35,591 bases of DNA from assembly GCA_947175495.1 (NCBI GenBank), contig CAMWNB010000025.1, positions 1 through 35,591 of the forward strand. Reading direction: 5' to 3'. The notes beneath the pieces are model-generated. The model was not told the origin of the DNA, searched no databases, and saw nothing but the letters and a program-made list of their open reading frames with translations. Positions 1-35,591 of this stretch are shown here, in pieces; the first letter of the stretch is position 1; every line of letters begins with the position of its first letter. The stretch comes from an uncultured Porphyromonadaceae bacterium. GTDB lineage: Bacteria; Bacteroidota; Bacteroidia; Bacteroidales; Muribaculaceae. Both the position numbers and the translations under genes were made by a program.

Positions 1-189
1 TATTTTCATGAAAAAATTTGAAGAAATTTTAACAACCGCTGACTGACAGACAATTGCAAATTCAGCGACAAATGAGCGTCGGAATGATGCCACATAATTA
101 TATATAGACAGAATTTTATATGCCGGGGTCTTATTATGCAGAGAGAAGAATTTGCTAACTTTGCGAAATAATATTTTTACATATCGGAA
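1..189. other. Intergenic region, possible divergent start at left edge
   Basis: No gene is contained here. The region is AT-rich. The first nine bases read ATGAAAATA on the minus strand, so a divergent gene may begin at position 9 and leave the window; this rests on three codons only. Positions 122-133 (GCCGGGGTCTTA) match the right arm of the palindromic repeat found at 14420 and 25366, which could mean a decayed copy. Confidence 0.3.
156..163 (+). promoter_or_regulatory. Bacteroidota -7 box for the META-domain gene
   Basis: TAACTTTG fits the TAnnTTTG consensus and ends 26 bases before the ATG. No clear -33 TTG is found 19-21 bases upstream, so only the -7 half supports the call. Confidence 0.45.
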
Positions 190-663
190 ATGAAAACAAA
201 ATTGACAGCTGCCTTGATTACAGTTGCGGCTATAGCCGGCTGCACTGGTACCAAAACCGCCGACGACGGAGCGACAAAGTCCGCTCGGCACACGGCAAGC
301 GTGAATATCAACGGCAAGTGGGAGATAGAGAGCATAATGTCGGACGACTCCACTTATGTACGCCCGGCCGAAGAAACACATGGAGAGTGCAACTACTTCT
401 TGTTCACCGACTCTACATACAGTATCTCCACAAATTGCAATTCATTGGCCGGATCATACACACTGCACGGCGACTCCATCGCTCTCGGCGACGGCATGAT
501 GACGGAAATGGCCTGCGACAACATGGCCACGGAGGACGCATTGCGCAAAACACTCCCCCTCATCGTAAAGGTGGATGTGGAAAACGACTCCATCATCAGG
601 CTAAACAGTTCTGCCGGCCCGGCACACATAGTGCTGCGCAGGGTTGCATCGGCCACGGAATAA
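190..663 (+). CDS. META-domain (HslJ-like) lipoprotein
   Basis: This 157-residue protein begins with a signal peptide ending in a lipobox (Ile-Ala-Gly-Cys18), so it is probably lipid-anchored in the envelope. The rest is one META domain (about residues 40-150), the fold of E. coli HslJ. The typical core is visible: a CNS-x3-GSY segment near residues 83-89 and a MACDN segment near 107-111 with the paired cysteines common in the family. HslJ-type proteins are linked to heat and novobiocin tolerance in E. coli; the biochemical role is unknown. The gene stands alone, with a -7 box at 156-163 and a shared terminator at 751-784. The family call is solid and the function open. Confidence 0.85.
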   Translation: MKTKLTAALITVAAIAGCTGTKTADDGATKSARHTASVNINGKWEIESIMSDDSTYVRPAEETHGECNYFLFTDSTYSISTNCNSLAGSYTLHGDSIALGDGMMTEMACDNMATEDALRKTLPLIVKVDVENDSIIRLNSSAGPAHIVLRRVASATE

Positions 664-750
664 GCGGAGCATAGGTAATTAACACTATTTAACTATAGCG
701 CGCCGCACTATTCAACGGGGCATCAAGTAAAATAGACCGAAAAAAAGCCA

Positions 751-784
751 AAAACAGCGCGAGCCTCAAGGCTCGCGCTGTTTT
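751..784. terminator. Bidirectional rho-independent terminator
   Basis: A perfect 15-bp stem (751-765 with 770-784) closes a TCAA loop. It has A-runs on the left and T-runs on the right, so it works in both directions. It separates the convergent META gene and DEAD-box helicase, and the helicase stop codon lies at its right edge. Confidence 0.9.
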
Positions 785-2170
<1,386 letters not shown>

Positions 2171-2191
2171 AGCTAATTGTCAAATTCGCTG

Positions 2192-2199
2192 CAAAGTTA
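2192..2199 (-). promoter_or_regulatory. -7 box for the DEAD-box helicase
   Basis: The minus strand reads TAACTTTG, 21 bases before the helicase ATG. It overlaps the last codons of queG (stop at 2197). No strong -33 element is visible. Confidence 0.5.
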
Positions 2200-3114
2200 C
2201 GAATTATTATTGAGAATATGAAAAGCGTTGCGGCGGAGGCCGTCGAGCCGCAGGCGCATCACTGCGCTGCGGGCAAAAAGCGCCTTGAAGCGGCCGCGCG
2301 TCATGGCTGCGGCATCGGCGGGGGTGAGCGCCAGCACTTCGGGCCGCGCCCGCAGCTCATCGATCACGTCGGAACACCCTTGCGCCGCCTCTCGGCGCGA
2401 CGCCGGACACACAGCCGAGCACACGTCGCAGCCCACGAGGCGCCCGTGCAGGTCGGTGCCCTCGGGCAGCTCGCCGCGGTGCTCGATGGTGAGACACGAC
2501 AGACAGCGCCGCGCATCCACGCCTCCGCTGCCGTCGAGAGCGCCGGCGGGACAGGAGCGCACGCAGGCGCGACAGCCGTCGCAGACCGACCGGCCGAGCG
2601 GCTGCGATGGCGGCAGCGCGGCTGTGGTGATCAGCTCGGCCAACATCACGTCGGCGCCGGCGCCGGGCACAATCAGACGTCCGCTGAGGCCGGTACCCCC
2701 TACCCCGGCGCGCACGGCCCAATAGCGCTCGCGCAGCGGCGCCGAGTCCACACACACTCGCGTTGCGCCGCCCAGGGCCTCGCGCAAGCCAGTGGCCACG
2801 CCCTCCATGCGCTCGCGCAGGGCGCCGTGGTAGTCGGCGCCGAGGGCGTAGTCCGATATGTGGGCGCTATGGACGGGCTGACGATAGGAAAAAGCGCACA
2901 CCACCACGCTGCGCGCGCCTTCGAGCAGCAGCCGCGGGTCGCGGCGGATATCGGCGTAGCGCTCCATGTAGGCCATGCACCCGTGGGCGCCCCGCGCTGT
3001 CCAGGCGTCGTAGAGCGCGGCATCGGAAGCGTCCACCGGAGCGGCATCGGCCACACCCCAGCGACACGCCCCGGCACGGAGGCACAGACTGTCGAGCAAC
3101 GCGATGACATCCAT
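2197..3114 (-). CDS. queG: Epoxyqueuosine reductase
   Basis: QueG carries out the last step of queuosine synthesis, reducing epoxyqueuosine in tRNA with a cobalamin cofactor and two 4Fe-4S clusters in the cytoplasm. Two clusters are visible: CDGCRACVRSCP, and a second set spread over CLSC and GCDVCSAVCP, the characteristic QueG arrangement. The ALGADYH segment also matches the family. I start at the ATG at 3114, which overlaps the deacetylase stop by one base (TGATG); the in-frame extension to 3159 adds unrelated basic sequence inside the upstream gene. The result, 305 residues, is shorter than E. coli QueG (379) and lacks most of its C-terminal extension. The overlap implies translational coupling with the deacetylase. 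Confidence 0.92.
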   Translation of the reverse strand: MDVIALLDSLCLRAGACRWGVADAAPVDASDAALYDAWTARGAHGCMAYMERYADIRRDPRLLLEGARSVVVCAFSYRQPVHSAHISDYALGADYHGALRERMEGVATGLREALGGATRVCVDSAPLRERYWAVRAGVGGTGLSGRLIVPGAGADVMLAELITTAALPPSQPLGRSVCDGCRACVRSCPAGALDGSGGVDARRCLSCLTIEHRGELPEGTDLHGRLVGCDVCSAVCPASRREAAQGCSDVIDELRARPEVLALTPADAAAMTRGRFKALFARSAVMRLRLDGLRRNAFHILNNNS

Positions 3115-3731
3115 CACATGGGCAGCGTAAGAAATTCGTAGCCTTCGTCGCGCAGCCACTCTATGGCAGCCGGCAGAGCATCGCGCAGATTGCGCTCGGC
3201 CTTGAGCGAGTCGTGGAACACGATGATGCTGCCGTTGCGGGCATAGCGTCGCACGTTGTCCACCACGCGGGCGGGGGTGAGACGGCGGGAATAGTCGCGC
3301 GTGACGAGATCATACATTATTATATTATAATGGTGCTTGATGGCTGCAGCCTGTTTCCAGCGCATGATGCCGTGGGGCGGGCGGAACAGGGGGCTGTCGA
3401 TGAGCCCGTCGGCCTCGCACACGTCGCGCCAATAGGTGCGCGCCGTCACCTTCATCCCCTGCAGATGGTGCATGGTGTGGTTGCCGAAACTGTGGCCGCG
3501 CCTGCGCACTTCCTCAAGCAGCCAGGGATGACGGCGCACATTGTCGCCCACCATGAAGAAAGTGGCGCGCACGCCGTAGCGGTCGAGCGTGTCGAGCACC
3601 CACGGCGTCACCTCGGGGATGGGGCCGTCGTCGAAGGTGAGATACACCACCTTGCGACGCCTCTGCTTGAGGCGCCACACTGCCTCGGGGAAGAGAAGGC
3701 GATAGAGCAGCGGCGGCTGTTCGATGAGCAT
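3114..3731 (-). CDS. Polysaccharide deacetylase (NodB/CE4 family)
   Basis: A 205-residue carbohydrate esterase family 4 protein, expected to remove acetyl groups from an N-acetylated sugar polymer such as peptidoglycan or a surface glycan. The NodB motifs are visible: TFDDGP with the catalytic and metal-binding aspartates, a HTMHH metal site, RPPHG, and a C-terminal VFHDS. I see no clear signal peptide, only a hydrophobic-aromatic N-terminus, so its location is uncertain. It is the first gene of a pair with queG. No functional link between them is evident beyond shared transcription. Confidence 0.9.
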   Translation of the reverse strand: MLIEQPPLLYRLLFPEAVWRLKQRRRKVVYLTFDDGPIPEVTPWVLDTLDRYGVRATFFMVGDNVRRHPWLLEEVRRRGHSFGNHTMHHLQGMKVTARTYWRDVCEADGLIDSPLFRPPHGIMRWKQAAAIKHHYNIIMYDLVTRDYSRRLTPARVVDNVRRYARNGSIIVFHDSLKAERNLRDALPAAIEWLRDEGYEFLTLPM

Positions 3732-3758
3732 GACTTAAGATTGAATAATAATTAAGGC

Positions 3759-3793
3759 CCCTAAGGTCCTTGATGATTTTAAAGACCTTAGGG
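3759..3793 (-). terminator. Hairpin downstream of the DUF2723 gene
   Basis: CCCTAAGGTC (3759-3768) pairs perfectly with GACCTTAGGG (3784-3793), with two more A-T pairs inside. In the minus direction it follows the DUF2723 stop at 3811 and leads into an AT-rich stretch rather than a clean T-run. It is a plausible terminator or mRNA 3'-end stabiliser, and could belong to a palindromic repeat family. Confidence 0.55.
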
Positions 3794-3810
3794 ACCTCAG
3801 GGAATTTTTC

Positions 3811-6800
3811 TCAGAGAATGCGGCCCCAGGCGTTGCGGTCGATACCGTAGCGGCGCTCCATCTCGGACGTGAGCTGCAGCGGGTCTACTCCGGCGGCCTC
3901 GTGGGCACGCAGAAGCAGCACGCCTTCGTAGGCCACGGCGGGCAGCGACTCCACGTCGGCACCCGGCTCGACGCCGCCGGCCTTGTAGAGATCGGCCTCG
4001 GTGTAGCCGTCGACATAGAGCAGCGGATAGACACGCAGGGCATACTCCATGGGCAGGCGCTCGCGCACAGCCTTGAGCAGTTCCTCGCTGCCGGGCTTGG
4101 CGGCAAGTTTCGACACCACGTCGATCTGGTTCTTCATGCCCACTACCATTCCGAGGTACTGCAGGGCATACTCCTCGTTGCGGCCGATGTGGTTTAGGCG
4201 GCCTGCGGGCATCGACGACGCCCAACGCACGAGCTGGGCATAGCGGGGCTCGGCAGCATCAAGCAGCGCCTGGGCCTTGGCAAGGTCGTCGGCGCGGCCG
4301 GTGTCGAGCCACATGTCGTAGTACTTGGCAGCCACATAGATGTCCATCATGCCGTCCCAGGGCGAGAGCTCGGCGGGCATCTTGTCGACGATGAGGTCGA
4401 GCAGGTTGCGGGCCATGTCGCGCTGCGTCGCGGGCTCGGGCTGTCCGTGCTCGCGGGCATAGCTGCGGGCAAAGTCGCTCGCGGGCGCCTCGGCGTCGGC
4501 CAGCAGGTCCTCTACGGTGCTGTAGAGAGCCGAGCGGGTGGAGGCCACCATGCGGCGCACTGTCTCGTCGAGGTAGACGTCGGCACCGGGCTCGTCGAGA
4601 CCGCCCCAGCGGAAGCGCGAGAAGGCATTCTCATAGGCCTTGGCGGCATTTACGTTGACGGGAGCGTCGCGGAAAGGCGTCACCTCGTAGGCCATGCCGG
4701 TGGCGCTCAGATAGGGACGCAGCCCCAGGTAGTAGCTCGAAGGCACGGTGCTGGCAAAGTAGATGGGCCGATCCCAGCCGTTGGCGAGCGAGTGGGCTAT
4801 CATGTCCATCGACAGCACGCGGCTGAGCGTCATGCCGCTGCCCAGATTGCGGAGGTTGGTGACGGGAGCGTCGAAATAGCGCGCAAGCTCCTGTGTGGTG
4901 TCGGCAGGATTGATGCCGTAGCGTGCCACAGCGGCGGCGGTGTCCACCTCGAAGCGCACGTTGGGCGTGGTCAGATAATGGGCGCCGAAGCGGCTTGCGT
5001 CAGAGCGATAGAGGTCGGCCAGAGCCTCGCGGGCAGGCACAAGGCTGTCGGTCTGCGGGACGACGAAGCTGTAAGCCAGGCGGTCGTAAGCGTAGTCATT
5101 GGGACCGGCATAGGTCTCGATTGCCTTGCCTTCGTACGACGGATGGCGCAGCTGGTTGGCATACCAGCCGGTGGTCAGATAGCTGAGGTTGACCACACGC
5201 ACGTCGCGGCGCACGCCCTCCACCTCCTGGGCATACCACAGAGGGAAAGTGTCATTGTCGCCGTTGGTGAAGATTATTGCGTTCTCGTCGAGCGAGTTAA
5301 GATAGTTCATACCGAAGTCGCGCGCGGTGTAGCGGCCGCTGCGGTCGTGGTCGTCCCATGTCTGCGACACCATCTGCAGAGGCACTGCGATGCCTATGGC
5401 CACGGCCACACCCGCGGTGGCCCACTTGGCTCCCTCGCCGGGCTCGCGGCCCTTGGCGAGAGTCCTGGCAAGGTCGCGCAGCAGATAGGCGACGGCCGCC
5501 ACACCGATGCCTATCCATATGGCGTAGGCATAGAATGAGCCTGCGAAGGCGTAGTCGCGCTCACGCGGCTGACCGGGCGTCTGGTTGAGGTAGAGCACGA
5601 TGGCTATGCCCGTCATGAAGAACAGGAAGAACACCACCCAGAACTGCTCGATGCCACGCTTGCCGTCGGGGCCGAAGCTGCGCAGCGCCTGCCACAGCAG
5701 GCCGATGATGCCGAGCAGCAGCGGCAGCATGTAGAACACGTTGTGGCCCTTGTTGCCCTTGCCGAACTCGTCGGGCAGCAGGCTTTGGTCGCCCAGGCGG
5801 GCGTTGTCAATCAGAGGAATGCCCGATATCCAGTTGCCCAGATGGGGTTCGCCGTTGCCCTGGATGTCGTTCTGACGGCCGGCGAAGTTCCACATGAAGT
5901 AGCGCCAGTACATGTGGTTGAGCTGATAGTTCACAAAATAACGCAGGTTGACACCGAAGCCGGGCTTCCACGCCGTGGTCTGCGCCACAGGGTTGCCGGC
6001 GGCGTCGACAGCGGTGGTGACGGTCGACAGATGGTGCAGATAGGGAGCCACCTCATAGAGGGGCACATACTGCGCCTCGGCCCAGCGGGCGCGCACCTCC
6101 TGCGGGATGTCGGCCAGGTCGGGCGTGGCATATTCGGCCCAACCCTTGTAGCCGCTCACATGGCGGGAATTCTGCTCGTCGGTGCTGTAGATGCGGGTGA
6201 AGAGCATCTTCATGTCGGGCACGGTGCGATAGTGGGGCTTGTCGGTCTCCTGCACATACTCGTCGGCCTGCAGGGGCGACGTCTTCGCCAGCTTGGTCCA
6301 CTCGGGCTCGGCGTCGTTGTAGGCGCCGCCGTTTTCGTCGCGCAGATATCCGTCGAGCACCCGTGTGGCAGGCAGCCCGTTGCTGTTGATGCGCACATAC
6401 ATGTTGCCGTCGCCGCCGTCCACAGTCTCAAGCTCCTCGGCGAAAGCCACGCCATAGAAAAGCGGACGGTCGCCGTACTGCTCGCGGCTCATATAGGATG
6501 CCAGCGCGAACACATTGTCGGGAGCGTTCTGGTTCATCGGCGTGTTGGCAGTGGCGCGTATCAGCAGAAGAGCATAGCTCGAATAACCGGTGAAAATCAC
6601 CAGCACGCTGAGCATCACCACGTTCAGCACCCTCACGGGCAGCTTCTTGGCCATAAACAGCCAGCCGGCGATGGCAGCGATGATGATGACAGCCGCCCAC
6701 CAGGGGCCGATGAAAGGCAGCCCGCTCAGCGACAGGCCCAGCAGACAGCTCCAGCGAATGGCCGAAGCGCTCGTCTGGCGGTAGAGAGCGGCGGCGGCCC

Positions 6801-7632
6801 AGCAAAGCACGCCCACAAGCACGACTGCGTAGATGAGCACACCCATGTTGTAGCCCAGGCCCATGCTGTTTACGAAGAACAGCTCGAACTGCTGCGCCAC
6901 CTTCATGAAGCCCGGCACAAGACCATAGAGGATAGCACCCACGAGCACGCACGACAGCGCGAGCGCGATGAGCGAGCCCTTGGCATTGACGTTCTTCCAC
7001 TTGCGGTAGTAGAACACCAGACCGATGGCCGGAATGCACAGCAGATTAAGCAGATGCACCGCGATGCTCACGCCTATCACATAGGCTATCAGCACCAGAT
7101 AGCGGTCGCTGTGAGGCTCGTCGGCACGGTTCTCCCACTTGAGAATCAGCCAGAACACCAGCGCCGTGCAGAACGACGAGAAGGCATACACCTCACCCTC
7201 GACAGCCGAAAACCAGAAAGTGTCGCTCCATGTATAGGCAAGAGCGCCGCACAAGCCGGAACCCATGATAATCACCAGCTTGCGCAGCGAGATGTCGGTG
7301 GCGTCGTCGCGCACTATGAGGCGACGCACCAGATGGGTTATGGTCCAGAACAGCAGCAGTATCGTGGCTGCCGACAATAGTGCCGACATGCTGTTGACGG
7401 CCACCGCCGCCGTGCTCATGCCACCTCCGAACAGCGTCACGAAGAAGCGTGCGGCAAGCATGAATATGGGGTTGCCCGGCGGGTGCCCCACCTCCAGTTT
7501 CGTGCCCTGCGCGATAAACTCCGGGCAATCCCAGAAGCTCGCCGTGGGCTCCAGTGTCAGCAGATACGTCGCGGCGGCCACCACAAAACACAGCCACCCC
7601 AACGCATTGTTTACAATCTTGTATCTCTTCAT
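3811..7632 (-). CDS. DUF2723 family multi-pass membrane protein (glycosyltransferase-like)
   Basis: A 1273-residue protein. The N-terminal part is hydrophobic with many membrane segments and carries the DUF2723 signature, including LEPTASFWDCPEFI and GHPPGNP, which resembles the first-loop region of C-type protein O-mannosyltransferases. More membrane segments lie near residues 630-740. The C-terminal 500 residues or so are soluble and acidic, with NGDNDTFPLWY near the domain start, and probably face the periplasm. DUF2723/TMEM260-like proteins are thought to transfer sugars from lipid donors; the substrate here is unknown. I start at ATG 7632, ahead of MKRYK and the first membrane segment; the upstream extension to 7659 begins with TTG. 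It appears to be a single-gene unit. Confidence 0.88.
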   Translation of the reverse strand: MKRYKIVNNALGWLCFVVAAATYLLTLEPTASFWDCPEFIAQGTKLEVGHPPGNPIFMLAARFFVTLFGGGMSTAAVAVNSMSALLSAATILLLFWTITHLVRRLIVRDDATDISLRKLVIIMGSGLCGALAYTWSDTFWFSAVEGEVYAFSSFCTALVFWLILKWENRADEPHSDRYLVLIAYVIGVSIAVHLLNLLCIPAIGLVFYYRKWKNVNAKGSLIALALSCVLVGAILYGLVPGFMKVAQQFELFFVNSMGLGYNMGVLIYAVVLVGVLCWAAAALYRQTSASAIRWSCLLGLSLSGLPFIGPWWAAVIIIAAIAGWLFMAKKLPVRVLNVVMLSVLVIFTGYSSYALLLIRATANTPMNQNAPDNVFALASYMSREQYGDRPLFYGVAFAEELETVDGGDGNMYVRINSNGLPATRVLDGYLRDENGGAYNDAEPEWTKLAKTSPLQADEYVQETDKPHYRTVPDMKMLFTRIYSTDEQNSRHVSGYKGWAEYATPDLADIPQEVRARWAEAQYVPLYEVAPYLHHLSTVTTAVDAAGNPVAQTTAWKPGFGVNLRYFVNYQLNHMYWRYFMWNFAGRQNDIQGNGEPHLGNWISGIPLIDNARLGDQSLLPDEFGKGNKGHNVFYMLPLLLGIIGLLWQALRSFGPDGKRGIEQFWVVFFLFFMTGIAIVLYLNQTPGQPRERDYAFAGSFYAYAIWIGIGVAAVAYLLRDLARTLAKGREPGEGAKWATAGVAVAIGIAVPLQMVSQTWDDHDRSGRYTARDFGMNYLNSLDENAIIFTNGDNDTFPLWYAQEVEGVRRDVRVVNLSYLTTGWYANQLRHPSYEGKAIETYAGPNDYAYDRLAYSFVVPQTDSLVPAREALADLYRSDASRFGAHYLTTPNVRFEVDTAAAVARYGINPADTTQELARYFDAPVTNLRNLGSGMTLSRVLSMDMIAHSLANGWDRPIYFASTVPSSYYLGLRPYLSATGMAYEVTPFRDAPVNVNAAKAYENAFSRFRWGGLDEPGADVYLDETVRRMVASTRSALYSTVEDLLADAEAPASDFARSYAREHGQPEPATQRDMARNLLDLIVDKMPAELSPWDGMMDIYVAAKYYDMWLDTGRADDLAKAQALLDAAEPRYAQLVRWASSMPAGRLNHIGRNEEYALQYLGMVVGMKNQIDVVSKLAAKPGSEELLKAVRERLPMEYALRVYPLLYVDGYTEADLYKAGGVEPGADVESLPAVAYEGVLLLRAHEAAGVDPLQLTSEMERRYGIDRNAWGRIL

Positions 7633-7816
7633 ATCTTTGTCGGGACAAATCCGATACAAAAGGACAAAAGTGAAATAAGGAACACAAGAATTCTATTTTA
7701 TCGCACGCACGGCCATTACAACTTTTGTTTCCTGCTCAGCTTCTGTTCTTTCACATCCTTTTTCCTTTTATTTCTAATTTCTTATTATTATTTCGACGCT
7801 CATGCAGCGCTCCGCA

Positions 7817-8797
7817 TCAGATCGACAGGCGGCGCAGCGTGTTCAGCAGGTCGCGGTTGATGGGCTTGTCATTCTTGATGGCCTTGGAGAAAGGCACATA
7901 CACGATTTCATCGTTGCGGATGCCGATCATCACATTGCGCTGATCCTCCATCAGAGCATCGATGGCCGCGGCGCCCATGCGCGACGCCAGGATGCGGTCG
8001 TGGGCCGTCGGCGAGCCGCCGCGCTGCAGGTGGCCGAGAATCGACACACGCACGTCGTAGCCCGGATACTCGTTCTTCACACGCTCGGCCATGCCCATGG
8101 CGCCGCCCGTCACGGGGCTTTCGGCCACAAGCACTATCGAAGAGTTCTTGCTCTTGCGGAAACCGTTCTGAATGAGCTCGGCCAGCTGGTCCACCTCCGT
8201 GCTTATCTCCGGGATGATGGCAGCCTCAGCGCCCGAGGCTATGGCGCCGTTCAGCGCCAGGAAGCCGGCGTCGCGGCCCATCACCTCGATGAAGAACAGA
8301 CGCTCGTGGCTCGTGGCCGTGTCGCGGATTTTGTCCACACAGTCCATGATGGTGTTCAGCGCCGTGTCGTAGCCGATGGTCGTGTCCGTGCCGTAGAGGT
8401 CGTTGTCGATAGTGCCCGGCAGGCCGATGATGGGGAAGTTGAACTCATTGGCAAAGATGCGCGCGCCCGTCAGCGAGCCGTCGCCGCCGATCACCACCAG
8501 CGCGTCGATCTCGTGACGGCGTATCACATCATAGGCCAGACGGCGGCCCTCCGGAGTCTGGAACTCCTTGCAGCGAGCCGTCTTCAGTATGGTGCCGCCC
8601 TGCTGAATGATGTTCGACACATTCTGAGTGCGGAAATCCACTATTTCGTCGGCAATCAGGCCGCGGTAGCCGCGGTAGATGCCCTTTACCTTAAGTCCGT
8701 TGAAAATTGCCGAGCGTGTCACCGCGCGGATAGCGGCGTTCATGCCCGGGGCGTCGCCGCCTGAGGTGAGAATGCCAATGCATTTTATCTCTGCCAT
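7817..8797 (-). CDS. pfkA: ATP-dependent 6-phosphofructokinase
   Basis: PfkA phosphorylates fructose 6-phosphate to fructose 1,6-bisphosphate in glycolysis. The 326-residue length is close to E. coli PfkA (320). The nucleotide loop [11 protein letters not shown] (11-21), GGDGS (104-108) and PGTIDND (127-133, containing the catalytic Asp) are present. Gly at the position after GGD, and Gly rather than Lys in PGTIDND, point to the ATP type rather than the pyrophosphate type. [10 protein letters not shown] is the expected substrate-binding segment. A -7 box at 8841-8848 gives a 5' leader of about 35 bases. It is transcribed apart from folA, which lies upstream. Confidence 0.96.
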
Positions 8798-8840
8798 ATA
8801 TAGTGTAAGTTTAGTTTTTGCCTGATATGCTACTAAACCG

Positions 8841-8848
8841 CAAAATTA
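8841..8848 (-). promoter_or_regulatory. -7 box for pfkA
   Basis: The minus strand reads TAATTTTG, 43 bases before the pfkA ATG. The -33 position has no TTG, so this is moderate support. Confidence 0.5.
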
Positions 8849-8919
8849 ACACTTTATACGCACACTACACACCCCCGCCCCTCCCTTTTTAGTTTTTTTA
8901 AACGTTACCCCGCCAATGA

Positions 8920-9414
8920 CTAAGCATGGCCGCTCGCAAGCGTCACATAGCTGTAGCTGACGGCGGAGCGGGGGTCGCAGTGGGGGCCGTCGGTGGCGAC
9001 GATGCGCCAGCGCGCAGGGTCGACCGACGGAAAATGCGCGTCGGCGTCGGGCGCAGTGGCGTCGATGCGCGTCAGCTCCATGCGGGTGGCCAGGGGCATC
9101 GCCTCGGCATATATCTGCGCGCCGCCTATTATCATCACCTCTTCGGCGCCGGCACACATGGCCAGCGCTGCCTCAAGGCTCGGCGCCGTCTCGGCGCCCT
9201 CGGCCCGGTAGGAAGCGTTGCGCGTCACCACTATGTTGCGCCGGCCGGGCAACGCGCCGGGCAGCGACTCGAACGTGCGCCGCCCCATCACCATCGGCTT
9301 GCCCATGGTCAGACGCTTGAAGCGCCGCAGGTCGTCGCTCAGATGCCACAGCAGGCGCCCCTCGCGCCCGACCGCCCCGTCGGCGGCCACCGCAGCTATA
9401 ATCGTAATATCCAT
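8920..9414 (-). CDS. folA: Dihydrofolate reductase
   Basis: FolA reduces dihydrofolate to tetrahydrofolate with NADPH. The 164-residue length is typical. IIAAVAADGAVGREGRLLWHL is split across the nucleotide loop and substrate site; the acidic catalytic residue is the second Asp of WHLSDDL. The NADPH-binding segments VMGRRTFESLP and MIIGGAQIY are clear. I start at ATG 9414; a GTG one codon earlier is less likely. It lies 52 bases downstream of thyA, the usual functional partner, since thymidylate synthase produces the dihydrofolate that FolA recycles. Confidence 0.96.
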   Translation of the reverse strand: MDITIIAAVAADGAVGREGRLLWHLSDDLRRFKRLTMGKPMVMGRRTFESLPGALPGRRNIVVTRNASYRAEGAETAPSLEAALAMCAGAEEVMIIGGAQIYAEAMPLATRMELTRIDATAPDADAHFPSVDPARWRIVATDGPHCDPRSAVSYSYVTLASGHA

Positions 9415-9466
9415 CACTTTAAAGCCCTTGTCTCGTTAAAAGAATCCCTCTGCTTTCTCTCGCCGC

Positions 9467-10264
9467 CTAAACGCTCACCTTCCCGGCGATGTGCGGGTGC
9501 GGGTCGTAGCCCTCTATCTTTATATCGTCATAGCCGAAGCCGAGGACGTCTGTCACTGCGGGGTTCAGCACCAGACGCGGCAGCGGACGCGGCTCGCGGG
9601 TCAGCTGCAGGCCCACCTGGTCGATATGGTCGTGGTAGATGTGCGCGTCGCCGAGCGTGTGCACAAATTCGCCCGCCTGCAGCCCCGTGGCCTGCGCCAC
9701 CATGTGCAGCAGCAGCGCATACGACGCGATGTTGAACGGCACACCCAGAAAACAGTCGGCGCTGCGCTGATACAGCTGCATGTCCAGCCTGTCGCCGTTC
9801 ACATAGAACTGAAACAGAATGTGGCACGGCGGCAAATTCATGTTCTTGAGGTCGGCCACGTTCCAGGCGCTCACGATATTGCGCCGGCTGTATGGGTCGC
9901 GGCGTATCGTATCGACAGCCTGCGCTATCTGGTCCACAGCGCCGCCGTCGTAGTCGGGCCACGAGCGCCACTGGTAGCCGTAGATGTGGCCAAGGTCGCC
10001 CGTCGCGGGGTCGGCCCATTCGTTCCATATGCGCACCCCGTGCTCCTGAAGGTAGCGCACGTTGGTGTCGCCGCGCAGAAACCACAGCAGTTCGTACACT
10101 ATCGACTTCATGTGCAGCTTCTTCGTCGTCAGCAGCGGGAAGCCCTCGCGCAGGTCGAAACGCATCTGGCGGCCGAACACGCTGCGCGTGCCCGTGCCCG
10201 TGCGGTCCGAGCGGTCCTGTCCGTTCTCTATTATGTCTTTCAGCAGCTCAAGATATTGTTTCAT
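9467..10264 (-). CDS. thyA: Thymidylate synthase
   Basis: ThyA methylates dUMP to dTMP using methylenetetrahydrofolate. The 265-residue protein is nearly identical in length to E. coli ThyA (264). Visible motifs are the phosphate-binding RSDRTGTGT near residues 18-26, the catalytic cysteine in [30 protein letters not shown], and the C-terminal [13 protein letters not shown]. It lies 19 bases downstream of the NapH/NapG-like fusion gene and 52 bases upstream of folA, in the same direction, so it is likely in one operon. Confidence 0.97.
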
Positions 10265-10283
10265 GGTTTCTATCTGTGTCAGT

Positions 10284-11753
10284 TCAGTCAGTTCCTTCTA
10301 TCACGATCGCCTTGTAGGGCGTCGACGGGCATGCGGCCACGCACTGGCCGCAGCCTATGCACTTCTCCAGGTCGGCCACAGGACCGCGGCGTCCGTCTAT
10401 CGCCCGCATCGAAATGGCCCCGGACGGACAGCGCCGCGCACAGCGGCCGCACGCCTTTCCCCGGCCGTAGGCCAGGCAGTTCTGCAGCCTTATGCGGGCC
10501 TTGCCCACCACGAAGCGGCGCTTCTCGCTCAGCGTCAGCGGCACCAGAGCTCCGGCCGCGCACACCTGCGTGCACGCCGTGCAGTCCGTCAGACACGCCC
10601 CCGAGCCGTAGTCCATAGTCGCCGCCATTGCATGCAGCAGCCCGTAGGAGCGCGTGCTCGGGCGTATCACGCCCGTCGGACACGCCGCCACGCACGCCCC
10701 GCAGGCCGTGCACCGGCGCAGAAACCCGCTGCGCGACACAAATCCCGGCGGCATCGGAGCATTCAGCGCCTTCAGAGGAGCGGGATCCCAGGGCTCGGTT
10801 TGCCTCGATGCGCACGACGCACGCCCGGCCACTGCCGCCGCGCCGGCGGCCGCGGCCACAATGCCCGTTTTCAGAAAGCGCCGCCTGTCCATGCGCACAG
10901 GTTCGCCGGCCACCTGCGTGTCGAGCGACGGAGCCGCCGCACTCGGCGCCTCGGCACGCTGCATCAGCGGCGTCACCAGCCTGTGCTGTCCGCGGCGGAA
11001 AGTTATTGCGCCGGGCTCACACACGTCGGCACAGTTGAAACACACCACACACCGCGCCGTGTCCACAGTCATGTCGGCAGGGTTGATACACTGCGCCTTG
11101 CACGCGTCCACGCATTTAAGGCAGTGCACACAAAGGTCGGTGTCCACGTCCATGTGCCACACCGAATGGCGCGACACCAGACTCAACGCCGACCCCACGG
11201 GGCACCATGTGTTGCACAGAAACCGCCCGTTGCGCCACGCCGTCGACACCACGGCCACAAGCGTGGCCACAGCTACCACGGCCGACAGCAGCGACACGCC
11301 CAGCGGCCGGCACGCGGCCACGACCATGCGGGCATAGGCGCTGTAGGGATCGGTCACGGCCGGCACCACGCTGAAGCCAAGCGCCATGCACAGCACCACA
11401 ATCGCCAGCAGCGAGTAGCGGCCGCCCACGCTCGCCGCACGCCAGCGGTAGGGACGCACGCCCCGCACGCCATTGCGGCGCACGCGCCCACGCTCCCACG
11501 CCATGCGCAGGCGCGCCACACCGTCCATCAGCGCCCCCATAGGGCACGCCGTCGAGCAGTAGATGCGCCCGAGCGCCATAGTGGCGGCGGCCCACAGCAG
11601 CAGCCACGCCGCGCTCCCGGCCAGCACCGCAGGCAGCAGCTGCATACGCGTCAGCGCACAGCGCATGCCTGCCGCCACACACAGCGTCACTCCCGCGGCC
11701 ACAGCCACGGCCACGACGCGTCGCGTCAGCCTTATGCCGCCATAGGGTTTCAT
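10284..11753 (-). CDS. NapH/NapG-like membrane polyferredoxin fusion
   Basis: A 489-residue iron-sulfur protein. The N-terminal half looks like NapH/NosR: about four membrane segments (near 12-30, 40-60, 112-131, 152-172), two CxxxCP motifs (66-71 and 180-185), and two 4Fe-4S sites (Cys 208/211/214/218 and 235/238/241/245). At 288-310 an internal [10 protein letters not shown] followed by an Ala-rich helix resembles a Tat signal, as in NapG. The C-terminal half has four more cysteine sets starting at 348, 387, 426 and 465. It probably moves electrons between quinol and a redox partner across the inner membrane. The ATG overlaps the nadB stop by one base, so the two are translationally coupled. 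The partner is unknown and no nitrate reductase genes are nearby. Confidence 0.82.
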
Positions 11754-13333
11754 CAGTCGATATTGCGCGGAGCCGGCGGGTAGTCAAGCGAGTAGTGCAG
11801 CCCGCGGCTCTCGTGGCGCTCCTTAGCCTGACGCATTATCAGGTAGCCCACATTTATGATATTGCGCAGCTCGCATATCTCGCGCGACGCCTTCGAGCAC
11901 TTGAACAGCCGCTCCGTCTCCTCGTACAGGATGTCGAGGCGGTTCCACGCGCGGTCGAGGCGAAGGTTGGAACGCACGATGCCCACATATGTGCTCATTA
12001 TCTGGTTCACCTCGCGGATGCTCTGCGTGATCAGCACCATCTCCTCGGGGTGGCGGGTGCCCTCGTCGTTCCATTCGGGCACATCCGTGCGGAAATCCAC
12101 ATGCGCGATAGCCTCGGCCGCGTGGCGTGCGGCCGCGTCGGCATACACCACCGCCTCTATCAGCGAATTGCTGGCAAGGCGGTTGCCGCCATGCAGCCCC
12201 GTGCACGAGCACTCGCCCAGGGCGTACAGATGATTGATGGAGCTACGCCCGTTCAAGTCCACCTTTATGCCGCCGCACAGGTAGTGCGCCGCCGGAGCCA
12301 CCGGGATATAGTCCTTCGTAATGTCAATGCCCAGCGACAGGCACTTGGCATATATATTGGGAAAATGGTGGCGCGTCTCCTCCGGGTCCTTGTGCGTCAC
12401 GTCGAGATACACATGGTCGTCGCCGTTCTGCTTCATCTCAGAGTCGATGGCCCGCGCCACTATGTCGCGGGGCGCGAGGCTCAGACGCGGATCGTACTTG
12501 TGCATGAACTCCTCGCCCTTGAGGTTGCGCAGCACGGCGCCGTAGCCGCGCATGGCCTCCGTTATCAGGAAACTCGGGCGGTCGCCGGGATGAAACAGAG
12601 CTGTCGGGTGGAACTGGATGAACTCCATGTCGGCCACCGTGCCCTTGGCGCGATACACCATCGCGATGCCGTCGCCCGTGGCCACCAGCGGATTGGTCGT
12701 AGTCGTGTACACAGCGCCCACACCGCCCGTGGCCATCACCGTGCTCTTGGCCAGGAACGTGTCCACCTCGCCCGTCTGCGTGTTCAGCACATACGCGCCG
12801 TAGCAGTCGATGTCGGGCGTCCGGCGCGTCACTATGCGGCCCAGATGGTGCTGGGTGATTATCTCTATGGCGAAATGATGCTCGTAGATGTCGATGTTCG
12901 CACACTCGCGCACTGCTTTTATCAGACTCTGCTGTATCTCATAGCCGGTGTTGTCGGCATGATGCAGGATGCGGAACTCGGAGTGACCGCCCTCGCGGTG
13001 CAGGTCGTAGCTGCCGTCGTCCTTGCGGTCGAAGTTCACACCCCACTCCACCAGACGGCCTATCTGCTCCGGAGCGCCCTTCACCACCTGCTCCACGGCC
13101 GCAGGGTCGCTCAGCCAGTCGCCGGCCACCATCGTGTCGTGTATATGTTTGTCGAAATCGTCAACGGCCAGATTGGTCACCGACGCCACGCCGCCCTGCG
13201 CAAGAGCCGTGTTGGCCTCGTCAAGAGTGGTCTTGCACACCAGGGCCACACGCCCCTTGGCTGCCGTCTTCAATGCGAAACTCATGCCGGCTATGCCTGA
13301 GCCGACAACGAGAAAATCATACCGCTTTGTCAT
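11753..13333 (-). CDS. nadB: L-aspartate oxidase
   Basis: NadB oxidises aspartate to iminoaspartate, the first step of de novo NAD synthesis, using FAD and, in anaerobes, fumarate as acceptor. The 526-residue protein opens with the FAD-binding VVGSGIAGMS (10-19), followed by ALAQGGVAS and the substrate-site motif REGGHSEFRILHHADNTG. A conserved CGGIKVDLNG and an ALGECSCTGLHGGNRLASNSL segment complete the succinate dehydrogenase/fumarate reductase flavoprotein fold. It starts at ATG 13333 and shares a one-base stop/start overlap with the downstream iron-sulfur gene. nadA and nadC are not in the window. The AraC-type gene 40 bases upstream may share the transcript. Confidence 0.95.
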   Translation of the reverse strand: MTKRYDFLVVGSGIAGMSFALKTAAKGRVALVCKTTLDEANTALAQGGVASVTNLAVDDFDKHIHDTMVAGDWLSDPAAVEQVVKGAPEQIGRLVEWGVNFDRKDDGSYDLHREGGHSEFRILHHADNTGYEIQQSLIKAVRECANIDIYEHHFAIEIITQHHLGRIVTRRTPDIDCYGAYVLNTQTGEVDTFLAKSTVMATGGVGAVYTTTTNPLVATGDGIAMVYRAKGTVADMEFIQFHPTALFHPGDRPSFLITEAMRGYGAVLRNLKGEEFMHKYDPRLSLAPRDIVARAIDSEMKQNGDDHVYLDVTHKDPEETRHHFPNIYAKCLSLGIDITKDYIPVAPAAHYLCGGIKVDLNGRSSINHLYALGECSCTGLHGGNRLASNSLIEAVVYADAAARHAAEAIAHVDFRTDVPEWNDEGTRHPEEMVLITQSIREVNQIMSTYVGIVRSNLRLDRAWNRLDILYEETERLFKCSKASREICELRNIINVGYLIMRQAKERHESRGLHYSLDYPPAPRNID

Positions 13334-13373
13334 TGCTTTTATTCTGTAGAACTTGTTTGATAACAGATCTTGA

Positions 13374-14285
13374 TCAGCTTTTCTGATATTCCGTGGGCGA
13401 CATGCCCGTCAGATGCTTGAAATACTTGCCGAACGACGACTGGTTGGAGAAATTCAGCGCGTACGCCACCTGCTGGATGTTCTTGCCCGAGTAGCGAAGC
13501 ATATTCTTGGCCTCCATCAGCACAAACTCATCAATCCACCGCGCCGCGCTCTTGCCAGTCGCCTCCTTCACGACAAGCGACAGATACTTCGGCGAGATAA
13601 ACAGCTTCGACGCATAGAACGCCACCGAGCGCTCCACGGCATAGTGCGCCCTCACCAGCTTGATAAAATCGTGCACATAGCCCTGGCGGGCCGACCGCTG
13701 CCGTCCGGTGCCATGGGCGCCCGCAGCGTTGATGTGCCTGTACTGTATCTTGGCCAACTCATAAATCACCGCGCTCACAAGGCTCGACCCCACGCTCGCG
13801 TTCAGCTGGCCCGTCACGGCGTCGCGCGCGTTCTGCGCCAATAGCCCGAAATAGCGTTCCAGCACATCAAATTCACCCTCGCTGATTTCAACCACAGGCG
13901 AAGGCTTCTCTATCACGGCCGGAAAATTGAACGCCGACATGTTTATGTTGATGCTCTGAAGGAACCGCTGCGACATGAACAGCACATAGCAGTCCGGCGA
14001 CACAGCGTCGTCGGGCCGGATGAGCATGCGGCTCGAAGGATGAAGCACACACACCGACGGCGAGCGGGCCTCGAACGTGTCCATGTTTATGTCGAGCTTG
14101 ACGCTGCCGTGCTTCAGCAGCAGGATAGTCATGCCGTCCATACGCATCACAGTGTCCGACGACAGATGTCCGGCCATGGAATCCTTGTCGATATGAGCCA
14201 CCAGATACGCATCGTCAAGCTGGCTGTAGTCATTCACCAGAGCCTTCACTCCGGAGCACAGGTCAAAGTTCAGTGTCTGTTCCAT
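13374..14285 (-). CDS. AraC family transcriptional regulator
   Basis: A 303-residue regulator. The C-terminal 100 residues or so form the paired helix-turn-helix of AraC/XylS proteins: VAFYASKLFISPKYLSLVVK is the first helix-turn-helix, and IQQVAYALNFSNQSSFGKYF followed by TGMSPTEYQ is the second, with the family signature. The N-terminal 190 residues resemble a cupin-like effector domain but have no recognisable ligand site. It is cytoplasmic and binds DNA. nadB begins 40 bases after its stop on the same strand, so nadB and its operon are reasonable but unproven targets. A -7 box at 14372-14379 suggests a leader of about 80 bases. Confidence 0.92.
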   Translation of the reverse strand: MEQTLNFDLCSGVKALVNDYSQLDDAYLVAHIDKDSMAGHLSSDTVMRMDGMTILLLKHGSVKLDINMDTFEARSPSVCVLHPSSRMLIRPDDAVSPDCYVLFMSQRFLQSININMSAFNFPAVIEKPSPVVEISEGEFDVLERYFGLLAQNARDAVTGQLNASVGSSLVSAVIYELAKIQYRHINAAGAHGTGRQRSARQGYVHDFIKLVRAHYAVERSVAFYASKLFISPKYLSLVVKEATGKSAARWIDEFVLMEAKNMLRYSGKNIQQVAYALNFSNQSSFGKYFKHLTGMSPTEYQKS

Positions 14286-14371
14286 TTATGCTCTATATTC
14301 CGACAGCTCTCCCCCGCGCATAAGCCGCCACAGCAGTGCCGGCCGCCGCTCGCAGGGAATCACTATTGGCA

Positions 14372-14379
14372 CAAAGGTA
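14372..14379 (-). promoter_or_regulatory. -7 box for the AraC-type regulator
   Basis: The minus strand reads TACCTTTG, matching TAnnTTTG, 87 bases before the ATG. No well-spaced -33 TTG is seen. Confidence 0.45.
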
Positions 14380-14419
14380 GCAAAAATTTGTCTAAACACG
14401 AACTTTCACCCCTTTTTTT

Positions 14420-14456
14420 AGACCCCGTTCCCCAATATTTGTTAACGCCGGGTCTT
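14420..14456. repeat. Dispersed palindromic repeat, copy 1
   Basis: The 37-base element opens with AGACCCCGTTCCCC, has ATATTTGTTAACG in its centre and ends with CCGGGTCTT. It is almost identical to 25366-25402, differing by one deleted G in the right arm. The arms AGACCC and GGGTCT form a stem, helped by inner GTT/AAC pairing. It lies between the endonuclease terminator and the AraC promoter. Confidence 0.8.
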
Positions 14457-14466
14457 ACAAAACACA

Positions 14467-14499
14467 GCGGGAGCCGACGCCCGAGGCATCAGCTCCCGC
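14467..14499 (-). terminator. Terminator of the endonuclease gene
   Basis: GCGGGAGC (14467-14474) pairs perfectly with GCTCCCGC (14492-14499). In the minus direction it lies 25 bases after the endonuclease stop codon and is followed by TGTGTTTTG, a loose T-run. Confidence 0.65.
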
Positions 14500-14523
14500 A
14501 ATACCATCGGGCAGCGTCGTGCG

Positions 14524-16203
14524 CTATCGCACCACCACCTTTACAGGCTCCGTGCCGTAGCCGCCGGCCACCATGTACACACCGGCCGGAACCGGCACCA
14601 CAGCGACACCGTTCACCACAGGCACATAGGCCACCTCGCGACCGGCCACGTCGTACACGCGCACATTCTCTACGTCAAGCGTCGAACGCAGCACGATCAC
14701 ACCGGCATCGGTCACAACCTCCAGCGGACGCTCCGCGGCGGCATCCGTTATGCCCGCATGCGACACAAACACGACATTGCTCTCCGGCGACACCACTCCC
14801 AGGCGCACCGAGTGCACCGAGTAGCTCTCGCTGTCGCTGAGGTCAAACTCGTCCATCACCACGGAAGTATCGTCGGCCACGATTTCCTCCACCGTGGGCA
14901 AGCCGTCGTTGTAGCGCGTGCGCGTCACCACATAGTAGTCCACCACCTCGCCGGGAGCAGCCGTCCAGTTGGCCGTGTACGAGTCAGCCGTGATATCGGT
15001 GGCAGCAGTTGCCACGGGAGCCGTCAGCGTCGGACGCTCCAGACACTCGCCGCGCAGCTCCACGCCGCGCGAGCCGTTGCCGTCGACGCCGGTGCCGTTG
15101 ATCAGCAGACGCGCCGTGTGATTGCCCGTCGCCGTAGGCTCGTAAGTCAGCGTCACCCACACACCCTCCGGGCTGTTGGCCTGCGTTGCGCTCACCGTCG
15201 TCACGGGCGTCGAGAACATGTCCGTGTCGCCGCGATACACACGCAGCGTCAGAGGCTGCCGTATGTTCGTGCCCTTGAACAGCAGCTTGGCCGTAGCCTT
15301 GCTGCCCAAGGCCACCTGGCCGAACTCCAGCACGGCGCCGTTCACCGGAGCCTCAAGCTCGGCATCGCCCACAGGGTCGCCCGAAGCGCCCACAGTGTAG
15401 GCCTGGCCCACCTTGTCGCCCCAGATGTACTCCACCAGGTCGGGATAATCGATGAAAGGATTGCGGTTGTCCTGGAAACTGAACACAGCCTCGTTGCGGT
15501 CAATCTCCTTCTGGCTCACCTCGTCCTCGCGGTGCCACTTCAGCAGCAGACGCACGCTCCACGCGTTCAGCGTCGGATACAGGTTCTGGTTCAGCATGAA
15601 CATGTACGACTGGTTCCACGTCAGATTCTGATAGCACGTCACCATATAGAAATAAGCGCGCGCGAAGTCTCCCTTGTACTCGTCGGCCGGCTCAAACACC
15701 TTGGAGGCGCCGCCGCCCTGGCCCTGCACCGGGTAGCCCACCTTGCACACACCGTTGTCGAACGTCGGCGCTATCGACGGGTCAAGCTCGCCCAGCGGAT
15801 AATTGCTCTTCGCCGTGTTCGCCGCCATGTCCGACGGATACAGATGGTTGAGGTCGACATAGGCCGACGTGTAGTCAACGCTGTTGTTCTGCTTCCACCA
15901 CGACTTCGGGAACGAATGTTCGCGGTTAAGACCCGTGAACGACGGCGCATAGCGGGGAATGTCAGAGTACATGTCCCACCAGAGATTCGACTCCGGATAC
16001 ACGTCCGTCACACGGAAATACTGAGGCAGGTTCGAGTAGCTCGACACCGTGCGGAAATTATGGATGCGGTTGAACACCGCCGTCTTCAGCTCGCCTTCCT
16101 TGAGGCCATTCAGCGAGTTGTAATAGCCCGCCGGGATATCGGCCAGAGCTGCGAATTGCGTGGCGACCGCGCACAATGCGATCAGAATTGAGCGTATTTT
16201 CAT
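14524..16203 (-). CDS. Secreted endonuclease I with C-terminal sorting-type domain
   Basis: A 559-residue exported nuclease. A signal peptide (about residues 1-21) is followed by an endonuclease I domain (about 25-275). The beta-beta-alpha-metal site is seen as NREHSFPKSWW (93-103, with His96 as the likely general base), then DLNHLYPSD and NTAKSNYPLG with metal-binding Asn residues. The middle contains a DUF1573-like or immunoglobulin-like stretch and a fibronectin III-like stretch. The last 70 residues or so (VRVYDVAGREV, then PVPAGVYMVAGG and a KVVVR end) look like a type A type IX secretion sorting domain, so the enzyme may reach the cell surface. It probably degrades extracellular DNA. 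It has a strong promoter at 16228-16258 and stands alone. Confidence 0.9.
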   Translation of the reverse strand: MKIRSILIALCAVATQFAALADIPAGYYNSLNGLKEGELKTAVFNRIHNFRTVSSYSNLPQYFRVTDVYPESNLWWDMYSDIPRYAPSFTGLNREHSFPKSWWKQNNSVDYTSAYVDLNHLYPSDMAANTAKSNYPLGELDPSIAPTFDNGVCKVGYPVQGQGGGASKVFEPADEYKGDFARAYFYMVTCYQNLTWNQSYMFMLNQNLYPTLNAWSVRLLLKWHREDEVSQKEIDRNEAVFSFQDNRNPFIDYPDLVEYIWGDKVGQAYTVGASGDPVGDAELEAPVNGAVLEFGQVALGSKATAKLLFKGTNIRQPLTLRVYRGDTDMFSTPVTTVSATQANSPEGVWVTLTYEPTATGNHTARLLINGTGVDGNGSRGVELRGECLERPTLTAPVATAATDITADSYTANWTAAPGEVVDYYVVTRTRYNDGLPTVEEIVADDTSVVMDEFDLSDSESYSVHSVRLGVVSPESNVVFVSHAGITDAAAERPLEVVTDAGVIVLRSTLDVENVRVYDVAGREVAYVPVVNGVAVVPVPAGVYMVAGGYGTEPVKVVVR

Positions 16204-16227
16204 TTAGAGTTGTTGAATTTCGGACTG

Positions 16228-16258
16228 CAAATATATATGTTTACGGGCGGAAAAGCAA
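16228..16258 (-). promoter_or_regulatory. Promoter of the endonuclease I gene
   Basis: On the minus strand a -33 TTG (16258-16256) is followed, after exactly 20 bases, by the -7 box TATATTTG (16235-16228). This is close to the ideal Bacteroidota promoter. The -7 box ends 24 bases before the ATG. Confidence 0.75.
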
Positions 16259-16301
16259 TTTTTTATAACTTTATACAAAAATAAAAAAACTTTTCCGCCC
16301 G
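16244..16301 (-). terminator. Long inverted repeat: ald terminator overlapping the next promoter
   Basis: CGGGCGGAAAAG (16244-16255) and CTTTTCCGCCCG (16290-16301) are a perfect 12-bp inverted repeat. The 34-base AT-rich spacer contains a further T-run/A-run pairing. In the minus direction it lies after the ald stop (16319), and the first arm is followed by seven T. The second arm sits between the -33 and -7 boxes of the endonuclease promoter, so it may also act as an operator. Confidence 0.65.
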
Positions 16302-16318
16302 TTTTGTTCATTAGTCCG

Positions 16319-17434
16319 CTATTTCAGCACATCCGCCAGCGGCGTGTACGGCAGATCCCACGCCTCGGCCACAGCCTTGAACGTGATTTTGCCGTCGGAG
16401 ATGTTCACGCCCTCGGCCAGGCCCGCGTCCTCGCGCACAGCCTGTTCCCAGCCCTTGTCGGCAAGACGCAGCGCATACGGCAGCGTGGCGTTGGTCAGAG
16501 CCAGCGTGCTCGTGCGGGGCACAGCGCCCGGGATATTGGCCACGGCATAGTGAACCACGCCGTCCACCTCGTACACCGGCTCGGCGTGCGTCGTAGCGTG
16601 CGACGTCTCGAAGCATCCGCCCTGGTCGATGGCCACGTCCACCATCACACTGCCTGGCTCCAGCAGCTCCACCATCTCGGCCGTCACCAGCTTCGGAGCC
16701 TTGGCGCCGGGGATGAGCACCGAGCCTATCACCAGGTCGGTGCGCGGAAGCTCCTGCTCGATATTGTGGCGCGACGAATACAGCGTGTGCACATTGCGAG
16801 GCATCACCTCGGCCAGATGGCGCAGCACAGGCAGGGAAATATCCGTGATCGTCACCTCCGCGCCAAGGCCCGCGGCCATCAGCGCAGCATTGCGGCCCAC
16901 GACACCGCCGCCAAGCACCAGCACGCGCGCCGGACGCACGCCGGGCACTCCGCCCAGCAGCATGCCCTTGCCGCCCTGAGGCTTCTCAAGGAAGCGCGCG
17001 CCCTGCTGCACGCTCATGCGGCCCGCGACCTCGCTCATCGGCGTCAGCAGCGGAAGCGTGTGCGAGCGGTCCGTCACAGTCTCGTATGCCACACACGTCG
17101 CTCCCGACGCAAGCATGGCCCGCGTCAGCTCCTCGTCGCAGGCAAAGTGGAAGTAGGTGAACAGCAGCTGCCCCTTGCGCACCAGGCCGTACTCCGGCTT
17201 GATAGGCTCCTTCACCTTGATTATCATCTCGGCCGTGGCATACACATCTTCGATTGTCGGCAGAATCTGCGCGCCGGCAGCCACATATTCTTCATCAGAA
17301 AACCCGCTGCCCTCGCCGGCCGTGTGCTGCACATACACCGTGTGCCCGTGGCCGCATAGTTCCTTCACACCCGCCGGCGTTGCGCCCACGCGGTTCTCGT
17401 TGTTCTTGATCTCTTTTGGAATTCCGATTTTCAT
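16319..17434 (-). CDS. ald: Alanine dehydrogenase
   Basis: Ald interconverts L-alanine and pyruvate plus ammonia with NAD. With the start at ATG 17434 ([17 protein letters not shown]) the protein has 371 residues, the standard family length; the in-frame extension to 17470 has no family counterpart. The N-terminal substrate segment RVGATPAGV, the catalytic HFA segment (FTYFHFACD), the Rossmann motif [14 protein letters not shown], and the closing [18 protein letters not shown] and [16 protein letters not shown] are all clear. It runs as a single gene downstream of the AAA-DUF4435 gene (79-base gap) and ends at the inverted repeat 16244-16301. Confidence 0.96.
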
Positions 17435-17513
17435 AATCGTGGTATTAGAAATTGAGTTTGTTGATAGCATAAGCCCCCGCAGGGCTCTTAGGGCCTGCCG
17501 GCCCCTTATTTCT

Positions 17514-19103
17514 TTATTCTTTCCACCCGGCTCTGTCCTCCGCCATCACCGGAGCGAACGCACCGCGGATGGCCGCACGCACCGCCTCCGCCCTCGCGTC
17601 AGTCCCCGCAAGCAGCCGCAACACCGCGTCGGGCATCGCATGGCGGTCGTTGCGCTTAAGCCCGCAACGCTCCGGCACACGGCACTCCAGCAGCATGCTC
17701 TTCTGGTTGAACACACGCAGCACAGCCCCATAGTCGCCCGTCTTCACATAGCGGCGAAACTCCACGCACAGCTCCTCGTAGATCTCCCGCGGGTTGGCGA
17801 TCGACTCCAGCCGCCCTATATGGTTCTCAAACTCCGCGATGCTGTTGCACCGGCAGTCCACCCTATGCTCCACAATGCCCTTCACACGGTGGCGCGTATG
17901 CTCCAGAGCCTGCCTCTCGAGCTGCTGCGCGAACAGCCGCAGCAGCGACCGCCGCACAGCTGCCACAGCCTTGTCGCCATGCTGCCCGTGCGCCTCCGCC
18001 ACCGCACGCACCACATCCGGCAGCATGCACAGATTCTCCACCTCGGCCACATCCGGCACCATCACCCGGTGCCCGCGCAGATAGGCCACCTCGCGGTCGT
18101 CGCGCCGGTCGCGGTCCACAATGCCCATAGCCATCAGATGGTGGAAATCCGTCAGACCGTTGAAGCTGCGCACAGCCTCTATCACCTTGTTGCACGACCC
18201 GAGCGGACGCACCGTAAAATCCTTGAACACCAGCGCATACAGCCGCGCATCGATGCTGTGCTGCCCGTCGCCCTCGATAAAAAGCACAGGCTTGCGCGCC
18301 CCGATCAGCGCCGTGTACACTTCCGGCCCCAGCGGCGTGTCGGGAGGCAGCACATCGTAGCTCCAAACCCCGCGCTCGGGGTCGCACCCGCGCACCCACA
18401 CCACGCTCGCTCCCTGCCGCGATGCCGCAAAATCAAGATCGTGCGTCGTGTACACAAACGTGCAGTCGGGCCGCAACTGCTCCAGCCGGTTCCACAGCGC
18501 CGACATCGACGCCGGATGCATGAACATCTCCGGCGAGTCCACAAACACCGCCGCACGCCGCGGAGCAAACAGCAGCGCCCCTATGTAGTAGAGCACAGCG
18601 CTCTCGCCGGCCGACAGCCTCGACGCAGCATAAGCGCCCGGCGCATCGCGCCTCTCGATCAGAATACGGCCCTCGGCCACCAGAATGCGGTTGTCCGGAA
18701 ACACCTCCTGCCACAGCGTTATCGTGCGGTCCAGCTTCGTAGGCGCAGCATCCCGCTCGGCCTTGCCGGCAAACTTGCGCTTCATCAGCGCCACCATCTC
18801 CTCGTGCAGCAGCAGAGCCATCAGCCGCTCGAAAGCGCCGCGGATATCGGCCCGGAAAAGACCCGACTCGCCCAGCTCGCCGTACAGAGCGTCAATCGAC
18901 CCCGCCGTCGCATCCTGCGAGTCCTTGTCGTACAGCGCCCTCAGCGCCGACAGCGAGTAAGCCCCCGCGCCCGCATCGGCAGCCATACGCGCCGCAAAGC
19001 GCGTCTTGCCGGCGCCGTTGGCGCCCACTATTATCAGCCTGCGCGTCTCCTGCAGCGGTTTCGGTGCAGGCCCGCCGGCCCTCGGTGGCAACTTTAGATT
19101 CAT
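17514..19103 (-). CDS. AAA ATPase fused to a DUF4435/TOPRIM-like domain
   Basis: A 529-residue cytoplasmic protein. The N-terminal half is an ABC/AAA-type ATPase: Walker A GANGAGKT (27-34), a signature-like LSAGES, a Walker [13 protein letters not shown], and TTHD as the switch histidine. There is no long coiled coil, unlike SMC or Rad50. The C-terminal half starts with LFIEGDG and then GIVDRDRRD, the Glu and Asp-x-Asp pattern of TOPRIM-like DUF4435 domains. The layout matches OLD-family nucleases and a fused form of the PARIS proteins AriA and AriB, but many such proteins are uncharacterised chromosomal genes. The neighbours are housekeeping genes, so a defence role is only a hypothesis. Confidence 0.8.
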
Positions 19104-19443
19104 CTTTCAGTATTTGGCCCGAAATATAGCAAATATTCCCCTCCGCTGTTCCAAATATGTTGTAAAACATATAGCACCTCGCTTTCGCATCCCCCTCCGG
19201 CCGATAAGTTACAAATGGTTAAAATCATATAATCTGATTAGCACGCAATTAATTATGTACTGATGCATATAATCACCTTATCCTCACATCTCTCCGACGC
19301 TTTTTGCCTTGTTCTTCAGCCATAAAGCCACGGCCACACTCCTTCAGCGCAAGACAGGAATCACACAGAGATATGCGACCACAACATTAATAAATATTGA
19401 GAACGAAGTCTTATTTCTTATTTAAATTCAGTAATTTTGCACC
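19104..19443. other. Divergent intergenic region between AAA-DUF4435 and ruvX
   Basis: No gene is seen in these 340 bases, and they are more AT-rich than the genes on either side. They hold a perfect palindrome (ATATGTT, GTAA, AACATAT at 19155-19172), a direct repeat CATATAATC at 19226 and 19266 (exactly 40 bases apart), and the ruvX -7 box at 19432. No minus-strand TAnnTTTG box was found for the ATPase gene. Confidence 0.6.
19432..19439 (+). promoter_or_regulatory. -7 box directly in front of ruvX
   Basis: TAATTTTG ends only four bases before the ruvX ATG (19444). If it is the active promoter, transcription would start at or within the first codon, giving a leaderless mRNA. No -33 TTG is seen at the right distance. 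Confidence 0.5.
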
Positions 19444-19872
19444 ATGGCTCGGATTATAGCAATAGACTTCGGACGAAAGCGCTGCGGCATCGCCGCCACC
19501 GACACGATGCAGATCGTGGCCAACGGCCTGTGCACCATACCCACGGCCGGGCTCAACGCATGGGTCAAGGCCTATGTGGCCCGCGAGCCCGTCGAGCGCA
19601 TCGTCGTAGGCCTCCCCGTCACCCTGCGCGGAGAGCCCAGCGAAAGCCAGAAATGGCTGCGGCCCGCCATCGACCGCCTCCGGCGCGAGATTCCCGACAT
19701 GCCCGTCGAATTCTTCGACGAGCGCTTCACATCCGCCATAGCCCACCGCGCCATGATCGACGGCGGCCTCAGCCGCATGGCACGACGCGACAAAGCACTC
19801 GTCGACGAAATATCCGCCACAATCATCCTCAACGATTATTTGGAAAGCAGACAATATAAAACCTCTAAATGA
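19444..19872 (+). CDS. ruvX: Putative pre-16S rRNA nuclease (YqgF/RuvX family)
   Basis: A 142-residue protein of the YqgF family, an RNase H-like fold implicated in 16S rRNA 5'-end maturation. Key segments are IIAIDFGRKRCGIA (Asp8 metal ligand), VVGLPVTLRGEPS, FFDERFTS and a C-terminal KALVDEISATIILNDYL that supplies the last acidic residues. The conserved first strand begins at residue 4, which fixes the start at 19444 although the promoter box ends only four bases upstream. Its stop overlaps the def start (ATGA), so the two are coupled. Confidence 0.93.
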   Translation: MARIIAIDFGRKRCGIAATDTMQIVANGLCTIPTAGLNAWVKAYVAREPVERIVVGLPVTLRGEPSESQKWLRPAIDRLRREIPDMPVEFFDERFTSAIAHRAMIDGGLSRMARRDKALVDEISATIILNDYLESRQYKTSK

Positions 19873-20432
19873 AACTACCCGTATATCTCTACGGCCACCC
19901 CGTACTGCGTAAGACAGCCGAGCCCGTAGCCCCGGGCCGCGAAGGCCTCAAAGACCTCCTCGACAACATGTTCGAAACCATGTACGCCTCCGAAGGCGTA
20001 GGTCTCGCCGCACCACAGGTCGGCCTCAGCGAGCAGATAGTTGTCATCGACGCCGACCCCCTCGGCGAGAACTTCCCCGAATGTGCCGGACGAAAGTTCG
20101 TCCTCATCAACCCCGAAATCGAAATCCTCGACGGCGAGCCCGTCACCCGCGCCGAAGGATGCCTCAGCCTCCCGGGGCTCAGCGAAAACGTGCGACGCAC
20201 CGAGCACATACGCCTCCGCTGGCTCGACGCCGACTTCACACCCCGCGAAGAAGAAATCTCCGGATTCCTCGCGCGCATCGTCCAGCACGAATGCGACCAC
20301 CTGCAGGGCAAAGTCTACATCGACCACATATCCCCCATACGCAAACAGCTCATCCGCGCCAAGCTCAACAACATCGTCAGCGGACGCATCCGCTGCGACT
20401 ACCCCGTAAAATACGCGCCGCGCCGCAAATAA
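19869..20432 (+). CDS. def: Peptide deformylase
   Basis: Def removes the formyl group from the N-terminal methionine of new proteins and binds a metal ion. All three family motifs are present: GVGLAAPQVG, EGCLSLPG (metal-binding Cys) and QHECDHLQG (two His ligands and the catalytic Glu). The 187-residue length is normal for the Bacteroidota form. The ATG overlaps the ruvX stop by four bases. ettA follows after 45 bases, so ruvX, def and ettA probably form a translation-related operon. Confidence 0.97.
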   Translation: MKLPVYLYGHPVLRKTAEPVAPGREGLKDLLDNMFETMYASEGVGLAAPQVGLSEQIVVIDADPLGENFPECAGRKFVLINPEIEILDGEPVTRAEGCLSLPGLSENVRRTEHIRLRWLDADFTPREEEISGFLARIVQHECDHLQGKVYIDHISPIRKQLIRAKLNNIVSGRIRCDYPVKYAPRRK

Positions 20433-20477
20433 ACGAAAAAGCACTCTCCGTACCACCACATAACACCCCCTCCCCAG

Positions 20478-22148
20478 ATGGCAGACGACAAAAAAGTAAT
20501 CTTCAGCATGGTAGGTGTCAGCAAAATCTACCCGCCGCAGAAACAAGTACTCAAAAACATCTACCTCTCGTTCTTCTACGGAGCCAAAATCGGCATCATC
20601 GGTCTCAACGGCTCCGGCAAATCATCCCTGCTCAAAATCATCGCAGGCATCGACAAGGAATACCAGGGCGAGGTAGTCTTCTCCCCCGGCTACTCCGTAG
20701 GCTATCTCGAGCAGGACCCGAAGCTCGACCCCGAAAAGACAGTGATTGAAGTAGTCCGCGAAGGCGTGCAGCCGATCATGGACATGCTCGCCGAGTTCGA
20801 CAAAGTCAACGAAGCCTTCGCCGACCCCGACGCCGACTTCGACACACTCCTCGCACGCCAGGCCGAACTGCAGGACAAGCTCGACGCCGCCGACGCATGG
20901 AACATCGACAGCAAGCTCGAACGCGCCATGGACGCGCTCCAGTGCCCGCCCGACAATCAGCCCGTCGCCACACTCAGCGGAGGCGAACGCCGTCGCGTAG
21001 CCCTCTGCCGCCTGCTCCTCCAACAGCCCGACGTGCTCCTGCTCGACGAGCCCACCAACCACCTTGACGCCGAAAGCATCGACTGGCTCGAGCAGCACCT
21101 CCGCCAGTACCCCGGCACCGTCATAGCCATCACCCACGACCGCTACTTCCTCGACAACGTGGCCGGATGGATTCTCGAGCTCGACCGAGGCGAAGGCATA
21201 CCATGGAAAGGCAACTACTCCTCATGGCTCGACCAGAAAACCAAGCGCCTCGCCCAGGAAGAAAAGCAGGCCAGCAAACGCCGCAAAACACTCGAAAGAG
21301 AGCTCGAATGGGTGCGCATGGCCCCGAAAGCACGACAGGCCAAAGGCAAAGCACGCCTCAACTCCTACGACCGCCTGCTCAACGAAGACCAGAAACAGCG
21401 CGAAGAACGCCTCGAAATATTCATCCCCAACGGACCACGCCTCGGCAACAAAGTCATCGAAGTGCACAACCTCGCAAAAGCCTTCGGCACGAAGCAGCTC
21501 TTCCGCGACCTCAGCTTCACACTCCCGCCGGCAGGCATCGTAGGCGTCATCGGACCCAACGGAGCCGGCAAGACCACACTCTTCAAGCTCATCATGGGCC
21601 TCGAACAGCCCGACGCAGGCACCTTCGACGTTGGCGAGACAGTGAAAGTCTCCTACGTCGACCAGACCCACCGCGACCTGCGGCCCGACGCCACCGTCTA
21701 CGAAGTCATCTCTCAGGGCGTCGAATCATTCCGCATGGGAGGACGCGACGTCAACGCACGAGCCTACCTCTCCAAATTCAACTTCGCCGGAGCCGACCAG
21801 GAAAAGAAAATCGGAGTCCTCAGCGGCGGAGAGCGTAACCGCCTGCACCTCGCCATGGCGCTCAAGGAAGAAGGCAACGTGCTCCTGCTCGACGAACCCA
21901 CCAACGACATCGACGTCAACACACTGCGCGCACTCGAGGAAGGCCTCGACGACTTCGCCGGATGCGCCGTCGTAGTCAGCCACGACCGATGGTTCCTCGA
22001 CCGCATCTGCACCCACATCCTCTCTTTCGAAGGCGACGGCAACGTAGAGTGGTACGAAGGCTCCTACAGCGACTACGAAGAATACAAGCGCGCACGCAAC
22101 GGCGGCAAAGAACTCCCGCGCCGACGCTACCGCAAACTCATGGACTGA
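20478..22148 (+). CDS. ettA: Energy-dependent translational throttle protein EttA (ABC-F)
   Basis: A soluble ABC-F protein with two ATPase domains that binds the ribosomal E site and gates the first peptide bond according to ATP/ADP level. Domain 1 has GLNGSGKSSLLK, LSGGERRRVAL and LLLDEPTNHLDA; domain 2 has GPNGAGKTTLFK, LSGGERNRLHLA and LLLDEPTNDIDV. Between them is a charged linker (about residues 240-315) with the P-site tRNA-interaction motif region. The 556-residue length agrees with E. coli EttA (555), and the C-terminal YSDYEEYKR segment is characteristic. It ends just before a very stable hairpin (22181-22217). Confidence 0.96.
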   Translation: MADDKKVIFSMVGVSKIYPPQKQVLKNIYLSFFYGAKIGIIGLNGSGKSSLLKIIAGIDKEYQGEVVFSPGYSVGYLEQDPKLDPEKTVIEVVREGVQPIMDMLAEFDKVNEAFADPDADFDTLLARQAELQDKLDAADAWNIDSKLERAMDALQCPPDNQPVATLSGGERRRVALCRLLLQQPDVLLLDEPTNHLDAESIDWLEQHLRQYPGTVIAITHDRYFLDNVAGWILELDRGEGIPWKGNYSSWLDQKTKRLAQEEKQASKRRKTLERELEWVRMAPKARQAKGKARLNSYDRLLNEDQKQREERLEIFIPNGPRLGNKVIEVHNLAKAFGTKQLFRDLSFTLPPAGIVGVIGPNGAGKTTLFKLIMGLEQPDAGTFDVGETVKVSYVDQTHRDLRPDATVYEVISQGVESFRMGGRDVNARAYLSKFNFAGADQEKKIGVLSGGERNRLHLAMALKEEGNVLLLDEPTNDIDVNTLRALEEGLDDFAGCAVVVSHDRWFLDRICTHILSFEGDGNVEWYEGSYSDYEEYKRARNGGKELPRRRYRKLMD

Positions 22149-22180
22149 TGCTCAGGCAAAAGCGAATCGCACGCCACACA

Positions 22181-22217
22181 CGCGGCGGCGCGGGGACAGC
22201 CCCCTCGCGCCGCCGCG
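22181..22217 (+). other. Very stable GC hairpin between ettA and tamL
   Basis: CGCGGCGGCGCG (22181-22192) pairs perfectly with CGCGCCGCCGCG (22206-22217), and GGG with CCC can extend the stem toward an ACAG loop. No T-run follows, so it is not a standard terminator. It lies 35 bases before the tamL ATG and may lower read-through, shield the ettA mRNA end, or limit tamL translation. Confidence 0.7.
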
Positions 22218-22252
22218 CCGTGCCGTGCCACGCAGAAAAATCCCGTCCCTCC

Positions 22253-24577
22253 ATGTTTCGCTTTTGCCACTTTGCATCTTTCATCCTCCTCATCACCACA
22301 CTCCTCACCGGCTGCTCCACAACACGCCACGTCCCCCCGGGCAGGATGCTCCTGCGCGAAGTCGACATCGACATCACAGGCGACCGCGACCACGTCGACC
22401 CCGACGAACTCTACTACTTCCTCCGCCAGACTCCAAACCACAAAGTACTCGGATTCGCCAAGCTGCAGCTCGCCACCTACAACCTCTCCGGCAGCGACTC
22501 CACGCAATGGTTCAACCGATGGGTACGGCGCATCGGACAGCCACCCGTCATCTACGACCCGCAGCTCACCGACGCCTCCGTGCGCCAGCTGCGCACAGCC
22601 CTCGTCAACCGCGGCTACATGCACGCCTCCGTCACAGCCGACACCATCGTGCGACCCGGCGGACGCAAAATCGACGTCACCTACCGCATCGACACAGGAA
22701 CGCCACACCGCATCGCATCTCTCGCCTACGACATCCCCGACTCAGCCATACGCACAATCGTCCTCGCCGACACCGCCGCATCAGCCATCCCCGCCGGCGG
22801 ACCACTCGACCGCAACCGCCTCGACGACGAGCGGGCACGCATCACCACAGCACTCCGCAACCACGGCTACTACGCCTTCACCAAAGAATACATCTCATTC
22901 CTCGCCGACACCATCGAAGGCAGCCCCGACGTAGACCTGACCCTACGCATGCGCCCGCCGCACGCAGCCACCGAGCGCATCGACTCCGCCGCCACCGGAC
23001 GCTACCGCATCGCATCCGTCACATTCCTCACCGACGCCGACGCACCCGCTTCAACACCACGCGACACCATCCACTTCCGCGACATCGACATCGTCTACGG
23101 CCCCGACCACTACCTCCGCCCGGCCGTACTCGAAGAAAAATGCTACATACGGCCCGGGCAGCCCTACAGCGCACGCGCCGTCGACCTCACCTACGAAGCC
23201 CTCTCCCGCCTCGGCATCCTGCGCTTCATCAACATCGAGATGCAGCCCGCCGCAGTCGTCGACGGCGAACAATGGCTCAACGCCGTCATAGCCCTCGGAC
23301 GCAACCGCAAGCAAGCCGTCAGCGTCGAACTCGACGGAACCAACAGCGAAGGCGACCTCGGAGCAGGAATCGCACTCACCTACCAGCACCGAAACCTCGG
23401 CCACGGATCCGAACAGCTCACAGCAAAACTCCGGGGAGCCTACGAAAGCATCAGCGGAAACCTCGACGGGCTCATCAACAACCACTACACCGAGATAGCA
23501 TCCGAAGTCGGACTCACATTCCCCAAATTCGAATTCCCCCTGCTCTCCCGGCGCTTCAAGATGAAAGTGCGCGCATCCACCGAATTCGCCGTATCATTCA
23601 ACTACCAGGAACGACCCGAGTACACACGCCTCATCTTCGGAGCCGGATGGAAATACAAATGGCAGCAGCGAATGCGCGACTTCCAGTATCGCCACACATT
23701 CGACCTCATCGACATCAACGTAGTCCGCCTGCCGCGCTCCACCATCGACTTCCTCGACGAAATAGCACCCGACAACCCACTCCTCCGCTACAGCTACGAG
23801 GACCACTTCATCATGCGCCTCGGCTACACACTCTACCGCACCAACCGACGCATACCCACAGCCACCGTCAACGCATTCGCCATACAGCCCTACGTCAGCA
23901 CTCTGCGCATCGCCGCCGAAACAGCCGGCAACCTCCTCTACGCCATCTCCTCCCTCGCCGGACAACACCGCAGCGAAGGAGCCTACAAACTCTTCGGCAT
24001 ACAATACGCACAATACGCCAAAGCCGAACTCGACTACACCTACACGCGCAACTTCAACGACCGTAACGCACTCAGCGCCCACATCGGAGCAGGCATCGCC
24101 GTCCCCTACGGCAACTCATCGATGGTGCCCTTCGAAAAACGATTCTACGCCGGCGGAGCCAACGGCGTCAGAGGATGGGGAGTACGCACCCTCGGCCCCG
24201 GCGCATACGACTCACGCAACTCCGTCAGCGACTTCATCAACCAGTGCGGCGACATACGCCTCGACCTCTCGCTCGAATACCGGGCAAAACTCTTCTGGGT
24301 CTTCGAAGGCGCACTCTTCATCGACGCAGGCAACATCTGGACAATACGCAACTACGCCACACAGCCCGGAGGCGTATTCCGATTCAACAGATTCTACCGC
24401 CAGATAGCCGCAGCCTACGGCGTAGGCCTGCGCATGGACTTCACCTACTTCCTCCTCCGCCTCGACCTCGGCCTCAAAGCCCACAACCCCGCCGAGGGTC
24501 AGGAACCATGGCCCATCATACACCCGCGGTGGAGCCGCGACGCCAACTTCCACTTCTCCGTAGGCTACCCCTTCTGA
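22253..24577 (+). CDS. tamL: TamL: lipidated TamA/BamA-family outer-membrane protein
   Basis: A 774-residue Omp85-family protein. It starts with a lipoprotein signal (LLTGC, Cys21), which marks the Bacteroidota variant TamL, thought to replace TamA and act with TamB in moving proteins or lipids to the outer membrane. Residues of about 30-400 fit POTRA-like repeats (for example VRQLRTALVNRGYMHASV and ARITTALRNHGYYAF). The C-terminal half is a 16-strand-type barrel with GGANGVRGWG, the conserved loop-6 motif, and it ends in an aromatic residue (SVGYPF). I start at ATG 22253, where the signal peptide begins; upstream in-frame codons are basic and overlap ettA. TamB is not in the window. Confidence 0.9.
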   Translation: MFRFCHFASFILLITTLLTGCSTTRHVPPGRMLLREVDIDITGDRDHVDPDELYYFLRQTPNHKVLGFAKLQLATYNLSGSDSTQWFNRWVRRIGQPPVIYDPQLTDASVRQLRTALVNRGYMHASVTADTIVRPGGRKIDVTYRIDTGTPHRIASLAYDIPDSAIRTIVLADTAASAIPAGGPLDRNRLDDERARITTALRNHGYYAFTKEYISFLADTIEGSPDVDLTLRMRPPHAATERIDSAATGRYRIASVTFLTDADAPASTPRDTIHFRDIDIVYGPDHYLRPAVLEEKCYIRPGQPYSARAVDLTYEALSRLGILRFINIEMQPAAVVDGEQWLNAVIALGRNRKQAVSVELDGTNSEGDLGAGIALTYQHRNLGHGSEQLTAKLRGAYESISGNLDGLINNHYTEIASEVGLTFPKFEFPLLSRRFKMKVRASTEFAVSFNYQERPEYTRLIFGAGWKYKWQQRMRDFQYRHTFDLIDINVVRLPRSTIDFLDEIAPDNPLLRYSYEDHFIMRLGYTLYRTNRRIPTATVNAFAIQPYVSTLRIAAETAGNLLYAISSLAGQHRSEGAYKLFGIQYAQYAKAELDYTYTRNFNDRNALSAHIGAGIAVPYGNSSMVPFEKRFYAGGANGVRGWGVRTLGPGAYDSRNSVSDFINQCGDIRLDLSLEYRAKLFWVFEGALFIDAGNIWTIRNYATQPGGVFRFNRFYRQIAAAYGVGLRMDFTYFLLRLDLGLKAHNPAEGQEPWPIIHPRWSRDANFHFSVGYPF

Positions 24578-24601
24578 CCCCTCCCATCCCCCATCCCGAC
24601 C

Positions 24602-25255
24602 ATGCACCAGCTCGTAATCTTCGACCTCGACGGCACACTCCTCAACACCATCGCCGACCTCGGCGAAGCCGCCAACCACACAATGGCCGCACTCGGCTAT
24701 CCGCAGCACTCGCCACAATCCTACCCCACCATGGTAGGCAACGGCGTCGCACGCCTCATCGAACGCGCACTCCCCGACAGCGCACGCACACCCGACATCC
24801 GCGACCAAGCCCTCGAAATCTTCCGCGACTACTACGACCGGCACCTCGCCGACCACACCACACCATACCCCGGCATACCCCAACTCCTCGACGAACTCAC
24901 AGCCCGAGGCATAGCCGTCGCCGTCGCATCCAACAAATACGAAGCAGCCGTCCGGCGCCTCGTCCGGCACTTCTTCCCCGCCATAGAGTGGGCAGCCGTC
25001 TGCGGCAACATCGAAGGCGTACCCGTCAAGCCCGACCCATCCATCGTATTCCGCATCCTCGCCGACCATCCCACCCCCAAAGCAGCCACACTCTACGTCG
25101 GCGACAGCGGCGTCGACATCGAGACAGCACGCCGCGCATGCCTCGACAGCGTAGGCGTCACATGGGGATTCCGCTCCGCCGCCGAACTCCGCGCCCACTA
25201 CGCCACCCACATCATCACCACCCCCGCCGAACTCCTCCCCATCGCCCTCGCCTGA
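24602..25255 (+). CDS. gph: HAD phosphatase, phosphoglycolate phosphatase-like
   Basis: A 217-residue haloacid dehalogenase-type phosphatase. Motif I is FDLDGTLLNT (nucleophile Asp8), motif II is VASNK (with the conserved Ser), the lysine of motif III is probably in VKPDPS, and motif IV is YVGDSGVDIETA. A helical cap lies between motifs I and II. The pattern is closest to phosphoglycolate phosphatase Gph, but close relatives act on other sugar or nucleotide phosphates, so the substrate is uncertain. It is 24 bases downstream of tamL and is followed by a strong terminator (25311-25349). Confidence 0.85.
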   Translation: MHQLVIFDLDGTLLNTIADLGEAANHTMAALGYPQHSPQSYPTMVGNGVARLIERALPDSARTPDIRDQALEIFRDYYDRHLADHTTPYPGIPQLLDELTARGIAVAVASNKYEAAVRRLVRHFFPAIEWAAVCGNIEGVPVKPDPSIVFRILADHPTPKAATLYVGDSGVDIETARRACLDSVGVTWGFRSAAELRAHYATHIITTPAELLPIALA

Positions 25256-25310
25256 CCCACCGCAGGCAGCTGTTTCAGAAACAAACGAGCCACCCCTCAT
25301 AATTCCAAAA

Positions 25311-25349
25311 CAAAGACGCCCGGACACGAAATTTGTCCGGGCGTCTTTG
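25311..25349. terminator. Strong bidirectional terminator after gph
   Basis: A perfect 16-bp stem (25311-25326 with 25334-25349), mostly GC, closes a 7-base loop. It lies between the convergent gph (+) and the exported-protein gene ending at 25409 (-). Confidence 0.85.
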
Positions 25350-25365
25350 ATAGTCTGAAAGGTTC

Positions 25366-25402
25366 AGACCCCGTTCCCCAATATTTGTTAACGCCGGGGT
25401 CT
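25366..25402. repeat. Dispersed palindromic repeat, copy 2
   Basis: This is the full-length copy of the element at 14420-14456. AGACCCCG (25366-25373) pairs perfectly with CGGGGTCT (25395-25402). The loop, containing ATATTTGTTAACG, is unchanged from copy 1, in the same orientation. It lies between the gph terminator and the stop codon at 25409, on the left edge of an AT-richer gene patch. Confidence 0.85.
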
Positions 25403-25408
25403 AAGTCT

Positions 25409-26026
25409 TCAATTGATGATTTCAACATCATCAAAATCAACCTTACACTTGCCAAAAGCGAAGAATCCAAAACCGTTGGAAGTAATGGGCACATACTTAC
25501 ACATAAGAGCCTGCACATCGTTCACGCGAAACTCCAGCTCTCCGCCCATATAGATTACTTCTATATCAAGCGCCGTAGTCTTCTTGCCTCTCTGGAGCTT
25601 GAACTGATTCTTCTGTTGACCAACGATTTTGCCCTCCTTCATTTTATAAAGCCAGGCACAGTCACCCTTGATCATGAACACAATACAGTTCATATCATCA
25701 AGATAATCCAGGATAATGCCGAACTGCTTTTTCCCTTCGAATTTCTCGACTGTTGCCGTACACTTAATATCGAACCCCTTTGCAGGGTCCATCGGAAGAA
25801 AAGAATGAGTGGCGACATTAGCCACCATATCGGCCAGCGGAGTATTGCTGTTATCGGATTTGCTTTCCAACCGCATTACGCCCTCTATTATATAGGCTTT
25901 GCCGAGATCTGCGGAATATTCAGTCCACTGCCAGGAATTGGAGTCGAAAGTTTCTTTCAACTGACTGAATGCATTGGTAGAAATTGCAACTACCAACGCA
26001 ACAAGAATGATTACTCTTTTTGTCAT
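25409..26026 (-). CDS. Exported protein of unknown function, possible LamG-like fold
   Basis: A 205-residue protein with a clear signal peptide (MTKRVIILVALVVAISTNAFSQ, cleavage near residue 21), so it is exported. The mature part alternates short beta-strand-like segments with aromatic residues (ETFDSNSWQWTEY, FGIILDYLDDMNCIVFMI, FGFFAFGKCKVDFDDVEI). This pattern is reminiscent of concanavalin/LamG or DUF1080-type jelly rolls. I do not recognise catalytic residues. Base composition is clearly more AT-rich than the neighbouring core genes. It lies 53 bases downstream of the PEGA pair on the same strand and may be transcribed with it. The fold is a guess from pattern only. Confidence 0.7.
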   Translation of the reverse strand: MTKRVIILVALVVAISTNAFSQLKETFDSNSWQWTEYSADLGKAYIIEGVMRLESKSDNSNTPLADMVANVATHSFLPMDPAKGFDIKCTATVEKFEGKKQFGIILDYLDDMNCIVFMIKGDCAWLYKMKEGKIVGQQKNQFKLQRGKKTTALDIEVIYMGGELEFRVNDVQALMCKYVPITSNGFGFFAFGKCKVDFDDVEIIN

Positions 26027-26079
26027 TTTAGATGTGGTTTATTAGAGATTGAGGCCGGGACGACCTCAATCTCCGGGTT

Positions 26080-26820
26080 TTACTTCTCTCCCAAGCGGGT
26101 CTGGAATTCACTTATGAGCGACTCGAACTCCTTCATTATACGGTTGGTCTCCATAAATGATTCTTCCTTGCTGCGGCTTTGCATCGGAGCCATTTCAGAC
26201 GTGAGTTTTATCTGGAAAGTAAGCTCCCCGCCGATGTTCGACTCTTTTATCGTAACACGGTGCCTCAGCGTTTTGCCGGCGTCAATATAATTCTTATAAA
26301 GCCACGGAGTCTGTATAAACCCCGACGCCATATCGGACGTCAGTATCTCATCGAAATACTTAAGAAGCACGCTGTGCGCCAGCTTCCAGGCATTATCCGC
26401 ATTACGTTTGCCACTTCTCTTATCGTCCGAATATAAGGATTTATTGACCTTGACAGAAAAGAAATTGTTTGCGATTGAAGATTCTGCGGTCTGTCTTAAC
26501 AGCATATCTTCCTTCAGCTTGATTTCTATAGTCTTTCTGCCGTCATTGCCATAAACACGGGTCGTAAGCGTTTCGTAGCCCGGTGCCGAGCACTCAAGTG
26601 AGATGAAATCCTTTTTCTTAATCTTCACTTTTGCCGAGCCTTCGCCATAATACGAGCCATTCACCTTAATTGTCGCATCGGAAGGAATCACAACAATCTG
26701 GATTTCTTTCTCTCTTCCTAAGAATTTGTTGATTTTACCCGACACCTCGTCCAGTTGAGCCGATGCGTCCGCAAAACCCAGAAGAAAGAATCCGACAAGC
26801 GTTATCACCAAGCGGGTCAT
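26080..26820 (-). CDS. Exported PEGA-domain protein, paralogue 2
   Basis: A 246-residue protein with a signal peptide (MTRLVITLVGFFLLGFADASAQ). A PEGA domain follows (about residues 42-100: IVVIPSDATIKVNGSYYG, then SLECSAPGYET), a small beta domain common in surface proteins that bind or present glycans. The next 140 residues or so have no family I recognise; they include WKLAHSVLLKYFDEILTSD and TPWLYKNYIDAGKTLR. The start is ATG 26820, seven bases after the upstream stop; the longer frame to 26859 lies inside that gene. By hand count it is about 83% identical to the neighbour over 205 residues, and it has about 18 extra residues between the signal peptide and PEGA. Confidence 0.78.
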   Translation of the reverse strand: MTRLVITLVGFFLLGFADASAQLDEVSGKINKFLGREKEIQIVVIPSDATIKVNGSYYGEGSAKVKIKKKDFISLECSAPGYETLTTRVYGNDGRKTIEIKLKEDMLLRQTAESSIANNFFSVKVNKSLYSDDKRSGKRNADNAWKLAHSVLLKYFDEILTSDMASGFIQTPWLYKNYIDAGKTLRHRVTIKESNIGGELTFQIKLTSEMAPMQSRSKEESFMETNRIMKEFESLISEFQTRLGEK

Positions 26821-26827
26821 GGCATTC

Positions 26828-27514
26828 CTATTTTTCTCCAAGACGAGACTGGAATTCACTGATTAAAGTCTCGAACTCTTTCATGATACGATTAGTCTCG
26901 AGAAACGACTCCTCTCTGCTGCGTCCCTGTATCGGAGCCATTTCGGATGCCATTTTAATCTGGAACGTCAGATCACCGCCGATATTGGACTCCTTTATCG
27001 TGACTCTGCAGCGAAGTGTCTTGCCTGCCTCAACATAGTTTTTATATAGCCATGGTGTTTGAATGAAGCCCGACGCGGCGTCTGATGTCATGATTTCATC
27101 AAAATATTTCAGCAACACACTATGCGCCATTTTCCACGCATTCTCCGAATTTCGTTTCCCCGTTGTCGGGTCATCGCTATACAGCGACTTGTTCACCTTC
27201 ACCGAAAAGAAGTTGTTCGCGACAGAAGATTCTGTTGTCTGCTTCAGCAGCATATCTTCCTTCAGCTTGACCTCGATAGTCTTTCGGTCGTCATTGCCAT
27301 AGATACGGGTGTTAAGGGTTTCATAGCCAGGGCAGCTACATTCGAGCGACACAAAGTCGTTCTTTTTGATTTTAAGGACTGCGCTCCCGTCTCCATAGTA
27401 GGAGCCGTTAACTTTGATTGTTGCCTCGGAGGGGATAACGACAATCTTTATGTCCTTTCCCCATGCATACACAGCGAAGACAGCTGCAATCAACATCAAG
27501 AAACTTCTTTTCAT
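26828..27514 (-). CDS. Exported PEGA-domain protein, paralogue 1
   Basis: A 228-residue protein with a signal peptide (about residues 1-19) followed directly by a PEGA domain (IVVIPSEATIKVNGSYYGDG, then SLECSCPGYETL) and the same unassigned C-terminal domain as its tandem partner at 26080. Most differences are conservative (Asp/Glu, Ile/Val, Lys/Arg), as expected for a duplication kept under selection. It is the first gene of the AT-richer patch, and the 6S-like RNA region with its promoter (27770-27800) lies directly upstream, so the RNA could also be part of its 5' leader. The function is unknown. Confidence 0.8.
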   Translation of the reverse strand: MKRSFLMLIAAVFAVYAWGKDIKIVVIPSEATIKVNGSYYGDGSAVLKIKKNDFVSLECSCPGYETLNTRIYGNDDRKTIEVKLKEDMLLKQTTESSVANNFFSVKVNKSLYSDDPTTGKRNSENAWKMAHSVLLKYFDEIMTSDAASGFIQTPWLYKNYVEAGKTLRCRVTIKESNIGGDLTFQIKMASEMAPIQGRSREESFLETNRIMKEFETLISEFQSRLGEK

Positions 27515-27589
27515 GATTGGTTCTTATGCGGTTCCCAGCTCCCATGAACCATTAAAATGCCGAAGCGTGGAACTGTATGCCACGTCTTA

Positions 27590-27705
27590 AAGTGAAGGTG
27601 CTAGGAATACCTTTGAGAACAGATGTGGAAACAGCCCCACGCTATGCGCGGGAACCGTCTGCCTACTCTTGTTCTCGTGGTTAAAGTTTCCTAGGCTTTT
27701 CACTT
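27590..27705 (-). ncRNA. ssrS: 6S-like structured RNA candidate
   Basis: On the minus strand the region folds into one long interrupted hairpin. AAGTGAA pairs with TTCACTT (27699-27705 with 27590-27596), CTAGGAA with TTCCTAG (27601-27607 with 27688-27694) and GAGAAC with GTTCTC (27615-27620 with 27671-27676). These are separated by internal loops, with a large bubble around 27608-27614 and 27677-27687. The tip is a CCCGCGC-ATA-GCGTGGG hairpin that needs a G-U pair only on the minus strand, which fixes the direction. A rod with a central bubble is the hallmark of 6S RNA, which binds RNA polymerase. The transcript probably runs from about 27764 to about 27545. The identity is uncertain; a leader element for the PEGA gene is the alternative. 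Confidence 0.55.
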
Positions 27706-27769
27706 ACAAGAAGAAGACATAACGCTTCTTTTTAATCAAATGTCGTGACAGGACTTACCTTGTCAGCCG

Positions 27770-27800
27770 CAAAATTACGAAATATTGGTCTATCCGGCAA
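27770..27800 (-). promoter_or_regulatory. Promoter of the structured RNA
   Basis: A minus-strand -33 TTG (27800-27798) is followed after 20 bases by the -7 box TAATTTTG (27777-27770), a near-ideal Bacteroidota promoter. Two further identical minus-strand TAATTTTG boxes lie upstream at 27817-27810 and 27828-27821. The first transcribed base should be near 27764, about 60 bases before the RNA core. Confidence 0.7.
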
Positions 27801-27879
27801 TAGCTTGCGCAAAATTAGTTCAAAATTAATTTGGTTCCCTGCCACACACATCCGAACAGCCCCCCGCCCGCACAAAAAA

Positions 27880-27912
27880 GCGCCGCAAGGAAAACATCTT
27901 CCCCTGCGGCGC
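27880..27912 (-). terminator. Terminator of the DUF5723 gene
   Basis: GCGCCGCA (27880-27887) pairs with TGCGGCGC (27905-27912) and is followed by six T in the minus direction. It is nearly the same sequence as the terminator at 31343-31377, loop included. Confidence 0.85.
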
Positions 27913-27930
27913 AATCTATCTGCGGCAGTC

Positions 27931-29334
27931 TCAGAACGGGAAATTGATACCGAAATTAACCGACGCGTTGGAGCTCAGCGGCACAAACTGCTTCGTCACC
28001 TTGCCAAGCGTGTGGTCCATACCGACAAACATATTGAAGCCCGTGTGATGGAAACTCAGCAACCACCCGAACGACGTGCCGAACGTGCCGAAAGCCACAT
28101 TAGCATCAGCAGAGAAACACTTTGCAGGAGCCACATTGGCCGACACGCGCGCCTCCGTCCAGGAATAGCGGCCCGCAAGACGCGTCGAGCTCAGCACGCC
28201 GAAACGCAGCTTGCGGTAGACCGGCAGAGCATACCCCACGCCCACGTTCAGAGTGGCCGCAGGCGAGTATGTGCGCGAACCCACGTTGCCATTGTCACTC
28301 AGCTGGTACAGAGCCCCCAGATCATCGCTCAGGCGGTCCCACTCCTTCTCGAAAGAGTTCGTCGCATCATTGTCCACGTTGAAGATATAGGCATCCGTGT
28401 TCACATGGCGCACGCCATTCGTCGACGCACACTTCGTATCAGCGTACGAGATCCAGCCCAGGTCAAGCACAGCCAGCGAAAACTCGAAGTCCTTCCACTT
28501 GTAGCTGGCGCCAAGGTCGAAGGCCATGCCGAAGCCGTTCGGCCCCACAGAGCCCTCACCGTCCATGTTCACGCCCGACACATACTCGCGGCCCTCCTTG
28601 TTCGTATCGTGCTCAAACTGAAGTTTGCCCAGATTGGCATATATGTCGGCGTCGCTCGTGCCGGTCCAGCCATCGGTGCCCAGCGTCAGATGCGCCTCAT
28701 TGAAGCGCGCGTCCACATGCGCCACACCCACAAGAAACTTCATCGCGGCGCCCACGCGCAGTCCCGGCACCTGCCTGACGTCACGCGAGTGGTTCAGCGC
28801 CAGCTCGCCATAGCCTATGGCCCGCGCCGAGAGATTCTTTATGTCATACGTCCTGTTCGACACACCCTCCTTCACCAGAGAGAAAAACGATCCCGGCACC
28901 GACGCTGCCACGCTGGCACGCGCGTTAATCGACACCGTGTTGTAGCCGCCCCATGCCTTGAAGCCGGCCGAGAGCACGTTCACCCTCACATCGGCACCAA
29001 TGCGGTTCTTGTCGTGGATATTCCCCATCACCTCGGCCACGCTCACGCCGGGATTGGTGAACAGACACGTCCGCCCGTCCACGTTGTACAGCACGCTCGA
29101 GAGATTCAGCGTGCCGTTCACGCCCACGTTGAGATTGCCCAGGCCGGGCATCGACACGAAGTTGGCGTCAGTGCGGGTACTGTCGTTTCCCGTCCCGTTG
29201 CCGAAAGCAGGATTCATCTGATAGCGATATGTGTATCCCTCCAGAAAATAGCCCGAATTGGTGTTCTGGGCGGGGAGGGAGATAGCGGCAGCCATAAAGC
29301 CACCGAGAGCGATATTACGGATAATGCGTTTCAT
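27931..29334 (-). CDS. DUF5723 family outer-membrane beta-barrel protein
   Basis: A 467-residue exported protein. After the signal peptide (about residues 1-22, ending SLPAQ) the sequence opens with GYTYRYQMNPAF, typical of DUF5723, and continues as alternating amphipathic strands with many Gly and aromatic residues. It ends in phenylalanine (FGINFPF), the outer-membrane sorting signature, so it is most likely a beta-barrel. The barrel type suggests a pore or adhesin-related role, but the function is unknown. The gene is 14 bases downstream of a large lipoprotein gene, and the two very probably form an operon ended by the terminator at 27880-27912. Confidence 0.85.
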   Translation of the reverse strand: MKRIIRNIALGGFMAAAISLPAQNTNSGYFLEGYTYRYQMNPAFGNGTGNDSTRTDANFVSMPGLGNLNVGVNGTLNLSSVLYNVDGRTCLFTNPGVSVAEVMGNIHDKNRIGADVRVNVLSAGFKAWGGYNTVSINARASVAASVPGSFFSLVKEGVSNRTYDIKNLSARAIGYGELALNHSRDVRQVPGLRVGAAMKFLVGVAHVDARFNEAHLTLGTDGWTGTSDADIYANLGKLQFEHDTNKEGREYVSGVNMDGEGSVGPNGFGMAFDLGASYKWKDFEFSLAVLDLGWISYADTKCASTNGVRHVNTDAYIFNVDNDATNSFEKEWDRLSDDLGALYQLSDNGNVGSRTYSPAATLNVGVGYALPVYRKLRFGVLSSTRLAGRYSWTEARVSANVAPAKCFSADANVAFGTFGTSFGWLLSFHHTGFNMFVGMDHTLGKVTKQFVPLSSNASVNFGINFPF

Positions 29335-29348
29335 AATGGCTTATAGGT

Positions 29349-31115
29349 TTAAAGTTCTTTTTCATACCAGCCGCTCACGCAGGCGCGGATATTCTTCAGC
29401 GATATCGTCTGCGACGGAGCAAGCGTCTCCACGCCGGCGCCGTGCACCGTAGCCACGAACTCAATGCCGTCGAGGTAGCGCACCTCGCCCGTCATCTCTA
29501 TCGTCAGCGGAGCGTCAGTGCAGTTGGCCTTCACCTCCTGAGCCTTCACCTCCACGCCATGCATCCGCCTGCCGTCCTTGTCCAGCGGATAGGCCACGAG
29601 CGAAGCGTTCAGCGGAATGCTGTTGGTCACATCCACCCTGCACTCCAGACGCGTGATCGTCACAGCGTCCAGATCCTCGCTGCTCCAGCCCGTCTCCTTC
29701 TCGGAGTACACAATCACCGACCCCTCCTTCAGCGCAAGCGGAGCCAGCAGCTCGTAGCTGCCTTCCACGCCGGGAATATCCGTCCCCAGCGCGAAATCGC
29801 TGACACTCTGCCGCGGGATGCACGGCGACACAATCGAAACACCGATCTGTTCCGGCAGACCCGACGCAGCCGCACCTTCAGCGCTCCCGAGCAGGCCGTC
29901 GAGCGTCGGGAAAGCCACATAGCCCAGATTGGCCTTGAACGCCTCGGGTGTCGTCAGAGCATCCTGCGAGGGAGCAAGCACGACATTGTACGGACCGGCC
30001 ACGCCGTGCTCAAAGCCCACCTCTATCGGCCCATCAGGCACAAAATCCAGCGTCGGAGCATCCTCGCGCAGCGCGCGCAGCTCTATGCCGGCACGGTAGC
30101 CCAGACCATTGTCCGCCACAGGATTGTTCAGCTGCAGATACAACTGCGGATTGTCTATCAGCAGATTCGTCGCGGGATCGTTCAGAAAATCGGGAATATC
30201 CGTGATGTCCACAGGCGCAATGTCCATGCCCTCAAGCGTGTACTCAATAGTGCCCGCGAACGCCGTCACCTCAAGATCGCCCAGCGTGTAGTCCGCCGCA
30301 AACTCCAGCGACGCCGGCAGCTGCACAGGCACCCCCTGCGCGTCACGCTTCGCAACTATCGTCAGCAGGCCGCTCTCCACCCGGAAAGCGCCCGAGAGCG
30401 TCAGCGAATGGTCTGCAGCTATCCCCGAGCCATTGGCCCTGAGGTCGATGGCCGTAGCCGTCAGGCTGATATCCGACTCCGTGCCGGCCACCTCATGTTC
30501 CGCTATGGTCCACAGGCCCGTGGCGGCGTCATAGACACCCTCCGACGCCTCCGCAGTCAGTCCCTTCGGCACCGAAATCACAAGGTCGCTGAAAGCGATT
30601 TTCTCAGCCACGGCATCCACATCCTTTGCCGTCAGATGAATATTGAAAGTCACAGGCTTCGTCCTCACCGAGAACACCTCAACGATAGCCTCGTCCACGC
30701 CATCGTCGCGATAAGAAAAATCGTTGCCCATCGGCTCGATGCCGTAAGTGCTCGTGCCGTCATAGTCCGCGCGCATGCCCGGATGCAGCGCAAGCGTCTC
30801 GACCGTAGGATTCAGCGCCGGAGCCGCAGCAGTGATATTATCCACACGGATAGCATCCGAGCCGAACGAACCCGTTTCCGACAGCGCATAAAACTCCTTG
30901 CCGTCTATCGTTACAACCTTGATTTTGCTGTCAGCGTCAGGGGCGATGATATCCGAGAGCCTTATCTCGTCGATATTCACCGGCACCACCAGGTCGTTGA
31001 CAGTGATACGCGTGGTAGTGTCTACGTCCGAAAGGTCATATTTGTCGTCGACACACCCGCTCAGCGCCGCAGCCGGCAGGGCAGCCACAGCCAAAGTCTT
31101 AAGCCAGTGAGACAT
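29349..31115 (-). CDS. Large envelope lipoprotein of unknown function
   Basis: A 588-residue protein with a lipoprotein signal peptide (LSGC, Cys21) followed by a DDKYDLSD segment often seen after the lipidated cysteine in Bacteroidales lipoproteins. The body is rich in beta-type repeats of hydrophobic and acidic residues, with Asn/Asp/Pro turns and no catalytic motif I can name. It is probably attached to the outer membrane. It is the first gene of a two-gene operon with the DUF5723 barrel, so the two may form a surface complex. A -7 box at 31227-31234 lies about 110 bases upstream. I do not recognise the family. Confidence 0.75.
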   Translation of the reverse strand: MSHWLKTLAVAALPAAALSGCVDDKYDLSDVDTTTRITVNDLVVPVNIDEIRLSDIIAPDADSKIKVVTIDGKEFYALSETGSFGSDAIRVDNITAAAPALNPTVETLALHPGMRADYDGTSTYGIEPMGNDFSYRDDGVDEAIVEVFSVRTKPVTFNIHLTAKDVDAVAEKIAFSDLVISVPKGLTAEASEGVYDAATGLWTIAEHEVAGTESDISLTATAIDLRANGSGIAADHSLTLSGAFRVESGLLTIVAKRDAQGVPVQLPASLEFAADYTLGDLEVTAFAGTIEYTLEGMDIAPVDITDIPDFLNDPATNLLIDNPQLYLQLNNPVADNGLGYRAGIELRALREDAPTLDFVPDGPIEVGFEHGVAGPYNVVLAPSQDALTTPEAFKANLGYVAFPTLDGLLGSAEGAAASGLPEQIGVSIVSPCIPRQSVSDFALGTDIPGVEGSYELLAPLALKEGSVIVYSEKETGWSSEDLDAVTITRLECRVDVTNSIPLNASLVAYPLDKDGRRMHGVEVKAQEVKANCTDAPLTIEMTGEVRYLDGIEFVATVHGAGVETLAPSQTISLKNIRACVSGWYEKEL

Positions 31116-31226
31116 AATGTAGTGAATGATTGGTTATAAATAGTTTAATTAGTGTACTTCTTAGTTCCGGAACCGTGTGTTTTTGGTCTGTCAGAAAAAT
31201 GGAATAGCACCTGTCCGTTACAGCTG

Positions 31227-31234
31227 CAAAGATA
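31227..31234 (-). promoter_or_regulatory. -7 box for the lipoprotein/DUF5723 operon
   Basis: The minus strand reads TATCTTTG, which fits TAnnTTTG. It implies a leader of about 105 bases. No TTG lies exactly 20 bases upstream; one occurs at a 23-base spacing. Confidence 0.5.
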
Positions 31235-31342
31235 CTCATTTTTTTCCAAATCCGCATCAAAAAAAATCCGCAGACGCACAACAAAACGCAGCAGAACAGC
31301 CCGATGCGACATCGCTGCCCCACCCCCTCCCCGCACAAAAAA

Positions 31343-31377
31343 AGCGCCGCAAGGAAAACCCGTTCCCCTGCGGCGCT
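31343..31377 (-). terminator. Terminator of the FKBP gene cluster
   Basis: AGCGCCGCA (31343-31351) pairs with TGCGGCGCT (31369-31377), followed by a run of seven T in the minus direction. It follows the last FKBP gene (stop at 31396). It closely matches the terminator at 27880-27912, including the flanking CCGCACAAAAAA and the loop sequence AGGAAAAC. Confidence 0.85.
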
Positions 31378-31395
31378 CATTATAACGTCAGTCTC

Positions 31396-32304
31396 TTACT
31401 TGCGGCCGGGATTCACATCCAGCACCTCGATGTCGAAAATCAGCATCGCGTTCGGACCGATGCCGGCGCGCGGAGCGCCGTCAACACCATACGCAAGCTT
31501 GCCGGGGATGTAGAGCGTAGCCTTGCCGCCCTTGCCCAGCATCTGAAGGCCCTCGCCGAAACCGGGCACCACGCCCGCAGGCGACAGACGTGCGTCATCG
31601 CTGCTGTCGAACACCGTGCCGTCCACCAGACGACCCGTGTACTTGATCTGAGCCACATCGCGGCGAGTGATTTTCGCCGTGTCGCCGGCATTCTCGATCT
31701 TGTACGACAGACCGCTCTCGCTCGTCTGGATGGAAGGATCAGCCTCCTTGGCCACAGCCAGATACTTCTCGCCGGCAGCCACGTTGGCCAGAGCCTCGGG
31801 CGAATTTGCCTTCTTGGCGTTCTCAAAATCACGGCTCTCCTGCTGGATGCGGCCCATCAGAGCCTGATACTCCATCTGAGCCATGCCCGAGTAAGTGCCG
31901 TCGACACTGTCGGCAAGGAAGGCCTTCTTGAATGCGTTGAGCACCGCCGAGCGGTCCACCTTCACGCCGTTCTGCTCAAGCTGCTGAAAAGTGCCCAGCA
32001 TCTGAAGGCCGATGTGCATGCCCACGGCCACGCCACGTTCCTCGGGAGCGCCAAGAGCATACTGAAGGCCCTTTAAGATGTCGGCCTTAGGCTGCTCGGC
32101 CTTCATGGCCGAGTCAAGGCGGCTGTAGTCAGCAAGCACGCTCGAGCCCACATAAGAGCCGAAAAGTGTGTTCACAGAGTCCGATGTTGCGGCCGAAACG
32201 GCAAACTTCTCGTCAGCACCTGCGGCTTCCGAGCCGTCCTTGTGCGAGCACGAGGCGGCGGTGATGGCCGCCACGACAGCTGCGCCAATCAAAATTTTCT
32301 TCAT
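31396..32304 (-). CDS. FKBP-type peptidyl-prolyl isomerase, lipoprotein
   Basis: A 302-residue protein with a lipoprotein signal (AASC, Cys19), so it is membrane-anchored in the envelope. Residues of about 30-190 form a helical dimerisation-type region as in FkpA and Mip. The C-terminal 110 residues are an FKBP fold: IKYTGRLVDGTVFDSSDDA, PGFGEGLQMLGKGG, IPGKLAYG and LIFDIEVLDV. Several active-site positions are relaxed (Phe instead of Trp after PG), so it may act more as a chaperone than an enzyme. It is the last gene of the three-FKBP cluster, with its own -7 box at 32355-32362 and terminator at 31343-31377. Confidence 0.92.
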   Translation of the reverse strand: MKKILIGAAVVAAITAASCSHKDGSEAAGADEKFAVSAATSDSVNTLFGSYVGSSVLADYSRLDSAMKAEQPKADILKGLQYALGAPEERGVAVGMHIGLQMLGTFQQLEQNGVKVDRSAVLNAFKKAFLADSVDGTYSGMAQMEYQALMGRIQQESRDFENAKKANSPEALANVAAGEKYLAVAKEADPSIQTSESGLSYKIENAGDTAKITRRDVAQIKYTGRLVDGTVFDSSDDARLSPAGVVPGFGEGLQMLGKGGKATLYIPGKLAYGVDGAPRAGIGPNAMLIFDIEVLDVNPGRK

Positions 32305-32354
32305 AATGTCTGTTATTTATGTGTTTGTTTTTCCGTATTTTGCATTGTGTGCCG

Positions 32355-32362
32355 CAAAATTA
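32355..32362 (-). promoter_or_regulatory. -7 box for the lipoprotein FKBP
   Basis: The minus strand reads TAATTTTG, 50 bases before the ATG at 32304. It sits in the only sizeable gap of the FKBP cluster and could allow separate expression of the lipoprotein member. Confidence 0.45.
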
Positions 32363-32410
32363 AGAAAAAAAACATTATCCGTTAATTTAATTATACTTAA
32401 AAGCGCACAT

Positions 32411-33109
32411 TCAGCGCCGCACGCCGTTCAGCTCCACGATAAACTGCAGCGCCGCGCGCCCCGGGATTATTCCGGGGATGCCATCCTCGCCGTAAGCCTG
32501 CTCGGAAGGTATCGTCACGCGGTACTTGCCCCCGGGACGCATCATCGTCAGCGCCTCGGCAAGGCCGGGCGTCAGCTCCGACACGCGGAAGTCCACCGCG
32601 TCGTCCGTAGCGTCGAACACCGTCCCGTCGCTCAGACGACCCACATAGAACACGCTCACCGTGTCATCACGCCCCGGCATCGCGCCCTCGCCTTCGGTGA
32701 TCACCTCAAGCACCACGCCCGTCGCCGTGCGCACAGCCCCCTCCTTCGCCGCAGCTTCGTCGAGGAAGCGCACCTGCGAGGCCGTGTCGAAGCTGTCCAC
32801 GCCGGCCATAGGCTTCATCGTGTTCAGAATGTCGTTCACCAGCAGCTGAGCGCGCTCAAGGCTCATGCCCGTGTAGCGGCCCTCTATCGCCTTCGAGGCC
32901 ATGGCTGCCACCGTCGCGCGATCCAGAGCCACACCGCCTTGCTCGAATTCGTCCACGATGCGCCCGATTGTCGAGCCCAGCACCGTGCCCACTGCCACCG
33001 ACACGCTGTCCGGCACATCCGGCACAGGCGCCGCAGCCACGCGGGCAGGCATGGCGACAGCCGCCACACACACCGCAGCGGCCATCGCTATGAGCATCAG
33101 GCGTCTCAC
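32411..33109 (-). CDS. Exported FKBP-type isomerase, divergent active site
   Basis: I start this 232-residue protein at the GTG at 33109, which overlaps the upstream stop as GTGA and gives a proper signal peptide beginning MRRLMLIAMAAAVC; an ATG at 33097 would lose the Arg residues, and the longer open frame reads into the upstream gene. After the signal (about 28 residues) and a helical part, the C-terminal FKBP domain is recognisable (VFYVGRLSDGTVFDATDDA, IPSEQAYGEDGIPGIIPG, LQFIVELNG). The central PGW segment is replaced by PGL (TPGLAEAL), so the Trp at the base of the active site is missing. It is probably periplasmic and translationally coupled to the cytoplasmic FKBP. Confidence 0.85.
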   Translation of the reverse strand: MRRLMLIAMAAAVCVAAVAMPARVAAAPVPDVPDSVSVAVGTVLGSTIGRIVDEFEQGGVALDRATVAAMASKAIEGRYTGMSLERAQLLVNDILNTMKPMAGVDSFDTASQVRFLDEAAAKEGAVRTATGVVLEVITEGEGAMPGRDDTVSVFYVGRLSDGTVFDATDDAVDFRVSELTPGLAEALTMMRPGGKYRVTIPSEQAYGEDGIPGIIPGRAALQFIVELNGVRR

Positions 33110-33729
33110 TTGCCTTCGATTTTCAGCAGCGTCACGTCGAAAATCAGCGTCTGGTTCGGGCCGATGGAGCCGCCTGCGCCCTGAGGGCCGTAGGCAAGAG
33201 CCGACGGGATGAACAGACGCCATGTGCTGCCCACAGTCATCAGCTGCAGAGCCTCCACCCAGCCGGGAATCACCTGCGTCACACCGAACGTTGCAGGCTC
33301 GCCGCGCTCCTCCGAGCTGTCGAACACCGTGCCGTCGATCAGGCGGCCCGTATAGTGCACCACCACGCGGTCCTGGGCCGTAGGCTGTGCGCCCTCGCCC
33401 TTGGTGATGATTTCATACTGCAGGCCGCTGGCCGTAGTGTGCACCTCGGGGCGCACGCCGTTCTCGTTCAGGAAAGCCTCGCCGGCGGCGGCGTTGATAG
33501 CCGCCATCTCCTTGGCAGCCTCCTGCTGTTTGGCCTCCAGAGCGGTGAAATACTCGCGTATCACCTCCTTCGCCTCGTCGTAGCTCAGACGGGGTTCCGC
33601 ACCCTCGTACACAGCAGCCACGCCGGCGGCAAAGTCAGCGCTGTTCACCTTGTCGATACCCGAGGCCTTGAAATTGTGGCCCATGCTCATACCCAGCGCG
33701 TAGCTGAGCTTGTCAAATTCCTTTTCCAT
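33106..33729 (-). CDS. Cytoplasmic FKBP-type peptidyl-prolyl isomerase (FKBP22-like)
   Basis: A 207-residue FKBP without a signal peptide, so presumably cytoplasmic. The N-terminal 90 residues (KLSYALGMSMGHNFKASG, then helices rich in Glu, Lys and Ala) form the dimerisation arm of FKBP22/FkpA-type proteins. The C-terminal domain has the classical active site: VVHYTGRLIDGTVFDSSEER, VIPGWVEALQLMTVG (with Trp), IPSALAYGPQGAGGSIGPN and LIFDVTLLKI. It isomerises proline peptide bonds and can act as a chaperone. It is the first of three consecutive FKBP genes and the only one with a fully canonical active site. Confidence 0.93.
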   Translation of the reverse strand: MEKEFDKLSYALGMSMGHNFKASGIDKVNSADFAAGVAAVYEGAEPRLSYDEAKEVIREYFTALEAKQQEAAKEMAAINAAAGEAFLNENGVRPEVHTTASGLQYEIITKGEGAQPTAQDRVVVHYTGRLIDGTVFDSSEERGEPATFGVTQVIPGWVEALQLMTVGSTWRLFIPSALAYGPQGAGGSIGPNQTLIFDVTLLKIEGK

Positions 33730-33823
33730 ATTATCTTGTAATTATTAAATTAAAATTTCCTTATCAGTAAGTCCGCCCGATTCCCCCCGGATATTCAACA
33801 AACATCCCGCATCGCAGGTTCTC

Positions 33824-34606
33824 TCACCCGCTCACCTGCACCCCGATACCCGTCGCCGCAGTGATGCGCGCCGCTATAGCCTCAAGCTCCTCGCGGCCCA
33901 CACGCTCCAGCGACTCCTCCGGCGTGCGCCTGTCTATCGTGTACAGCATGATTTCCCGCGGCCCTATGCGGCGATACGCCTCAATCAGCGCATCCACCTC
34001 CTCACGCGTCGAATTGTCCACACGCACGCCCCCGTGCTCCCCGCGCGTAATCATCGTCTGCACTATCGCCTGAGAGCCGAACGCAGCCAGCTGCTCCACC
34101 ACGCGCTCCACCGTGAACGACCTCGACACAGGCCTGTCCAGCGCCCGCATCGTCGCCTCCACGGCGCTGTCAAGCTTCAGTATCGCATTGTCCGCGCGCC
34201 GCAGAGCCTCCACCACGTCCGCCCGGTGCAGCTGCGTGCTGTTTGCCAGCACGCTCACCCGCGCCTCCGGACACAGCGCGTCCCGCAACCGCAGCGTGTC
34301 GTCCATCACGCCCGCAAAATCCGGATGCAGCGTCGGCTCGCCGTTGCCCGAAAAAGTGATCACATCCGGCCGCACCCCCTCCGCGGCCATCGCCCGCAGC
34401 TTGGCCTCAAGCTGCCGCGCCACATCCTCGCGCCGCGGCAGCCCGCTCCGGCCCGCGCCCTGCGAGTTGAATCCCGCCTCGCAGTAAAGGCAGTCAAACG
34501 TGCACACCTTGCCGTCCGTAGGCGACAGATTCACTCCCAGCGACACACCCAGGCGTCGCGAATGTATCGGACCGAACACGGTCTCATGAAACAGTACCGT
34601 CTGCAT
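33824..34606 (-). CDS. Radical SAM protein (COG0731-like)
   Basis: A 260-residue radical SAM enzyme. The cluster motif CTFDCLYC (CxxxCxxC) binds the 4Fe-4S cluster used to cleave SAM. The flanking FGPIHSRRLGVSLGVNLSP and ITFSGNGEPTLHPDF segments (the second matching the SAM-binding GGE-type motif) are typical of the COG0731 group, which includes tRNA-modifying and other uncharacterised enzymes. The start is ATG 34606, just after a TTG in frame. It overlaps the last 23 bases of the upstream permease gene, so it is probably coupled. The substrate is unknown. Confidence 0.88.
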   Translation of the reverse strand: MQTVLFHETVFGPIHSRRLGVSLGVNLSPTDGKVCTFDCLYCEAGFNSQGAGRSGLPRREDVARQLEAKLRAMAAEGVRPDVITFSGNGEPTLHPDFAGVMDDTLRLRDALCPEARVSVLANSTQLHRADVVEALRRADNAILKLDSAVEATMRALDRPVSRSFTVERVVEQLAAFGSQAIVQTMITRGEHGGVRVDNSTREEVDALIEAYRRIGPREIMLYTIDRRTPEESLERVGREELEAIAARITAATGIGVQVSG

Positions 34607-35591
34607 CAATATCTTTCGTAAAAAACAACGTCACAAGCGCGGCAGCCACAGCAGCCGCAGCCACCACGCCGCCCACCGCCAGCAAATCCGCCGCATGCAC
34701 CTCCACAGGATACACGCTCACCGTCAGCGCCTCGGCGTCGGCGCTCAGCCTCACAAGCCCGAAATGCTCCTGCACCAGACACAGAGCCACGCCCGCCACA
34801 GAGCCGGCCACGCCACCCGCAAGCGCTATCAGCACACCCTGCCACATAAACACGCCGCGGGCCATCCCCCGCGTGGCACCCAGCGCACGCAGCGTCGCCA
34901 TGTTGTCGCGCTTCTCAATCACCAGCAGCGACAGCGTCGACACCACATTGAACGACGCCACCGCCAGAATACACACAAGCAGCATAAACGTCATCCACTT
35001 CTCCACAGCAATCATCCTGAACGAATCAGCGTTCAGCCGCGCACGCGTCAGCACCTCGACCCCCGCGCCCAGCGCAGCCGCCGCGGCCGCAGCCACAGCC
35101 TCCGCATCAGCGCCCGGCATCAGAGCCGCCTCCACAGCCGTAGCCTCGTCAGCTCCGTACTCAAGCAGCCCACGCGCCACCCCGATAGGCACCACCACGC
35201 GGTCAGCATCATAATCCGCCCGCTCCGTCTGCCACACCGACACCACCGCCAGCGAATCGCCGCGGAACGCCGTCGCAGGGTTCGCCGCATTTATCCTTCC
35301 CACACGCCGCGGCACATAAAGCCCCACCACGCTGCCCATCATCGGGCGCACACCCAGATAGCCTGCCACACCCACCGACAGATTGCCCGCAGCATATCCC
35401 CACACGCTGTCCGTCCCGAACTCCCCGTCAATCGTTATCGAATCCATAGCCGTCACACGCTCAAAACCCGCGTCCACACCCTTCACACGCACAGGCATCT
35501 GCGCCGAACCCGACACCGCCAGACCGCGCTCCTCCACCACAGCCACAGCCGCAGCCACCCCCGGCACCCCCTCCAGCGCCGCGCACACAGC
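34584..35591 (-). CDS. ABC transporter permease, FtsX/LolE-like (5' end outside window)
   Basis: Only the C-terminal 335 residues are in the window; the gene runs off the right edge. The visible part has a periplasmic-type domain (about the first 190 residues here), then a membrane helix (MTFMLLVCILAVASFNVVSTL), the FtsX-family coupling loop (IEKRDNMATLRALGATRG), and two more membrane helices near the C-terminus. The arrangement resembles LolC/LolE of the lipoprotein-releasing complex and MacB-type permeases. The ATPase partner would be elsewhere. The protein is Ala/Val/Gly-rich. LolE-type activity is likely but not proven from the fragment. Confidence 0.85.
   Translation of the reverse strand, partial: AVCAALEGVPGVAAAVAVVEERGLAVSGSAQMPVRVKGVDAGFERVTAMDSITIDGEFGTDSVWGYAAGNLSVGVAGYLGVRPMMGSVVGLYVPRRVGRINAANPATAFRGDSLAVVSVWQTERADYDADRVVVPIGVARGLLEYGADEATAVEAALMPGADAEAVAAAAAAALGAGVEVLTRARLNADSFRMIAVEKWMTFMLLVCILAVASFNVVSTLSLLVIEKRDNMATLRALGATRGMARGVFMWQGVLIALAGGVAGSVAGVALCLVQEHFGLVRLSADAEALTVSVYPVEVHAADLLAVGGVVAAAAVAAALVTLFFTKDIDADGTVS

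Follow-up and report, generated by a model that had tools for sequence, protein, structure and literature searches.

The stretch of DNA analysed here (the window, 35,591 nucleotides) comes from an uncultured bacterium of the Muribaculaceae, and on its minus strand a long folded sequence lies between a promoter motif and two genes for PEGA-domain proteins. This arrangement raises the question of whether the fold is a free-standing RNA or part of the mRNA that follows it. The initial annotation favoured a 6S-like RNA and named a regulatory leader of the PEGA genes as the alternative. The reading reached here, with moderate confidence, is that of a structured 5' leader of the PEGA mRNA, portable and acting in cis on translation initiation, which belongs to an order-wide family. 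This leader family of gut Bacteroidales is apparently undescribed.

Organisation of the locus

Between positions 27514 and 27800, the minus strand carries in order a promoter, a short 5' hairpin, a rod of 171 nt and a second hairpin, after which the first PEGA gene begins with its AUG. The promoter motif reported in the initial annotation was found again, with TTG at 27800-27798 and TAATTTTG at 27777-27770 separated by a gap of 20 nt; the arrangement TTG-20-TAATTTTG (27770..27800, minus) is presumed to be a Bacteroides-type promoter from its likeness to the consensus. A further TAATTTTG is present on the same strand at 27810-27817, 40 nt upstream of the promoter motif assigned to the leader. 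The 5' hairpin (TGACAAGGTAAGTCCTGTCA, 27746..27765, minus) lies near the expected transcript start, and its segments covary (z -5.6 in the segment scan described below). The main rod (27560..27730, minus), made up of helices P1-P4 and a tip, matches positions 1-171 of the covariance model R2 with 125.9 bits, a score that comes from one of the 24 copies used to build the model. It is followed by the 3' hairpin (27529..27551, minus) with a six-pair stem (z -7.0 in the same scan) and the loop ATGGGAGCTGG, in which GGAGCTG (27542-27536, minus) forms one half of a pseudoknot (z -6.1). The other half is the P1 bulge CAGTTCC (27569..27575, minus), and the two pair with -10.5 kcal/mol. The extent first given to the element, 27545..27800, is therefore too short at one end: the unit continues to about 27515 and ends beside the PEGA start codon.

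The first PEGA gene (26828..27514, minus, AUG at 27514; PF08308, E 7.3e-06) encodes a protein with a hydrophobic N-terminus, and the second (26080..26859, minus; PF08308, E 2.5e-06) is probably co-transcribed with it behind the same leader. The two genes resemble a tandem duplication, with 73.4% identity over 620 bases (26081-26699 versus 26829-27447). A strong terminator-like hairpin of 15 pairs with a T run (27912-27880, minus) separates the gene upstream from the leader, so that the leader and the PEGA pair look like a separate unit.

Fold and covariation of the rod

The claim that a folded element is present stands: read on the minus strand (27730-27560), the rod has a predicted energy of -67.9 kcal/mol (z -7.1), and none of 200 shuffled sequences was as stable. 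The nested arms described previously are there, although over 171 nt and not about 115. On the plus strand, the same stretch gave z -3.3 with 1 of 200 shuffles as stable. The longer stretch 27530-27790 gave z -3.9 and -3.5. An alignment of 24 sequences read as minus-strand RNA contained 226 G-U against 41 A-C cells, a count in keeping with folding of the minus strand but leaning to this strand because the structure was itself derived from its folds.

Consensus folding of alignments gave structures of only 35 and 27 pairs, in the authors' view because the variable helices were misaligned, and was replaced by folding each copy and mapping its pairs, which resulted in a rod of 64 pairs with 88.6% of cells paired (24 sequences). 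Compensatory base changes among homologues, proposed earlier as a check on the element, were found in this consensus: 97 cells were changed on both sides of a pair compared with 38.0 in shuffled alignments (0/500), and the covariation score was 0.269 compared with 0.182 (0/500). Pairs with a change on both sides (21 against 15.1, 1/500) and further pair types (70 against 63.0, 5/500) were also more frequent, all of these values being favoured by the partial derivation of the 64 pairs from folds of the tested sequences. The pairing signal was lost when the strands were slid against each other.

Swapping strands between copies gave a similar picture, in 244 of the 263 distinct copies (19 in which the script found no P3 were left out). 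The own strands of P2 and P4 beat swapped strands in 96.7% and 93.0% of comparisons respectively. A cruciform joined by kissing loops was considered in place of the rod, and this test spoke firmly for the rod and modestly for the cruciform's local 5' hairpin (own strands better in 68.2% of comparisons, and better than the swapped mean in 170/244 copies). The local 3' hairpin did worse than swapped strands (39.2%), which speaks against it. In this and in the corresponding energy test of the pseudoknot, p-values overstate the case because the copies include relatives and so lack independence.

Every pair among 70 nine-base segments was scanned in 110 copies sampled from 168 non-redundant ones. 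P3, P2 and P4 ranked first, followed by the stem of the 3' hairpin, the pseudoknot between bulge and loop, the 5' hairpin and, as a would-be competitor of P2, a local hairpin (z -5.2); other rows beyond z -3 were also present. With weaker support than the rod itself, the competing hairpin could represent the alternative state of a switch. Together with the conserved internal loops that lie between the covarying helices, this is what a riboswitch would offer, with a small molecule bound by the loops and the local hairpin as the switch. However, the support for that hairpin is modest and comes partly from related copies, and the genes downstream, described below, make a riboswitch quite unlikely.

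By eye, many copies contain an AUG in P1 (rod positions 10-25) that opens a short frame, such as MSSSCK in the window or MLIL in others. A leader peptide was considered for these frames and set aside, since their reading frames and lengths vary between copies and some copies have no AUG (also by eye); no leader peptide is claimed because the P1 frames are not conserved as coding.

A pseudoknot between the rod and the 3' hairpin

Base pairing joins the bulge in the basal helix P1 to the loop of the 3' hairpin, and this pairing also shows compensatory changes. The three copies in the window genome carry three different matching sets, CAGTTCC/GGAGCTG, CAGTCC/GGACTG and CAGCCC/GGGCTG (the last two by eye). 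More widely, the bulge type CAGTTC occurs with the loop types GAACTG, GGACTG or GAGCTG, CAGTGC with GTGCTG or GTACTG, and TGGCTC with GAGCCA or GAGTCA. In 233 copies (30 were left out, 28 without a bulge recognised by the script and 2 that were too short), the bulge and its own downstream region paired with -9.2 kcal/mol compared with -6.7 for swapped partners, and 186/233 copies lay below the swapped mean. The best duplex began 15-24 nt after the rod in 181/233 copies. Pairing of -6 kcal/mol or better between the bulge and the chosen hairpin loop was reached in 177/233 copies and missed in the other 56. Six pairs between bulge and hairpin loop were possible in 153/233 copies against 62.5 with swapped partners, a biased count because the hairpins were picked partly by that pairing; the segment scan is free of this bias.

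On alignment A5 (75 of 242 sequences), three of five measures of the pseudoknot exceeded all 500 shuffles, among them the cells changed on both sides (43 versus 21.2, 0/500) and the covariation score (0.292 versus 0.221, 0/500). The remaining two did not rise above shuffles, with 7 versus 5.4 pairs showing change (62/500) and 17 versus 15.5 pair types (134/500). Sliding one strand by +1 gave more changed cells (51) but fewer paired ones (64.5% versus 72.1%), which is read as the result of one subtype being out of register by one column. Taken as comparative evidence, these results leave both the leader family and its pseudoknot well supported.

The 3' hairpin also stands at a recurring distance from the start codon. 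An AUG was present in 155 of the 177 copies that reach this pairing energy of -6 kcal/mol, at a median of 16 nt after the hairpin and at 12-19 nt in 89/155 copies, in a set of hairpins chosen partly through the bulge pairing and with a structure derived partly from the tested sequences. The spacer between hairpin and AUG is 44% A. No pairing of the rod with the AUG was among the 60 listed rows of the segment scan, which extends 48 nt past the rod and so takes in the AUG of some copies but not of others.

Distribution of the family

Relatives of the element were found by DNA search in 25 of 61 genomes (the window genome and 60 relatives), often several per genome and some of them short or weak. 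The model R2, built from 24 loci and used with a threshold of E 0.001 or better, found three copies in the window genome and matches in at least 33/49 genomes of the genus, at least 222/297 genomes and 27/30 genera of the family, and at least 78/295 genomes of the order; these counts are lower bounds because stricter filters were used. Up to nine matches per genome were found in the family and order searches. In a sample of the phylum, at least 10/296 genomes matched, namely the window genome and nine listed as belonging to the same class but to other orders. Among named genomes, a pattern scan gave at least 119 stretches, and among 80 titles listed the carriers include Bacteroides gallinarum, B. 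muris, Phocaeicola coprophilus, Butyricimonas, Leyella, Xylanibacter, Alistipes, Duncaniella, Muribaculum, Porphyromonas and Prevotella. At least two of the stretches belong to B. gallinarum DSM 18171, a cultured strain. Among the titles listed, that of one metagenome (L205) says Firmicutes. In one AT-rich genome, three copies (L116, L117 and L118) begin 219-302 nt from the starts of their contigs, as if the preceding sequence were repeated.

Outside the order, 11 copies from other families of the class were compared (L321-L331). In L321-L324, a hairpin loop matches the P1 bulge by eye, confirmed by the script only for L321 (-7.0 kcal/mol). The script found an ATG at 42-54 nt in 3/11 of these copies (L321, L323 and L324), and by eye L322 has one at 53 nt, its first frame of 60 codons starting at 140. 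In front of L321, L322 and L324, the exact motif TAnnTTTG lies at 29, 30 and 54 nt respectively; L323 has none upstream. Of L325-L331, three have no ATG frame within 300 nt and four have an ATG at 78-275 nt; these rods are perhaps a related RNA with another role.

Recurring geometry from promoter to start codon

Model matches oriented 286 loci, and counting identical rods once left 263 distinct copies. Left out before either count were L097 and L088 (weak antisense matches), L161 and the second match of L165 (both partial), L207 (weak), L227 (partial), L267 (cut at an end) and L292 (cut). The 263 rods include the copies that built the model, whose span excludes the promoter, the second hairpin and the AUG. 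The exact motif TAnnTTTG occurs within 75 nt upstream in 225/259 copies (4 without enough upstream sequence were left out) compared with 157/4326 random stretches from the same loci, and in 186 of the 225 it lies 43-54 nt before the rod. On the other side, an ATG opening at least 60 codons follows the rod at 40-59 nt in 150/252 copies, and the longest downstream ORF shares the strand of the rod in 238 copies, lies on the opposite strand in 10 and is absent in 7.

This geometry bears directly on the 6S proposal. A 6S RNA or another free-standing small RNA would account for the rod shape and for the element having its own promoter motif, and long rods with internal loops are what the element shares with 6S RNA (RF00013, RF01685). 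Unlike 6S RNA, however, it is multi-copy and placed in cis between promoter and AUG, with a same-strand ORF downstream in 238/255 copies. The Rfam search of the region suggested with the initial annotation placed the window, like 20/20 relatives, below the gathering score of every Rfam 15 family, the best weak match of the region having 19 bits where 70 are needed. Neither RF00013 nor RF01685 matched in the window genome, a weak argument by itself because control genomes also gave few or no matches (RF00013 in 5/14; RF01685 in 4/14, and over its own cut-off in 0/14). The 6S identity was thus dropped on the Rfam search and the genomic context, and chiefly because the element is multi-copy and many different genes carry it between promoter and start codon. 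A free-standing RNA of any kind is considered extremely unlikely.

A leader that works on transcription has more in its favour. The rod would act on RNA polymerase as an antiterminator, in the manner of put or EAR, or as a very large attenuator hairpin, either allowing or silencing the transcription of foreign genes; this agrees with the recurring distance to the promoter motif, with the mobile-element cargo downstream and with runs of at least four T at the rod end in 149/261 copies. The use of one leader before many genes would also suit an action on transcription or on mRNA stability. However, the T run that an intrinsic attenuator carries directly after its stem was not the pattern found, with at least six T at only 29/261 rod ends, at least five T after 2/233 3' hairpins and nothing terminator-like where the rod of the window ends. 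An action on transcription would also leave the conserved AUG spacing without a reason, and it is regarded as unlikely.

Genes behind the leader

The alternative raised in the initial annotation, a regulatory leader of the PEGA genes, gains support from these data as a putative regulator and extends well beyond PEGA. Proteins encoded downstream were collected for 232 of 259 copies (27 lacked an ATG frame of 60 codons in the first 110 nt) and fell into 134 clusters (BLASTP, E 1e-8), 105 of them with a single member and one of them PEGA. They matched 106 Pfam families, with some clusters sharing domains, and 24 PADLOC models of defence proteins, one member each. Such a range is unlike a metabolite regulon, with no shared pathway among the genes, and this weighs against the riboswitch. 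The proteins may lean towards export: a hydrophobic N-terminus was scored in 88/134 clusters compared with 258/830 other ORFs of the loci (at least 120 codons), by a crude rule.

Some downstream proteins are cargo of mobile elements, in plasmid, phage and integrative-element contexts. In plasmid pBUN1 of Bacteroides uniformis (L313, 4004-4173), the leader lies between a MobV relaxase gene and a class A (MUN-1) beta-lactamase gene, and in a plasmid of Parabacteroides distasonis it precedes a gene annotated as DUF4433. A DarT match is among the 134 clusters. In a locus from a viral collection (L310), genes for an integrase, a Mob_Pre relaxase and proteins with DUF5906 and Toprim domains occupy the 6 kb upstream, and L309 is 93.3% alike over this upstream DNA.

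Exchange between loci

Pairs of rods with at least 92% identity over at least 150 bases, and with 300 bases available on both sides, were compared for how far the likeness extends. Both flanks were alike in 26 pairs (16 groups of loci). The likeness was confined to the rod in 21 pairs (10 groups), ran from the promoter to the rod end in 21 pairs (3 groups) and from the promoter through the gene in 2 pairs (2 groups). In 7 pairs of one group, it ran from 1.5-6 kb upstream, where the fetched DNA ends, to the rod end and then ceased; the remaining 8 pairs fell into four smaller classes. Likeness of the rods is read as recent common descent because the variable helices are alike too, and the rods thus appear to have been exchanged between genes. 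The leader and PEGA genes of the window are common to L026, L170 and L220, in whose upstream flanks blastn (E 1e-15) gave no match to the gene that precedes the leader in the window.

Likeness over the rod alone, the group that differs after the rod end and the plasmid, phage and integrative-element contexts would also suit a mobile repeat or recombination site, in which case the near-palindrome would be a MITE-like or attC-like DNA element and its leader position a by-product. However, MITE or REP elements insert regardless of gene orientation, whereas the rod precedes same-strand ORFs in 238 copies against 10. The recurring distances to promoter and AUG, and a pseudoknot with one half beyond the rod, also speak against a DNA element, which is judged very unlikely.

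Among the palindromic candidate RNAs listed in PMC8040213, HMP2_4078 is described as a 109-bp palindrome of Bacteroidetes near D5 N-terminal (primase-type) and phage integrase domains. From this description alone it may, as a guess, be the inner part of the rod, and the palindromic candidates there may include fragments of the leader. The section of PMC8040213 on HMP2_4078 differs from the present account in describing neither a leader architecture nor a pseudoknot, nor use by many genes. The search of open-access main texts, PMC7366714 and PMC2864571 among them, gave no description of the leader family, and HMP2_4078 is the closest candidate in it.

Proposed action on translation

Comparison of the copies supports the family, its structure, the pseudoknot, the recurring geometry and the exchange. 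Conserved structure and recurring start-codon geometry, the marks of a leader RNA that controls translation, were both found, and the same arrangement before many genes suggests a shared way of controlling their translation. Transcription through the leader is predicted from the promoter motif, and an effect on translation is inferred. In the proposed mechanism, transcription would begin close to the 5' hairpin, the RNA would fold into the long rod, and the hairpin before the start codon would dock onto the rod through the pseudoknot of bulge and loop. A docked hairpin about 16 nt before an AUG would sit near the edge of the 30S subunit. The docked fold could in this way gate or position the subunit. 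Because the module carries everything from promoter to AUG, it would be able to serve any gene, and it has moved between cargo genes.

The biology of initiation in the Bacteroidia gives this mechanism its place. According to PMC9976891, these bacteria do without Shine-Dalgarno pairing because a pocket of the 30S platform retains the 16S tail, and according to PMC6847099 initiation depends on structure and on the bases before the AUG. Structure and bases beside the AUG would thus set initiation. This biology and the hairpin about 16 nt before the AUG are the reason for ranking translational control first. The 5' UTR of B. thetaiotaomicron has a median of 32 nt according to PMC7366714, which makes a leader of about 250 nt exceptional. 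A further and doubtful possibility, drawn by analogy, is a portable, gene-independent translation module whose folded docking domain would itself bring in or place the 30S subunit, loosely comparable to a viral internal ribosome entry site.

Known systems share parts of this design. The rpsO and thrS leaders of E. coli control translation through a pseudoknot or a docked structure near the initiation codon, each serving one gene and binding the product of that gene. The present leader is likewise a structured 5' UTR with a tertiary contact close to the site of ribosome entry, but it stands before 134 clusters of proteins and is common to different loci. The put and EAR leaders of processive antitermination are cis-acting RNAs near the promoter that serve whatever follows. 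The present leader resembles them in being cis-acting near the promoter and independent of the gene; it differs in sequence and size and in also keeping its distance from the AUG.

Significance

A leader of this size and conservation points to a layer of control that is absent from Rfam. Since such a leader would be a single RNA, it would make start-site choice and regulation without Shine-Dalgarno pairing directly testable in the Bacteroidia. The leader would also be a natural tag for genes moved between genomes. If the comparison with an internal ribosome entry site were true, newly acquired genes would be expressed or gated by it in any host of the order.
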